Assembly: GCF_000092285.1 (NCBI RefSeq)
Contig: NC_014100.1
Location: 4,340,001 to 4,404,000 of the forward strand
Reading direction: 5' to 3'
Origin: Caulobacter segnis ATCC 21756
GTDB lineage: Bacteria; Pseudomonadota; Alphaproteobacteria; Caulobacterales; Caulobacteraceae
Length of the DNA stretch: 64,000 bases
Positions 1-64,000 of this stretch are shown here, one piece after another. The position numbers were made by a program, and so were the translations under genes. Within the stretch, counting starts at the first letter, position 1; each line of letters opens with the position of its first letter. The notes under the pieces are model-generated. The model worked only from the letters and a program-made list of their open reading frames with translations, was not told the origin of the DNA and did not search any database.

Positions 1-442
1 TCGTGGTCTGCGGATAGGCGTTCAGGGTGCGCGCCACATCGTCCAGCACGCGGACAAAGCGCGGCTGGATGTCGGAGCGGTCGACATCGAAGGTCACGTC
101 GCTGGGCATGACCAGCACGATCTGGTCGCCGTTGCGACGGATCATCACCCCCGAGCCCTCAAGGCTGCGGCGGAAGTCCGCCTGCTGGCGATCCATGTAG
201 TTGCCCACCGCGCCGCCGGCCAAGGCGCCGATCCCCGCGCCGATCAGAGCGTTCTTGCGGCCCTGCTCGCCCTTGTTGGTGTTGGTGAGGTAACCCAGCA
301 GGGCGCCGGCCCCGGCGCCCGCCAAGACGCCCGTACCGGTGTTGTTGCGGACCGGCATTCCGGTATAGGGGTCGGTCGTCGTGCAGGCGACCAAAGCCCC
401 CGCGCCCACCAAGACGGCGGCCAAAGCAAACTTGCGCGTCAT
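1..442 (-). CDS. OmpA-family lipoprotein with glycine zipper (3' end outside window)
   Basis: The start ATG is at 442 and the frame stays open to the window edge. The first 20 residues form a lipoprotein signal ending in the lipobox LVAC (Cys20). A Gly/Ala-rich stretch follows (about residues 38-85) of the glycine-zipper type. It leads into the start of an OmpA-like domain, where [12 protein letters not shown] fits the first strand of the peptidoglycan-binding fold. Relatives such as YiaD anchor the outer membrane to peptidoglycan. The C-terminal binding residues lie outside the window, so the family call rests on the N-terminal two thirds. Confidence 0.75.
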
Positions 443-616
443 CGCAACCCTCGTTGGTTTGTTGTAGATCAAGGCCCGACGGGCAAACGCCCGACTTATG
501 GTCAAGTTCCCTCGTCAAGCCGTCGGCGGCACGAACGCTCTTCGCGTCGGTCTCAGCGCGGTGTAGTAAGAAGGAACTTACTCATTCAGAAGCTTGCAGA
601 CCCAAGGCTCGTCGAC

Positions 617-1552
617 GTGTCTAACTCCGCCATCGCTCCGGTTTCCTTCTCGCTCTACGCGAAGGACTTCACGCGCTTCTCCCAGGAGCTTGGCGCGTCT
701 TTCGAACGCTACGGCTTCGCGGTTCTTTCGGACTATGACCTGGATCAAGCGCGCATCGACGCCGCTGTCGACGCCGCCAAGGCCTTCTTCGCCCTGCCCG
801 TCGAGACCAAGAAGCAGTACGCGGGCGTGAAGGGCGGCGCGCGCGGCTACATCCCGTTCGGGGTCGAGACCGCCAAGGGCGCCGACCACTACGACCTCAA
901 GGAATTTTGGCACATGGGCCGCGAGCTGCCGCCCGGCCACCGCTTCCGCGCCCACATGGCCGACAATGTCTGGCCCGCCGAAATCCCGGCGTTCAAGCAT
1001 GACGTCAGCTGGCTGTATAACGCACTGGACGGCATGGGCGGCAAGGTGCTGGAGGCCATCGCCAACTACCTGAAGCTCGACCGCAACTTCTTCCATCCGA
1101 CCGTCCAGGACGGCAACAGCGTGCTGCGCCTGCTGCACTATCCGCCGATCCCCGCCGACGCCACCGGTGTTCGGGCCGGCGCCCACGGCGACATCAACAC
1201 CATCACCCTGCTGCTCGGCGCCGAGGAGGGGGGGCTCGAGGTGCTGGATCGCGACGGTCAATGGCTGCCGATCAACCCGCCCCCCGGCTGCCTGGTGATC
1301 AACATCGGCGACATGCTCGAGCGCCTGACCAATCACGTCCTGCCCTCGACAGTGCACCGGGTGGTCAACCCGCCGCCGGAACGCCGCGGCTTCGCGCGCT
1401 ATTCGACGCCGTTCTTCCTGCACTTCGCGTCGGACTACGAGATCAAGACGCTGCCCAACTGCGTCACGGCGGAAAATCCGGATCGCTATCCGGAATCGAT
1501 CACGGCGGACGAGTTCCTTCAGCAACGCCTGCGCGAGATCAAGCTGGCCTGA
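617..1552 (+). CDS. 2OG-Fe(II) oxygenase, isopenicillin N synthase-like
   Basis: A 311-residue protein with the two-domain layout of the isopenicillin N synthase/flavonoid dioxygenase family: an N-terminal DIOX_N region (about 8-120) and a C-terminal double-stranded beta helix. The iron ligands are visible as H190-x-D192 (AHGDINTIT) and H247 (STVHRVV). R261-Y-S263 is the expected 2-oxoglutarate-binding pair. It should oxidise a small molecule using O2 and 2-oxoglutarate; the substrate cannot be read from sequence. The start codon is GTG with only a weak ribosome-binding site, so a slightly different start is possible. It converges on the next gene through a shared terminator. Confidence 0.85.
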   Translation: MSNSAIAPVSFSLYAKDFTRFSQELGASFERYGFAVLSDYDLDQARIDAAVDAAKAFFALPVETKKQYAGVKGGARGYIPFGVETAKGADHYDLKEFWHMGRELPPGHRFRAHMADNVWPAEIPAFKHDVSWLYNALDGMGGKVLEAIANYLKLDRNFFHPTVQDGNSVLRLLHYPPIPADATGVRAGAHGDINTITLLLGAEEGGLEVLDRDGQWLPINPPPGCLVINIGDMLERLTNHVLPSTVHRVVNPPPERRGFARYSTPFFLHFASDYEIKTLPNCVTAENPDRYPESITADEFLQQRLREIKLA

Positions 1553-1577
1553 CGCCGCGAGCTGAACCAGAACCCTG

Positions 1578-1607
1578 AAGGGCGGCGGCCATGCGGTCGC
1601 CGCCCTT
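1578..1607. terminator. Bidirectional terminator between convergent genes
   Basis: A ten-base-pair GC stem (1578-1587 with 1598-1607), flanked by A and T runs on its outer sides, sits between the oxygenase stop and the stop of the convergent minus-strand gene. It can serve both. Confidence 0.7.
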
Positions 1608-1608
1608 T

Positions 1609-3204
1609 CTATTTGGCGATCCGCAGCGACGAGATTTCCTGGGCGATCGACTTGAAGGCGGTCTTCAGCTCGGACCCGGTCGCCGGGAAATAGACGTGTT
1701 GAGCGTCGGTGGCGCAGTATTTCAGCATGTTGACGGCGTTGGCGTCCCCGCCGACGTCGAAGCCGACCGTGAAGATCGTCAGCTTCAGCGACGGATCCTT
1801 CATGGCGTCGCACAGCTTGCGGGTCTGGGTGAAGGCGTCCCCGTTGGTGGCCACGCAGTTGATGTGGTCATCGACCGCCCCGCTGCCGGACCCCGCGTCC
1901 TTGGCGATCACGCCCTTGCAGTAAGGCGTGTTGAAAGCCCCGTCGGTCATCAGCACCACCACCTTGACCAGGTCCTTGCTGTTGTAGGGCGCGGGACGCT
2001 GGGTGGCGTTGGGCCAGAGATAGCCGAAGTTCGGCGAGACCATGTACCAGCCCCACGCGAACCCGATTTGACCGGCCGTGGAGCCGCCGATCGAAAGCGC
2101 GTTGATCTGTCCCTTCAGCGTGACGCGGTCGCTGGAAAGCGGCGTGATCGTCGCCGTCGGGCAGGGGTTGGGCTGCATGCTGTTTTCCAGCTTGGTCGTC
2201 GGATAGTTCCGCCCGACGGGCGCGATGCTGGGCGCGATGTCGGTATAGGCGTAGGTCCCGGTCCGCTCCGTCACGCAGGTGCTGAGCGTCCGTGTTTCCT
2301 TCGTGTTGCTTGCGCTGGTGAAGGTGAAATTCAGGCACCCCGGATTGGTGCTGGTGTCGCACGTCGCCACCCCGCCAGAGACGTATTTCGGCGCATTGGA
2401 GGTGTTGGCGTTGATGGTGAAGCTGTCCGCGGACGCCGCCGTGATGTTGTAGGTATTGCCGTTCAGCATCGTCGGGCCGGACACCCCGCTGATCGTCACC
2501 TTGTCCCCGACGATGAAGCCATGAGCGGCCGAGGCCACCACCGCGGCGTTGGTCTTGCTGACGCCGGTGATCGTCCGCGCGATGACGGCGCCCCGGACGG
2601 CGTCGGCGTAGGTCCCCACATTGACCCCCACCGAGTAGGGCACGATGGCGACTTTCGAGTAGAACGGCGCCTGCTGATCCTTGACCACGATATCCACGAG
2701 GTCGGAGGCGCCCGTCTTCAGGTCGGTGATGCGCGAGCCGCTCATCGAGCCGGTGATGTCCAGCACGACCGCGACCTCGAGGTTCTTCGACGATCGCACG
2801 ACGTCGGATGTCGCGGTCAGGTTGAAGTCGTCCGTGGTCCAGAGGTTGGCGATGATCGGCTTCACCGTCGCCGTGGCGGTTCCGATGATGTGATTGCCCG
2901 CGCCGGCCTTGAAGCTGGCGTTCGACGCCGAGAGCCCAAGGTTCAGGCCCGCGATCTCGGCCAGGAACGCCGGATCGCCGACGGACTCCAGTTCGGCGTC
3001 CGTCACGGCGGTCGATCGGGCGGCCATCAGGGTGGCGGCGTCCAGGGCGTCCTGCATCTGGTGGCGCTGCAGGCTGATCCGGCCGAGATCGATCAGGGCG
3101 AAGACCAGGATCGACATCGGAATGGCCAGCAGGGCGAACTGTATGGCGATCGCGCCCCGGTCATCACGCCCGAGACGGCGGAAAAAGCGGGTGAGGCGCG
3201 ACAT
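1609..3204 (-). CDS. Tad-type pilus assembly protein with von Willebrand A domain (TadG-like)
   Basis: 531 residues. The N-terminus has the TadE/TadG pattern: a short basic stretch, the conserved DRGAIAIQFAL motif, then one membrane segment (about 18-41), so the bulk should be outside the inner membrane. A von Willebrand A domain follows, with a MIDAS motif DITGSMSGS at about 149-157. Residues about 207-282 form an extra module resembling the E1 FCCH domain of phage tail proteins (AAHGFIVGDKVTISGV, then an LNG-containing turn), inserted inside the vWA fold. No other tad genes are nearby, so it is an orphan. ATG at 3204 is preferred to an in-frame TTG at 3216. Confidence 0.8.
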   Translation of the reverse strand: MSRLTRFFRRLGRDDRGAIAIQFALLAIPMSILVFALIDLGRISLQRHQMQDALDAATLMAARSTAVTDAELESVGDPAFLAEIAGLNLGLSASNASFKAGAGNHIIGTATATVKPIIANLWTTDDFNLTATSDVVRSSKNLEVAVVLDITGSMSGSRITDLKTGASDLVDIVVKDQQAPFYSKVAIVPYSVGVNVGTYADAVRGAVIARTITGVSKTNAAVVASAAHGFIVGDKVTISGVSGPTMLNGNTYNITAASADSFTINANTSNAPKYVSGGVATCDTSTNPGCLNFTFTSASNTKETRTLSTCVTERTGTYAYTDIAPSIAPVGRNYPTTKLENSMQPNPCPTATITPLSSDRVTLKGQINALSIGGSTAGQIGFAWGWYMVSPNFGYLWPNATQRPAPYNSKDLVKVVVLMTDGAFNTPYCKGVIAKDAGSGSGAVDDHINCVATNGDAFTQTRKLCDAMKDPSLKLTIFTVGFDVGGDANAVNMLKYCATDAQHVYFPATGSELKTAFKSIAQEISSLRIAK

Positions 3205-3320
3205 CAGACAATCCAAGCCATATCTCGCGACCTTGGACGGCGCTGGTGAATAAGCCGGTAACCCCTTGGGTAAATAAGCGGCCCTTCGACTCTCGCGTCC
3301 GCTGCGGCTAAACAGCGCCC

Positions 3321-4058
3321 ATGCCGTTCACCGCCACCGTCCTGACCATGTTCCCCGAGGCCTTTCCCGGCCCGCTCGGCGTCTCGATGATCGGGACCGC
3401 GTGGAAGGAACAGGACCTTTGGCGTCTGGAAACGCTGGACATTCGGGCCTTTTCCAAGGATAAGCGCGGCTTCCTCGACGACACCCCCGCGGGTGGCGGC
3501 GCAGGAGCCGTACTCAAAGCGGACGTCATCGCCTCTGCGCTCGACAGCGTGGAGCTTGGTGGACGGCCGCTTTTGTACATGAGCGCCCGGGGCAGGCCCC
3601 TGACCCAGGCGCGTGTTCGGGAGTGGTCCAAGGCGCCGGGTATCGTGGTGCTGTGCGGCCGCTTCGAAGGGGTGGACCAGCGGGTGCTCGACGCTCGCGG
3701 GTTCGAGGAGGTCTCGGTCGGAGACGCGGTTCTCGCTGGTGGCGAGGCGGCGGCGATGGTCGTGATCGAGGCGTGCGTTCGACTTGCCCCGGGGGTTCTG
3801 GGGAACATCGAGAGCACGCTGGAAGAAAGCTTCGAGGACGGGCTCCTCGAGCATCCGCAGTACACGCGACCGCGGACGTTCGAAGGGCTCGACATCCCCG
3901 AGGTGCTGCTGTCGGGCGATCACAAGAAGATCGACCAGTGGCGGCGGAGTATGCGTGAAGAGACGACCCGCGAGCGGCGCCCGGATCTCTGGGAGGCCCA
4001 CCTCGCCAATCAACAGGCAAAAGGCGTCCCGAAAACGGGAAAGCCCAAAGGAGACTAG
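3321..4058 (+). CDS. trmD: tRNA (guanine-37-N1)-methyltransferase
   Basis: 245 residues, the usual TrmD size. It methylates G37 of tRNAs reading CNN codons, using S-adenosylmethionine, and so guards against +1 frameshifting. Visible features are the knotted SPOUT core with [14 protein letters not shown] and the following [11 protein letters not shown] loop, which form the cofactor trefoil knot. It sits three bases upstream of rplS, the classical ribosomal pairing. A GANTC methylation site (3288-3292) lies in the short upstream gap. Confidence 0.96.
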
Positions 4059-4061
4059 ACC

Positions 4062-4457
4062 ATGGCTGCGAATATCATCGCTCAACTCGAGCAAGAAGAA
4101 TCGGCCCGTCTGCTGGCCGCTCGCGCGATCCCGGACTTCCGGCCCGGCGACACCCTGCGCGTCAACGTGAAGATCAAGGAAGGCGAGCGCGAGCGCGTTC
4201 AGGCCTACGAAGGCGTCTGCATCGCTCGCGCGGGCACGGGCGTCCACGAGAGCTTCACGGTCCGTAAGATCTCGTTCGGCGAAGGCGTGGAGCGTCTGTT
4301 CCCGCTGCTGTCGCCGAGCATCGAAAGCATCGAAGTCAAGCGTCGCGGCGTCGTCCGTCGCGCCAAGCTGTACTACCTGCGCGACCGTCGCGGTAAGTCG
4401 GCCCGTATCGCCGAGCGCGCCGGTGGCCCGAAGGCCGCGGCGGCGACCGAAGAGTAA
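4062..4457 (+). CDS. rplS: 50S ribosomal protein L19
   Basis: 131 residues; the L19 core is clear ([18 protein letters not shown], then YEGVCIAR and the [18 protein letters not shown] block). L19 lies at the interface of the large and small subunits. A short Ala/Gly-rich C-terminal extension ends the protein. It is co-transcribed with trmD, with a good ribosome-binding site (AAAGGAG) inside the trmD end, and is followed by a strong terminator. Confidence 0.97.
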
Positions 4458-4483
4458 TCTTCGTCGATATTGCGAAAGATCGA

Positions 4484-4514
4484 GGCCCTGGCGGATCCGC
4501 CGGGGCCTTTTTCT
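4484..4514 (+). terminator. Rho-independent terminator of trmD-rplS
   Basis: A near-perfect palindromic stem (4484-4507) is followed directly by a T-rich tract (4508-4514), 27 bases after the rplS stop. Confidence 0.85.
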
Positions 4515-4589
4515 TTGGCGCCGCGCAACATGCAACTAGGGTGAGTTTCTAAGGCGCAAGCCATTACGGCGCCCAATGGAGAGGAGCGA

Positions 4590-5045
4590 ATGCAGCGCGT
4601 CTTAAAGACGATCGGTCTCCTGGCCGCAGGGCTGTTGGCGATCGGCGCCGCGCCCCCTCCCGAGCTTTCCAAGCCGGGTGGCAAGGTTGACGTCCTAGCG
4701 AAGACGCGCCGGACCGGTCCGTCCGTCGACCTGAACGAAATCCGGTTGTCAGTATTCGGCGGCTTTGACGGCGAGCGATTGAGCAAGACCGCGCTGCGCC
4801 CCTTGCGTCGTCTCGATGGCATGCAGCTTTACGCCCACGCGAAGTCGGACCACCTCTACATCGACCGTGACGCCGATGGGCGGCCGGACGCTTGCGCGCT
4901 TTACAATCCCAACACGGGGATTGTCTCCGCAGACTTCGGTTGTGACGGCGGCGGCGATCAGATCCTCGCCAACCTGAGGCCACCGCCGCCCGTCCGCTCT
5001 TCGGAAGATCTAGCGCGCCGCCTGAATGGAAAAGGGCCGCGCTGA
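4590..5045 (+). CDS. Small secreted protein of unknown function
   Basis: 151 residues with a typical signal peptide (basic QRVLK start, hydrophobic core, predicted cut near AIGAA). The mature part has an Asp-rich segment YIDRDADGRPDAC that could bind calcium, and two cysteines that could pair in the periplasm. I recognise no family. The start is supported by the purine-rich GGAGAGGAG just upstream. It stands alone between the rplS terminator and a short divergent region. Confidence 0.65.
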   Translation: MQRVLKTIGLLAAGLLAIGAAPPPELSKPGGKVDVLAKTRRTGPSVDLNEIRLSVFGGFDGERLSKTALRPLRRLDGMQLYAHAKSDHLYIDRDADGRPDACALYNPNTGIVSADFGCDGGGDQILANLRPPPPVRSSEDLARRLNGKGPR

Positions 5046-5089
5046 TCGGGCCTAGGAACGCTTAAGCCGGCTGCGCGCCCAAGGCGCGC

Positions 5090-5224
5090 TTATCGGGGGG
5101 TTAGCAGACGCCGGCGTTTGCAGGGTGGGCTAGGCGCGCGCAAGGCGGACCATATTTCCCGCAGAGCCCAAACCCACCCGAACGCACTTTCCTTATGGTT
5201 CTTCAGCGCTTCGTCCATCATCAT
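5090..5224 (-). CDS. Small protein (42-44 aa), divergent from LysR gene
   Basis: A short reading frame starting at one of three consecutive ATG codons (5224, 5221 or 5218) behind an excellent AGGAGG ribosome-binding site. Codons over most of its length end in G or C, as in real genes here. The peptide has an amphipathic, Trp-rich middle (FGWVWALREIWSALRA) and a basic tail. Function unknown; divergence from the LysR gene may mean shared control. An in-frame ATG further upstream (5275) lacks a good binding site. Confidence 0.45.
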   Translation of the reverse strand: MMMDEALKNHKESAFGWVWALREIWSALRAPSPPCKRRRLLTPR

Positions 5225-5314
5225 GGCCCTCCTTGGCGCATTGATGAGCTGAAGGTCGTGGTTCTGCGACCGCATGACAAACGCGGCGTCCTTTGCTACG
5301 CATAAGCTTGGTTT

Positions 5315-6280
5315 ATGTCAGACATCCTCGCCCGCCTGCCGCTCAGCGCGATCCGCGTGTTCGAGGCGGCTGCTCGCCTGAAGAGCTTCACCCGCGCCGC
5401 GAGCGAGCTGGGCATGAGCCAGGCCGCCGTCAGCTGGCAGGTGAAAGCGCTGGAGCAACGTCTGGACCAACCCCTGTTCAACCGGCTGCCACGCGAAGTC
5501 GCCCTGACGCCCGCGGGCGAGCGCCTCTCCCGCGCCGCGACCGAAGCGGTCTCCCTGCTGCGCTCGGCTATTTCGGACCTGGTCGAGACCGAGGAAGGCG
5601 TGCTGTCGATCACGACCGTCCAGAGCCTTGGCGGGCAATGGTTGGCCCCGCGTCTGGGCGCTTTCCAGATCGCTCATCCCCGCATCGCCGTGAGACTCGA
5701 AGCCTCGAGCCGAGTGGCGGACCTGGCGCGCGAGGGCCTCGACATCGCCATGCGCGGCGGTCAGGGACAGTGGCCGGGCATGACGGCGCATTTCCTCATC
5801 CCCGCCGTGCAGACGCCGCTGGTCTCGCCCCGGTTCTTGGAACGCATCGGCGGCCTGGCCCGCCCCGAGGACCTGCTGGACACGCCACGTGTCGGCGTGG
5901 CGCGAGAGTGGGAGGAGTGGTTCCACGCGGCCGGCGTTACAGGGGGCGCAGACCAAATAGCGCCGCGCTTGGCCTCCGACGCCCAGACCCTGGAGGTCGC
6001 CAGCGCCTTGGCGGATCAGGGCGCGGCCTTGGGCTCTCCCATCTTCTTCGCGCGCGAGTTGGCGGAGGGGCGTCTTGTCATGCCCTTCGACGTGGTCGCC
6101 CGCTATAGCGGCGGCTATTGGCTGGCCTATCCCAGCGAACGGGCCCGCGTCCGCAAGATCGCCGCCTTCCGAGACTGGGTCCTGGCCCAGGCGGCGGGCG
6201 ACCCTTTGATCACGCGGTACGCCGCCATGGCGCCGGTGAACGCGCCGAAAGCCTCGCCCTTGGCCCGCACGGGCGAATGA
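5315..6280 (+). CDS. LysR-family transcriptional regulator (GcvA/AmpR-like)
   Basis: 321 residues. The N-terminal winged helix-turn-helix is clear: LPLSAIRVFEAAARLKSFTRAASELGMSQ at about 8-36, typical of the GcvA/AmpR branch. A periplasmic-binding-like effector domain follows (about 93-300). The C-terminal 20 residues extend beyond the family norm. GcvA-type regulators usually control a divergent gene; here the only divergent frame is a 42-44 residue protein. Downstream lie the leucine genes, but a long leader separates them, so LysR control of leu is only a possibility. Confidence 0.85.
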   Translation: MSDILARLPLSAIRVFEAAARLKSFTRAASELGMSQAAVSWQVKALEQRLDQPLFNRLPREVALTPAGERLSRAATEAVSLLRSAISDLVETEEGVLSITTVQSLGGQWLAPRLGAFQIAHPRIAVRLEASSRVADLAREGLDIAMRGGQGQWPGMTAHFLIPAVQTPLVSPRFLERIGGLARPEDLLDTPRVGVAREWEEWFHAAGVTGGADQIAPRLASDAQTLEVASALADQGAALGSPIFFARELAEGRLVMPFDVVARYSGGYWLAYPSERARVRKIAAFRDWVLAQAAGDPLITRYAAMAPVNAPKASPLARTGE

Positions 6281-6582
6281 ATGGCCAAGCTTGCGTGCGT
6301 TCGCACCAAGATTGACAAACCGTCGTTCCATGAGAAGATCACTTCACCCCCGGCGCTTGTCGCCCGGGCTTCCAGACCGTCTCCTTTCTAGTGGACGGCC
6401 CTCTTCGGGCGGAGCCCATCGGCCCCCGAAGGCTGAAAATGATGCTAGGGCGCGCCGAGAGGTCGAGAGACCGGCGCGCCCTTTGCGTTTTCTAGTCGTC
6501 CGGCGGACACGGAACGCAAGAATTTGGCGCAAGGCCGGGGCGCCACTGGATTTTGGCGCATGATCCGCCCTATATCCCCGCC
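6281..6582 (+). promoter_or_regulatory. Structured leader region upstream of leuC
   Basis: About 300 bases with no convincing gene. TTGACA at 6312-6317 could be a -35 element. Two hairpins follow: 6403-6409 with 6425-6431 (seven pairs), then a ten-pair perfect stem 6448-6457 with 6472-6481 whose inner part closes on a GAGA tetraloop. The second is followed by a T-containing stretch and looks like a terminator or attenuator inside the leader. I could not find a convincing leader peptide rich in leucine codons, so the sensing mechanism, if any, is unknown. Confidence 0.4.
6448..6490 (+). terminator. Candidate attenuator or terminator hairpin before leuC
   Basis: Perfect ten-base-pair GC stem (6448-6457/6472-6481) with an inner GTC-GAGA-GAC mini-stem, followed by a mixed T tract. 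It lies about 100 bases before the leuC start. It could also simply end a short transcript from the LysR gene. Confidence 0.5.
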
Positions 6583-8022
6583 ATGTCCGGTAAAACCCTT
6601 TACGACAAGATCTGGGACGCTCACGTCGTCAGCGAAAACGACGGCGAAGCGATCCTGTACATCGACCTGCACCTGATCCACGAGGTGACCACGCCGCAGG
6701 CCTTCGCAGGCCTTCGCGCGGCCGGCCGCAAGGTGCGCCGTCCCGACCGCACGCTGGCCGTGGCGGACCACAACATCCCGACCGAGGGCCAGGCCCTCGG
6801 CGTGGATGCGGTGAAGGACGAAGAGGCCCGGCTCCAGCTCAAGACCCTCGCCCGCAACGTCGCCGACAACGGGATCGAGTTCTTCCCCATGGGCGACATC
6901 CGCAACGGCATCGTCCACGTGGTCGGCCCCGAGCAAGGTCGCACCCAGCCGGGCATGACCATCGTCTGCGGCGACAGCCACACCTCGACCCACGGCGCCT
7001 TTGGGGCCCTGGCCCACGGCATCGGCACGTCCGAAGTCGAGCACGTCCTGGCGACCCAGACCCTGCGCCAGAAGAAGGCCAAGAACATGCTGGTCCGCGT
7101 CGACGGCCAGCTGGCGCCCGGCGTCACCGGCAAGGACGTCGCCCTGGCCGTGATCGGCGAGATCGGTACGGCCGGCGGCACCGGCTACGTCATCGAGTTC
7201 GCCGGCGAGGCCGTGCGCGGCCTGTCGATGGAGGGCCGCATGACCCTCTGCAACCTGACCATCGAGGGCGGCGCCAAGGCCGGCCTGGTCGCGCCCGACG
7301 AAAAGACGTTCGAATACATCCAGGGTAAGCCGGCGGCGCCAAAGGGCGCGGCCTGGGAGATGGCCCTGTCGCACTGGAAGACTTTCTTCACCGACGAGGA
7401 CGCCGTCTTCGACCGCACCGTCGTGATCGACGGCTCGGCCCTGGTCCCGATGGTGACCTGGGGCACCTCGCCGGAGGACGTGATCCCAGTGACCGGCACG
7501 GTCCCGGATCCGGAAAGCTTCGCGACGCCCGACAAGCGCGCCGCCGCCCATCGCGCCCTCGACTATATGGGCCTGACCGCCGGCCAGCCGATCGCCGAGG
7601 CGCGGATCGACCGCGTCTTCATCGGCTCGTGCACCAACAGCCGCATCGAGGACATGCGCGCCGCCGCCGCCGTGGTTCAGGAAGCCTTCCTGCACGGCCG
7701 CCTGGTCGCGCCGCACGTCAAGGCGATGGTCGTGCCGGGCTCGGGCCTGGTGAAGGAACAGGCGGAAGCCGAAGGTCTGGACGCCATCTTCAAGGCCGCC
7801 GGCTTCGACTGGCGCGAGCCGGGCTGCTCGATGTGTCTTGCCATGAACCCCGACAAGCTGCAGCCGGGCGAGCGTTGCGCCTCGACCAGCAACCGCAACT
7901 TCGAAGGTCGCCAGGGCCGCGCTGGGCGCACACACCTCGTCTCGCCGGCCATGGCGGCGGCGGCGGCGATCGCCGGCCACCTCGTCGACGTCCGCGCCCT
8001 GCTCTCGGAGACCGCCCAATGA
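6583..8022 (+). CDS. leuC: 3-isopropylmalate dehydratase large subunit
   Basis: 479 residues from the ATG that begins [16 protein letters not shown]; an in-frame ATG ten codons upstream would add a non-conserved tail. LeuC with LeuD isomerises 2-isopropylmalate to 3-isopropylmalate in leucine synthesis. The aconitase-type [4Fe-4S] cysteines are present: one in IGSCTNSR and two in PGCSMC near the C-terminus. The DHNIPTE and [13 protein letters not shown] blocks are canonical. The stop overlaps the leuD start by four bases. Confidence 0.97.
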
Positions 8023-8627
8023 AGGCCTTCACCCGCCTGGACGGCCGTGCGGCTCCGCTGGAGCTGGCCAATATCGACACCGACCAGATCATCCCCAAGC
8101 AGTTCCTCAAGACCGTCGAGCGCGAGGGCCTGGCCAAGGGCCTGTTCTACGATTTCCGCTTCGACGCCGACGGGAACGAGATCGCCGACTTCGTGCTGAA
8201 CAAGTCCGAGTACAAGGGCGCCAGCGTCCTGATCGCCGGCGACAACTTCGGCTGCGGCAGCTCGCGCGAGCACGCGCCCTGGGCCCTGATGGATTTCGGG
8301 ATCATGTGCGTGATCTCGACCAGCTTCGCCGACATCTTCTTCAACAACTGCTTCAACAACGGCCTGTTGCCGGTGGTGGTAAAGCCGGAGGAGCTGGCGG
8401 TCCTGATGGACGAGGCCAAGGGCGGCAACCACATGGTCAGCGTCGACCTTGAGGCCCAGACCGTCGTGTCGCCCTCGGGCAAGATCTTCGCCTTCCAGAT
8501 CGATCCGGCCCGCAAGGAGAAGATGCTGAAAGGACTCGACGCGATCGGCGAGACCCTGCAGCACGCAACCGACATCGACGTCTTCGAAAACAAGCGCGCC
8601 ATCAGCCAGCCCTGGCTGGAGGCTTGA
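8019..8627 (+). CDS. leuD: 3-isopropylmalate dehydratase small subunit
   Basis: 202 residues, the standard LeuD size. It carries the mobile swivel domain that completes the active site with LeuC. The diagnostic [14 protein letters not shown] and [17 protein letters not shown] segments are intact. The ATGA overlap with leuC implies translational coupling and equal subunit production. Confidence 0.97.
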
Positions 8628-8665
8628 CCCGCCTCCCCTCCGCGAGAGGGGAGAGAGGCTCCACG

Positions 8666-8968
8666 ATGACCCTGATCCTCGCCGGCACGATCCGCATCGC
8701 CCCCGAGCGCCTGGCCGACCTGCGTCCGCACCTCCGGGCTCAGGTCGAGGGCACGCGCGCCGAGCCGGGTTGTCTAGATTACGCTCTGACCGAGGACCCG
8801 CTCGACCCGGGCCTGATCCGCGTCTACGAGCATTTCGAGAGCGAGGCCGCCTTGGAATTCCATCGCGCCACCCCGCACATGGCCGCCTGGCGGACCGCTT
8901 GCGCCGAGCTGGGCGTACACGGCCGCGACCTGCGGTCCTTCGACGTTTCCGCCTACCGCAAGATCTAA
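8666..8968 (+). CDS. Antibiotic biosynthesis monooxygenase-domain protein (ABM)
   Basis: 100 residues from the ATG behind GGGGAGAGAGG. It is a single dimeric alpha+beta barrel domain with the ABM hallmarks: an EPGCLDYALTED strand and RVYEHFESEAALEFHRATPHM. Relatives are small quinol or heme-type monooxygenases such as YgiN, or have unknown roles. It lies 38 bases after leuD and 12 bases before leuB on the same strand, so it is probably co-transcribed with the leucine genes, though no role in that pathway is established. Confidence 0.8.
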   Translation: MTLILAGTIRIAPERLADLRPHLRAQVEGTRAEPGCLDYALTEDPLDPGLIRVYEHFESEAALEFHRATPHMAAWRTACAELGVHGRDLRSFDVSAYRKI

Positions 8969-8980
8969 GAGAGAAGCTTC

Positions 8981-10033
8981 ATGTCCACCCTGCTGCTCCT
9001 GCCTGGCGACGGCATCGGCCCGGAAGTCTGCGCCGAGGTGCGCCGCGTGGCGGCCGCCCTCACGCCGGACCTGAAGGTCGAGGAAGCTCCCTATGGCGGC
9101 ATGAGCTACGACGCCCATGGAACGCCGCTGCTGGACGAGGTCCGTGATCAAGCCATCGCCAGCGACGCGGTGCTGATGGGCGCGGTCGGCGGTCCGAAGT
9201 GGGCCGACGTCCCGCGCCACCTGCGCCCCGAGGCGGGCCTGCTGAACCTGCGTAAGGCGATGGACGTCTATGCCAACCTGCGCCCCGCCTACTGTTTCGA
9301 AGCCCTGGCCGGCGCGTCCAGCCTGAAGCCGGAGCTGGTCTCGGGCCTGGACATCATGTTCGTGCGCGAATTGGTCGGCGGCGTCTATTTCGGCCAGCCG
9401 CGCGGCATTGAAACCCTGCCCGACGGCCAGAAGAAGGGCTTCGACACCGCCGTCTACACCACGAGTGAGATCGAGCGGGTCGGCCGGGTGGCCTTCGAGC
9501 TGGCGCGCGGCCGCACCAACAAGGTCCATTCGGCCGAGAAGTCGAACGTCATGGAGTCGGGCCTGCTGTGGAAGCAGGTCATCACCGAGCTGCACGCCCG
9601 CGAATATCCGGATGTCCAGTTGGAGCACATCCTGGCCGACAACTGCGCCATGCAACTGGTCCGTGCTCCCAAGCAGTTCGACGTGATCGTGACCGACAAC
9701 CTGTTCGGCGACATCCTGTCGGACGCGGCGGCGATGCTGACGGGGTCGCTGGGCATGCTGCCTTCGGCGGCCTTGGGCGCGCCGGGCAAACCCGGACTCT
9801 ATGAGCCGATCCACGGATCAGCGCCGGACATCGCCGGCAAGGGCGTGGCCAATCCGCTGGCGGCGATCCTGTCGTTCGAAATGGCGCTCCGCTGGTCGCT
9901 CAATCAGGTCGAAGCCGCTGACCGGCTACTGGCCGCGGTCAAGGCCGCGCTGAATGGCGGCGCGCGCACGCGCGATCTCGGTGGAGCGTTGAGCACCGCC
10001 GAGATGGGAAGCGTCGTTTTGTCGCACCTTTAG
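8981..10033 (+). CDS. leuB: 3-isopropylmalate dehydrogenase
   Basis: 350 residues. It oxidises and decarboxylates 3-isopropylmalate with NAD+ to give the direct precursor of leucine. Recognisable blocks are [12 protein letters not shown] at the N-terminus, [11 protein letters not shown], the [12 protein letters not shown] segment, [11 protein letters not shown] with the metal-binding aspartates, and the NAD loop [14 protein letters not shown]. leuA is not in this window. A weak GC hairpin (10037-10058) follows the stop. Confidence 0.97.
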
Positions 10034-10129
10034 GCGGCCCGGCTCCCGCCGGCCGGGCGTGAAAACCACCTAAACCTTAATGGTTGGGCCCTAGACGTTG
10101 ACGCTATCGCGTTGGCGTGGGGCCCAGTC

Positions 10130-11938
10130 ATGAAATTCCAGAACCTGAAGATATCCGCGAAACTGGCGATCGCATTCAGCACGCTGATCTTGGTCTTCGT
10201 GGCCTCCGCCGCCGTCGTCCTGACGAGCCTCAACAAGATCGACGAGGCCTCGACCTCAAGTCAGCGCGCGCTCACGCTCGCCGCGCAGGTCGAGGCGATG
10301 GCCACGATGGCCGAAGAGCAGCAGAACGCCCTGCGCGGATACGTTCTCAGCGGCGACGCCGATTTCAAGCAGTCCTATGAAAAGCTGGCGGCGAAGTTCG
10401 ACGCCTCCCTGGACGCCTTCGAAGCCAAGACCACCCAGGCCCCGCAGAAGAAGCGCGCCCAGGGCATCCGGGCCGCCATGAGCGATTGGCGTCGCGACGT
10501 CGCCGCCCCCACGCTCGTCGCCATGAACGATCCGGCCGGCAAGGAGCAGGCGTCCGGAATCATCGGCCAGCACACCCTGACCAAGCTACGCGAGCTGCAG
10601 GAGGACATGCGCGCCGCCGCCGTCGCCCGCGTGGCGATCCGGACCAAGGAGCAAGCCGACGCCCTACTGCTGGCCAAGACCTCGATGATCGTCGGCGGCC
10701 TGGCCTCGTTGGCCATCGCGAGCCTGATGGGCTGGCTGCTGTCGGCGACCATCGGCTCGCCGGTCAACCTGATCACCACCGTCATGCGTCGCCTCGCCTC
10801 GGGCGACAACAGCGTCGAGATTCCGGCCATCGGCCGCAAGGATGAGGTCGGCGAGATGGCCGAAGCCGTCGCCTACTTCAAGGACGCCGCGATCGAGAAG
10901 CTCCGCTTGGAATCTGAAGCCGCCGGCCAGCGCGCCGAGGCCGAAGCCGAACGCCAGCAGCGCGAGCGCGAGAAGGCCGCGGAGGCCGAGGCCGACGCCT
11001 TCGCCATGAACGCCCTGGCCCAGGCCCTGGATCGCCTCGCCTCGGGCGACCTGACCTACCGCATCACCGCCCAACTGGCGCCGAAGACCGAGCGCCTGAA
11101 GCGCGACTTCAACGCCGCCGCCGATCGCCTGCGCGACGTGCTGCGCGGCATCAACGGCGCCACGGGTGGCATCCGCTCCGGCTCCGAGGAAATCGCCCAG
11201 GCCTCCGACGACCTCTCGCGCCGCACCGAGCAGCAGGCCGCCAGCCTCGAGGAAACCGCCGCCGCCCTGGACGAGATCACCGCCACCGTGCGCAAGACCG
11301 CTTCCGGCGCGCTGGAAGTCTCGGGCCTGGTCGCCCAGGCCCGCGCCGGCGCCGAGCGTTCGGGCGCGATCGTCGAGCAGGCCGTCTCGGCGATGAGCGA
11401 GATCGAGACCTCGTCCAGCCAGGTCAACCAGATCATCAGCGTGATCGACGAAATCGCCTTCCAGACCAACCTGCTGGCGCTAAACGCCGGCGTCGAGGCC
11501 GCGCGCGCAGGCGACGCCGGCAAGGGCTTCGCGGTCGTCGCCCAGGAAGTGCGGGCCCTGGCCCAGCGCTCGGCCGAAGCCGCCAAGGAGATCAAGGCTC
11601 TGATCTCGACCTCGACCCAGCAGGTCGGCGCCGGTGTCGATCTGGTCGCCCAGACCGGCGACGCTCTGCGCGCCATCGTCGGCCAGGTCGCCTCGATCGA
11701 CGCACTGGTCAAGGAGATCGCCGCTTCGGCTCAGGAACAGTCGACCGGCCTGCACCAAGTCAATGTCGCCGTGAACCAGATGGACCAAGTCGTTCAGCAG
11801 AACGCCGCCATGGTCGAGGAGGCCACCGCCGCCACCCACTCGCTGAAGGGTGAGGCCGGCGAACTGGCGGTGCTGGTCAGCCGCTTCCAAGTGGGCGACG
11901 CCAATTCGGACGCCGCCACGCGAGCGCGGGCCGCCTGA
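10130..11938 (+). CDS. Methyl-accepting chemotaxis protein
   Basis: 602 residues from the ATG of MKFQNLKISAKL. Two membrane segments (about 10-32 and 188-209) bracket a helical sensor domain of the four-helix-bundle type. HAMP follows, then a charged coiled coil and a second HAMP-like stretch (LASGDLTYRI). The cytoplasmic signalling hairpin has the conserved tip EIAFQTNLLALNAGVEAARAG. No CheR-binding pentapeptide is seen at the end. It stands alone without other che genes, so it is probably one receptor among many; ligand unknown. Confidence 0.93.
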   Translation: MKFQNLKISAKLAIAFSTLILVFVASAAVVLTSLNKIDEASTSSQRALTLAAQVEAMATMAEEQQNALRGYVLSGDADFKQSYEKLAAKFDASLDAFEAKTTQAPQKKRAQGIRAAMSDWRRDVAAPTLVAMNDPAGKEQASGIIGQHTLTKLRELQEDMRAAAVARVAIRTKEQADALLLAKTSMIVGGLASLAIASLMGWLLSATIGSPVNLITTVMRRLASGDNSVEIPAIGRKDEVGEMAEAVAYFKDAAIEKLRLESEAAGQRAEAEAERQQREREKAAEAEADAFAMNALAQALDRLASGDLTYRITAQLAPKTERLKRDFNAAADRLRDVLRGINGATGGIRSGSEEIAQASDDLSRRTEQQAASLEETAAALDEITATVRKTASGALEVSGLVAQARAGAERSGAIVEQAVSAMSEIETSSSQVNQIISVIDEIAFQTNLLALNAGVEAARAGDAGKGFAVVAQEVRALAQRSAEAAKEIKALISTSTQQVGAGVDLVAQTGDALRAIVGQVASIDALVKEIAASAQEQSTGLHQVNVAVNQMDQVVQQNAAMVEEATAATHSLKGEAGELAVLVSRFQVGDANSDAATRARAA

Positions 11939-12003
11939 CCGCCTTTCCCTGAACGTCGATAAGGCTCTAGGCTCCTCCCAACGAAAAGAGTTGGGAGGAG
12001 CCG

Positions 12004-13619
<1,616 letters not shown>

Positions 13620-13623
<4 letters not shown>

Positions 13624-14096
13624 AGCTTGAGCCGCCAGCTCTCCGACACCAATCCCTCGCCAAAGCCGTCGAAAGGCCAGCTGTCCTCCAGCACGAAGCC
13701 GAAACGGACATAGTGGCGGCGAGCCGGCAGCAGGTTGCTCTGGGTCCAGAGGACAACCTCGGCGTAACCCGCTTGGCGCGCGAAACCCAGGCAGGCCGAG
13801 ATCAGGGCCTCGCCCACGCCCAGCCCGCGCGCCGACGGTTCGACCAGCAACAGGCGAAGGCGGCCCACCGTGTCGCTGTCCCGGACCAGCATGATCGAGC
13901 CAACCTTGCGGCCCTCATGTTCGGCGATCCAGCAGGCTTCTCGAGCGGGATCGAAGGTCTTGGCGTAGTCGGCGATCACCCCGGCCACCACGCCCTCGAA
14001 GCGATGATCCCAGCCCTGTTCGGCGGCGTAGAGTTCACCGTGCCGCTGAACGATCCAGCCCAGGTCTCCGGGCGCGGGCGGACGCAGCGTGATCAT
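13620..14096 (-). CDS. GNAT-family N-acetyltransferase
   Basis: 158 residues. The acetyl-CoA site is visible as VEPSARGLGVGEALI (motif A), preceded by the strand GRLRLLLV, with the C-terminal RRHYVRFGFV motif B. It resembles the acetyltransferase half of MarR-GNAT fusions, but no MarR domain is present. It overlaps the upstream SRPBCC gene by four bases (ATGA), so the two are translated together. Substrate unknown. Confidence 0.88.
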
Positions 14097-14488
14097 GCTT
14101 CCAGCAGCGCTTTCAGCCTGGCCAGATCGCGCGCAACCGTCGCCGCGTCGCGATCGAACGCAGCGTCCTCGTACATCGTCGGTGGCCGGTAGAGGGTCAG
14201 GCCGACCTCGGCGCCATCGCCATTAGCCACCACGCGCAAGGGAATGAAGAGCTCGGTCCCGTCGGCCAGGGTGACCCAGTGGTCGAGAACTCCGTAGGGG
14301 TTCTCTGGCGAGAACCGCACCATCACATCGCCGCCCGGTCCGTGGGCGATCCAGCGGTCGCCATCGCGGGTCAGGCCGGAGGCCAGGCCCGCCGCCCACT
14401 TGGGGAAGCTCTCCGGATCCTTGGCGAACGCGTAGACCTCCGCGGCCGGCCTCTCGATGCGGATGCTGATGTGCCGGGATTCGAACAT
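14093..14488 (-). CDS. SRPBCC/polyketide-cyclase-like protein
   Basis: 131 residues with the START/Bet v 1 fold pattern: strand SIRIERPAAEVYAFAKDPESFPKWAAG, then alternating strands and a long C-terminal helix (DAATVARDLARLKALLE). Such proteins bind hydrophobic ligands or act as activators of stress ATPases. Position in the operon gives no further hint. Confidence 0.75.
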   Translation of the reverse strand: MFESRHISIRIERPAAEVYAFAKDPESFPKWAAGLASGLTRDGDRWIAHGPGGDVMVRFSPENPYGVLDHWVTLADGTELFIPLRVVANGDGAEVGLTLYRPPTMYEDAAFDRDAATVARDLARLKALLEA

Positions 14489-14492
14489 CGAG

Positions 14493-14888
14493 CTACTCCA
14501 CCGTCATCTGGGTCTGGGTGACCACCGCCACGAGGCGCCCGTCATCGCCCTCGATCCGGGTGACCCAAATGCTCGAACGGCGGCCGATATGCAGCGGCGT
14601 CGCCGTCGCCTTGACGGTCGAGCCGACCGCCGCCGGCGCGATGAAGTTGGTCTTGCTCTCAAGAGTGGTGGTGCGCTTGCCCTCCGGCGTCGACAGGAAC
14701 GCGCCGATGGCGCCCAGCGTATCGGCCAGGGCCATGGCCGCGCCGCCATGCAGGATGCCGCCGGCCGTGCAGAGGTCGGGTCGAACGGCCAGCCGCCCCT
14801 CGACGCGGTCGGGGGCGGCGTGAACGATCTCGACGCCCATCAGGGCGGCGAAGGGCAGCAGGTCCAGGTCGAAGACGGGCGTGGTCAT
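14493..14888 (-). CDS. PaaI-type hotdog thioesterase
   Basis: 131 residues with the PaaI signature GGILHGGAAMALADTLGAIGA around the central hotdog helix and TTTLESKTNFIAPA downstream. It should hydrolyse an acyl-CoA. It lies four bases upstream of the SRPBCC gene on the same strand. The convergent acyl-CoA ligase in the neighbourhood may share substrates. Confidence 0.88.
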   Translation of the reverse strand: MTTPVFDLDLLPFAALMGVEIVHAAPDRVEGRLAVRPDLCTAGGILHGGAAMALADTLGAIGAFLSTPEGKRTTTLESKTNFIAPAAVGSTVKATATPLHIGRRSSIWVTRIEGDDGRLVAVVTQTQMTVE

Positions 14889-14927
14889 GACGCCATCTGA
14901 CGCCCGTCTTCAGCCTGGATGCAAGCC

Positions 14928-15932
14928 TCAGCGCGAACCGCGTTCGCTGTCGAGGTGGGTCATCATCGCCTCCGCGTAGCGCGTGCCGGCGACCGCCTGG
15001 ACCGGAACCGCGGCCTCGATCGCCGCCAGATCCTCAGCGCTCAACGAGACGTCGAGCGCCCCCAAGGCTTCCGAGAGGCGGTCGCGACGGCGCGCGCCGA
15101 TCAGCGGTACGATGTCGTCGCCGCGTGAGGCCACCCAGGCGATGGCCGCCTGAGCCGTCGTCACGCCCTTGGCCTCCGCCACCGCGCTGAGAGCCTCGGC
15201 GAGCTTGAGGTTGGCCTCCAGGTTCTCGCCCTGGAAGCGCGGGCTGTGGGCGCGGAAATCCCGCCCGCCCTTGCCGCTATCCTTGGTCCAGTGGCCGCTG
15301 ATCAGGCCACGCGACAGGACCCCGTAGGCGGTCATGCCGATGCCCAGCTCGCGCAGGGTCGGCAGGATTTCCGCCTCCACGCCGCGCGAGACCAGCGAGT
15401 ACTCGATCTGCAAGTCGACGATCGGCGCGACCTTGGCGGCCCGGCGGATCGTCTCGGCCCCCACCTCCGACAGACCGACGTGGCGGACATAACCAGCCTG
15501 GACCATCTCGGCGATGGCGCCGATGGTGTCCTCGATCGGAACGTCGGGATCGAGGCGCGAGGGCCGGTAGATATCGATGTGGTCGACGCCCAGGCGCTTG
15601 AGGCTGTAGGCCAGGAAGTTCTTGATGGCGTTAGGGCGGCCGTCATAGCCGAGGAAGCCGCCGGCGGGGTCGCGCAAGGCGCCGGTCTTGACGCTGAGCA
15701 CCAGCCTGTCGCGCTTGTGGTTCTTCAGCGCCTCGCCGATCAGCATCTCGTTGTGGCCCATGCCGTAGAAATCACCCGTGTCGATCAGGGTGATCCCGGC
15801 CTCGACGGCGGCGTCGAAGGTGGCCAGGCTCTCGGCTCGGTCGCTGGGGCCGTACATGTCGGACATGCCCATGCAGCCCAGGCCAAAAGCCGAAACGACA
15901 GGGCCGGTCTTTCCAAGTTGGCGCGTCTTCAT
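14928..15932 (-). CDS. Aldo/keto reductase
   Basis: 334 residues of the (beta/alpha)8 NADPH-dependent family. The catalytic Asp and Tyr appear in DTGDFYGMGHNEMLIGEAL and the Lys in VLSVKTGA. The usual catalytic His motif (Y-x-HR-x-D) reads IYRPSRLDPDVP here, so the histidine is replaced; this variant occurs in a subgroup. The NADPH loop near the C-terminus (IGARRRDRLSEAL) is conserved. It is divergent from a LysR regulator across a 94-base region with a clear operator, so it is the probable target. Confidence 0.9.
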   Translation of the reverse strand: MKTRQLGKTGPVVSAFGLGCMGMSDMYGPSDRAESLATFDAAVEAGITLIDTGDFYGMGHNEMLIGEALKNHKRDRLVLSVKTGALRDPAGGFLGYDGRPNAIKNFLAYSLKRLGVDHIDIYRPSRLDPDVPIEDTIGAIAEMVQAGYVRHVGLSEVGAETIRRAAKVAPIVDLQIEYSLVSRGVEAEILPTLRELGIGMTAYGVLSRGLISGHWTKDSGKGGRDFRAHSPRFQGENLEANLKLAEALSAVAEAKGVTTAQAAIAWVASRGDDIVPLIGARRRDRLSEALGALDVSLSAEDLAAIEAAVPVQAVAGTRYAEAMMTHLDSERGSR

Positions 15933-15975
15933 CTGATGTCTCCGTGTTTGCGGAGCAGGTTATGCGCCCAATAAT

Positions 15976-16007
15976 GTCGTGCGATAATCTGATAAGGTTC
16001 GCACGAC
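15976..16007. promoter_or_regulatory. Inverted-repeat operator between aldo/keto reductase and LysR gene
   Basis: A perfect nine-base inverted repeat with a 14-base spacer (left arm GTCGTGCGA 15976-15984, right arm TCGCACGAC 15999-16007). A further half-site, TTCGCACAA, lies at 16019-16027, ending on the first base of the LysR start codon. Spacing and place fit autoregulation plus control of the divergent reductase. Confidence 0.65.
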
Positions 16008-16026
16008 CCGTTCGGAATTTCGCACA

Positions 16027-16919
16027 ATGCAGCAGGCCGACTTCGCTGATCTCGACGTCTCTTCACCGCCGTGGCCCGGGCGCGCGGCTTTCGCGCGGCC
16101 GCCGCCCTGCGCGGCGTGTCGGCCTCGTCGCTGAGCGAAGCGGTGCGACGGCTGGAGGCCCGCCTAGGCGTGCGCCTGCTCAACCGCACCACCCGCAGCG
16201 TCACCCCGACCGAAGCCGGTCAGAAGCTGCTGGAGCGCCTTTCGCCGGCGCTCGCCGACGTCGCCCTGGCGCTGGACGAGGTCAACGCCTTTCGCGACAG
16301 CCCGACGGGCACGCTGCGTCTGAACGTACCGAGCGTCGTGGCCAAGGTGGTGCTGCCCAGGCTGCTGCCCCGCTTCCTGGCCCTGCATCCGGGTGTGGCG
16401 GTGGAGGTGACGGCCGAGGACTCTTTCATCGACGTTCTGGCGGCCGGCTTCGACGCGGGCGTCCGCTACGACGAGCGGCTGGAGAAAGACATGATCGCCG
16501 TGCCGCTCTCGGGACCACAACGCTTCGTTCTCGTGGCCTCGCCTGCCTATTTCGACACGCATGGACGCCCCGGCCATCCGCGCGACGTGCTCGAACATGC
16601 CTGCATCCGTCATCGCTTCGCCAGCGGCTCCTCCTATGCGTGGGAGTTCGAGAAGGACGGCGAGGTGATCCGCATCAATCCGACGGCGCGGCTGACCTCG
16701 ACCAACATCGACCTTGAACTGGCGGCTTGCGAAGCGGGCGTCGGCCTGATGGCGACCTTCGAGGACTTCGTCGCCGACGCCCTGGCGGCGGGACGATTGG
16801 AGAGCGTGCTCGACGACTGGCTGCCCCCGTTTACGGGCCCCTACCTGTATTACGCCGGTCGGCGGCACATGCCAGCGCCCCTGCGCGCCTTCGTGGACTT
16901 CCTAAAGACCGAGCGCTAG
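16027..16919 (+). CDS. LysR-family regulator, frame broken near the N-terminus
   Basis: Read from ATG 16027, the frame fits LysR for eleven codons (MQQADFADLDV) and then derails. The rest of a normal LysR (ARARGFRAAAALRGVSASSLSEAVRRLEARLG onward) is in another frame. Removing two bases in the TCTCTTC stretch at 16057-16063 restores DVFTAVARARGF and a 296-residue protein of family size. A GTG at 16071 could start translation but would delete helix 1 of the DNA-binding domain. The effector domain is complete to 16919. Confidence 0.8.
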
Positions 16920-17026
16920 CTCTTACAATTGCAAATACAGTTTTAACTAAATATAACTCCACCTAGAGTGGTCTAGCGATTCGCGTGAATTGCGGCTCAA
17001 GGCCGCCAGAAGTTCTTGGAGTATCG

Positions 17027-20000
17027 ATGGCGGTTGTCAGCTCCGATCCGTCGGCCCTGTCCAGTCTCACGACGACCCGGATCGCCGGACTGAGCGCGGC
17101 GGCTCTGGCCGCCGCCCCGCCATCGGAATTCGCCAAGCTCACCTCCCGGCAGGTCGCGGCGATCTCGGCGACCGCAATCGCCGCCCTGAGCGCGGAGCAG
17201 TTCGCCAGGTTCGGCGCCAACCAGCTGGCGGGCCTCACCGCCGCGCAGTTGCCTCGCCTACCTGCGGTAGGGTTCAGCAGCACCCAGCTCATGGTCTTGA
17301 ACCAAGCTCAGGTGTCAGCGCTCTCCCGCACCCAGATTCAATCGCTGACCACCGAGGCGCTGGACGGGTTGCGCACGACCCAGATCGCGGTCTTGAGCGC
17401 GACGAATGTCTCAGCCCTTAGCCGGGAACAGGTCCAGAGCCTGTCAGCGGTCCAGCTGCGCGCGCTGAGCGCGGCTCAGCTGCGAGGCCTTTCCGCCGGG
17501 GATATGGCGGAGTTCAGCCTGGATCAGCTGGCGAGCCTGACACCAACCCAGATCGGCGCGCTTGGCCCTACGCAGGTGGTCAGTCTTTCGCAAAGCCAGA
17601 TCGGCGCGCTGACCCCAGCCCAGTTCGCCGGCCTGTCGCCCGCGACCATGCGCGCGCTGCCGCCAGAAACCATCGTCCTGTTTTCCCCGGACCAGTGGTC
17701 GAGGGCGACCTCCGGCCAACTCTCGTCCCTGACGTCGCCCCAGCTGAACGCCCTCGGCGATCGCAAGGCCGTGTTCACGGCGACGCAAATCCGATCCCTG
17801 TCGCCTGCGGAACTCGGACGAGCCGGTCCACAATTCCTCGCCGCCCTGACGCCGACCCAGCTGAATGGTCTCGCGGCGAACCAAGCGGCGGCGCTGTCGG
17901 TCACCGCGACCACAAGCCTCAACACCACGCAACTGGCGGCGCTGGACCCCGTCGCCCTCGGCGGCTTGTCGCCCACGGCATTCTCGGCGCTGAACGCCAC
18001 ACAGGTCGGCGCCCTCAGCGCCAGCCAGATCGCGCGCCTTCGCGGTGATCAGCTAAAGGCCTTGAACGGCGAAGACTTCAACGAATTCACCCGCGCCCAA
18101 CTCAAGGCGTTCACGGCGACTCAAATCCGGGCTCTGCCAGCAGAACGGCTGGCCTCCCTGTCGGACGAGGCCTTTTCGACCTTCACGTCCACCCAGCTCA
18201 AGGCGATGACCGCGCTGCAGCTGAAAGCGCTCTCGCGCAGCGATCTCGCGGCCCTTTCGCCAGAGCAGGCCGGCGCCCTGACCGCGGCCCAGCTCACCGA
18301 GCTGTCCGGAACCCAGTTGGCGGCGCTGCGTCAGGCCGGCCCTTTCTCGATCGGGCAGATTTACGGCATCACCGCGACCCAGCTTAACGCCTTCACGCCG
18401 ACCGACATCGCCAGCCTGACGACCACTGAGATCAGCGGGCTCAAAGCGCCGCAGGTGAGCGGCCTGACCCCGACGGCGCTTTCCGCCTTCAATCAAGGTC
18501 AGATGGACAGCCTGGGCGTCAACCAGCTGCGTGGCCTGACCGCCACCCAGCTGAGCGGCCTGGACGACACGGATGTCGGACAACTCAGCGCCACCCAGAT
18601 CGCGCTCCTCGATGGAACGCAGATTGGCGCCATGGCGCCCCACCTCTCGGCCACGATTATCGGCGGACTGACCGCCATGCAGGTGGCCAGGATGTCGGTG
18701 ACCGCGCTCGACGCGCTCTCGACGGCGCAGGTCGCCGCTTTGGGGCCGACACAGCTGAAAGCTCTGACCGCGGAGCAGATCGGCCGCTTACCGTCGGACA
18801 TCGCCTCCGCTCTCACCGCCTCGCAGATCACGGCGCTGACGTCGAAACAGCTGAGCGCGCTCTCGCCGGAAAATCTCGGCCGCCTGTCCATCGACGGCTT
18901 GGCGCGGCTGGACGCCAGCCAGCTCAGAGGCCTGACCGCCACCCAGGCCCGCAGCCTGACGTCCACTCAGATCAGCGCCTTGAACGGAACACAGATCGCC
19001 AGCTTGACCACCAGCCAGATCGGAGCGCTCTCGGCGGACGTGGTGACGGACCTTTCGACGACCCAATGGGCCAGCCTGAGTGGAACCCAGACCCAAGGCC
19101 TGACCGCTACGCAGCTGGCCGGACTGGACGCGGGCGATCTTCAAAAGCTGTCAGCCACCCAATGGACGGCGCTGCGCTCGACGCAGATCGCGGGCCTTGC
19201 GGCGACGGCCATCGCCGCCCTCGCCCCCGAACGCTTAGCCCTGCTGACGCCATCCCAGTTGGCTGGCCTCTCACCGAATGCGCTCTCCGCACTGGACGCC
19301 GCCCGCATCGCCGCTCTTTCGACCAGTCAGATCGCAGCCCTGACCGCCACGCAGCTTCGCGGTCTTTCGCCCGAGGACATGGCCGAGTTCAGCGCCACGC
19401 AGATCGGTGCGATTGGCGCCGCGCAGCTGGCCGCCCTGCCCTCAAGCGATGTGGCCGCGCTGAACGTCACCCAGGTTGCGGCCCTGGGCGTCAGCCAGAT
19501 CAGGGCCTTGGCGGCGTCGCAGATCTCGGCGCTACGCCCGACCCAGCTGAGCGGCTTGTCGGGCAGCCAGTTGACTGCGCTGAGCGCCGTCCAAATCGGC
19601 GCCCTGTCGACTGACGCCGTGGCGGCTCTGACCATGACGCAGATCGGTGCGCTGACCGCGAGCCAGATCGCGGGCCTTGGCGCGACCCAAGCGGCGAATC
19701 TGACCGGAGAGCAGCTCGTAGGTCTGTCTGAGACCCAGGTGGGCGGTCTGACCGGGAGCTTCCTCGCCGCACTCGGCCCCACGGCCTTCTCGACGCTGAC
19801 CGCGACCCAGGTCGCGCGCCTTTCGACGACCCAGCTGCAGAGCCTGAGCACCACTCAGATCAGCACGCTTTCAGCCACCGATTTCGCCGAGTTCTCAACC
19901 ACCCAAGTGAACGGGCTGAACGCGTCGCAATTCGCGGCTCTGTCGATAGCGAACCTGACCTCCCTATCGTCCACGCGCCTGGCTGGCCTGACCGCCACAC

Positions 20001-21043
20001 AGTTCAGCGGCTTGACGACCACCCAGCTGGCCGCCTTGCCCGACACCGTCGTGCGGCCCCGCATCGGCCAACTGACAACCGGCCAAATCGCGGGCGTCTC
20101 GAGCACCCTGATCGCCAGCCTGTCGACCACCGAGGTCGCGGCGCTCAGCGCCGGTCAGATCGGCGCGCTCTCCGTGTCCGCTTTCGCGGCCCTGGGGACC
20201 AGCGGGTTGGCCAACCTGACCTCGACCCAAGTGGCGGGGCTCGCTACGACGCAGATGGCCGGCCTGGACTTCAGCAGCTTCGGAAGCTTCTCGGAGACCC
20301 AGGTCGCGGCGCTCTCCGCAGCGCAGATCGGCGCCGTGAACGGCGACGTCCTTTCGGCTCTGGACGCCACGCAGTTCGCCCGTCTGACGACCGCCCAGGT
20401 GCGGGGCCTGACGACCAGCCAGATCGAGCGTCTCAGCGCCACGGACATCGGCGAGATCACCACCACCCAGATCGGCGCCCTCAATCCACAGCAGATGGAG
20501 AGCTTCTCGGCCGCCGACATTTCGGCCCTGACGGCGGGGCAGGTTGCGGCCCTCTCGGCGGCGCAGATTTCGGCGCTGACGGCGGTCCAGGTGCGCGGCC
20601 TCAATCAAACCGACATGGCCGAGCTCAGTCGGACACAGATCGCGAGCCTCACATCCAGCCAGATCGGGGCCCTCTCCATGGACGCCATCGGAGCGCTTTC
20701 GGAGGAGCAGTTCGGCGGCCTCACCGCGACGCAAGTGCGCGGCCTCACGGCGGATCAGCTGGCCGCGCTCGGCGTAAGCGGTCTCTCCCGCTTGTCGGGC
20801 CCACAGCTTGGCGCGCTGACGACCACCCAGGTCGGTCAGTTGCCGACGGCCTCGATCCAGGCGCTCAACACCACCCAAATGGGTCAGATCATGCCCAGCC
20901 AAATCCCGGGCTTCACAAGTATCCAGATCGCCGCCCTCACGCCAATCCAGCTGAGCAGCCTGTCCCGCGCACAGATCAACAAGCTGACCGCCGCGCAGCT
21001 CGATGCGATGGGGCCAGGACAACTGGAGGCGATCGGCCTGTAA
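17027..21043 (+). CDS. Giant octapeptide-repeat protein of unknown function
   Basis: 1338 residues, almost wholly built from an eight-residue repeat of consensus [S/T]-x-x-Q-[I/L/V]-x-[A/G]-L, about 165 copies, broken by a few irregular spacers (for example near residues 240, 430 and 540). Each unit begins with an S/T-x-x-Q/E pattern that fits a helix N-capping box, so a solenoid of very short helical turns is one reasonable guess. There is no signal peptide, membrane segment, RTX repeat or recognisable end domain. Similar repeats occur, from memory, in large bacterial proteins labelled exoproteins. The start is the ATG behind CTTGGAG; an earlier in-frame codon at 16985 has no binding site. 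Confidence 0.85.
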   Translation: MAVVSSDPSALSSLTTTRIAGLSAAALAAAPPSEFAKLTSRQVAAISATAIAALSAEQFARFGANQLAGLTAAQLPRLPAVGFSSTQLMVLNQAQVSALSRTQIQSLTTEALDGLRTTQIAVLSATNVSALSREQVQSLSAVQLRALSAAQLRGLSAGDMAEFSLDQLASLTPTQIGALGPTQVVSLSQSQIGALTPAQFAGLSPATMRALPPETIVLFSPDQWSRATSGQLSSLTSPQLNALGDRKAVFTATQIRSLSPAELGRAGPQFLAALTPTQLNGLAANQAAALSVTATTSLNTTQLAALDPVALGGLSPTAFSALNATQVGALSASQIARLRGDQLKALNGEDFNEFTRAQLKAFTATQIRALPAERLASLSDEAFSTFTSTQLKAMTALQLKALSRSDLAALSPEQAGALTAAQLTELSGTQLAALRQAGPFSIGQIYGITATQLNAFTPTDIASLTTTEISGLKAPQVSGLTPTALSAFNQGQMDSLGVNQLRGLTATQLSGLDDTDVGQLSATQIALLDGTQIGAMAPHLSATIIGGLTAMQVARMSVTALDALSTAQVAALGPTQLKALTAEQIGRLPSDIASALTASQITALTSKQLSALSPENLGRLSIDGLARLDASQLRGLTATQARSLTSTQISALNGTQIASLTTSQIGALSADVVTDLSTTQWASLSGTQTQGLTATQLAGLDAGDLQKLSATQWTALRSTQIAGLAATAIAALAPERLALLTPSQLAGLSPNALSALDAARIAALSTSQIAALTATQLRGLSPEDMAEFSATQIGAIGAAQLAALPSSDVAALNVTQVAALGVSQIRALAASQISALRPTQLSGLSGSQLTALSAVQIGALSTDAVAALTMTQIGALTASQIAGLGATQAANLTGEQLVGLSETQVGGLTGSFLAALGPTAFSTLTATQVARLSTTQLQSLSTTQISTLSATDFAEFSTTQVNGLNASQFAALSIANLTSLSSTRLAGLTATQFSGLTTTQLAALPDTVVRPRIGQLTTGQIAGVSSTLIASLSTTEVAALSAGQIGALSVSAFAALGTSGLANLTSTQVAGLATTQMAGLDFSSFGSFSETQVAALSAAQIGAVNGDVLSALDATQFARLTTAQVRGLTTSQIERLSATDIGEITTTQIGALNPQQMESFSAADISALTAGQVAALSAAQISALTAVQVRGLNQTDMAELSRTQIASLTSSQIGALSMDAIGALSEEQFGGLTATQVRGLTADQLAALGVSGLSRLSGPQLGALTTTQVGQLPTASIQALNTTQMGQIMPSQIPGFTSIQIAALTPIQLSSLSRAQINKLTAAQLDAMGPGQLEAIGL

Positions 21044-21112
21044 ACTTTGCGCCGCCGCGTCAGCGCGTCGACCTCCAGGGCCTCGCACGTCCGCCGGCCA
21101 AGGCCAGAATGC

Positions 21113-21147
21113 AAAAAGGCCCGGCGGGTTTCCCGCCGGGCCTTTTC
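21113..21147. terminator. Bidirectional terminator between repeat protein and efp
   Basis: An eleven-base-pair GC stem (21118-21128 with 21132-21142) and three-base loop, with an A run on the left and a T run on the right. It can end both converging transcripts. Confidence 0.88.
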
Positions 21148-21168
21148 TGTATCCGCGCTAGGGGACGC

Positions 21169-21735
21169 CTAGTCCTTGGCGCGTTCGACGTACGAGCCGT
21201 CTTCCGTCAGGATCACCACCTTGGTGCCGGCGGTGATGTACGGCGGCACCGTCGTCTTCACCCCGTTGCTCAGCACGGCCGGCTTGTACGACGAACTGGC
21301 GGTCTGGCCCTTCACCGACGGTTCGGTGTCGACGATCTCGAGGACCACGGTGCGCGGCAGGTCGATGGCGATCGGCACGTCGTTGTGGGTCGACAGGATG
21401 ACGGTCATGCCTTCCTGCAGGTACGGGGCGGCGTCGCCGATCACTTCTTCCGTCGCCACGAGCTGGTCGTAGCTTTCCGGGTTCATGAAGTGATAGCCGT
21501 CGCCATCGCTGTACAGGAAGGTGTGGTTGCGATCGTCCACGAAGGCGCGCTCGACCTGTTCGGTCGTGCGGTAGCGTTCCGAAACCTTCACGCCGTCCGA
21601 GATGCGGCGCATGTTTAGCTGGGTCACCGGGGTGCCCTTGCCGGGGTGGATGTTCTCGGCGCTCAGGACGACATAGAGCTTGCCGTCCATGTCGACGACG
21701 GAGCCTTTGCGGAGCGAGCTGGCTGCGACCTTCAC
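21169..21735 (-). CDS. efp: Translation elongation factor P
   Basis: 188 residues, three beta-barrel domains. EF-P rescues ribosomes stalled at proline runs. The loop that carries the modifiable lysine reads HPGKGTP, with Lys33, equivalent to the beta-lysylated lysine of the E. coli protein. The gene for the probable modifying enzyme, EpmA, starts 120 bases away on the other strand. A TATAGC (21811-21816, GCTATA on the minus strand) upstream may be the -10 element. Confidence 0.96.
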
Positions 21736-21855
21736 GTAGTTTCCGTCCTTGGTGGAAAGCGCGCGCGAGGCCGCGGGCGCGTTCGTGCTATTGATCCGTG
21801 AGCGCCCTCCTATAGCGAAAGGGGCGAAATCTCCAGTCTCTTCGGTTTAGAGCCC

Positions 21856-22902
21856 TTGCCGCACCCTTCCTCGACCTGGTGGCGCTCCGACGTCCATCAA
21901 GACCGCCGGCCCTTCCTTCTGGCCCGCAATCGCATCACCAAGGCCTTCAGGGCTTGGTTCGAAGCGCAGGGCTTCGAAGAGGTCGAAACGGCCGCCCTCC
22001 AGGTCTCGCCGGGCGCCGAGGCGCACCTGCACGCCTTCGCCACCGAGGCGCTGAGCGCGGGGGGAGAGGCCTCGCCCCTCTATCTTCACACCTCTCCAGA
22101 GTTCGCCTGCAAAAAGCTGCTGGCGGCGGGGGAGGAGAAGATCTTCAGCCTGGGCAAGGTGTGGCGCAATCGCGAGCGCGGACCGCTGCACCATCCCGAG
22201 TTCACGATGCTCGAGTGGTATCGGGCCAAGGCGCCTTACGAGACCCTGATGGACGACTGCGCGGCGTTGCTGGCGCTGGCGGCGGAGACCGCCGGGACAA
22301 AGCGGTTCGATTTCCGAGGCATGGCCTGCGATCCGTTCGCCCAGCCCGAGCGGCTATCGGTGGCGGAGGCCTTTCAGCGGCATGCAGGCGTGGATCTGTT
22401 GGCGAGCGTCGCTTCGGACGGCGAGACCGATCGCGGCGCTCTGGCGGCCTCGGCCCGCGCGGCCGGCGTCCGCGTCGCCGAGGACGACACCTGGGCCGAC
22501 ATCTTCAGCCGGATCATCGTCGAAAAGGTCGAGCCGCGCCTGGGCGAAGGTCGACCGACGATCCTGTGCGAGTATCCGATCCCCGAAGCGGCACTGGCCC
22601 GACCCAAGGCCGCCGATCGACGCGTAGCCGAACGCTTCGAGCTCTATGCCTGCGGCGTCGAGCTGGCCAACGCCTTTGGCGAATTGACCGATCCGGTCGA
22701 GCAGCGCCGCCGCTTCATCCTGGAGATGGATGAGAAGTCCAGGGTCTATGGCGAACGCCACCCGATCGACGAGGACTTTCTCGCCGCCCTCGGCCACATG
22801 CCTGAAGCGTCCGGCTCGGCCCTGGGCTTCGATCGACTGGTCCTGCTGGCGACGGGCGCCCGGCGTATCGAGGATGTGTTGTGGACGCCCGTCGCGGGAT
22901 GA
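21856..22902 (+). CDS. epmA: EF-P lysine ligase (lysyl-tRNA synthetase paralogue)
   Basis: 348 residues: a class II lysyl-tRNA synthetase catalytic core without the N-terminal anticodon-binding domain, as in EpmA/PoxA/GenX. Motif 2 (KVWRNRERGPLHHPEFTMLEWY) and motif 3 (GSALGFDRLVLLATGARRIEDV) are complete. It should attach beta-lysine or lysine to Lys33 of the adjacent EF-P. The start codon appears to be TTG at 21856. EpmB, which makes beta-lysine in enterobacteria, is not in the window. Confidence 0.92.
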   Translation: MPHPSSTWWRSDVHQDRRPFLLARNRITKAFRAWFEAQGFEEVETAALQVSPGAEAHLHAFATEALSAGGEASPLYLHTSPEFACKKLLAAGEEKIFSLGKVWRNRERGPLHHPEFTMLEWYRAKAPYETLMDDCAALLALAAETAGTKRFDFRGMACDPFAQPERLSVAEAFQRHAGVDLLASVASDGETDRGALAASARAAGVRVAEDDTWADIFSRIIVEKVEPRLGEGRPTILCEYPIPEAALARPKAADRRVAERFELYACGVELANAFGELTDPVEQRRRFILEMDEKSRVYGERHPIDEDFLAALGHMPEASGSALGFDRLVLLATGARRIEDVLWTPVAG

Positions 22903-22906
22903 CGGA

Positions 22907-22922
22907 GGCGAAAATTTTCGCC
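22907..22922 (+). terminator. Palindrome after epmA, possible terminator
   Basis: A perfect 16-base palindrome (GGCGAAAATTTTCGCC) begins four bases after the epmA stop. It has only a short pyrimidine tract after it, so terminator strength is uncertain. Confidence 0.4.
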
Positions 22923-23116
22923 GCCCCTCTTGAGTCCTGCCGGTTTTCTTCCAAAGTCCTAAGAGCGGGCCGGGCCCCTCTGACGTTTCGACGCTTGCGT
23001 CGGCCGTGATGTCGGACCGCATCGAGTGCGCTCGATGCCGGGTCCAGGAGGCCGCTTCCCCCTCTCAAGCCCTTCGGTCCGGCGTCGGCGCACTCCCCAT
23101 AGAGGAGAGCGACGAC

Positions 23117-23302
23117 ATGCCGTTGATGAACGCCCAGCAACTTCGCGCCGAGATCGTGCGGCTGAGCACGGCCATGCGCGAGGAAAGCGCGCGGCCAGAT
23201 CCCGACAAGGCCAAGATCCAGATCTGGAGCCTCCGAAGGCAGAGCCTCCAGGAACGGCTCTGGACGGTCGAGCTGAACGCCACCAGCGCGCGATGGGCCT
23301 GA
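23117..23302 (+). CDS. Small conserved-looking protein (61 aa), unknown function
   Basis: 61 residues from an ATG with AGAGGAGAG upstream. The sequence is charged and helical (LRAEIVRLSTAMREESARPDPDKAKIQIWSLRRQSLQERLW), with no membrane segment, so it is probably a soluble helical protein. It lies four bases before the TerB-like gene and is probably co-transcribed with it. The region 22923-23116 before it shows no other gene. Confidence 0.6.
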   Translation: MPLMNAQQLRAEIVRLSTAMREESARPDPDKAKIQIWSLRRQSLQERLWTVELNATSARWA

Positions 23303-23306
23303 GGCC

Positions 23307-23783
23307 ATGGCCAAGCCCGTCAATGACAATGAGAGCCAGGAAACGACCATGAACAACGCCGTGCGCAAGGCGCTGGGGCCGACGGACGTCTGGACGCCCC
23401 GCCAGTTGGAGCAACTCGACGCCGTGGTGGCGGCCTGCATGTTGATCGCGCAAGCCGACGGCGAGGTCTCGACCGAGGAACGCGGGCGGATGTTGGACCG
23501 CATCCGCGGTCAGGCTGGCCTGATCCCGTTCGGCGTCGACGACGTGCTCGAAGCGTTCGAAGCTCTGGACGCTCGCTTTGAGAGCCGCCCAGAGGAGGCG
23601 CGGGCCGAGGCGGAGATGATGATCCGGCAGCTCAAGGGGAGGGCCGAGGCCGTCGAGGTCGCCGCAGCGGCCCTGGCGGTGTCGATCGCTGACGGAGGCC
23701 TGGAGGCGCAGGAGCGCGAGGTCATCCTCGACATCTGCGCCTGGCTCGGCGTGTCGTCCAAGCGCTTCGACCTGGCGCACTGA
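23307..23783 (+). CDS. TerB-family (tellurite-resistance-like) protein
   Basis: 158 residues of an all-helical TerB fold. The two diagnostic acidic motifs are ADGEVSTEER (about 51-60) and ADGGLEAQER (about 130-139), which bind a metal in TerB. Relatives are often annotated for tellurite resistance, but the cellular role of isolated copies is not known. An alternative start at 23349 has a better ribosome-binding site and would remove 14 residues. Confidence 0.82.
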   Translation: MAKPVNDNESQETTMNNAVRKALGPTDVWTPRQLEQLDAVVAACMLIAQADGEVSTEERGRMLDRIRGQAGLIPFGVDDVLEAFEALDARFESRPEEARAEAEMMIRQLKGRAEAVEVAAAALAVSIADGGLEAQEREVILDICAWLGVSSKRFDLAH

Positions 23784-23864
23784 GCCCTTAGGCGCCCGCA
23801 AAGCTTGACCTAGAAGCACCTTGCGCGCCCTCCTTTTGGTCAGATGCGATCCAAGGGAGCGCCC

Positions 23865-24566
23865 ATGACCCGGCTGAAGGCCCATGTCGAACGACACGCC
23901 GTTTCGCGGATCGGATGGCTGCGCGCCGCCGTGCTGGGCGCCAACGACGGCATCGTCTCCACCGCCGCGCTAGTGGTCGGCGTGGCCGCGGCGGAGACTT
24001 CGCGGGGGGCGATCTTGCTGGCGGCCGGCGCGGGCCTGGTCGCCGGCGCGATGTCCATGGCGGCTGGCGAATATGTCTCGGTCAGTTCTCAGGCCGATAG
24101 CGAGGCCGCCGACCTGGCCCGCGAACGGCGGGAACTGGCGACCCAGCCCGAGGAAGAGCTGGATGAGATCACCGCGATCTATGTCGCCCGCGGACTGACG
24201 CCCGACCTTGCTCGCCAGGTTGCTGTCCAGCTGAACGCGGGCGACGCGCTCGCCGCCCATGCGCGCGACGAGCTGGGCATCTCCGAGCACCTGACCGCGC
24301 GTCCTGTTCAGGCGGCCCTGACCTCGGCGGCCACCTTCGCCCTGGGCGCGGCCATGCCGCTGGTCGTCACCATGCTGGCCCCGCACGGGATCATGATCCC
24401 CGTGGTGACCGCCGCGACTTTGGCGGCCTTGGGCGTTCTAGGATGGCTCGGAGCCTGGGCTGGCGGCGCTCCGCCGCTGAAGTCCGTGATCCGCGTGACC
24501 TTCTGGGGCGCCCTCGCCCTGGCGGCCACCGCCCTGATCGGCAAGGCGTTCGGCACGGTGGTCTAG
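23865..24566 (+). CDS. VIT-family iron/manganese transporter
   Basis: 233 residues from the ATG behind AAGGGAG. The VIT1/CCC1 pattern is clear: GWLRAAVLGANDGIVSTAALVVGVAAA in the first membrane helix and AGAMSMAAGEYVSVSSQADSE in the second. A cytoplasmic helical segment with EEELDEITAIYVARGL follows, then three C-terminal membrane helices. The family moves Fe2+ or Mn2+ out of the cytosol. Acidic metal-binding residues in the middle segment are present. Confidence 0.88.
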   Translation: MTRLKAHVERHAVSRIGWLRAAVLGANDGIVSTAALVVGVAAAETSRGAILLAAGAGLVAGAMSMAAGEYVSVSSQADSEAADLARERRELATQPEEELDEITAIYVARGLTPDLARQVAVQLNAGDALAAHARDELGISEHLTARPVQAALTSAATFALGAAMPLVVTMLAPHGIMIPVVTAATLAALGVLGWLGAWAGGAPPLKSVIRVTFWGALALAATALIGKAFGTVV

Positions 24567-24568
24567 CG

Positions 24569-25003
24569 CTAGACTGGAAGCGGCCGCGGCTTGCGATGCT
24601 CGTCGATGGCCACGAAGGTGAAAACACCCTCTGTCACCTTGTGCGCCTGCTCGCCGTCGCGGCGGCGGCGCCAGGCCTCGACCGCGACCTTGATCGAGGT
24701 GCGGCCGGTGTGGACGACCTTGGCGAACAGGCTGACCTCGTCGCCGACGAACACCGGGCTGATGAAGGTCATGCCGTCGATGGCGATGGTCGCGCAACGT
24801 CCGGCCGCGCGGTGGAATGCGATCGAGGCCGCCGCCAAGTCCATCTGCGACAGCAGCCAGCCGCCGAAGATGTCGCCCTCGGGATTGGTGTCGGAAGGCA
24901 TGGCGATAGCGCGCAGCACCGGCGCCTCGTGGGGCCACTCGGCTTTTTCCCAGGCCTTGGCGAGCGTCTCCGCCCGCTGGTCCGTCGGAACGCTGTCGTT
25001 CAC
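24569..25003 (-). CDS. Acyl-CoA thioesterase (YciA-like hotdog)
   Basis: 144 residues. The YciA/BACH signature is visible: MPSDTNPEGDIFGGWLLSQMDLAA with the catalytic Asn and Asp, then FHRAAGRCATIAIDGMTFISPVFVGD. It should hydrolyse acyl-CoAs of broad range in the cytoplasm. It converges on the VIT gene with a two-base gap and follows the zinc-finger gene by three bases on the same strand, so the two minus-strand genes form an operon. Confidence 0.9.
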   Translation of the reverse strand: MNDSVPTDQRAETLAKAWEKAEWPHEAPVLRAIAMPSDTNPEGDIFGGWLLSQMDLAAASIAFHRAAGRCATIAIDGMTFISPVFVGDEVSLFAKVVHTGRTSIKVAVEAWRRRRDGEQAHKVTEGVFTFVAIDEHRKPRPLPV

Positions 25004-25006
25004 GGC

Positions 25007-25291
25007 TTAGTGGCCGCCAGCGCCTTCGTAGACACCTGGAGCGAGCAGCTCGCTCTCATCGCCTTCGCCGGTCGCGGCCACGAAGCGGCGGTCACAATAG
25101 GAACAGTCGACGAAGCCGGCCGCGCCCATCTCGAGCCAGACGCGCGGGTGACCGAGCGCCCCGCCGACGCCGTCGCAAGCGATGCGGTGCGAGCGGACGA
25201 TGATCGTCTCCGGCGCGGGACCAACGATCGCCGCCGGGTCCATGGCGGTCGGAACGGTCGCGTTGGCGGTCGGGGTCTTGGCCTTGGCCAT
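25007..25291 (-). CDS. zf-CHCC zinc-finger protein (NDUFS6-like)
   Basis: 94 residues. The C-terminal two thirds match the zf-CHCC domain related to the complex I subunit NDUFS6: Cys39, His48 (GHPRVWLEM), Cys63 and Cys66 (VDCSYCDRRF) should hold one zinc. The N-terminal 25 residues are low-complexity Ala/Thr/Pro. Free-standing bacterial members are widespread in alphaproteobacteria. The ATG at 25291 is chosen because longer versions extend into unconserved sequence. Confidence 0.85.
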   Translation of the reverse strand: MAKAKTPTANATVPTAMDPAAIVGPAPETIIVRSHRIACDGVGGALGHPRVWLEMGAAGFVDCSYCDRRFVAATGEGDESELLAPGVYEGAGGH

Positions 25292-25442
25292 CTTCGGAGT
25301 CCTCGAATTCGGATCGCGGCCTTGGCGTCGCCGCGAACCAGGCATACCTATGCGACGCCGAAAGGCGCCGTCAATCGACGCGCGCCGCCCGGAGCCCTTC
25401 TGGCGGCGTTTCCGACCTCGCCGTTTGCAATCTGGACGATCC

Positions 25443-26405
25443 ATGGACCTGCCCGCCTACGCCATCGAAGCCGAAGGCCTCTACAAGACCTACGCCGGCA
25501 CGAAGACCTCGCCGGAAAAGCGGGCGCTGAACGGGATCGACCTGAAGGTGCCGCGCGGCTCGATCTTCGGCCTCCTGGGGCCCAACGGCGCGGGCAAGTC
25601 GACCTTCATCAACATCTTGGCCGGTCTGGTCCGCAAAAGCTCGGGCACGGTGCGGATCTGGGGTCGCGACATCGATCAGCGCCCCCGCGACGCCCGCGCG
25701 GCGATCGGCGTGGTTCCTCAGGAGCTGGCCGCCGACGTCTTCTTCACCCCGCGGGAATCCCTGGAGGTTCAGGCCGGCTTCTACGGCGTGCCCAAGCGCG
25801 AGCGCCGCACGGATGAGCTGCTCAACGCCTTGGGCCTGGGCGACAAGGCCAACGCCTATGTCCGGCAACTCTCCGGCGGCATGAAGCGCCGGCTGATGGT
25901 CGCCAAGGCGATGGTCCATCAGCCCCCCGTGCTGATCCTCGATGAGCCCACCGCCGGGGTCGACGTCGAGCTTCGTCGCCAGCTCTGGCAGTACGTCACC
26001 GGCCTCAACGAGTTGGGCGTCACCATCGTCCTGACCACCCACTACCTGGAGGAAGCCCAGGAGCTGTGTGACCAGATCGCGATCATCAACCGCGGTGAGG
26101 TCGTGGCCTGCGAGCCCACCGGGACCCTGCTGCGCCGGATGGACAGCCGCAACGTCGTGGTCACGCCCGAGCAGCCCGTGACCGTCGCGCCCGCCTTGGC
26201 CGGGTTCGACACCAAGCTGCGCGCCGGCGGCGCCTTCTCGGTCAGCTACCGCACCGGTCAATCGAGCGTCGAAGAGGTGCTGGCGGCCGTGCGGTCCAGC
26301 GGTTTGCTGATCAAGGACATCGCCACCGAGGACCCCGACCTCGAGGACGTCTTCGTCGCCCTGACCTATGGCGACCCGAACGCGGCCGATCCGACCAAGG
26401 ACTAG
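25443..26405 (+). CDS. ABC transporter ATP-binding protein, orphan
   Basis: 320 residues. One full nucleotide-binding domain: Walker A GPNGAGKST, signature LSGGMKRR, Walker B VLILDEPTAGVD and the switch His in TTHYLEEA. A C-terminal extension of about 80 residues is typical of the NodI/CcmA-type drug and polysaccharide exporters. No permease gene is next to it, so its partner is elsewhere or was lost. An in-frame upstream start would add a basic, unconserved tail and is not preferred. Confidence 0.9.
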   Translation: MDLPAYAIEAEGLYKTYAGTKTSPEKRALNGIDLKVPRGSIFGLLGPNGAGKSTFINILAGLVRKSSGTVRIWGRDIDQRPRDARAAIGVVPQELAADVFFTPRESLEVQAGFYGVPKRERRTDELLNALGLGDKANAYVRQLSGGMKRRLMVAKAMVHQPPVLILDEPTAGVDVELRRQLWQYVTGLNELGVTIVLTTHYLEEAQELCDQIAIINRGEVVACEPTGTLLRRMDSRNVVVTPEQPVTVAPALAGFDTKLRAGGAFSVSYRTGQSSVEEVLAAVRSSGLLIKDIATEDPDLEDVFVALTYGDPNAADPTKD

Positions 26406-26504
26406 TCAGCCTTCAGGGCGGTCTGGAAATCCTCGCCAAACTGGGTTGCCACGGCCGCTCGACCGCGCCAGCTTCCCCGCGATTTGCGTGCGGGGGATCG
26501 AGTG

Positions 26505-27566
26505 ATGCGTTTTGTCGGGTTTGTTCTGGCGCTGTGCCTGGGCCTAGCGCCCATGGCTCACGCGGAAACGTCCAAACCGATCCCGGTCAAGGTGGTGGTG
26601 CTGACCACCTTCGAGATCGGCGCGGTGACCGGCGACCAGCCGGGCGAATTCCAGCCCTGGGTCGAGGGCCTGCCGCTGAAGGAGACCATCGCCGTCCCGG
26701 GCCTCCGTCACCCCGCCCGCTGGTCGCCTGAAACCGGCGTGCTGGGCGTCGTGACGGACATGCGCGCCCGGGCCCGCGAAAGCGTCGCGGCCCTGATCCT
26801 GTCCAGGCAGTTCGACTTCTCGAAGACCTATTGGATCGTGGCCGGCATCGCGGGCGTCGATCCCAAGGCCGCCTCGATCGGCAGCGCCGCCTGGGCGCGC
26901 TATGTCGTCGACGCCGATCCCATCTTCGAGGTCGACGACCGCGAGATTCCCGGCGACTGGCCCTACGGCCTCTATTCGCTGGAAACCGACAAGCCCAACG
27001 TGAAGGGCTCGGCCGTGGGGTCCTCGGGCATGGTCTGGGCGTTGAACTGGCGGCTCGTGGACTGGGCCTACGGCCTGACGGCCGGCGCCGCGCTTCCCGA
27101 CAGCCCGTCCCTGGCCAAGCTGCGCGCGCCTTACGCGGGCGAAGCCAACGCGACCAAGCCGCCCTTCGTTCTGAAAGGCGAAGCGCTGGGGGCCACCCGC
27201 TTCTGGCACGGCGCGCGCCGCACGCAATGGGCGGAGGACTGGGTCAAGCTGTGGACCGACGGCGCCGGGACCTTCACGATGACCGACTGCGAGGACCAGG
27301 GAATACTGGACGTCCTCGATCTCTACGCGAAGGCCGGCAAGGTCGACTTCTCTCGGATCCTGGTCCTGCGCACCGCCAGTAACTATTCGCGCGCGCCCGT
27401 CGGCGCGCCGGAGTTCCCGCGAGCTTTTCACAGCGAAGGCGCGATGGCGGCGTTCGACGCGGCCTATCGCGTCGGCTCGATCGTCGTGCGCGAGCTTTCC
27501 ACCCACTGGGACCGGTACGAAGCCAATACGCCCAGCATGACGGCCAACGGAGGGGCCGCGAAATGA
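26505..27566 (+). CDS. Purine nucleoside permease (NUP family), periplasmic
   Basis: 353 residues with a clear signal peptide (MRFVGFVLALCLGLAPMAHA). The mature protein matches the NUP family, with VVVLTTFEIGAVTGDQPGEFQPWVEG, WIVAGIAGVDPKAAS and TDCEDQGILDVLD. Family members were named for nucleoside uptake in yeast, but their fold is that of nucleoside phosphorylases, so a periplasmic binding or cleaving role is also possible. It overlaps the downstream purine permease by four bases (ATGA), which supports a shared purine-uptake function. Confidence 0.85.
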   Translation: MRFVGFVLALCLGLAPMAHAETSKPIPVKVVVLTTFEIGAVTGDQPGEFQPWVEGLPLKETIAVPGLRHPARWSPETGVLGVVTDMRARARESVAALILSRQFDFSKTYWIVAGIAGVDPKAASIGSAAWARYVVDADPIFEVDDREIPGDWPYGLYSLETDKPNVKGSAVGSSGMVWALNWRLVDWAYGLTAGAALPDSPSLAKLRAPYAGEANATKPPFVLKGEALGATRFWHGARRTQWAEDWVKLWTDGAGTFTMTDCEDQGILDVLDLYAKAGKVDFSRILVLRTASNYSRAPVGAPEFPRAFHSEGAMAAFDAAYRVGSIVVRELSTHWDRYEANTPSMTANGGAAK

Positions 27567-28880
27567 TCGAGCGGATGTTCAAGCTGTCGGCGCAAGGGAC
27601 CTCGGTGCGCACCGAGGTGCTGGCGGGTTTCACGACCTTCCTGACCATGGCCTATATCGTGATCGTCAACCCGACGATCCTGGGTCAGGCCGGCATGCCG
27701 ATCGCGGCGGTCGCGGCCGCCACCTGTCTCGCCGCGGGCTTCGGCAGCATTCTGATGGGCCTGATCGCGAACTATCCGATCGCCCTGGCCCCGGGCATGG
27801 GCCTCAACGCCTATTTCACCTTCACCGTCGTCAAGGGCATGGGCCTGCCGTGGGAGACAGCGCTGGGCTGCGTGTTTCTATCCGGCATCGCCTTCCTGGT
27901 GCTGACGGTGGCCGGCATCCGGCAACTGATCGTCGGCGCCATTCCCCGCCCACTGTTTTCGGCCGTCGCCGCGGGCGTCGGCCTGTTCATAGCCTTTATC
28001 GGCCTCAAGGAAGCGGGGATCATCGTCGCCGATCCCGCCACGACGGTGGCGCTTGGCGACCTGACCAAGCCCAATGCGGCCCTCTCAATCCTGGGCCTGC
28101 TCATCATGGGCGGATTGATGGTCTGGCGGGTGAAGGGCGCGATCCTGATCGGCATCCTGGTCGCCGCCGTCGCGGGCTGGGCGCTCGGTCTTGCGAAGAT
28201 CGCCCCTGGAGATCATGGCCTGGCCGCTCTGACGGCCACGGCCTTCAAGCTCGATGTGCCCGCGGCCCTGCATCTGAACGGCGGCATGGGCATGGCGCTG
28301 GCCGAGGTGATCTTCGTCTTCCTGTTCGTCGACCTGTTCGACAACGTCGGCACCCTGGTCGCCGTGACCAAGAAGGCTGGCCTAGTGCAGCCGGACGGGA
28401 CGATCCCACGCCTCAACCGCATCCTGACCGCCGACTCCATCGCCACGATCGGCGGCTCGCTGGCCGGCACCTCGACCGTGGTCAGCTATATAGAGAGCGC
28501 CTCCGGCGTCGCCGCCGGCGGGTCGCACGGGCCTGACGGCTGTCGTGGTCGGCCTCCTGTTCCTCGCCACCCTGTTCTTCGCCCCCTGGGTTCAGGCGAT
28601 CCCAGCCGCCGCCACGGCGCCGGCCCTGATCATCGTCGGCTCGATGATGATCGGCGCGCTGGCCGACGTGGACTGGGAGGACCCCGGCGTCGCGATCCCG
28701 GCGTTCCTGACCGTGATCGCCATTCCGCTGACCTTCTCGATCGCCAATGGCCTGGCCTTCGGCATCACCGCCTATGCTGGGCTCAAGCTGGCGCGCGGGC
28801 AGGCCCGCAAGGGCGACTGGCTGCTATTCGTGCTGGCGGCCCTGTTCGTCGCCCGCTTCATCTACATGGGGGCGGCGTAA
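27563..28880 (+). CDS. NCS2/AzgA-family purine permease, frame broken by one base
   Basis: The first 320 codons encode the adenine/guanine/hypoxanthine permease pattern: [39 protein letters not shown] and [20 protein letters not shown]. The frame then runs into unrelated sequence. The missing C-terminal helices ([18 protein letters not shown] to 28880) are in another frame. Deleting the T at 28523 joins them, giving 438 residues of family length with the expected [10 protein letters not shown] junction. The neighbour NUP gene supports a purine substrate. Confidence 0.88.
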
Positions 28881-28900
28881 GCCGCTCCCCGCAACACCGT

Positions 28901-28929
28901 TTGCGCCAAGCCCGCCTTTCGGCTAAGAC
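28901..28929 (+). promoter_or_regulatory. Probable promoter of tRNA-Arg
   Basis: TTGCGC (28901-28906) and GCTAAGAC (28922-28929), 15 bases apart, resemble the Caulobacter housekeeping pattern (TTGAC-type -35 and GCTA-type -10). They lie about 20 bases before the tRNA. Confidence 0.5.
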
Positions 28930-28947
28930 CCGCTTCCCACAAGGGAT

Positions 28948-29024
28948 GCACCCGTAGCTCAGCTGGATAGAGCGTTGCCCTCCGAAGGCAAAGGTCACAC
29001 GTTCGAATCGTGTCGGGTGCGCCA
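28948..29024 (+). tRNA. tRNA-Arg (anticodon CCG)
   Basis: A 77-base cloverleaf with encoded CCA end. The acceptor stem pairs GCACCCG with CGGGTGC. The anticodon stem TTGCC/GGCAA closes a loop CTCCGAA with anticodon CCG at 28982-28984. The T arm contains the standard TTCGAAT. The sequence to 29180 after it holds no gene that I can support, only a repeated CCGGAAGGCCG motif. Confidence 0.95.
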
Positions 29025-29238
29025 TTTTCCCATAGAATATCAATGACTTACCGAGGCGCGCTTCGCCTGGCCCGGGCGGATTGTTTCTCCCGGAAGGCCG
29101 GAAGCAAACCGTTCTCCTGAATATTCCCGAAAGCGCGCCGCCTTCCGATGTCCGGAAGGCCGCGCCCCAGCCTGCAGATATTAAAAGCGATACGGCTGAT
29201 TAGTTTCGGCAGGATCGGGCGTACAGCCGACCGCAGCC

Positions 29239-31347
29239 TTATGGCTTGCTTTCAACATCGCACCGTATCGCGTCGCCGGGTGGTCGTCCTGGAAAAGGGC
29301 GGTCTCCTCCAGCGTCATCCCCGGTGCGTTCGACCAGCGCCTTTCGCACGGCCAGCGCAAGATCGGTGACCTTGAAGGGTTTGCGCAGCACCGCCTCGGA
29401 GTTGACGAGTTCGCGGATCGCCCCAGCATCGGCGTAGCCTGTCACCAACAGGACACCCAAGCATGGCGACGCCTGGCGCGCGCGTCTGGCGACCTGGGCG
29501 CCATCCATGCCGGGCATGGCGAAGTCAACGATGAGCAGATCGGGCGCTTCGCGCGCCAAACGCTCAAGCCCCTCGTTGCCGCTAGCGGCCTCGGCGACTC
29601 GATAGCCGAGCGAGCGGAGGCACTGCACGATGAAGCGCCGCACACTGGGGTCGTCGTCGATAACCAGAATCCGCTCGCCTTCGCTTAACGGCGTTTCCTC
29701 GAACGTCATCTCGCGCAAACGGGCGCTGCTTGCGGCCTCTGTCAGCGGCAGCCAGATTTCGATCGTCGTCCCGACGTCAACCATGCTGTCGATCCTCACC
29801 GTGCCGCCTGATTGGGTGGCGATGCCATAGACTTGGCTCAGGCCCAGCCCGGTGCCTTTCCCCACGCTCTTGGTGGTGAAGAAGGGATCGAAGACCTTTT
29901 GCAACAGCGCTTGGGGAATGCCATGGCCCGTGTCGCTGACCGACACCACAATGTGGTCGCCCGGCTGCAGGCCCTCATGCCATTCCTCGGAAATCCGGCT
30001 GGAGATGGTGACCGTCCCGCCGTCGCTCATCGCGTCTCGGGCGTTGATGGCCAGGTTCAACACGGCCAACTCGAGTTGGTTGGCGTCTGCCTTGGCCCTC
30101 GCCGCGCCAGCGCCAAGCGCCATGCGAACCTCGACCGTGTGACCCAGCGTGCGGCCCAGAAGATCGTCCATGCCCGCGATCAGAGCGTCGACTTCGACAG
30201 GTTGCAAATCCAACTGCTGGCTACGGGAGAACGCGAGAAGCTGAGCCGTGAGCTTGGTGGCGCGCTCGACGCCTTCTCTGGCGTTGGCGGCCATGCGCTT
30301 GACGCGTTCGTCTTCGCTGCGCCGCTCGATCATATCGATGTTGCCGATGATCGCGGTCAGAAGGTTGTTAAAGTCATGAGCGATGCCACCGGTTAGCTGG
30401 CCGATCGCATCCATCTTCTGGGCTTGGACCAGAGCCGCTTGCGCCTGCTCGCGCTCGCTGATCTCCGCTAGAAGTCGCTCGTTGGCGCGGCGCAGCTCGC
30501 CAATGCTGTCGGCGATGCGCTGCTCGAGGGTTTCGTTCAGCAACCGCAGCTGCATCTCCGCAGCCTTTCGGGCCGTGATATCGAGGCTGACGCCAGACAT
30601 ACGTCGTGGCTCGCCTGGCTGGATCCTGCTCAGACGGCCGCGGATCTGGACCCAGTGGAGCGAACGGTCTGGCCAGAAAATCCGGTATTCAATGTCGTAA
30701 TCTTCCCCACCCGTCACCGAACTTTGGATGGCTTTGGCGCGAAGAGCCGCATCGTCGGGATGCACGACCGCCTCGATCTCCGCCAGCGTCAAAGGCTTGT
30801 CCGCCGGCACGCCGAAGTGAGCGCGTGTCGCCGGCGACGTCGTGAGGTTGCCGCTGTCGAGGTCAAGATCCCAGGCCCCAAGCTTTGCGGCCTCCAGGGC
30901 AAAGCGGAGTTGCTCTTCGGCCTTGGCCTGAGCGTCGAGATGATCTCGCGCGACGTACTGTCGGCGACGCGCGCGGATGGCCGAATGGGCCGCGCTGATC
31001 AAGGTCTCCGCGTTAATCGGCCGCTCCAGCAAGACGACGTTGCCGATCGCCTTCAGACGCTCGGCGTCCGCCTGCGCGCGTCGTCCAGGCTGTTTGGTGA
31101 CAAGCACGACAAAGGGAAAATCCGACCAGGCGGGTTGCCGAGCTAGCCATTGGGTCAGGGCGTCCGAAGCGCCTTGGGCCAAGGCCTCCTCGGTGAGGAT
31201 CGCCGCGCCGGCCTTCTCGCCCAAGGCGTGGGTTAACCCGACGAGGTCGCCACAAATCTCGACGGTGTGGCCGACGTTCGTCAAGGTTTCGGCGATCACC
31301 GCCCCGTCGCGTCCGCGTGGCGCCAGGACCAGGATAGGCTCAGACAT
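29239..31347 (-). CDS. Hybrid histidine kinase (pseudo-receiver, PAS, kinase, receiver)
   Basis: 702 residues as read. Order: an N-terminal receiver-like domain without a phosphorylatable Asp (1-125), a PAS domain (about 145-260), a coiled coil, HisKA with His324 (GGIAHDFNNLL), an HATPase with NLAINARDAM and GKGTGLGLSQV, and a C-terminal receiver with VIDDDPS and the acceptor Asp in LIVDFAMPGMDG. No membrane segment, so it is cytosolic. The last 25 codons have poor codon use, while the alternative frame to 29181 has strong use. An extra C in the run 29319-29322 would explain this and give 721 residues. It overlaps kaiC by eight bases. Confidence 0.9.
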   Translation of the reverse strand: MSEPILVLAPRGRDGAVIAETLTNVGHTVEICGDLVGLTHALGEKAGAAILTEEALAQGASDALTQWLARQPAWSDFPFVVLVTKQPGRRAQADAERLKAIGNVVLLERPINAETLISAAHSAIRARRRQYVARDHLDAQAKAEEQLRFALEAAKLGAWDLDLDSGNLTTSPATRAHFGVPADKPLTLAEIEAVVHPDDAALRAKAIQSSVTGGEDYDIEYRIFWPDRSLHWVQIRGRLSRIQPGEPRRMSGVSLDITARKAAEMQLRLLNETLEQRIADSIGELRRANERLLAEISEREQAQAALVQAQKMDAIGQLTGGIAHDFNNLLTAIIGNIDMIERRSEDERVKRMAANAREGVERATKLTAQLLAFSRSQQLDLQPVEVDALIAGMDDLLGRTLGHTVEVRMALGAGAARAKADANQLELAVLNLAINARDAMSDGGTVTISSRISEEWHEGLQPGDHIVVSVSDTGHGIPQALLQKVFDPFFTTKSVGKGTGLGLSQVYGIATQSGGTVRIDSMVDVGTTIEIWLPLTEAASSARLREMTFEETPLSEGERILVIDDDPSVRRFIVQCLRSLGYRVAEAASGNEGLERLAREAPDLLIVDFAMPGMDGAQVARRARQASPCLGVLLVTGYADAGAIRELVNSEAVLRKPFKVTDLALAVRKALVERTGDDAGGDRPFPGRPPGDAIRCDVESKP

Positions 31348-32851
31348 CGGTCGACGCCCGCCCCTCCTCGCCGAGCATGTGCATCGTTCCCTCGTAGGCG
31401 GGCAGGCCTGACATCACCCCTTGGAAGTCGGTCAACGCCTCGCCGACTTCGATCCCATCCTCTGTGAGGCGGATTTCGCGGATGGTCTTCTCGTGCGCGG
31501 CGGTGCGGCTCTTGACCGCCGAAATTGCCGTACGCACCGAGCCGGTCGCTTCGAAGAAACGGAACAGAAGGATGCCATCGCTGAGATAGCTTAGATCGAT
31601 GTCGCTCCTCACCTCGCCGATAAAGCCGTGTTGGCCCAGGATCAGCAGCGTCACGACACCCTGCTGGTTCAGGTAGGTGAGGAGTTCGTGCATCTGCAGG
31701 AGCAGGAACTTCTGGCCCGGCATCGCCTGAAGGTAGGCGTTGAGGCTGTCGATGACGACAGTACGGGCCCTGTCGCGCTCGACCGCTTCTCGGACATGGA
31801 ACGCGAATTCGCCCGGCGAAAGTTCTGCGGGATCGATGGACCGGATGATCAACTGGCCGCTATCCAGGTGGGGGCGCAGGTCCATGCCCAACGATGCCGA
31901 CCGCGCCAGCAAAATGGCCAGCCCCTCGTCGAACAGGTAATAGGCGACCCTTTCGCCGCGCTGCAGAGCTGTTAAGGCGCAGCGTACAGCGGTCGTGGTC
32001 TTGCCGACCCCAGAAGGACCGCTGATCAGCGTGTTCGTCCCGCGTGTCAGCCCTCCGCCAAGCAACGCGTCGATGCCGGGCGAACCGGTCGAGACCATTT
32101 CGTGCTCGAAGGCCGCGGTGTGATCGGCGGCCACCAGCCGCTCGAAGACGCGGATCCCTCCGGTATCGAGCTCGAAATCATGGAAGCCGCCGCGGTACTT
32201 CACCCCGCGCATCTTGATCACTTCGAGGCGTCGCTGCTGAGCGCCGTACTCCTGGGTCGTACGCTGCAAGCTGATCACGCCATGGGCGATGCTGTGGAGT
32301 TGCAGATCGCCCTGCTCGGCGGTCTGGTCGTCGAGGAGCAGGACCGTGCAATTACGCGTCGCGAAGAAGTGCTTGAGCGCCAGGATCTGGCGACGGTGGC
32401 GCAGCGGATTTTGAGCCAGCAGGCGCATCTCTGACAGACTGTCAAAGACCACGCGAAGGGGTTTGGTCGCCTCGACCTGCCGCATGACGCCGCGGGTCGT
32501 CTCGCCAAGCTCGACATCCGACGGGTGGAGAACCGATTGTTCGCTATCGGGATCCAGCCCTTCCTCGCTGACAAGTTCGAAGAGATCGATCCCGTCCAGC
32601 GACCAGCCGTGGCTGGCGGCGGCGGCCCGTAGCTCCGCCTCGGTTTCCGACAGCGTGATGTAAAGGCCCGACTCGCCTAGCTCTCGCCCCTTCAACAGAA
32701 ACTGAAGCGCTAGGGTCGTCTTGCCCGAGCCCGGCGTGCCCTCGACGAGATAGATCCGGTCGCGCGTCAGGCCACCACCCAGAATATCGTCGAGACCTGA
32801 CACACCCGTGCTGACGCGGGCGCCTTGGGTTTCGACCGCGATTTCCGACAT
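31340..32851 (-). CDS. KaiC-like double RecA-domain ATPase
   Basis: 503 residues with two KaiC domains in tandem. Walker A motifs are GTPGSGKTT (38-46) and GPSGVGKTT (278-286). By eye, the site matching cyanobacterial Ser431-Thr432 reads Ser421-Tyr422 (DLSYLSDGI), so only one of the two phosphosites is kept. No kaiB or kaiA is nearby. Non-cyanobacterial KaiC proteins of this type often sit with histidine kinases and act in stress or signalling rather than a full clock. The start has a GGAGCAAGC binding site. Translation is coupled to the kinase gene. Confidence 0.9.
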   Translation of the reverse strand: MSEIAVETQGARVSTGVSGLDDILGGGLTRDRIYLVEGTPGSGKTTLALQFLLKGRELGESGLYITLSETEAELRAAAASHGWSLDGIDLFELVSEEGLDPDSEQSVLHPSDVELGETTRGVMRQVEATKPLRVVFDSLSEMRLLAQNPLRHRRQILALKHFFATRNCTVLLLDDQTAEQGDLQLHSIAHGVISLQRTTQEYGAQQRRLEVIKMRGVKYRGGFHDFELDTGGIRVFERLVAADHTAAFEHEMVSTGSPGIDALLGGGLTRGTNTLISGPSGVGKTTTAVRCALTALQRGERVAYYLFDEGLAILLARSASLGMDLRPHLDSGQLIIRSIDPAELSPGEFAFHVREAVERDRARTVVIDSLNAYLQAMPGQKFLLLQMHELLTYLNQQGVVTLLILGQHGFIGEVRSDIDLSYLSDGILLFRFFEATGSVRTAISAVKSRTAAHEKTIREIRLTEDGIEVGEALTDFQGVMSGLPAYEGTMHMLGEEGRASTDV

Positions 32852-32894
32852 GCTTGCTCCGTGAACGACGCGCGGGCCCCTCGCGCACGGAGTC

Positions 32895-32919
32895 AACGCA
32901 GCAGCCAAGCCTAGGTTCA
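32895..32919 (-). promoter_or_regulatory. Candidate EcfG-type stress promoter of kaiC-kinase operon
   Basis: On the minus strand TGAAC, 16 bases, CGTT: one mismatch from the general-stress consensus GGAAC-N16/17-CGTT. It would start transcription about 35-40 bases before the kaiC start. The opposing gene has a similar element. Confidence 0.45.
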
Positions 32920-33063
32920 GCACGCCAAATAACCGGCCTGTCGGCGTAAACGCGCCGATCCAACGTGGCGCCGGTTTAGCGCCAGGCGTTCACCGACATC
33001 CTCCAGATCGAGGCGGCGACACGGCGACGTTGCCCCCCCGCTCCAGGGTTCGCTCGCCTAGGC

Positions 33064-33088
33064 GGAACGTGTCGATGACCTGGCGGTT
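33064..33088 (+). promoter_or_regulatory. Candidate EcfG-type stress promoter of GH65 gene
   Basis: GGAAC (33064-33068), 16 bases, GGTT (33085-33088): one mismatch from the general-stress consensus. The distance to the GH65 start (33120) suits a short leader. Confidence 0.45.
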
Positions 33089-33119
33089 TAGATGCTCGCG
33101 CGGACGCGGGTGGATATCT

Positions 33120-35189
33120 ATGGCCAAGAACACGCCGATCAATCCCCCGGCTGTCACCGGCGCCGGGCGTCGAGAACTGCCGGCGTATGTCTCAAACGGC
33201 TTGATAGGCCTACGGGTCAGAGACGTGCCGCTAACCACGGGCATGACGCTTTTGAGCGGCTATAGCGGAGAGCACTACGAGCGCCAGATCGAGGCGGCCG
33301 CTGTTGCGCCCTACCCCATCGCCGGAGACATCGCTCTGGATGGCGCTTGGCTTTCGGATAAGTCCCACCAGATTTCCGACCTTCAGCAAGCCTATGACTT
33401 CTCCGCCGGTGAACTGACCAGCCGCTTCACGTTCCAGGCCGAAGGCGTCAGCGCCCAGGTCGAGGTGCTGACATTCTGCAGCCGCGTCGATCCCACCCTG
33501 GTCTGCCAGGAGGTGAGCATCACCGTCGACAAGGGCTGCAGCCTGGGTCTTCGCGCCATCGTCGACGCCAGCGGCGCGGATGGCCGCGCCCTTAGGCATA
33601 GTCGCGTCACCCCTGGCGAACCCGAGCCGTCCACCGACGGGGCGTTGTTGTGGGAGTCGGCGGGAGGTCTCTCGACCTGCGGCGTGGCCTTCGTGTCCCA
33701 AGTGCTGGGTGTCGGCGACCAGCAGCCCACGCGTCCGCCGCTGCGCGATCAGCGGCTGGTCACCGAATACGGATTTCGGGCACGCGCGGGGAGAAAGGTG
33801 CGTCTGCGCCAGATCGCGAGCCTCATTCCCTCGGCGCTCCACACGCTCCCCGACCAGCAGGCCGCGCGCCTGGCCGCGAAGGCGGCGAACGACGGGTTCG
33901 ACAAAATCCGCCAACAGAACCGCGCAGCGTGGGATGAACTTTGGAAGGGCCGCATCCGCCTGGAGGGCGCTGAGGACCGCTGGCAGAGCCTGGCCGACGC
34001 GGCGTTCTTCTATCTCAACAGTTCAGTTCATGCCTCGTCGCCCGCCTCGACCTCGATCTTCGGTTTGGCCACCTGGCACGACTATCACTATTATTTTGGC
34101 CACGTGATGTGGGACATCGAGGCCTTCGCGGTTCCAGCCCTATGCATGCTGCAGCCCGAGGCGGCCCGTGCGCTGCTCGATTATCGATCTTCCAGGCTCG
34201 ACGCCGCCCGGCAAAACGCGCGCCTGATGGGGCGCAGGGGAATTCAGTTTCCCTGGGAAAGCGCGCCGACCAGCGGCCAGGAGGCTGCTCCCCTTCCCGG
34301 TACGGCGGCATGGCATGAGGACCATGTGTCCCTCGACGTGGCGCGCGCCTTCTCGCTCTACGCCGACGCGACCGGCGACCGCGAATTCCTGCGGACCCGC
34401 GCCTGGCCGGTGCTGGCGGGAGTCAGTGAATGGATCACCACCCGCGTAAGCAAAACGGGACGCGGTTACGCGATCAACGAGTCGATGGGCATCGCCGAGC
34501 GTGAGAATCCGGTCGACAACGCGGCTTTCACGAACATGGGCGCCGTGGTCGTCCTGCGCGACGCTGTCCGCGTCGCGGCGGACCTCAACCTTTCTGCCGA
34601 TCCAGAGTGGACAAGGATCGCCGACGGCATGGCCTTGCCCATGCGCGGCAAGGCGGTGATCTCGCATGAAGCCTATCGGGTCGATGAGGAAAAGGGCGCT
34701 ACGCCTGATCCGCTGATGGGGCTATTTCCCTTCGGATATCGCCTCGATCCGGCCGAGGAGAAGGCGACGCTCGAATTCTATCTGGGCATGGCGCAAGACT
34801 ACATCGGCAGCCCTATGCTCTCAGCGCTTTACGGCGCCTGGGCCGCGCGCCTGAATGACCGCCGCCTGGCTCTGAAGTTGCTCGACGAAGGCTATGGGCA
34901 GTTCTGCACCGGCCGGTTTCTGCAAACGCTCGAGTACCGCGCCGATCGCTTCCCGGAACAGCCGCAGGCCGGGCCTTTCTTCGCCAATATCGGCGGGTTT
35001 CTCACCGCTCTGCTGTTCGGGTTTACGGGCCTGCGCGCTGGCCCGGACGCGCCTGACGCGTGGGTCGAGCGCGAATGCGTATTGCCGGAAGGATGGACCT
35101 CGATTGAGGTTGATCGCCTGTGGATCTGTGGGCAAGCCATGCGGCTTGTCGCTCGCCAAGGTGAGACGGCTCGGCTCATCCCCCTCTGA
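33120..35189 (+). CDS. GH65-family glycoside hydrolase/phosphorylase
   Basis: 689 residues: an N-terminal beta-sandwich (about 20-280), a linker, and an (alpha/alpha)6 barrel. GH65 landmarks are YFGHVMWDIEAFAVPALCML (about 325-345), GIQFPWESAPTSGQE, the active-site segment AWHEDHVSLDVARAF (about 397-411) and DNAAFTNMGA. The family acts on alpha-glucosides such as trehalose, kojibiose or maltose by phosphorolysis, or on glucosyl-galactosides by hydrolysis. The sequence does not decide which. No signal peptide, so cytosolic. The nearby glucokinase-family gene could use its glucose product. Confidence 0.85.
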   Translation: MAKNTPINPPAVTGAGRRELPAYVSNGLIGLRVRDVPLTTGMTLLSGYSGEHYERQIEAAAVAPYPIAGDIALDGAWLSDKSHQISDLQQAYDFSAGELTSRFTFQAEGVSAQVEVLTFCSRVDPTLVCQEVSITVDKGCSLGLRAIVDASGADGRALRHSRVTPGEPEPSTDGALLWESAGGLSTCGVAFVSQVLGVGDQQPTRPPLRDQRLVTEYGFRARAGRKVRLRQIASLIPSALHTLPDQQAARLAAKAANDGFDKIRQQNRAAWDELWKGRIRLEGAEDRWQSLADAAFFYLNSSVHASSPASTSIFGLATWHDYHYYFGHVMWDIEAFAVPALCMLQPEAARALLDYRSSRLDAARQNARLMGRRGIQFPWESAPTSGQEAAPLPGTAAWHEDHVSLDVARAFSLYADATGDREFLRTRAWPVLAGVSEWITTRVSKTGRGYAINESMGIAERENPVDNAAFTNMGAVVVLRDAVRVAADLNLSADPEWTRIADGMALPMRGKAVISHEAYRVDEEKGATPDPLMGLFPFGYRLDPAEEKATLEFYLGMAQDYIGSPMLSALYGAWAARLNDRRLALKLLDEGYGQFCTGRFLQTLEYRADRFPEQPQAGPFFANIGGFLTALLFGFTGLRAGPDAPDAWVERECVLPEGWTSIEVDRLWICGQAMRLVARQGETARLIPL

Positions 35190-35291
35190 TCAAACGCCGC
35201 TCCGGCCGCACCGGTGTTGCGACGCCTAGTCGCGGTGGCTGCGACGTCGCTCTTAATGGATCTGGTGGATCCAAACCGCCATTCTCGCGGC

Positions 35292-36539
35292 ATGACGGCT
35301 ATTGCTTGCCTTAAGATTTTTGTTGGCGAGGACCTGCGCTTCGGCGACGCCGACGCCATGGCGGCGCTCGTCGCCAAGGTCGCGGGCGCCTATCTCGAGT
35401 CATCGTGGACTTGGCCGAGGCGTTACGGACTGGTGGCGCCTTACGCCTTTGTTCTAGCGGATCCCCGCGCAACGCGTCTCGACGCGCGCGAGCTGCAGAA
35501 GATGGCGCGCGACCTTCAGGTCAAGATGTTCGGCGACAAGGGCGCGGGCGAGGTCGCGCTCTTGATGTTCGAGGGCGATCAAACGGATGTGATGCGCTTC
35601 GCCAGCGCCCACGACGAGGCGCTGAAGGCGCTTTTGTCCGGAGAGGCTGGCAGCGACTTCGCGGGGCGGATCTGCAAGATCACGCCAGATGTCGTCACCA
35701 GCGTCCAGCCACCCGGCGGCCCGCTGGACGGTGCGCCTCCGGCCGCGGAGCTCGCGGCGATCGAGCCAGAGCCGCCGCTGGATGGCATCGGCGCCCTGCT
35801 GGACGCCCCGCGTCGAAACACTGGCTGGTGGGGTATTTATTATCTGGCCAAGGAGCGGTTCGTCGGTAGCGGCGTCGACTGGCGTCTGGCTTGGGACGAG
35901 CAGGCGTTCGGAGCCCTCGAGCACGCCGACATGGTCGCTCACGATCTCGCCTGCCTGGAAGCCGCCCAGGCGCAGCTGCGTAATCGCGATCCTGGCTACA
36001 TCTTCCTCCCCTTCAGCTTCTCGTCCCTGGTCAAGCCTTCGGTGCGGGAGATCTATCAGGGCGCGGTCAGCCGGTTTCCACGCGCCTTGAGCTCGCGACT
36101 GGCGGCCAGCGTCTACGACGTGCCCCGAGAGCCAAGCTATGGAGCCATCGCCCAGATCCGCGGTTTCTTGAATCCAAACTTCTCGCTGCTTGATCTCCAC
36201 GTGCGCGATCCTGGATTCCGCATCGACAGCCTTTCGGTCGGTGTGGTTCACAGCGTCACTCTCGTGCTTGAGGGCGACGACGAACGCGTGCGGCTCGCCG
36301 CGATCACGCGCTTCCTCAAGGACGCGCCCGTCTATCGCGCCAAACGCGTCTGGCAGGGTGTGGCCATGGTCAACAGCCTCAAGGAGCTCGACCTCTGCCG
36401 ACGGCTGAAGGCGCCGTTTCTAAGTGGTCCGATGGTCGCCCCGCTGACAAGCAAGCCCACCGGCGAGGTCGCGATCGCGCCAGAACGGCTACCCTATCGC
36501 GCGAAGGTCGAGCGCGTTCGAGACGGGCTCGGAGCTTAA
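35292..36539 (+). CDS. Degenerate EAL-like protein, unknown function
   Basis: 415 residues from the ATG of MTAIACLKIF; an earlier start would add an unconserved tail. The C-terminal 200 residues follow the rhythm of an EAL barrel, ending with MVNSLKELDLCRRLKAPFLSGPMV, which resembles the last strand and helix of c-di-GMP phosphodiesterases. The catalytic EAL glutamate, the DDFG metal motif and other key residues are missing, so enzymatic activity is unlikely. The N-terminal half (about 1-150) is unrecognised. It shares the strand and probably the transcript of the GH65 gene (102-base gap). Confidence 0.55.
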   Translation: MTAIACLKIFVGEDLRFGDADAMAALVAKVAGAYLESSWTWPRRYGLVAPYAFVLADPRATRLDARELQKMARDLQVKMFGDKGAGEVALLMFEGDQTDVMRFASAHDEALKALLSGEAGSDFAGRICKITPDVVTSVQPPGGPLDGAPPAAELAAIEPEPPLDGIGALLDAPRRNTGWWGIYYLAKERFVGSGVDWRLAWDEQAFGALEHADMVAHDLACLEAAQAQLRNRDPGYIFLPFSFSSLVKPSVREIYQGAVSRFPRALSSRLAASVYDVPREPSYGAIAQIRGFLNPNFSLLDLHVRDPGFRIDSLSVGVVHSVTLVLEGDDERVRLAAITRFLKDAPVYRAKRVWQGVAMVNSLKELDLCRRLKAPFLSGPMVAPLTSKPTGEVAIAPERLPYRAKVERVRDGLGA

Positions 36540-37498
36540 CTGAAAAGGGTGCTCAGACCCAGCAAGCCGCAGTTCGGGTCGTTGACGAGATATAGCGGAA
36601 CGTCGCGCATATAGTCGGCCATCTGCCCCTTCGCTTCGAACCGGCGACGCAGGATCTGGCGGTCGAGATGGCGTCCCCATGACAGGACGGTCGCGCTGAT
36701 AATGTAGATGCCGCTCCTGGCGCCAACGGTCAGGACAAGATTGCCGCAGACGGCGCCAAGCCACGCCGACACCAGAGCGAACGTCTCGCGCGCCACGGGT
36801 TCCTCTCGCTCAGCGGCCGCGATCAGCGCCTGCGCGTTGTCGGGGCGCGCCGGGGCTCCAGCCAGCGTCGACAGGGCAAGCGCCACGTCAAGCAAGCCAT
36901 TGCCGCAAAGCACCTTGTCGGCGGAGACGTGGCCGTATGTGTCGCGCAGAAGCCTAATCACAGCAGCTTCACGATCACTGGCCGCGGCGAGGTCGGCGTG
37001 CCCGCCCTCGGCGGCTGCGGCGGTCCACCCGACGAAACCGTCGGGGTAAAGTATCGACATGCCCACGCCGGTTTCGGACGGCCCGATGGCTCCCGCCGGC
37101 GCGTCGCGATGGGGCGCCCCTGCTCCTATGGACTCCAGAGCGCCGTGATCCAGCAACGGCACGGCCAAGGCCCGGGCGGTGAAGTCGTTGACCAGGCGTA
37201 GTCGATGGATCCCAAGCCCGGCCGCTATGCTCTCGGCCACAAGGCGCATCGGGGCGTGGGTAAGCTTGATCGCCCCATTGAGACTGGGGCCCGGCGCGGC
37301 GATGGCGACGCCGAGAATGGGGCCCGGCGCTTCAGCCAGGGCTCGCGAGAGGATCTCGATGAGCGCCTCCTGGCTGTCGCAGTCGACAACGCCGACGTCG
37401 ACTGGCGCCCGGCCCGGCTCGGCCAGACCAATACGGGCCTTTTCGCCGTCAACGTCGGCGACGAGCGCGTAGGCCGTTTTTTCTTGCGACACGATCAT
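36536..37498 (-). CDS. Glucokinase-family protein with altered motifs
   Basis: 320 residues from the ATG of MIVSQEKTAYALVADV, close to bacterial Glk length. Family features are AIAAPGPSLNG, the catalytic-loop LVNDFTARALA and AAEGGHADLA. Two ATP-site motifs deviate: the glycine loop reads AIGPSETGVG, and the usual GG of the later SGIYIAGG motif is IS (SGIYIISA). It may be a working glucokinase of a divergent type or a protein with lost activity. It converges on the EAL-like gene with overlapping stop codons. Confidence 0.72.
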   Translation of the reverse strand: MIVSQEKTAYALVADVDGEKARIGLAEPGRAPVDVGVVDCDSQEALIEILSRALAEAPGPILGVAIAAPGPSLNGAIKLTHAPMRLVAESIAAGLGIHRLRLVNDFTARALAVPLLDHGALESIGAGAPHRDAPAGAIGPSETGVGMSILYPDGFVGWTAAAAEGGHADLAAASDREAAVIRLLRDTYGHVSADKVLCGNGLLDVALALSTLAGAPARPDNAQALIAAAEREEPVARETFALVSAWLGAVCGNLVLTVGARSGIYIISATVLSWGRHLDRQILRRRFEAKGQMADYMRDVPLYLVNDPNCGLLGLSTLFS

Positions 37499-37857
37499 CG
37501 GCTCAGCTCCTGGGGGCCGCCAATGGGCGAGCGCCGTTCGGGATAGCCTCGCCAAACCCAAGCCGCTCGCCAAGGTGGCTCTGTGTCGCAATCCGCCACG
37601 TGATCCTGGGAAAGGTTCTCCTAGCAAACCACCATGGGCGGGGCCCTCTGACCGACGGGGCGGAGCCCGTCATTCACCGCGAGGGCTCACTCTCGACGTG
37701 GGAAAGACCTGGCCGTAGAGCAGTTCGGCGAGGCGCTGTCCCATGTCGCCTTCATCGCCGTAGGGGAGCGGCCGGCGCGCCCCAGGCCGCCCTGGAAGGC
37801 AAAGACCTAGGCCCGCGCCCGTCGATCACGCAGCCGACGGGCTCCGGGACCAAATGG
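37499..37857. other. Gap upstream of glucokinase gene; no supported gene
   Basis: About 360 bases. A minus-strand stretch 37670-37762 has good codon use and reads like the end of a protein (GDEGDMGQRLAELLYGQVF) but has no matching upstream frame, so it may be a decayed remnant. Nothing else is recognisable. Confidence 0.4.
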
Positions 37858-39189
37858 CTACTCGGCCGCGACTGGAACCGGCTCAACGTCGGAGGGCATG
37901 GCGTGTCCGGCCAGGGCCGCGTCGAGCGCTTCCTTGTCCAGCGCCTTCTCCCAACGGCTGACAACGATGGTGGCCACGGCGTTACCGATGAAGTTGGTGA
38001 GAGCCCGGCATTCGCTCATGAAGCGGTCGACGCCGAGGATCAGCGCCATCCCGGCCACGGGTACGCTCGGCACGACGGACAAGGTGGCGGCCAGGGTGAT
38101 GAAGCCCGCGCCGGTAACACCCGCGGCGCCCTTGGACGACAGCATGGCCACGCTAAGCAGGAGCAGTTGGTCGCCCAGGGACAAGTGGACACCAGTGGCC
38201 TGGGCGATGAACAAGGCCGCCAGGGTCATATAGATGTTGGTACCATCGAGATTGAACGAGTATCCCGTGGGCACCACCAGGCCCACGACAGGCTTGGCGC
38301 AACCGGCCCGCTCGAGCTTGTCGATCAAGCTGGGCAGCGCCGATTCCGACGAGCTGGTGCCCAGCACCAATAGCAACTCGCTCTTCAGATAGCGGATCAG
38401 CTTCAGGATCGAGAAGCCGTTGAACCAAGCCACCGCGCCCAGCACCACGATCACGAAGATGATCGAGGTGACATAGAAGGTCGCGACCAAGGCGGCCAGA
38501 TTGACCACCGAGCCGATGCCGTACTTGCCGATAGTGAAAGCGAAAGCCCCGAAGGCGCCGATCGGGGCCGCCTTCATCAGAAGGCCGACCAGGCGGAAAA
38601 AGGCGTGGGCGATCGACTCCAGGAGGTCCACCACGGGCTGGCCCTTGTCGCCGATCAGGACGAGCGAGACCCCGAACAGGATAGAGAAGAACAGCACCTG
38701 CAGGATATCGCCGTCGGCGAAGGCGGCCGTGACGGTGGTTGGAATGATGTTGCTGAGGAATCCAACGATCGTCGTCTCGTGGGCCTTGGCGGCGTAATCA
38801 GCGACCTTGTCGCTATGGAGCGTCGCCGGATCGATGTTCATCCCAGCGCCCGGATGAACCAGGTTGCCGACCACCAGGCCCAGCACCAGCGCCAGGGTTG
38901 AGAAGGTCAGAAAATAGGCGAAGGCCTTCAGCACCACCCGCCCGAACTTCCCCAGGTCGCGCATGCCGGCGATGCCTGTTGCGATGGTCAGGAAGATCAC
39001 CGGGGCGATGACCATCTTCACCAGCTTGATGAAGGCGTCGCCGAGGGGCTTCAGGTCGGCGCCGAACTTTGGCCAGAAGTGCCCGATCAAGGCGCCGGCG
39101 ATAATGGCGACCATCACCTGGACATAGAGCTGCGCGTACCAGGGACCGGGACGCGGCGATGCGGCGGCGGAAGGGGTTTGGGGGATCAT
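37858..39189 (-). CDS. dctA: C4-dicarboxylate/proton symporter
   Basis: 443 residues from the ATG behind CCCAGGAG. The glutamate/aspartate-transporter fold is clear: eight membrane helices plus two hairpin loops, with [15 protein letters not shown] (HP1), [17 protein letters not shown] (helix 7) and [19 protein letters not shown] (HP2). It imports succinate, fumarate and malate. It is divergent from dctB-dctD, which should control it. I looked for a sigma-54 promoter before it and saw no convincing one. Confidence 0.95.
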
Positions 39190-39396
39190 CCGGCGGGCTC
39201 CTGGGCTGGCTTCCTCGCACGCCCTTTCAAGCCGGGCGCTTGCGACCACAGTGGCTCAGCCCTCTGAAACCGGGAGTCTCCCCGCAAGAAAACCCATAAG
39301 CATATGTTTAAATAAAAGAATATGCCCTTCCGGGCTCGCCAACCCCACCAAATGAGTGCCATAATCAGCCCACATCTGGTTCAGATTGTGCGGTTC

Positions 39397-41238
39397 ATGA
39401 CACAAGCTCCATCGGTCGACCCGACAGCGCTCTCCGCCGCTCCTCCTCTCCTTCCGTCTCGCCGCCTCGCCGCTGTCGTCCTCATGACGGCGATGATCGG
39501 CGTTCTACTGGTCTGGTTGGTGGGAGCGCTGGTGGAGCAGCGGGCGATGGCCGCCTTGCAGGCGCGGTCGGCCGCTTCGGCTGCGTTGCACGCCGCGGTG
39601 CTCCGCAGCGAGCTCGACAAGCAGCGTGCGCTGCCGCTTGTCCTGGCTGACGACGCCGACGTCAAAGCCGCCCTCGCCACGCGCTCCGCGCCGCGCCTGG
39701 AGGCTTTGTCGCGCAAACTGGAGGCGCTCGGGACTCAGGCGCGTACCGCGGCGGTCTACGCCATCGCGACCGACGGCATCACCGTCGCCGCCAATAACTG
39801 GCGCCTGCCGACGAGCTTCGTCGGTGCGGACTATCGATTTCGGCCCTATTTCACCAAGGCCCTGCGCGACGGTTACGCCGAGCAATTCGCCCTGGGCACC
39901 GTCAGCCGCAAGCCAGGCCTCTACCTCGCCCGCAGGGTCGACGGCCCATCGGGCCCGCTGGGCGTCGTGGTGGTCAAGTTGGAGTTCGACGGTGTCGAGG
40001 CCGCATGGCGGGCCATCGGCGAGCCGGCCTTTGTGGTCGACCGCCAAGGCCTCGTGCTGATCGCCAGCGAGCCACGATGGCGCTTTCTGTCGCGAGACCC
40101 CTTACCTCAGGCCAGCCGCGACGCCTTACGGGCCCAAGGTCAATACGGCAAGGCGACCTTCGCGCCCCTGCCCTTGCGCTCGGCGTCCGGCACGGTCGTC
40201 CGCACCGACACGCCCCGCGCCGAGCGGCAGATCGAGACACGCCTTCGCGAGATCGCCCCCGGTTGGACCCTGCACCTTCTCAGCACCGCCGTTCCCGCCG
40301 AGCAGGCCGCGACAGCGGCGCGATGGATCACCGCCCTGGTCTGGACCCTGTTGAATGCCGCCCTGCTGTGGTTGTGGGTGCGGCGGCGGCGGATCAGCCT
40401 GGCCGCCCAGCGCGACCGTGAGGCTCGTTTAGAACTAGAGCGCAGGGTCAAAGCGCGCACCCAGGATCTGACCCAAGCCAATCGCGCCTTGTCGCACGAG
40501 GTCGAAGAACGCCAGCGCACCGAAACACGGCTTCGCTCACTGCAAGCCGACCTGATCCAGGCCAACAAGCTCGCCTCGCTGGGTCAGATCACCGCCGGCG
40601 TGGCGCACGAAATCAACCAGCCGGTGGCGACGATCCGCGCCAGCGCCGACAACGGCCTGCTGCTGCTCTCCTGCGGCGACCGCGAAGCGGCTGGCCAGAC
40701 CCTCACGACCATCGTCGCCATGACCGAGCGGATCGGCCGGATCACAGACGAGCTGCGGGCCTTCTCCCGCAAGGCCGATGGTCGTGTGGAGCCGACTCTG
40801 GTCACCGAGGTGATCGACGGCTCGGTGCTGTTGACCGCGAGCCGATCGCGCCGCCAGGAGGCCAGGCTCGTGCGACAGGGCGAGGCCGGGGGCTTGAGCG
40901 TTCTGGGCGAGCGGGTCCGGCTTGAGCAGGTGCTGGTGAATCTGTTGCAAAACGCCTTCGAAGCCGTCGAGGATCGCAAGGATGGCGTCGTCACCGTCAC
41001 CGTGCGCGATCGGGGCGACATGGTCGATGTCGCGGTCAGCGACAACGGCTCTGGTCTTGCGCCGGAGGTGGAGGCGGCTCTGTTCACGCCCTTCCTGACC
41101 ACGAAGCCTCGCGGCCTGGGCCTTGGCCTGGTCATCGCCCGTGACATCGCCGCCGACTTCGGCGGCGACCTGACCGCGACCTCGGCGCCAGGGCAAGGCG
41201 CGACCTTCACCTTGACCCTGCGCAAGGCTGTTCCATGA
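39397..41238 (+). CDS. dctB: C4-dicarboxylate sensor histidine kinase
   Basis: 613 residues from ATG 39397; longer versions starting at 39322 or 39352 are possible because no start has a strong binding site. One membrane helix (near 28-45) and another (near 310-328) bracket a periplasmic double-PAS (Cache) sensor of the DctB type (FRPYFTKALRDGYAEQFALGT). A coiled coil, HisKA (GVAHEINQPVATIR) and HATPase (GLGLGLVIARDIAADFGG) follow. It should sense dicarboxylates and phosphorylate DctD. Its stop overlaps the dctD start by four bases. Confidence 0.92.
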   Translation: MTQAPSVDPTALSAAPPLLPSRRLAAVVLMTAMIGVLLVWLVGALVEQRAMAALQARSAASAALHAAVLRSELDKQRALPLVLADDADVKAALATRSAPRLEALSRKLEALGTQARTAAVYAIATDGITVAANNWRLPTSFVGADYRFRPYFTKALRDGYAEQFALGTVSRKPGLYLARRVDGPSGPLGVVVVKLEFDGVEAAWRAIGEPAFVVDRQGLVLIASEPRWRFLSRDPLPQASRDALRAQGQYGKATFAPLPLRSASGTVVRTDTPRAERQIETRLREIAPGWTLHLLSTAVPAEQAATAARWITALVWTLLNAALLWLWVRRRRISLAAQRDREARLELERRVKARTQDLTQANRALSHEVEERQRTETRLRSLQADLIQANKLASLGQITAGVAHEINQPVATIRASADNGLLLLSCGDREAAGQTLTTIVAMTERIGRITDELRAFSRKADGRVEPTLVTEVIDGSVLLTASRSRRQEARLVRQGEAGGLSVLGERVRLEQVLVNLLQNAFEAVEDRKDGVVTVTVRDRGDMVDVAVSDNGSGLAPEVEAALFTPFLTTKPRGLGLGLVIARDIAADFGGDLTATSAPGQGATFTLTLRKAVP

Positions 41239-42585
41239 GCGCGACGGTCAACAAGGTCCTGCTCGTGGACGACGACGAAGCTTTGCGGAGCGCGGTGGCG
41301 CAGGGCCTGATGCTGCGTGGCTTCGACGTCTCCGCGTTCGACAACGCCTCGGCGGCGCTCAAGGCGCTGTCGCGAGACTTCGGGGGCGTGGTGGTGTCGG
41401 ACGTGCGGATGCCCGGCATGGACGGCTTGGCGCTGTTCGAGCGCATCCAGACGATCGATCCCGACATCCCCGTGCTGCTGATTACCGGTCACGGCGACGT
41501 GGCCATGGCCGTCGCGGCCCTGCAGGACGGCGCCTACGACTTCGTGTCGAAGCCCTTTCCGATGGAGCGACTGACGGCGGCGCTGTCGCGCGCCCTGGGA
41601 GAAGCGCGGACTGGTGCTGGACAATCGACGCCTGGAACTGGCCGCTCAGGCCGTTGGCGGCTCGCCCCTGCTGGGCGACACCCCCGTGATCCGACGCCTG
41701 CGCGCCACCGTCGCTCAACTGGCTGACGCCGAGGTCGATGTCCTGGTCCAGGGCGAGACCGGCGTGGGCAAGAATCTGGTGGCCCAGGCCCTGCACCGCG
41801 GCGGAACACGCCGCGCCCGGCCAATGATCACGGTCAACTGCGCGGCCCTTCCAGAAGCCGTATTCGAGAGCGAACTGTTCGGCGCGGTCAGCGGCGCGGG
41901 GGGCGGCAGGCCGGGTATCGGCCGCATCGAGCGCGCCGACCGCGGCGTGCTGTTCCTGGACGAGATCGACGGCCTCTCGCCGACGATGCAGGCCAAGTTA
42001 TTACGCGTGGTCGAGGCGCGAGAGATCTGGCCCCTCGGGGCGTCCGAACCTCGCCACCTCGACCTGCGCATCATCGCCGCCAGCCAGGTCGACCTCGCCG
42101 AAGCGGTGCGCAACGGGACATTTCGCGCCGACCTTTATTATCGCCTCAACGTCGTCACCCTGGTGGTTCCCCCCCTGCGCGAGCGGCGCGAAGACGTCGC
42201 TTTGCTGTTTGGCCAGTTCCTGGCCGCCGCGGCGGCGCGCCTACGGCGTCCCGTACCGCGCCTGGCGGCCGCGGATCGCGACCATCTTCTCAACCACGAT
42301 TGGCCCGGCAACGTCCGCGAACTCGCACACTACGCCGAGCGCCTGGCGCTGGGGCTGTCGAGCGCGCATGGCGAGGAGTTCCGGAGCGTTTCCGGAGGTC
42401 TCGCGGAAAAGACGATGCGGTATGAGGCCATGATCATCCGCGAGACACTCGCGGCTTGCGGCGGCGACGCGCGAAGAGCCATGGCGATCCTGGAAACGCC
42501 GCGTAAGACGTTCTACGACAAGCTGCGGCGTCACGGTATCGAGATCGATAGATATCGCTCACCCAAGCGTCCGGCGCATGGCTAG
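41235..42585 (+). CDS. dctD: DctD-like response regulator, frame broken by one base
   Basis: The receiver domain (VDDDEAL, acceptor Asp in VVSDVRMPGMDG, Lys in SKPFPMERL) is in one frame to about 41610. The AAA+ and DNA-binding parts (GETGVGKNLVAQAL onward) are in another. Removing one base at 41609-41610 restores EARLVLDNRRLEL and a 449-residue protein of normal length. Walker B (VLFLDEID) and the arginine region are kept. The sigma-54 contact loop normally reading GAFTGA is shortened to a form like GAVSGA. The C-terminal Fis-type helix-turn-helix (RRAMAILETPRKTFYDKLRRHG) is intact. Confidence 0.88.
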
Positions 42586-42657
42586 AGTCTCGGCGAACGA
42601 CGGCTAAGAGCCCTGAGCGCCTGGCCCAAAGCGGACATTCTCAACTTCGCTGATGAG

Positions 42658-43130
42658 TCAAAGGCAGCCATTGGCCCGCTTCAGGGAAGTGAACGCCAGA
42701 CCCTGATGCAGTCGCCCTCTCGGCCACCACGCGTGGGCGCAGGCGGGGGCTTCCTTTCGGGCGGCGATGTGAAGTTTGGCCAGACGCTTCTCGCAACGCT
42801 CGCGGACCATCTCCCGCGGCACGCCGATCCGCTCTTCCGGCCACGTCAATTGCTCGGCGTAGTGGCGATACGGAGCGGAGGGTGTTCGCACCCAGCGCTC
42901 CTGCCGGTGTGGCAGGTCATCCAACAGGGCGGGGCGGAATTGCGCTTTGAGGCGGACATCCGCCCGCGAGCGCCATGGCTCACGGACGGAATCCCCCACC
43001 TGCGGCTGAGGGGCGGGACGGCGGTGATTTGTCCACCGTCCTCAGCCACCGGTACGGCTTGCATGTCGCCTGTATCATTAGGGACGGCGGACAAGCCTGG
43101 AGGACCGTCGCCGAGACGGGTGGCGATCAC
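42658..43130 (-). CDS. Unknown protein, probably one gene split by a frame break
   Basis: Two overlapping minus-strand frames each show the high G/C third-position use of real genes here: 43130 to about 42990, then about 42985 to 42658. Adding one base to the G run near 42990-42994 (sequence SRRWG then DSVREPWRSR) joins them into about 157 residues. The C-terminal half is basic and Trp-rich (QERWVRTPSAPYRHYAEQLTWPEERIG). I recognise no family; the start is a guess (GTG at 43130). Confidence 0.35.
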
Positions 43131-43243
43131 GGCCCTCTACTGGGACATTACCAAAGCGCGCGGTTCGGGCCGACGCCGCGATGTCTCAGTTTGTTGACCT
43201 GACGTCTCAATCTGGCGAAGCGGCGTTCAGCGAAGCCGCGCAT

Positions 43244-43280
43244 AAAAAAGGCGCGGCGGTCACCCGCCGCGCCTCATTTT
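43244..43280. terminator. Terminator after the Wza-like gene
   Basis: Ten-base-pair GC stem (43250-43259 with 43264-43273) and four-base loop, with six A on the left giving a U tract for the minus-strand transcript of the export gene. Confidence 0.8.
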
Positions 43281-43299
43281 CAACGCCTCTTGGCGACGA

Positions 43300-43896
43300 T
43301 CAGAAGAAGCGCTCACCGATGCGAATGGTGTCGCCCGGAGCGACGACGATCGACGGCGTCAGTTCGCTCTTATTCTCCGTCGTCTCGCCGTTATGCTTGA
43401 TCCAGACGTTCTTCTTATCCGCGCGATAGGTGAAGCCGCCGGCGGTGGCCACGGCGTTCAGCACGGTTAGGCCGGACGTGTAGGGATAGGTGCCCGGCTT
43501 CTCCACCTCGCCGAGGATGTAGAAGGGACGGAAGGTCAGCACCTCGGCGCTAACGCGCGGGTCCTTGAGATAACCATCGCTAAGGGCCTTCTGAACCGCT
43601 TGCTGGAATTGACCCACGGTCATCCCGCCCGCCTTGATCTCGCCGATCAGCGGTAGGGACATCAGGCCGCTGCCAGTGACGAAGAACTCGCCCGACAGCG
43701 AGGGTTCGCCATACACCGTGACTCGGACCTTGTCCGACGGGCCCAGCAGATAGTCCATGGACTGCGCCGGCGTGACGGCGGGCGCGCTCGGAGAAACGGC
43801 CTGAGCATGCGCCGCGCCAGTCATGGCGCCGAACGTCATGAACACGGCCAGCGCCAACATGGAGAGGGCGCGAGACAGTTTCGAAACACCGATCAT
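43300..43896 (-). CDS. Polysaccharide export protein (Wza/SLBB type)
   Basis: 198 residues from the ATG of MIGVSKLSRAL. A signal peptide ends near AAHAQA with no lipobox, so the protein is periplasmic rather than lipid-anchored. The Poly_export domain follows (YLLGPSDKVRVTVYGEPSLSGEFFV, then LPLIGEIKAGGMTVGQFQQAV) and a single SLBB domain (YILGEVEKPGTYPYTSGLTVLNAVATAGGF). It lacks the C-terminal barrel helix of E. coli Wza. With the Wzc- and Wzy-like genes downstream it fits a Wzx/Wzy-type exopolysaccharide exporter. Confidence 0.92.
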   Translation of the reverse strand: MIGVSKLSRALSMLALAVFMTFGAMTGAAHAQAVSPSAPAVTPAQSMDYLLGPSDKVRVTVYGEPSLSGEFFVTGSGLMSLPLIGEIKAGGMTVGQFQQAVQKALSDGYLKDPRVSAEVLTFRPFYILGEVEKPGTYPYTSGLTVLNAVATAGGFTYRADKKNVWIKHNGETTENKSELTPSIVVAPGDTIRIGERFF

Positions 43897-43982
43897 TGCG
43901 AAGCTTCTCACCTTCAGACTTACAAGACGCGGAGATTGAAATTGCACATCGCACGTGACCGGCCGATGAACAAGGTGAAGTC

Positions 43983-44771
43983 TCAGGCCGCTCGCGCTTT
44001 ACTGAACTGGATGATCTTAGGCTCGCCACCATCTAGTCTAACAGCGGTAAGCACGCCGGTCGCATAGGCGCCGGTGTCCACATTGATCCGCCGCCGGCCG
44101 ATGAAGACCTCCTCCACCGGCGTATGGCCATGCACCACGACGGCGTCCAGGCCGTGAGCGTTGTCCAGGAACTCGTTGCGTATCCAGAGCAGGTCGGAAG
44201 CGACCTGACGCTCCAGGGGCAGGCCAGGACGCACGCCGGCATGGACGAAGACGTGATCGCCGTAGACGACCATCAACTCAAGCTGCCTTAGGAAGGCCTC
44301 ATGGGTCGGCGGGAAAGCCGCGCGGAAGGCCAAGCGCGTCTGCTCCCACACCTCGGGTTCGGCGCGCCCGACGGGTCGCTGCACGCCGTAGGAGGCCATG
44401 GTCTCCCCGCCGCCGTATTCCACCCACGACGGCCCGGCCATCGGATCGTCGAGGAAGTGCAGCAGCGTCTCCTCGTGATTGCCCATGAGAGCTCGGAACT
44501 CGAAGCGCCCCTCAGCGGACTGTTGGCGCAGGTCGATCAACCGATCGATCACGGCCGCAGACTGAGCTCCCCGATCAACGTAGTCGCCCAGCATGATCAG
44601 GACCGGCCGGTCCTGGCGCCCCAGCGTACGGAAATCTTCCGTCATACGTTCGATCAGGCCATCCAGGAGATCGAGCCGACCATGCACGTCCCCAACGGCG
44701 TAGAGCAGGCGTCCGTCGGTGGACGCCGCGCGGTGGGCTTGCTGCTTCGGCCGAAAGAGAGATTTGAACAT
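43983..44771 (-). CDS. Metallophosphoesterase, PPP-type Ser/Thr phosphatase-like
   Basis: 262 residues. The metal-binding motifs are complete: GDVHGRLDLL, LGDYVDRG, MGNHEE, then HAG and VVHGHTP. Bacterial members of this size include PrpA/ApaH-like phosphatases; substrate could be phosphoprotein or a dinucleotide. It lies 86 bases upstream of the export gene on the same strand. The ATG at 44771 is preferred to one at 44810. A role in dephosphorylating the neighbouring Wzc-like kinase is possible but speculative. Confidence 0.88.
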   Translation of the reverse strand: MFKSLFRPKQQAHRAASTDGRLLYAVGDVHGRLDLLDGLIERMTEDFRTLGRQDRPVLIMLGDYVDRGAQSAAVIDRLIDLRQQSAEGRFEFRALMGNHEETLLHFLDDPMAGPSWVEYGGGETMASYGVQRPVGRAEPEVWEQTRLAFRAAFPPTHEAFLRQLELMVVYGDHVFVHAGVRPGLPLERQVASDLLWIRNEFLDNAHGLDAVVVHGHTPVEEVFIGRRRINVDTGAYATGVLTAVRLDGGEPKIIQFSKARAA

Positions 44772-45028
44772 CGAGCTCGCCAGGTCGGCGACGGGCGCCG
44801 TGAAGATCATTCAATTTTGCCCCAGCCCGCCTCTCAGTTCAACGGCGCGCAGGCCGGTTAACCCTGAATTTAGCAAACCAGTTCTCGATCAATTTACCTA
44901 ATATATATCACCCGCATTAGAGTTAATACCGAAATTACCTTCGTCTTACATTTCAATTATACCATCTAAATTCAGCTCAAATTTGGGCCCGCGATGAATA
45001 TTGACCCCACGAACACAGCGGGGTCAGC
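44772..45028. promoter_or_regulatory. AT-rich divergent promoter region
   Basis: This 257-base gap between divergent genes is unusually A/T-rich for the window. TTAA-CCCTGAA-TTTA (44858-44872) differs by one base from the CtrA pattern TTAA-N7-TTAA. No gene is supported. Confidence 0.35.
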
Positions 45029-45841
45029 ATGTTCAACACGCGCAACATTGTTACCGGACTGATCAGCGCCGCGGCGCTGATGGCGGGCGCTAGCGCCCAT
45101 GCCGGTTCGATGCCCTTCATGCCTCGCGGCGAAGGCGTGGGCGCGCCGATGGGCTTCGCTGAGCTGTGCCGCCGCGACGTCGCCACCTGCGGCCTACCCT
45201 CAGGCCAGCTGGCCTTGATGGGGGTGGACGCGCCGGCGGGGTCCGCGCTCACATCATCGGTCGGCGCGCAGCCCGCGAGCCCGTTCCAAGCGGCGCACGC
45301 CGTGTCCACGAGCGAAGAGGCGAGCCCGCCCCCAGCGGTCGCGCCGACGCCCATCGCGTTGAGCGAGGACGCGATCGCAGGCCAGGGGAGCGTGAACGTC
45401 GCCGGTTCAGAGGCGGCCGCCACGACGGCTCTGATGACGTGGATGTCCCGCAGCGAGCGCGAACAGCTGAAGCTGCTCAACCAGGTCAACCAGTTGGTCA
45501 ACCGCGAGGTCAAGAAGGCGAGCGATCTCGATCTCTATGGCCAGCCCGAATATTGGTCGTTGCCGCGCCTGGTCGATGGCAAGCTCTATGGCGACTGCGA
45601 GGACTACGCCCTGGAGAAGCGCCGCCAGCTGATCGCCGCCGGCGTGCCCCAAAGCGCCCTGTCTCTGGCCGTCGCCTTCACCGCTCGGGGTGAGAGCCAC
45701 GCGGTCCTGATGATCTCGTTGAAGAGCGGCGATTGGGTGCTGGACAACCTGACCCCCTGGGCGACGCCCTGGGAGGACCTGAACTACCGCTGGGTCGAAC
45801 GCCAAGTGCCCGGCACCGCGCTTTGGACAAGCGCAACCTAA
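45029..45841 (+). CDS. LapG-like transglutaminase-type cysteine protease (C93/BTLCP)
   Basis: 270 residues with a signal peptide (cut near SAHA). A low-complexity Ala/Pro/Ser stretch (about 60-130) precedes the catalytic domain. The triad is visible: Cys in YGDCEDYALEKR, His in GESHAVLMI and Asp in WVLDNLTPW, the order of peptidase family C93 to which LapG belongs. LapG cleaves the adhesin LapA in the periplasm and is held back by the c-di-GMP receptor LapD. Neither partner is seen here; position inside the polysaccharide region suggests a surface or matrix role. Confidence 0.85.
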   Translation: MFNTRNIVTGLISAAALMAGASAHAGSMPFMPRGEGVGAPMGFAELCRRDVATCGLPSGQLALMGVDAPAGSALTSSVGAQPASPFQAAHAVSTSEEASPPPAVAPTPIALSEDAIAGQGSVNVAGSEAAATTALMTWMSRSEREQLKLLNQVNQLVNREVKKASDLDLYGQPEYWSLPRLVDGKLYGDCEDYALEKRRQLIAAGVPQSALSLAVAFTARGESHAVLMISLKSGDWVLDNLTPWATPWEDLNYRWVERQVPGTALWTSAT

Positions 45842-45861
45842 GTCAGTCGGTTCAACCGAAA

Positions 45862-45889
45862 AGCCCCGGGCCAAGGTCCGGGGCTTTTT
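45862..45889 (+). terminator. Terminator of the LapG-like gene
   Basis: Stem AGCCCCGG/CCGGGGCT (45862-45869 with 45878-45885) extended by three inner pairs, followed by a T run; 20 bases after the stop codon. Confidence 0.85.
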
Positions 45890-45923
45890 CTCTACCGTCG
45901 CTACCCAGGCCCGATCGCAACAA

Positions 45924-45961
45924 AGAAACGCCCGCCCCGGTGGCCGGAGCGGGCGTTTCTT
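45924..45961. terminator. Second terminator, for the small minus-strand gene
   Basis: Long near-perfect hairpin with outer arms AGAAACGCCCGC and GCGGGCGTTTCT. It lies 35 bases beyond the stop of the small membrane-protein gene and between convergent genes. Confidence 0.75.
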
Positions 45962-45996
45962 CATATCGATGTGACGTGGGAAAGCCGATCCGCGCT

Positions 45997-46149
45997 CTAC
46001 AGGAGCGAAGAAACGCCCCAGGCCAGCAGCCCCCAAAGACCCAGGGACGCCAACATCGCCAATCCCAGGCCAGCCAACGGCGCGAGGCGCGAATCCGGCG
46101 CCGAGAGGGCCATGTCCGTGGGGGAGAACGAGATTTCTACGTCGACCAT
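45997..46149 (-). CDS. Small single-pass membrane protein (50 aa)
   Basis: Starts at an ATG behind a strong AGGAG site. The peptide has a polar N-terminal half (MVDVEISFSPTDMALSAPDS) and one C-terminal membrane helix (LAGLGLAMLASLGLWGLLAWG). It has its own downstream terminator. Function unknown; its place between the LapG-like protease and the Wzy-like gene suggests a link to envelope polysaccharide. Confidence 0.6.
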   Translation of the reverse strand: MVDVEISFSPTDMALSAPDSRLAPLAGLGLAMLASLGLWGLLAWGVSSLL

Positions 46150-46404
46150 GGTCGCAACTCCTGCTTGTCCAAGGAGTACTGCGATGGCGGTAACGCCCCA
46201 TGAAAAATCAGGGTTTATTGGGATTAAACACGACGAGGCGCACGCATCGGCTCGCAGCCGCCTTGTTCCGTTCGCGTCCAACATCGAGGTCGCTTGTCAG
46301 CGCCTTCTAACCCGCCTCCCCCTGAAAGATAGTTTAAGACTGGCGCGCCCGTACGGTCGTTGCCGTCCTATCAAAGGGCGATGTCAACCCGAACCTACGA
46401 CGGC

Positions 46405-48342
46405 TTATTGAGGCGCGGCCTTGGCCTGCTGTTGCTTTGCACGTTCAGACACGATCAAGAACGCCAGACCTATCCGCCCCGCCGGATCGCGGATGCTGTT
46501 GGCCAAGGCGGTCAATCGCCTGGGCCCGCGGCCTCGCGCGAACTCCGTGCGCGCTTGGTACATCACCTGTTGGCGAACAGCCGGCGTCAAGAGCGGCCAA
46601 TGTTCGTAAGCCAGTCGCGCACGGCTCTCGAAGAGGCTGGTCTGGAGCGGCGCTACGGACAGCGAATGGTCAAGGGCCGCATTGGCGGCGTCGACATCTC
46701 CGCGCTGGAACTGCACGGCGGCCATACGCAGCCAGGCGCCGCCGGAGGCCGGACGCAGAGCGACCTCACGTTCGGCACGGGCCAGCATGCGCTTTTGGAT
46801 ATCGGGATCCTTCGTTTCCCGTGCGAGGTCTTTCTCGACGCTACTCGCCAGAACTTCCGCCGACGCGGTCGGCGCCCAGGCCATGTCGCCGTCGAAGCGC
46901 GACGCCACCAGGGGCGTTGCGAAAAGGAGGGAAACAAAGAGGACGCCACCAGCGAAGACGAAACCGCTCACCGTATTCGGGGGCGGCGCGCGGCGCGACG
47001 GCGGGGCGGCCGTCACCGCGCCGAGGCCAACGACGAACAGCGCCTGCAGCGCGGGCACTTGGACAGCGAAATCCGAGAGGCCGTGGATCAGAACCAGAAC
47101 GGCCGCGGCCACGGTTGCGCGAGCCAGCGCGCCGGCCGTGCCGGGTTGGAGACCTTCGCGCGCGGCCCGCCAAAGCGCCGCCAGAGCCCAGGCCGCCATA
47201 AGGACCGTGGCGACGATCCCGCCTTCCTCCAACCATTGAAGATAGAGGTTGTGGGTGGCCCGCACGTCGAAAAGGATCCGCAAGGTCTCGCTGGTGATGA
47301 TCAGCTGGTTGACGACCGGGAATGAGCCCAGGCCAAATCCAAACCATGGCGACCCTTGGAACGCCTGCCAGTGCGCATCGAAGATCGCCCTCCGTACGAC
47401 CAGGTCGCCTTCGAGATTCTCGAGACGAGCCGCCGTGAGATCGGCGCTTCGCATGGCCACGCCGATGACGACCAGCAGAGCCGCGGCGCCGCCGATGATG
47501 GCGACCGCGCCTAGCTTGCGACCTTGGGCCAAGACCTGCCACGTCAGCAGAACCGCCAGGGCGACCACGGTGGCGAAAATCCCCGCACGCGACGCTGTCA
47601 TGGCGAGCGCGACAGCGAACACCGCCGCGGCTCCAAGAGACAGGCTCGCATCGAAACTCATCCGCTCGAGGCGAAGTCTGCCGCCGGTTCGGTGAAGGGC
47701 CTGGGAAAAGAACGCCACGGCGAACACGACACCGATACCCATCAGCGTCGCGGCGCTATTGGGACTCAACAAGGTCGCCGTGAGCCGCCGTCCGCTCCTC
47801 AGCGTGACATGATCCACGATGGCCAGCGCCGCGAACGCGCTCAAGGCCAGCAACATCCACCAGATCAATGTGCGACGTCTGGTCTCCGAGGCTCCGATGA
47901 TCCACGCCGCGTTGAACAGGCAGGCGAGCCCAAGGAGTCGAAACAGGTTCAGGACAAGCGAGGAACGATCCACCGTGATCGAGCCCGCGCCCTTACCGAT
48001 ATAGGCCCAGACTGGATGTGGACCGCCTGGCCCAAACGGCGTCAGCGCCCAGGCGGCGGCGACCAGCATGCCCAAGAACATCAGGCCTGGCCAAGGCGTT
48101 CCCAGAATGCCCGGGACGCGCCGAGCCCAGCCGCATGTGGCGAGCAGGGCCAACAGAAAAAGCGCGTGCAAAGCGCCAAAAACAGAGGCGACCGCGACGT
48201 CGCTGGCGCCGAACACGACGATTTCGGCCAAGACGAGCGCAACGAGGGCGCCGATCGCGACGCCCTCGGAGACTTTTAGCGTTCGGGCTCTTGCCGCGCC
48301 GGGCGATGGCGAGCCCCCGCCCGAACGCGTTCTAGTCCGCAT
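46405..48342 (-). CDS. O-antigen ligase/polymerase family protein (Wzy-like)
   Basis: 645 residues, about 10-12 membrane helices in the first 460 residues, with the large periplasmic loop typical of the WaaL/Wzy family (WFGFGLGSFPVVN, then ATHNLYLQWLEEGG). The C-terminal 170 residues form a soluble region with a TPR-like segment (LRMAAVQFQRGDVDAANAALDHSL). It should polymerise or ligate polysaccharide repeat units in the periplasm. Its start overlaps the Wzc-like gene by 11 bases. Confidence 0.85.
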   Translation of the reverse strand: MRTRTRSGGGSPSPGAARARTLKVSEGVAIGALVALVLAEIVVFGASDVAVASVFGALHALFLLALLATCGWARRVPGILGTPWPGLMFLGMLVAAAWALTPFGPGGPHPVWAYIGKGAGSITVDRSSLVLNLFRLLGLACLFNAAWIIGASETRRRTLIWWMLLALSAFAALAIVDHVTLRSGRRLTATLLSPNSAATLMGIGVVFAVAFFSQALHRTGGRLRLERMSFDASLSLGAAAVFAVALAMTASRAGIFATVVALAVLLTWQVLAQGRKLGAVAIIGGAAALLVVIGVAMRSADLTAARLENLEGDLVVRRAIFDAHWQAFQGSPWFGFGLGSFPVVNQLIITSETLRILFDVRATHNLYLQWLEEGGIVATVLMAAWALAALWRAAREGLQPGTAGALARATVAAAVLVLIHGLSDFAVQVPALQALFVVGLGAVTAAPPSRRAPPPNTVSGFVFAGGVLFVSLLFATPLVASRFDGDMAWAPTASAEVLASSVEKDLARETKDPDIQKRMLARAEREVALRPASGGAWLRMAAVQFQRGDVDAANAALDHSLSVAPLQTSLFESRARLAYEHWPLLTPAVRQQVMYQARTEFARGRGPRRLTALANSIRDPAGRIGLAFLIVSERAKQQQAKAAPQ

Positions 48343-50557
48343 AGTACTTTCGATAGTTCGCGTAATAGTAATAGGAGTCGCCGTAGCCGTAACGAGACTG
48401 GGCCTTGAGGTCCATCTGGGTCAGAGCAACGCCTGCGATGAACGCCCGCGTTCCCTGCAGAAGAGCCAGGGCCGATTGCACGGCCTTAACGGGCGTCTTC
48501 TTCCAACGAACCAGCATCACCACGGCGTCGGTATGCGGCGCGAGGATGCGCGTGTCGGCGATCGCCAGCAGCGGCGCGGTGTCGAGCAACACGATCTCGT
48601 AACGGCCACGCAACTCCTGCAGCAGGCGGTGCATGGCGGCAGACCCCAACACATCACGCGGCGTGTAGGCCGACTTCGCCAGCGGCAGGATATGGGCGCC
48701 GCTCTCGTCGCTAACCAAGGCCTGTTCCAGGGTGGAGACACCGTTCAACACTTCCAGCAGACCTACCTGGGCAGGCTCCTTGAGGAACTGGCTGATCGCG
48801 CTTTGACGAAGATCGCAATCGACGACAATGACCTTGGCGCCCGACGTCGCGAGGGTGCGCGCCAGTGAGAAGGTCGTCGTCGTCTTGCCCTCACCCGGAA
48901 GGGACGAGGTCACCGCGATCACTTTCACCGTTTCGCCGACCTTCGAGAACAGGATCGACGCCCGGAGCTTCCGGAGACTTTCCGCAAAGCTGGAGAGCGG
49001 CTTGATCAACAGATAGTCCGGCGGCGTCACGCCTCGGAGGGTCTTCGCATCGTCGACCGTGGTGTCGAGCGACGGCACGGCGCCCAGATAGGGCAGGCCC
49101 AGGCGACGCTCGACCTCGTCTTCGGTGAACAGACCCGCCATCAGGATTTCGGCGAGGACGATCGACGCCAAGCCCGCGCCGAGCGCCAGCACCAGGCCGA
49201 GCGCCAGGTTCAGGGACGGCTTGGGATAGCTGGCGCCGGTCGGGATCTTGGCCGGCGACACGACACGGGCGTCAGCCTGCTCGATACCTTCTTGAGTCGT
49301 CGTCTGCTTGAAGCGCGACAGCAAGGTCTCGTACAGCGTCTTGACGGATTGAGCCTTGCGCTCCAGCTCCGCCAAACCGATCGCGGCGCGGTTGTTGCCC
49401 GCGAGCGTGCCCTTGGACTGCGAGACGCTGGAGGCGACCGAGCCGGTCCGCTGGCGCGCCACCTGAGCCTGGGCTTCCAGGTTCGAGATGATGCGGCGGA
49501 TTTCAGCCTGGATCTGGGTGTCGATGTCGGCCAGCTCGCGCTTGGCCTTCAGCAGGTCCGGGTGGCGATCACCATAGCGGCCGCTCAAGTCCGCGACCTG
49601 GGCGCTCTTTTCGGAGCGCTGCTTCCGCAATTGTTGCACGACCGGCGAGTTCAGAGATTCGCCGACGTCCTCGCCGGTGCTGCCCCGCGCCAACTGTTGG
49701 CGCGCGATCGACAAGCGAGCGTCCGTCTCAGCCTGAGCGGCCCGGCTGAGCGCCAGCTGCTGGTTCAGACCCGAAATTTCCTGCTCCGTAAGGGTCGCCC
49801 CTTCGGCGCTGAGCAAGTTGTTGGCGATCTTGTATTGCTGCACGGCGGCGTCGGCCTGCGCGACCTGATCGCGAAGCTCGCCCACGCGGGTGTCCAGCCA
49901 CTCATTGGCCTTCTGCGTCGCGTCGAACTTGGCTTCAAGCTGCTCGGTCAAATATAGATTGGCGAAAGCGTTCGCCAACTCCGCCGCGCGTCGAGGATCG
50001 GTGTGCGTGTACTCGATCGAAATCAGATAGGTCAGGCCGGAGCGCCGTACCTTCAGCCCGTCGAGCACATTGTCGACGATCCGTTCGCGACGACGCTGCA
50101 GTTCGGTCGGATCGGTGACGGCGACAGGCGCGGCCGCCTTTTTCAACGACGAGAACCAAGCCGTCGCGCCCTTGGCCTTGGGCAGGAAGGGATTGAAGTA
50201 GGGGTCTTGCTCAAGCTTCAGATCCTTGACGACCCGCGCGGCCAGCGAACGGGACTTCAGAACCTCGACCTCGGTGTCGACAACGGCGGAGTCCGCGGGC
50301 AAGCCCGACAGCACCGCGCTCATGTCGGTCACCTGTTCCTTGCGCACATCCAGCATGACTTGAGCCACCGCCGTATAGCGGGGCGTCTGCTGCAGCGTGA
50401 AAAGAACCACGGCGGCGAAGACCACCACGGCCACCGCCGCGAACAGCCGAAAACGCCGTCTGAAGGTCGCGATCGCGATATTGAGATCAAAAGACAACGC
50501 TCCGGTGTCATTCACCGGAGCGTTCGAAGTTTCATAACCGGAGCCGTCCATAACCAC
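48332..50557 (-). CDS. Wzc-like chain-length regulator and tyrosine kinase
   Basis: 741 residues. A Wzz domain with two membrane helices (near 37-57 and 450-470) encloses a long periplasmic coiled coil. The cytoplasmic BY-kinase domain has Walker A SLPGEGKTTTT, Walker A' VVDCDLRQS and Walker B LLDTAPLL. The tail is Tyr-rich (SYYYYANYRKYY), the autophosphorylation cluster. It controls chain length and couples polymerisation to export. ATG codons at 50557 and 50551 are both possible starts. Confidence 0.95.
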   Translation of the reverse strand: MVMDGSGYETSNAPVNDTGALSFDLNIAIATFRRRFRLFAAVAVVVFAAVVLFTLQQTPRYTAVAQVMLDVRKEQVTDMSAVLSGLPADSAVVDTEVEVLKSRSLAARVVKDLKLEQDPYFNPFLPKAKGATAWFSSLKKAAAPVAVTDPTELQRRRERIVDNVLDGLKVRRSGLTYLISIEYTHTDPRRAAELANAFANLYLTEQLEAKFDATQKANEWLDTRVGELRDQVAQADAAVQQYKIANNLLSAEGATLTEQEISGLNQQLALSRAAQAETDARLSIARQQLARGSTGEDVGESLNSPVVQQLRKQRSEKSAQVADLSGRYGDRHPDLLKAKRELADIDTQIQAEIRRIISNLEAQAQVARQRTGSVASSVSQSKGTLAGNNRAAIGLAELERKAQSVKTLYETLLSRFKQTTTQEGIEQADARVVSPAKIPTGASYPKPSLNLALGLVLALGAGLASIVLAEILMAGLFTEDEVERRLGLPYLGAVPSLDTTVDDAKTLRGVTPPDYLLIKPLSSFAESLRKLRASILFSKVGETVKVIAVTSSLPGEGKTTTTFSLARTLATSGAKVIVVDCDLRQSAISQFLKEPAQVGLLEVLNGVSTLEQALVSDESGAHILPLAKSAYTPRDVLGSAAMHRLLQELRGRYEIVLLDTAPLLAIADTRILAPHTDAVVMLVRWKKTPVKAVQSALALLQGTRAFIAGVALTQMDLKAQSRYGYGDSYYYYANYRKYYAD

Positions 50558-50599
50558 TCTCAGTAATCGGCAAAACTTGCCGTTTCGTGGACGTGTTTC

Positions 50600-51868
50600 T
50601 TAAAACTGAAGCGCGACAGACGCGATCAGCTTGTTGTCCTTGAACGACGCGCCAGATTGGGCGCCCGACGAGTCCTGCTTGAGGTAGTTATAGGTCAGGA
50701 ACAGACCCACCCGACGGTTCAGCAGATAGGTCGCCGTCGCCGAGAAGTTGTCGCGCTTGTCGTCGCGATCAACGCCCTTGTAGTTGTCCTTGCCGTGCGT
50801 GTAGGCGGCCGAGAGCAGGACGTTCCGCATCAGTTCGTGGTCGATCGACGCGCCGATATTGTTAGAGATGAAGCCCTGCGACCCAGGCGCGGTCGATTCC
50901 TCGATGCTCCGCGAGCCATTCAGGCCGATCGTCGTGAGCTGGGTCGGGAACCATTCCAGTCGGCCGACTGCGCTGAAGCCGTCGATATCGGCGAAGATAG
51001 GATTGTCGTACGACTGCTTCATGTAGCCGACCTGAACGTCGCCACGCACCAGCTCCGAAACGTCGAAGTTGGCGCCGACGCCGAGAACATAACCGTCCGA
51101 GGTGCGGTCGGAGGCGGCGATGTTGGCGTCGTAGTCCTTCTTGTTGCCCGTGGCCGACAGATAAACCGCCGTGTCGGGGCTGACCGCATACTCGGCCTTG
51201 GCGCCGTAGTAGAGTTCGTTGCGGTCACGGAAGTCCTGATCGACGATACCCGTACCGGCGACGTTCGGGACATCCTTGTAGTTGAAGTCCTTGTCATCCA
51301 AGCGACCCGTCACGCGGAGACGATTGAATTCCTTGGCCAAGGAAATCGTGCCTTGGGTCAGGTCGTACTTCACCGGCTTACCCGAAGCTGTGGGCGCGGT
51401 CGGGGAGGTGCGGGGCTCGACGAGGCGCTGGGTCTGAATCGAGCCAGTCAGGTTCGAGCCACGCGCGATGTCGACCCGGCCATTCGCAGCGACCGTGTAC
51501 TCTTCGGCGTCTTCGGAACCATTGTCCGAATAGCGGATAATGTTGCCGCCAGCGAACAGGCCTAGGGCGTGACGCGACCAGTCGGAGCGAACCGCCAGCT
51601 CGGGCTTAACGCGCCAGATCGTGTCGTCGACCTTGTTCGTCGCCTGAGCGTAGATGTTGTCGTTGTGTTCGACGTCGACCGTCATGCGCGGATAGAGCGT
51701 GAATCCGCCTGCCTTCTGGCCAGTCGCCTCATAGTCAGGGCGCGGGCGCTGACGGACGCTGACGTTCTTGGCGCGATCGAAGTTAGAGCCGGTTTGTTGA
51801 GCCAGGCCAACCTGAGGAAGAGCCAGAGCGATGCAGGCCATAGCGGCCGAGCACATTAGGAGTCGCAT
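50600..51868 (-). CDS. Outer-membrane beta-barrel protein of polysaccharide cluster
   Basis: 422 residues with a signal peptide (cut near GLAQQ) and alternating amphipathic strands to a C-terminal Phe (SVALQF), the mark of BamA-dependent barrels. It matches the outer-membrane-beta-barrel (BBP2-like) family found in exopolysaccharide operons. It may form the outer-membrane channel that the short Wza-like protein lacks. The start is supported by GGGGATAA upstream. It lies 43 bases before the Wzc-like gene. Confidence 0.85.
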   Translation of the reverse strand: MRLLMCSAAMACIALALPQVGLAQQTGSNFDRAKNVSVRQRPRPDYEATGQKAGGFTLYPRMTVDVEHNDNIYAQATNKVDDTIWRVKPELAVRSDWSRHALGLFAGGNIIRYSDNGSEDAEEYTVAANGRVDIARGSNLTGSIQTQRLVEPRTSPTAPTASGKPVKYDLTQGTISLAKEFNRLRVTGRLDDKDFNYKDVPNVAGTGIVDQDFRDRNELYYGAKAEYAVSPDTAVYLSATGNKKDYDANIAASDRTSDGYVLGVGANFDVSELVRGDVQVGYMKQSYDNPIFADIDGFSAVGRLEWFPTQLTTIGLNGSRSIEESTAPGSQGFISNNIGASIDHELMRNVLLSAAYTHGKDNYKGVDRDDKRDNFSATATYLLNRRVGLFLTYNYLKQDSSGAQSGASFKDNKLIASVALQF

Positions 51869-51940
51869 GTTTATCCCCACCAGTAGGTGGCGGCCAGCGC
51901 ACGTCGTGACGCGCCGGTCCGCCCCGGAATTGTATTTCTG

Positions 51941-52525
51941 TTAGCCGCCGCAGTACGCAGCGACCACGCCGGCGCACGGATCGAACGGAGCCGGCGTCGT
52001 GGTCGTCGTGCCGCCACCCGCCGTCGTGCCGGCGTCACCGCCCGCTGCGGTCGAAGACACGCCTTGCAGGCTCACGAGCACGCTGGGGGCGCCCCCGTCG
52101 GTCGTGGCGGCCGTGACGGTCGCCGACTGCCCGGTGGCCGCCAACTGCTGCTGCACAGCCGGAGCCGAAGCCACTTGTTGAGCCATTTCAGGAGCGACCG
52201 CGGCCGCAACCTGAATGGCGACGCCGGCGCTGACCGTACCGTTCGAAACCGCCTGCACCAGCGCCGCGGCGATCACGGTCGGCGAAGCGCCGGAAGCCGC
52301 CAGAGCGGCGGAAACCGCGGCTTGGATAGCGGCAAGCTTCGCCTGGGCCGACAGACGGGCGAAGCCCGGCTGCGCTGCAGCTTGTTGAGCTGCGGCTTGG
52401 ATCGTAGCTTGCAGCGAAACGGCGGTAGGAGCCGGGGTATTTTGAGCCCAGACCTGACCAGCGCCCATGGGCGCCAGCGCAACGGCCAAGCTGATAGCGA
52501 TCGCCCGAACGCGATGAGAAGCCAT
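51941..52525 (-). CDS. Ala/Gln-rich secreted protein of unknown function
   Basis: 194 residues with a signal peptide (cut near QVWAQ) behind a GGAGGG site. The mature part is rich in Ala, Gln, Val and Ser, largely helical (ATIQAAAQQAAAQPGFARLS), then a Gly/Thr-rich linker and a short C-terminal piece with two cysteines (DPCAGVVAAYCGG). It is the first gene of the polysaccharide operon. I recognise no family. Confidence 0.7.
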   Translation of the reverse strand: MASHRVRAIAISLAVALAPMGAGQVWAQNTPAPTAVSLQATIQAAAQQAAAQPGFARLSAQAKLAAIQAAVSAALAASGASPTVIAAALVQAVSNGTVSAGVAIQVAAAVAPEMAQQVASAPAVQQQLAATGQSATVTAATTDGGAPSVLVSLQGVSSTAAGGDAGTTAGGGTTTTTPAPFDPCAGVVAAYCGG

Positions 52526-52880
52526 GACTGCTCCCTCCAATTTAACGGCGTCCCTTTAGGACAATGTAAACGAATTCTCTAGCCCAGAACGCGCGCATCC
52601 GTCGATTTCTCGGCAGAGGCGTTTCCCGGAGAGCACACTTCCCGTGCAATCCCCGCGAAAGAACACGCGAACGAGCCTTAGACTAAGATTATGACGCGTC
52701 TCTCCGCCCCCGGCAGAACTATCAGACTTCGTCAGCAGGCTCGTTAGGCCTAAAAAAACACGCACGCCGTCGTATTGCAACGCCGCAACTGGAAAATCCA
52801 TAGAAAATGCTGAGAATCTGACCGTTTTCGCGTATTAAGCGATCAAATAGTTCGGTTAACCTGCACTGACTTGGTTAAGA
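52526..52880. promoter_or_regulatory. Upstream region of the polysaccharide operon; no gene
   Basis: About 355 bases with no credible coding frame. GGTTAA occurs at 52854-52859 and 52873-52878, and again inside the end of the next gene (52896-52901), spaced 19 and 23 bases. This could be a regulator site but may be chance. Confidence 0.3.
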
Positions 52881-53948
52881 TTAGGCCGCCGCCGTGGTTA
52901 ACCCGGGAACTTGCTGGCGCTGTACGAGGCAGCCGTACCAACCAAGGCCCGCATAGGTCTCGTACCCTGGCGTCAAGGCGTAGCCGACCGTGACGTCGCC
53001 ATCGGCATAGCTCCCCATCGCCCCCGCCGACGTATCGAGGGGGAAAATTTCGCTGAGAACGCCTTGATTGTCGGAGGACGCCAGAACGCGCCCCTTCTGG
53101 TCGAGCAGCATGACACGTGAGCGTTCACGCTCCTCGCTGGTGAGGCGAACGCCGTCCACAACCGCCTGAGCTTGCGGGCGCCAGTCGAAGTGAACCCCCA
53201 GGACGCCCAGCGGCTTCCCGCTAGCCTCGCCGCCGGCTCGTATGGCCGTCGCGTAGGTTGCGACGGGCGCATCGCCTAGCGCTCGACACTTCTCGATGTC
53301 GCAGGCGACGAAATCGTCTCCGCTCGCAGTGCCCAGCCCTTCCCGGAACCAGCGCGCGTCGGCCACGGATTGGCCCACGACATTTGGGTAGCGCGAGGGC
53401 CGACCATTGGCGACGACCCTGCCTCGCGCATCGCAAATCCAGAGGTCGAGATACACAGTATAGGCGTCAAGTATAACGCCAAGACGTTGGCTTGCATGAA
53501 GCCGGGAGCCTTCGCCCTCTTCTCCAAGACAGGCGACAACAGCCGAGTCCGTCGCCCACCAGCGCACGTCACAGGTTCGCTCATAGAGGTTCCGGTCGAC
53601 GATCTCGATAGCATTGAGCGCCAAATCAGCTAGCCGCTGCCCCCGCATATGGGAAAGGATCGCTCCCCCGATCGCCGAGAGTTCGTCCAGATCAGCGCGG
53701 ACCTGGCTCTCAAGCGCGGCCGCCACAGCGTCTATCTCGGTGGAGATTTTCTTGAATTCTTCGGCGACGATAGCGAAGCCCTTGCCGGCCTCGCCCGCGC
53801 GGGCCGCCACGATCAGAGCGTTGATCGAGAGCATTTTGGCCGCTCGGTTCACCCTCGCGATCTCGCCAATCTTCTCGCCCGCTACGCTCGAAAGTCGTTC
53901 GGACAAGTCCAGGATCCGTTCCGGACGAAAACTGGAGTCCTGCTCCAT
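52881..53948 (-). CDS. Soluble chemoreceptor-like protein with C-terminal sensor domain
   Basis: 355 residues with no membrane helix. The N-terminal 100 residues carry a shortened MCP signalling tip (MLSINALIVAARAGEAGKGFAIVAEEFKKIS). The C-terminal 200 residues look like a Cache-type sensor (LDLWICDARGRVVANGRPSRYPNVVGQSVADARWFREGL, later VMLLDQKGRVLASSD). This reverses the usual sensor-then-signalling order. The ATG at 53948 is chosen; a longer in-frame version is possible. It could be a cytosolic receptor joining an array or an unrelated signalling protein. Confidence 0.75.
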   Translation of the reverse strand: MEQDSSFRPERILDLSERLSSVAGEKIGEIARVNRAAKMLSINALIVAARAGEAGKGFAIVAEEFKKISTEIDAVAAALESQVRADLDELSAIGGAILSHMRGQRLADLALNAIEIVDRNLYERTCDVRWWATDSAVVACLGEEGEGSRLHASQRLGVILDAYTVYLDLWICDARGRVVANGRPSRYPNVVGQSVADARWFREGLGTASGDDFVACDIEKCRALGDAPVATYATAIRAGGEASGKPLGVLGVHFDWRPQAQAVVDGVRLTSEERERSRVMLLDQKGRVLASSDNQGVLSEIFPLDTSAGAMGSYADGDVTVGYALTPGYETYAGLGWYGCLVQRQQVPGLTTAAA

Positions 53949-54131
53949 AACTGACGCGCCCCCACGCACGCTTAAGCGAATCACCTACCTCCAGGAAGAT
54001 GACGCCGTCGCCATGACCGCGCGACGGCATGACACCACGCCTGCCGCTTCTTGTCGCCTCCACGATGTGAAAACGCCGGAACGCCCTTGAAACGGGCGCC
54101 CGGCGCTCAGAAAACAATCGTTTGCGAGGGG

Positions 54132-56594
<2,463 letters not shown>

Positions 56595-56598
<4 letters not shown>

Positions 56599-57758
56599 TC
56601 GTCTTCCAGAGTAGTCAGGCCGGCGTCGCACACGCGAACACCTAGCGCCCGACCCTTGAGATGGTCGAACAGCGACTCGTCCGTGCCGGTGAGGAAGGCC
56701 TGGAGCTTGAGCGCCGTGAGTTCGTCGGCCAATGCGGCTCGTCTCGCAAGATCGAGATGCGCGGCGACTTCGTCGAGCAATATTACAGGATTCGGCGCGG
56801 ATTCCGCACGCGAAAGTCGCGCGGCCTGGGCCAAAACGAGGTTCAAAATCAGCGCTTTCTGCTCCCCAGTCGAGCATTCGGCCGCGGGCCGGTCTTTCTC
56901 GACATGGAAGATGGCCAGATCGCCCCGGTGCGGACCCGTCAGGGCCCGTCCGGCGGCGCCATCTCTTGCCCTGGCGGACAGGAGCGCAGCGGCGAGCTTC
57001 TCTTCTATTTCAGCGAAGGGAACGCCTTCCAGCGCGAGCTTTTCCCAATCGCCGGTCAAGGTCAGGCGCGCCTGGGGGAAAGGACGATCGCCGCGTCCAT
57101 CGATCTCGGCCTGCAAGGCCTGGAGCGTGCGAGCCCGGGCTTGCGCCATCAGCGCGCCGCTCTCGGCCAGCCTCGCCTCCAATGCGTTGAGCCAAGTCGC
57201 ATCGGGTGGCGCTCCGCGTTCGACCGCCTCGATCAGAAGACGCATCCGTTCGCGTTGGGCCTTGTCATAGGCGTTGGCGTTCGCCGCATGCTGAGGCTCG
57301 CCGGCGAAGACGAGCCGGTCAAAGAAACGCCGGCGCTCCGACGCCGCTTCCAGGAAAAGGCGATCCTGGGCGGGGGTGAGCCAGATTGGCCGGACGTGAT
57401 CGGCCAAGCGGCCCGGTGAGACGGTTTCACCGTCGAGGCGAACCGTCCGACGGCTGGCGCCGCCCTGCTCGACGCCCGTTCCGATCCGAACGGGCGCGTC
57501 GGGGCCGCTCTCGACCTCCGCCGCGACAGCCCATGGTCGGCCAGTCGCCTCGCCGGGAAGCCTTCGTCCAACCTCGGCGAGGTTGGCGCCTCGCAGCCCC
57601 TTGCCGGGCGTCAGAAGGCTGATGGCTTCCAGCAGGTTGGTCTTCCCAGCGCCGTTAGGGCCGAACAGATAGACGCTGCGCCCGCTCGTCTCGAGTCGCG
57701 CGCGCTCGTAGGAGCGGAAGTCGGTCAGTGTCAGGGAAAGCAAAGCGGCCGACGCCAT
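56595..57758 (-). CDS. recF: DNA replication and repair protein RecF
   Basis: 387 residues. Walker [16 protein letters not shown], the signature-like [10 protein letters not shown] and Walker [15 protein letters not shown] identify RecF, an SMC-like ATPase that loads RecA at gaps with RecO and RecR. It lies directly before gyrB with an ATGA overlap, as in many bacteria, though dnaN is about 3.8 kb away here. Confidence 0.95.
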
Positions 57759-57801
57759 AAGCGCCTAATAGCACTTCACGCGAGATACGCAGCCTCGGAC
57801 T

Positions 57802-57954
57802 TCAGGTGAAGCGGCCGCCCCCGGTCGCCAAATGCGCGAAGGCCTGAAGATCGCCCCGAAGGAGGTGAATCATATGCCGCCCGCCCACCAGGACGACCGC
57901 CCAGACGCCGACACTCAGAACGACCGCGGCGACGCGTTCCCAGGAAATGCGCAT
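57802..57954 (-). CDS. Small single-pass membrane protein (50 aa)
   Basis: Starts at an ATG with GGAG seven bases upstream. One membrane helix (WERVAAVVLSVGVWAVVLVGG) is followed by a short cytosolic or periplasmic tail. Most codons end in G or C. Function unknown; it sits 43 bases before recF. Confidence 0.55.
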   Translation of the reverse strand: MRISWERVAAVVLSVGVWAVVLVGGRHMIHLLRGDLQAFAHLATGGGRFT

Positions 57955-58032
57955 GTCCAGACTCCGTGAGAGTACGGACATGCGCCAGCACCTTGGCCGC
58001 AACAGGTCGGGATAATGGCGAAAGCTTGCGCC

Positions 58033-58404
58033 TTAACCGATCCTGTAGCCGCAGAGCTTGTTGCCATCGAGATCGCGGAAATAGGCGAAGTAGGCTTTGG
58101 GCATGCGCGAGCCTGGAGCGCCCTCGTCCTTGCCGCCGAGTTCGATCGCCTTGGCGTGAAAGGCGTCAACCTCCTCGACCGTGTCGAATGCGAACCCGCC
58201 CATCATGCCGTTGCCGACACAGGCCGGATTCCCGTCATAGGGGCCGAGCACGCCGAACATGCAGCCGTCGCCGCGGTAAAGGCGACCGCCCGAAGGATGG
58301 TCGAACAGCGGCTTGAAGCCGATCGAGCCCAGGAGAGCGTCGTAGAAGGCCTTGGCCTTCTCCAGATCGTTCGAGCCGACCGTCACATAGTTCACCTTGG
58401 CCAT
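58033..58404 (-). CDS. VOC-family protein (glyoxalase/dioxygenase fold)
   Basis: 123 residues from an ATG with GGGAGG upstream. Paired beta-alpha-beta-beta-beta modules are visible: VNYVTVGSNDLEKAKAFYDALLGSIGFKP and, at the end, AYFAYFRDLDGNKLCGY. It may bind a metal and a small ligand; substrate unknown. It lies 66 bases downstream of the S9 peptidase on the same strand. Confidence 0.85.
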   Translation of the reverse strand: MAKVNYVTVGSNDLEKAKAFYDALLGSIGFKPLFDHPSGGRLYRGDGCMFGVLGPYDGNPACVGNGMMGGFAFDTVEEVDAFHAKAIELGGKDEGAPGSRMPKAYFAYFRDLDGNKLCGYRIG

Positions 58405-58470
58405 GGCCACCTCCCGTTTTCTTAGAAAACGGACCTTGGCATGAGCTTGGCGTGATCGCAACCGGACGAA

Positions 58471-60397
58471 CTATTGGCCCAGGCCGAGGACCTTGCGCAG
58501 GAACTGTGTCTCCACCTCGCGGCGGCGGTCGTTATTGGCCTTCTTCAGGAAGCCGTGACCCTCGTCCTTGAACTGCACGTACCAGGTCTCCACGCCCTGC
58601 TCACGCAGCTTGGCGACAACCTGGTCGGACTCGGACTTGGGGACGCGCGGATCGTTCCAACCCTGCATGACCAGCATCGGCTTGTTGATCTTGCCGACAT
58701 TGTTGAGCGGCGACATCGTCTCGAACGCCTTCAACATTTTGGGATCGCGCTCGTCGCCATACTCGGCGCGGCGCAGGTCGCGGCGGTAGGCTTCGGTGTT
58801 CTGGAGGAACGAGACGAAATTGCTGATCCCGTAACGCTCGACCCCGCCGGCCATACGGTCGGAATAGTGGGTCATGACGGCCAGAGACATGTAGCCGCCG
58901 TACGACTGGCCATAGACGACGACCCGGCTGGAATCGAGGTCGGGCTGGGTCGCGATCCAGTCGAGCAGCGCGCCGATGTCCTTGACCGAATCCTCGCGTT
59001 TCTCGGCGTTGTCGAGGTTCAGGTAGGTCTTGCCGTAACCGCTGGAGCCACGAACGTTCGTGACGATCACCGCCGCGCCCAGTTCGGCGACGCTGTGCTG
59101 GTGGAAGGCGTTGAAAGTGGGCCGCGACTGGCCTTCCGGTCCGCCGTGGATATCGATGATCACCGGCGCCTTCTGGCCCGCCGCCAGCTTGGGCTTGTAG
59201 AGGAAGGCGGGGATCGAGCGCTTGTCGAACGACGGGTAACGGATCAGCGTCGGCGCCGTCAGCGCCTCGGAGTCGAGACCGCCCAACTCCGAAGCCGTCC
59301 AGCGCTCCAGCTTGCCGTCGACCACGCCCCAACTCCAGGCGTCGCTGACGGACGTCGGCGTCGCGAGACTGAAGCCCAGTTTTGCGCCGTCCGCCGAAAA
59401 GACCAGGTTGCTGACCACGCCGGCGGGCAGGGGAGGGCTGGGGCAGCGCCCGGCGCGTGATGAAGTCCTGGACGATCAGTTTCGAATAACCGTCCTCGTT
59501 GACGACATAGGCCAAAATCCGTCCGTCACCCGAGAGCGCAAATTCCTCGACGTCCCAGGGCCGGTCCCCGGACACGATGCTCTTCGCGCCGGTCGCCAGG
59601 TCGATCCGTACGAGACGCTGGAAGTCCGAACCCTCGTCCGAAAGCAGCAACACAGATTTGCCGTCCGGCGTGAACGATCCGCCCTGATAGGCGACCTTGC
59701 CCTTCGAGGGGTTCAGTTCGGTCAGCTTCCCGCTGGCCACGTCGAGCAGCCAGCGCTTGGATTCGACGATCGAGAAGTAACGCCCCAGCAGCACGGTCTT
59801 CCCATCGGGCGACACCGCCATCGGCGAGACCTGACCCTCGCCCTTGAAGATCACCTTGGTCGCGCCCGACGCGTCGCGCATCAGCACGTCATAGTTCGCC
59901 GAGCCCTTGACCGCGCGCGACCAGACCAGAACCGAACCGTCCTTGGACCAGGCCGGCGAGCCGTTGCGGGTGGCGGGCTCGGTCAGTTGGACGGTCTTGC
60001 CGTCGGGACCGCGCAGGAAAAGCTGGAACCACTCGTCGCCGCCGGTGTCCTTGGAGAACAGGATTTGGCCGTTCGGCAAGACGTGGGGCGAGGCCACAGG
60101 CTCGTCATAGAAGGTGATCTGGCTGCGATCCGCGCCAGGCGCGCTGACCACATGCAGCTGATTGGTGTTGCCGAACCGCGTGGTGATCAACATGCCGCCG
60201 TCCGACAGCCAATCGCCGAACGCGGCGGATCGGGCGTTCTGGTAGCGCGCCAGGCCTTCACGGATCGAAGACGGCGCGACCGGCACATTCTCGAGGATCT
60301 GATTGCCGATTTCGCGGCGCTCGACGGCCTGCGAGAAGGCCGGCGCGGCGGAGGCCAAGGCCAGGACGGCGACGGAGGCGACGAGCAGCTTCTTCAT
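58471..60397 (-). CDS. S9 prolyl-oligopeptidase-family peptidase, frame broken by one base
   Basis: Signal peptide (MKKLLVASVAVLALASAAPAF), beta-propeller region, then an alpha/beta hydrolase domain. The frame changes near 59430. Removing one base from the run of four G at 59430-59433 (plus strand) restores ALPQPSLPAGVVSNLVFS and 641 residues. The catalytic Ser is in YGQSYGGYMS, Asp in WNDPRVPKSE and His in DEGHGF. It should act in the periplasm on proline-containing or other small peptides. Confidence 0.9.
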
Positions 60398-60417
60398 GCG
60401 AGACCCCAGACAGCAGA

Positions 60418-60439
60418 ACGGGCGCCTGTAAGCGCCCGT
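60418..60439 (-). terminator. Hairpin between dnaN and peptidase gene
   Basis: A GGGCGC/GCGCCC stem with a six-base loop, followed on the minus strand by GTTCT. A short terminator for dnaN is plausible, but the U tract is poor. Confidence 0.4.
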
Positions 60440-60464
60440 CCTTGAACTCGGAAAAGACCGCGGA

Positions 60465-61585
60465 TCAGACCCGCAGCGGCATCAGAACGTACTTCACGCC
60501 GGGGTCCACCGGATCGACCACCAGGGTCGGACTGGCTGGATCGGCGAAGCGGAACTCGGCCTGCGGACCGGCGATCTGGCCGCAGACGTCCAGCAGGTAG
60601 CGGGCGTTGAAGCCGATTTCGAAGGGCTCGCCGTCGTAGTCGACCTCGACCTCTTCGACCGCCTGGCCGGCTTCCATGTTGCGGACCGTCAGGGTGATGC
60701 GGCCCGGCTCGACCGCCAGCTTCACCGAGCGGCTCTTCTCGGCCGAGATCGTCGCCACGCGGTCGACGGCCTTGGCGAACAGGTCGTTGTCGAGCGTCAG
60801 GATCTTGGCGTTGTCGCGTGGAATGACGCGCATGTAGTCCGGGAAGGCGCCGTCGATGACCTTGGAGGTCAGGGCGGCCGCGCCGAACTCGAAGCGGACC
60901 TTCTGGGGCGAGACCTGCAGGTCGACCGTCTCGCCGGCCGACTCCATCAGGCGGCGGGCCTCGGCGATGGTCTTGCGCGGCACGATCACGCCCGGCAGAC
61001 CCACCGCGCCTTCGGGCGCCGGCATCTCGGCCAGGGCCAGGCGGTGACCATCGGTGGCCACGGCGCGCAGCTTGGTCTCGCCGCCGTCGTTGACGGTGTG
61101 GAGATAGAGGCCGTTCAGGTAGTAGCGAGTCTCTTCGGTCGAGATCGCGAAACGGGTCTTGTCGATCAGGCGGATCAACTCGTTGGTGTCCACCGCGATG
61201 CGGCCCGAAAGACCGTCGCTGCTCATCACCGGGAAGTCGCCGGCCGGCAGCACCGGCAGGTTGAACCGCGAGCGGCCCGCCTGGATCACGAGGCGCGGAT
61301 CATCGCCGCTGAAGCTCAGCGAGACGTCGGCGCCGTCCGGCAGCTTGCGGACGATTTCGTAGAGCGTGTGGGCGGGCGCCGTGATCTGGCCAGGCACATC
61401 GATCTGGGCCAGGCCCTCGTCGATGATCTCCATGTCCAGGTCGGTCGCGGAGAACGACAGCTGGTCGCGCTCGGCCGACAACAGGATGTTCGACAGGATC
61501 GGGATGGTGTTACGCCGCTCGCGACGACGCTCTGCACGTGCCCCAGCGCCTTCAGGAGCGCCGCCCGTTCGATGGTAAGCTTCAT
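60465..61585 (-). CDS. dnaN: DNA polymerase III beta clamp, frame broken by two bases
   Basis: ATG 61585 gives MKLTIERAALLKALGHVQSVV, then the frame derails. The rest (ERRNTIPILSNILLSAERDQLSFSATDLDMEI onward) is in another frame. Removing a CG dinucleotide at about 61520-61523 restores VVERRNTIPIL and 372 residues, the normal clamp length. The C-terminal MPLRV end is standard. The clamp tethers polymerase and is essential, so the break is almost certainly not real. Confidence 0.97.
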
Positions 61586-61684
61586 AGTCCGGTCCAGATC
61601 GTGCGAGCGCCCGAAAACAGAATCGCCCGCTACCCCCGTGATGATTGGACCGCCGACATTATCGCAAAGCGCGAAGGGGGAAAG

Positions 61685-61711
61685 GGGGCGCGCCCTTCAT
61701 TTGCGCGCCCC
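61685..61711 (-). terminator. Probable terminator of hrcA-grpE
   Basis: Nine-base-pair stem GGGGCGCGC/GCGCGCCCC with nine-base loop, 22 bases after the grpE stop. On the minus strand it is followed by a CTTTCC stretch rather than a clean U run. Confidence 0.5.
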
Positions 61712-61732
61712 AAGAGGCAAAATCGAGGAAGC

Positions 61733-62356
61733 TCAGGCCTTGGTGTCGAGAGAGCCACCCGAACCGTCGGCGTCGGAAGCCGCTTCGGCGTAGGGATTAC
61801 CCCCGACCGAGGCTTCGGCCGCGGCCGGACCAGTCGAGCCCTTGGCGGCGACCGCGACCATGGCGGGGCGCACGAGGCGCCCCATCAACTCGTAGCCGGC
61901 CTGCAGGACCGCGACGACGCCGCCAGCGGCGACCTCGTCCGACGGCTGCTCCATCATCGCCTGGTGCAGGTGCGGGTCGAACTTCTCGCCCTTGGCCGGA
62001 TCGATCTTCTTCAGGCCGTTGCGCTCGAAGGCCGTGAGCAGCTCCTTCTCGGTCATCTCGACGCCGATGACGAAGTTCTTCACGACCGGATCGGCCGAGT
62101 CGCGCGGGCTGTGGGCCGTCGCCCGAGCCAGGTTGTCGGCCGCGCCCAGGAGGTCGCGGGCGAACTTCTGGATCGCGTAGGCGCGCGCGTCGTTCATCTC
62201 GCGCTCAGCTCGGCGCTTGGTGTTCTCGGCCTCGGCGGCGTAGCGCAGGGCCTGCTCCTTCAGAGCGGCCACCTCGGCCTTCAGCGCCTCGACCTCTTGG
62301 GCGAGATCTTCGGTCTCGAACGTCGTGTCTTCAGCCGGCGTTTGTTCGTCGGTCAT
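61733..62356 (-). CDS. grpE: Nucleotide exchange factor GrpE
   Basis: 207 residues. A long N-terminal coiled coil (EDLAQEVEALKAEVAALKEQALRYAAEAENTKRR), the four-helix region and the beta-wing with FDPHLHQAMMEQPSDEVAAGGVVAVLQAGYELMGRLVRPAMVAV identify GrpE. It releases ADP from DnaK. It follows hrcA by 12 bases; an hrcA-grpE operon has been described in Caulobacter crescentus. Confidence 0.97.
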   Translation of the reverse strand: MTDEQTPAEDTTFETEDLAQEVEALKAEVAALKEQALRYAAEAENTKRRAEREMNDARAYAIQKFARDLLGAADNLARATAHSPRDSADPVVKNFVIGVEMTEKELLTAFERNGLKKIDPAKGEKFDPHLHQAMMEQPSDEVAAGGVVAVLQAGYELMGRLVRPAMVAVAAKGSTGPAAAEASVGGNPYAEAASDADGSGGSLDTKA

Positions 62357-62368
62357 CTCTTGAGGTCC

Positions 62369-63445
62369 TTATCCATCCATCATGCGTCCGAGCACCCGGG
62401 CGGTATAATCCACCAGCGGGATGACACGGGCGTAGTTCAAGCGGGCGGGTCCGATCACGCCGATCGCGCCCAGCACCTTCTGCCGGCCTGTCATATAGGG
62501 CGCCGCGATCACGGAGGAACCCGAAAGCGAAAACAGACGCGTTTCGGCCCCGATATAGATGCGCACGCCCTCGGCGTCGCGCACATCGTCCAGAAGGCCG
62601 ATCAGCTGTCCTTTCTGCTCCAGGTCGTCGAACAGCTGACGAACCCGGTCGATGTCCTCGCGGGCTCGGGCGTCAGCCAGCAGGTTGGCCTGCCCCCGGA
62701 CGATCAGCGAACGGGCGTCGCCCTCTCCACCGCTCCACGCCGCGAGTCCGTCCTCGACCAGGCGGGCGGCCGTCTCGTCCAGTTGGCGGCGCGCGAAGTC
62801 CAGTTCGGCGCCCATCTCGACGCGGGCCTCGCTGAGGGTGCGGCCTCGCAGGCGGGCGTTGAGAAAGTTGCTGGCCTCTTGCAGCGCCGAGGGCGTCACG
62901 CCCGGCGCCTGGCGCATCAGCCGGTTCTCGACCTGGCCGTCCTCGAAGACCATGACCGCCAGCACCTGGCCGCCGCCCAGCGGCACGAACTCCACGTGCT
63001 TGACGCCGCCTTCGCGGACTGGCGTCACGACAATCCCGGCGCCGCCGGCCAAGCCCGACAGCACCGCAGAAGCCTCGGCCAAAGCCTCCTCAAAGGAGCG
63101 GCCCTTGACCGCCAGTCGCGCCTCGATCGCCTGCTTCTCGGCCTCGGCGACGTCGCCGACCTCCAGAAAGCCGTCGACGAACATGCGCAGGCCGGCATGG
63201 GTCGGCATGCGGCCCGCGCTGGTGTGTGGCGCGTCCAGCAGGCCCAGCTGCGCCAGATCCTGCATGGTGTTGCGGATCGAGGCGGGCGACAAAGCCACGC
63301 CACCCTTGGAGATCGTCCGCGAGCCGACAGGCTCGCCCGTCTCGAGATAGGATTCCACCACACGCCGGAAAATGTCGCGGGCGCGGGCGTCCAGATCGGT
63401 GAGACCGGGCGTGCGGACGATCGGCCCTGGAAACAACTGCGTCAT
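62369..63445 (-). CDS. hrcA: Heat-inducible transcription repressor HrcA
   Basis: 358 residues. N-terminal winged helix ([26 protein letters not shown] and [19 protein letters not shown]) then [16 protein letters not shown], followed by a GAF-like domain ending with [24 protein letters not shown]. HrcA represses chaperonin genes by binding CIRCE elements. I looked for CIRCE (TTAGCACTC inverted repeat) in 63446-63585 and found none, so this operon is probably not self-repressed through CIRCE. Confidence 0.97.
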
Positions 63446-63585
63446 GTCGACGTCATCCTGAGCGTGTCGTCCCGAGTCGTGTCGTTTGGGACCCGGTGGG
63501 CGAACAAAAGCAGTCGGCCTCTTTCAAGTTCCGCTGCCAATAGGATAAGCGGCCCCATCGACCTATTCAAACCCCGGAGTTTCCC

Positions 63586-64000
63586 ATGCGTCCGTCCGAA
63601 CGCGCCCCCGACCAGATGCGCGCCGTCACGCTGGAAACCGGCGTCAACCGCTACGCCGAGGGCTCGTGCCTCATTTCGTTTGGCCACACCAAGGTTCTGG
63701 TCACCGCCACGGTCGAGGAGAGCCTGCCCGGCTGGCTGCGCAACAAGGGCCAGGGCTGGGTCACCGCCGAGTACGGCATGCTGCCTCGCGCCACCCACAG
63801 CCGGGGCCGCCGCGAAGCGGCCGCCGGCAAGCAGAGTGGCCGCACCCAGGAGATCCAGCGCCTGATCGGCCGCTCTCTTCGGGCCGTCGTCGACCTCAAG
63901 GCTTTGGGCGAGCGCCAGATCACGTTGGACTGCGATGTCGTGCAAGCCGACGGCGGCACCCGCACCGCCGCAATCACCGGCGCCTGGGTCGCGCTACGGC
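63586..64000 (+). CDS. rph: Ribonuclease PH (3' end outside window)
   Basis: The first 138 codons of RNase [41 protein letters not shown], the RNA-binding [29 protein letters not shown] and the phosphate-site [20 protein letters not shown]. It trims tRNA 3' ends by phosphorolysis. The start has a CCGGAG site. It is divergent from hrcA with a 140-base gap. Confidence 0.95.

Follow-up and report, generated by a model that had tools for sequence, protein, structure and literature searches.

The window analyzed here is a 64,000-nucleotide stretch of Caulobacter segnis ATCC 21756 (contig NC_014100.1, positions 4,340,001 to 4,404,000). It carries a gene for a protein built of octapeptide repeats, whose neighbors are a LysR-type regulator gene, an elongation factor P (EF-P) gene and a tRNA-synthetase-like gene. 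The features at the locus are as follows.

16071..16919, + strand: LysR-type regulator (PF03466, 4.7e-35; PF00126, 1.3e-14)
17018..17021, + strand: GGAG, likely ribosome-binding site by sequence, five bases 5' of the ATG
17027..21043, + strand: ALTTAQ-repeat protein gene, 1338 aa, ATG start, stop codon included
17045..21034, + strand: 163 octads, residues 7-1336, from segmentation, with an AlphaFold2 helix per octad
21114..21146, no strand: perfect 15-bp palindrome with a TTT loop, an intrinsic terminator lying between two convergent genes, fold computed
21169..21735, - strand: elongation factor P (PF09285, PF01132, PF08207)

An alternative in-frame GTG start is possible at 16985. Among seven aligned relatives, five start at the Met of this gene or at most 1 residue off, and two are annotated with N-terminal extensions. 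The terminator ascribed to the gene in a preliminary description was recovered as the palindrome at 21114-21146 (-34.8 kcal/mol, z -7.4), although a generic terminator scan did not catch it; since it sits between the repeat gene and the convergent EF-P gene, it may terminate both. By inspection, the protein has no Cys, no hydrophobic N-terminal stretch and, in keeping with the preliminary description, no signal peptide.

The octad repeat and its family

The preliminary description had counted about 165 octapeptide copies from end to end, and segmentation yielded nearly that number: 163 units covering 1304 of the 1338 residues, separated by six short interruptions or edges. Gln occupies position 4 in 66% of octads and Leu position 8 in 83%; the strict pattern [ST]xxQ[ILV]x[AG]L has 40 matches. 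Self-identity of the protein is 0.26-0.30 at lags of 8, 16 and so on to 64, compared with 0.06-0.10 at lags of 5, 7 and 9. On the gene DNA, TRF reported three rows in two short stretches; so few rows, with no fresh tandem DNA array, indicate that the octad is maintained at the protein level.

A repeat whose geometry had earlier been left unassigned proved to have a named family. The protein matched PF20080, "ALTTAQ repeat," with an E value of 8e-123 (400.2 bits against a cut-off of 26.4), and 43 of its stretches each pass alone; by this profile match, it is a member of PF20080. We found no function for the family in a search of PMC literature that covers few subscription papers, so the characterized family of known function that would have refuted the preliminary description did not turn up. 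Within the same scope, no paper was found for ALTTAQ, HeliScrew or motif strings, and papers containing the string PF20080 concerned unrelated subjects, judged by title.

Several further profiles were set aside. On the window protein, CAAP1 (50.7 bits, cut-off 25) and DUF4351 (26.2, cut-off 25) pass as whole-protein sums, as do Gp5_trimer_C, LRR_EndoS, CAAP1, DUF4351 and Phage_TAC_7 on the large paralog described below and LRR_EndoS on the small one; since no single stretch passes, all were taken as repeat artefacts. The leucine-rich repeat profile PF13855 reached 18.3 bits against a cut-off of 27, again with no stretch passing alone. Leucine-rich repeat chains also appeared in PDB sequence searches (down to 7.7e-14), and because the structural models contain no strands, we judged these a composition effect. 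No RTX profile was present among Pfam matches to E 10, which argues against an RTX or type I secreted adhesin.

Predicted fold

The chain was modeled with AlphaFold2 as two pieces, residues 1-940 (6 sequences; pLDDT 88.0, pTM 0.46) and residues 939-1338 (44 sequences; pLDDT 92.9), values that may be over-confident for regular repeats. In the models, each octad contains about one helix of 4-6 residues, immediately preceded by the Ser/Thr at position 1; helices begin at octad position 2 and end mostly at 6 or 7. The predicted fold of the window protein is thus an uninterrupted solenoid whose very short helices number approximately one per octad; Ser/Thr-1 would cap each helix, with Gln-4 as its capping-box partner, and the core would consist of residues 5 and 8. 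Both the regular solenoid of very short turns and the helix N-capping box suggested earlier from the repeat pattern are reproduced in these models. Beta-solenoids of the pentapeptide or ice-nucleation type were rejected on the same prediction, which is helical and has no strand of at least 3 residues.

A solved structure carries the same octad. HeliScrew4 (PDB 9zem), probably a designed protein to judge from its name, shares the pattern in register over 59-residue stretches (E 1.4e-15 in the PDB sequence search, E 1.9e-27 with the family profile). It has 120 residues against 1338 and was compared here by sequence match rather than coordinates; 9zem was absent from the fold-search result lists for the models. 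Those searches returned weak matches to mesothelin and ARM/HEAT proteins (Foldseek probability up to 1.00), which are described as right-handed solenoids of short helices (PMC10035497), an architecture that the window protein may share.

Orthologs and paralogs

The nearest ortholog (L042) is 80% identical and of equal length. Comparison with it gave a dN of 0.127 and a dS of 0.766, a ratio of ~0.17 (NG86), which bears out the earlier view of a maintained gene. Close Caulobacter-type orthologs are nearly fixed in length (1338, 1338, 1340 and 1341 aa), and conservation is position specific.

The same genome also carries a 2462-residue ALTTAQ gene with a TPR-GT41 (OGT-class) glycosyltransferase directly downstream (C1:1323927-1333590, outside the window) and a further 552-aa orphan ALTTAQ protein. 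The spacing of matches in the giant paralog reveals a 2952-bp internal duplication. The window gene, an orphan paralog of the larger ALTTAQ proteins, has no GT41 neighbor, and none was found beside its seven aligned relatives.

Larger ALTTAQ proteins are usually paired with one GT41 subtype

The partner of the large paralog matches PF13844 (GT41) with an E value of 1.3e-85. The His, Lys, HTT and Asp of the OGT-type active site are kept in all 79 distinct partners. Scoring in the family and class samples covered the top 3-5 candidates of each genome. Among 199 family genomes, the linked GT41 subtype was carried by 34 of the 39 with ALTTAQ and by none of the 160 without it (Fisher p 2e-33), and in 34/34 it lay at most 4.5 kb from an ALTTAQ gene. 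In the class sample, three genomes other than our own had the subtype, and all three were ALTTAQ positive. Other GT41 types, from which the subtype scores far apart, are common in ALTTAQ-negative family genomes (26/160), which places the association with a single subtype. Where the subtype was borne at a locus, it was downstream, on the same strand and within 400 bp in 77 of 87 loci (some genomes counted twice). The pair also occurs in Solidesulfovibrio and verrucomicrobial genomes. Together, the family, class and locus counts rule out chance adjacency, and larger ALTTAQ proteins form an operon-like pair with a single TPR-GT41 subtype.

The association has exceptions. Five of the 39 ALTTAQ-positive family genomes, of which two are under 85% complete, lack the subtype, as do 2 of 5 such class genomes other than our own. 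In a set of 77 loci, the best of 389 relatives, 25 lacked a linked-type GT41 within 600 bp: five are window-type (one also cut), four are cut by a contig or locus end, one (L186) has its GT41 far away, one (L157) has it in two ORFs and 14, each with a long ALTTAQ gene and room around it, have none in view. The 139 loci surveyed for GT41 neighbors include some genomes twice, and no ALTTAQ ORF was called at L204.

Threonine at octad position 3

We compared Thr content at octad position 3 in 127 proteins, from which identical and C-terminally identical sequences and those under 400 aa had been removed. The median was 0.73 in 74 GT41-linked and 0.51 in 53 unlinked distinct proteins, "linked" meaning any GT41 within 600 bp, a contrast confounded by descent. 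In each of eight genomes with both, the linked copy exceeded the window-type copy. The window protein, although it carries the PF20080 repeat, has a fraction of only 0.40 against the median of the GT41-linked members. Several unlinked proteins exceed 0.8, and the 552-aa orphan reaches 0.69 though unlinked.

Interpretation

The reading we prefer, with a probability of roughly 0.55, is that ALTTAQ proteins are rod-like solenoids, that the linked ones are multiply O-glycosylated by a dedicated OGT and that the window copy is modified in trans, partly or not at all. The linked GT41 would act in the cytoplasm and add sugar to many solenoid repeats, most likely at Thr-3, yielding a sugar-coated rod. 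Having fewer Thr-3 residues, the window copy would be a related structural rod, and the single GT41 of the genome may modify it in trans in part or leave it bare. In favor of this reading count the family match, the structural models, the subtype pairing with its preserved active-site residues and the Thr-3 contrast, and also a Caulobacter precedent: the TPR-glycosyltransferase FlmG glycosylates flagellins, binding them through its TPR part (PMC7591256). Counting against it are the window gene and its relatives standing alone, the exceptions to the association, the role of descent in the Thr-3 contrast, possible over-confidence of the models and the lack of a conserved exporter among the neighbors examined. 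Like the proposed pair, the C. crescentus system uses a cytoplasmic TPR-glycosyltransferase for abundant repetitive substrates; its substrates are flagellins, however, and FlmG has 596 residues, compared with about 650-720 for the linked GT41s. The own-genome enzyme shares the GT41 family with XcOGT (2jlb, E 8.7e-87) and TtOGT (5djs, E 1.3e-59). TtOGT is reported to have shown no activity on the substrate peptides tested (PMC4683255); the linked subtype, unlike TtOGT, has a candidate substrate alongside. We give about even odds to the broader proposal that ALTTAQ and the linked GT41 are a self-contained O-glycosylation module moved between phyla, in which a dedicated OGT-class enzyme would decorate Thr rows on a giant solenoid, while orphans such as the window gene would be companions of fixed length that have partly lost the acceptor row.

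The rod might instead be a binding scaffold rather than a substrate, concentrating, regulating or positioning a docked TPR-GT41 for other targets. Solenoids commonly bind partners, ALTTAQ and TPR-GT41 are both superhelical repeat proteins, and ALTTAQ is found without the enzyme too. Partner binding is also stated for ARM/HEAT proteins (PMC10035497). The regular Ser/Thr rows at positions 1-3, and the higher Thr-3 content of linked proteins, fit acceptor sites better, and we regard a scaffold as possible but unlikely. Somewhat less probable is a rod of the surface or matrix, resembling an adhesin or S-layer, that is exported without signal-peptide cleavage, either non-classically or by a type I route, and for which the GT41 link is secondary. 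Surface glycosylated rods are common, and the window protein is huge, Ser/Thr rich, devoid of Cys and, by inspection, without a signal peptide. Against export stand the missing RTX profile (Pfam to E 10) and the neighborhood of the pair: among 105 first non-GT41 neighbors (136 listed minus 31 from window-type loci, large proteins and near-duplicates), no conserved exporter recurs, with four matches to HlyD_3 and two to ABC_tran.

A last alternative, that the repeat expanded selfishly or under weak constraint, that its product is disordered in the cell and that the solenoid model is an artefact of regular repeats, seems very improbable. Repeats do expand easily, as the duplication inside the giant paralog illustrates, and the models were built on few sequences (44 and 6). 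Yet the dN/dS ratio, the position-specific conservation, the near-constant ortholog length and an octad common to the solved protein 9zem all speak against it.

The PF20080 family itself was already named; new here is its genomic pairing with GT41. With over a thousand residues, the window protein adds a naturally occurring candidate for a solenoid in which every eight residues contribute one short helix. Because its larger sister genes are usually paired with a sugar-attaching enzyme, we propose the making of sugar-coated rods as the likely function of PF20080. In genome after genome, a single GT41 subtype goes together with one family that has a regular hydroxyl row, and this tie makes a candidate substrate directly testable in a laboratory bacterium. 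If the proposal is correct, bacterial OGT homologs would have a natural class of substrates in the ALTTAQ proteins.

The window protein belongs to a known repeat family and is under constraint

The product of the window gene is a strong member of PF20080 (ALTTAQ) by Pfam search and thus belongs to an already known, functionally blank family. Segmentation assigned 1304 of its 1338 residues to 163 octads. Their commonest residues spell S/T-A-T-Q-L/I-A-A-L, and 66% of units carry Gln at position 4 and 83% Leu at position 8. The nearest ortholog (locus L042) is 80% identical and likewise 1338 aa long. Considering that TRF detected tandem signal in only two short stretches of the window gene and that dN/dS against L042 is about 0.17 (NG86), the repeat is old. 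Seven aligned relatives measure 1338, 1340, 1341, 1354, 1363, 1402, and 1403 aa, a spread due in part to N-terminal extensions, and a remoter one (L126) reaches 1565 aa; such length constancy among close orthologs is unusual for a repeat protein. Orthologs in Caulobacter records show best-segment identities of up to 69%. An EF-P gene and a class II tRNA-synthetase-like gene, probably EpmA-like, flank the window gene (window 21169-22902) and recur near some orthologs.

The genome of C. segnis, a single contig (C1) of 4.66 Mb, encodes two further PF20080 members. The relevant features are as follows.

Window 17027-21043, + strand: ALTTAQ gene, 1338 aa; ATG start codon at 17027, GGAG five bases upstream
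C1:1323927-1331315: ALTTAQ paralog, 2462 aa
209 bp after the 2462-aa gene, same strand: TPR-GT41 (OGT-class glycosyltransferase), 691 aa; PF13844, E = 1.3e-85
Next after the TPR-GT41 gene: GT61 gene
Same genome: ALTTAQ ORF, 552 aa, no GT41 neighbor

Matches within the 2462-aa paralog at C1:1326612-1327139 and 1329564-1330091 lie 2952 bp, exactly 123 octads, apart, indicating a large in-frame internal duplication that sets it apart from the window copy.

PF20080 was found in 39 of 199 family genomes and, counting C. segnis itself, in 6 of 385 class-sample genomes. A wider scan with two peptide patterns, using one genome per species from 84,980 species, yielded 389 encoded relatives. The best 77 of these 389 loci include members of the Alphaproteobacteria (Caulobacter, Phenylobacterium, Asticcacaulis, Roseomonas, Neoroseomonas, Telmatospirillum, Magnetospirillum, Azospirillum, and Rhodoplanes) and, beyond that class, Solidesulfovibrio (phylum Thermodesulfobacteriota), one Opitutaceae genome, and one Spartobacteria genome, the last two verrucomicrobial.

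One GT41 subtype accompanies ALTTAQ genes

GT41 was the top neighbor cluster of ALTTAQ genes (91 of 139 loci) and the first downstream gene 81 times. Each Pfam family among the 105 other first neighbors was matched by at most 6, and GT41 is the sole recurrent partner. In 77 of the 87 loci that hold it, the linked type is encoded on the ALTTAQ strand no more than 400 bp downstream, and 52 of the best 77 loci have it within 600 bp of the ALTTAQ gene. Fourteen of the remaining 25 contain a long ALTTAQ gene with no linked type in view, and some of these genomes carry the pair elsewhere (e.g., L174).

At E ≤ 1e-10, the linked enzyme is the only GT41 encoded in the C. segnis genome. Several sister genomes contain an extra GT41 frame of about 600 aa which, judging by length, may be FlmG, the flagellin-modifying TPR glycosyltransferase. 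At three Roseomonas and Neoroseomonas loci (L133, L134, and L136), the linked enzyme is followed by a second, more distant GT41 of 588 aa, roughly 2 kb downstream from the ALTTAQ gene. A large-protein cluster follows GT41 in 24 loci (e.g., L049:14575-16416), mostly as the second gene downstream; the one member tested had no Pfam match. Genome G114 (L078 and L079) has its ALTTAQ genes and its linked GT41 each broken into several ORFs, reflecting either joint decay or assembly errors.

The 199 family genomes were scored with a profile built from linked GT41s (A5), taking the best 5 candidates per genome. Scores were 1046 to 1129 bits in 33 genomes; in one more, where the gene is split across two frames, the parts scored 559 and 519 bits. 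The next-highest score was 512 bits, setting linked GT41s sharply apart from other GT41s. The subtype was present in 34 of 39 ALTTAQ-positive and 0 of 160 ALTTAQ-negative family genomes (Fisher P = 2e-33), while some GT41 at E ≤ 1e-30 occurred in 26 of the 160 negatives. In every one of these 34 genomes, the subtype gene and an ALTTAQ gene are no more than 4.5 kb apart. Five ALTTAQ genomes lack the subtype: G028, G098, and G123 (98 to 100% complete) and G050 and G057 (79 and 83%). In the class sample, the only scores above 514 bits outside C. segnis (934, 953, and 1034) came from ALTTAQ genomes: in two, the subtype gene is ~6 kb upstream and separated from ALTTAQ by a second GT41, and in the third it sits between ALTTAQ frames. 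The other two ALTTAQ genomes, G238 and G338, lack the subtype. The dependence is one-sided, with ALTTAQ occurring without the enzyme and the subtype seen in these samples only with ALTTAQ, as expected for an enzyme and its substrate.

His278, Lys447, His525-Thr526-Thr527, and Asp530 of the C. segnis GT41 are conserved in 79 of 79 distinct partners and align with residues of the bacterial OGT homolog XcOGT that we take to be catalytic or donor binding. The Solidesulfovibrio, Opitutaceae, and Spartobacteria GT41s are 64 to 70% identical to their nearest alphaproteobacterial counterparts, compared with a median of 51% between the C. segnis enzyme and all others, which suggests that the pair has been transferred from one phylum to another. 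ALTTAQ C-terminal and GT41 identities are correlated (r = 0.78), as joint descent also predicts.

Threonine at octad position 3 is a candidate acceptor

Across 74 distinct linked proteins, the Thr fraction at position 3 had a median of 0.73, compared with 0.51 across 53 unlinked proteins (P = 6e-9), a contrast with few independent lineages behind it. Differences were smaller at position 1 (0.42 versus 0.40; P = 0.06) and position 2 (0.35 versus 0.29; P = 0.01). Within genomes, the linked protein exceeded the window-type copy at position 3 in 8 of 8 cases (0.74 versus 0.40 in C. segnis). Position 3 comes second in each short helix and should be exposed. Against this assignment, the 552-aa orphan has 0.69; six unlinked proteins have at least 0.80, including some from truncated loci or with a GT41 farther away; and another unlinked protein, L167, has 0.11.

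A proposed enzyme-substrate pair

The sequence, family membership, constraint, and pairing are observations, and the ALTTAQ solenoid is a prediction. We propose that a cytoplasmic TPR-GT41 would read this solenoid and glycosylate many of its position 3 threonines. A similar arrangement is described for Caulobacter FlmG, which glycosylates flagellins bound by its TPR part (PMC7591256). The product of the sole GT41 gene found in the C. segnis genome may act on the window copy in trans, or that copy may be an unmodified companion; the linked pair is also present in 7 of 7 other genomes compared for a window-type copy. No conserved exporter was found among the 105 first neighbors, and we therefore do not claim a surface location. 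Our best explanation, a short-helix solenoid that is glycosylated by GT41 in linked proteins and partly or not at all in the window copy, has a probability of roughly 0.55, which takes the 14 unpaired loci into account. Our literature searches found no account of ALTTAQ pairing with one OGT subtype, and the pairing amounts to a specific and testable claim about this functionally blank family.
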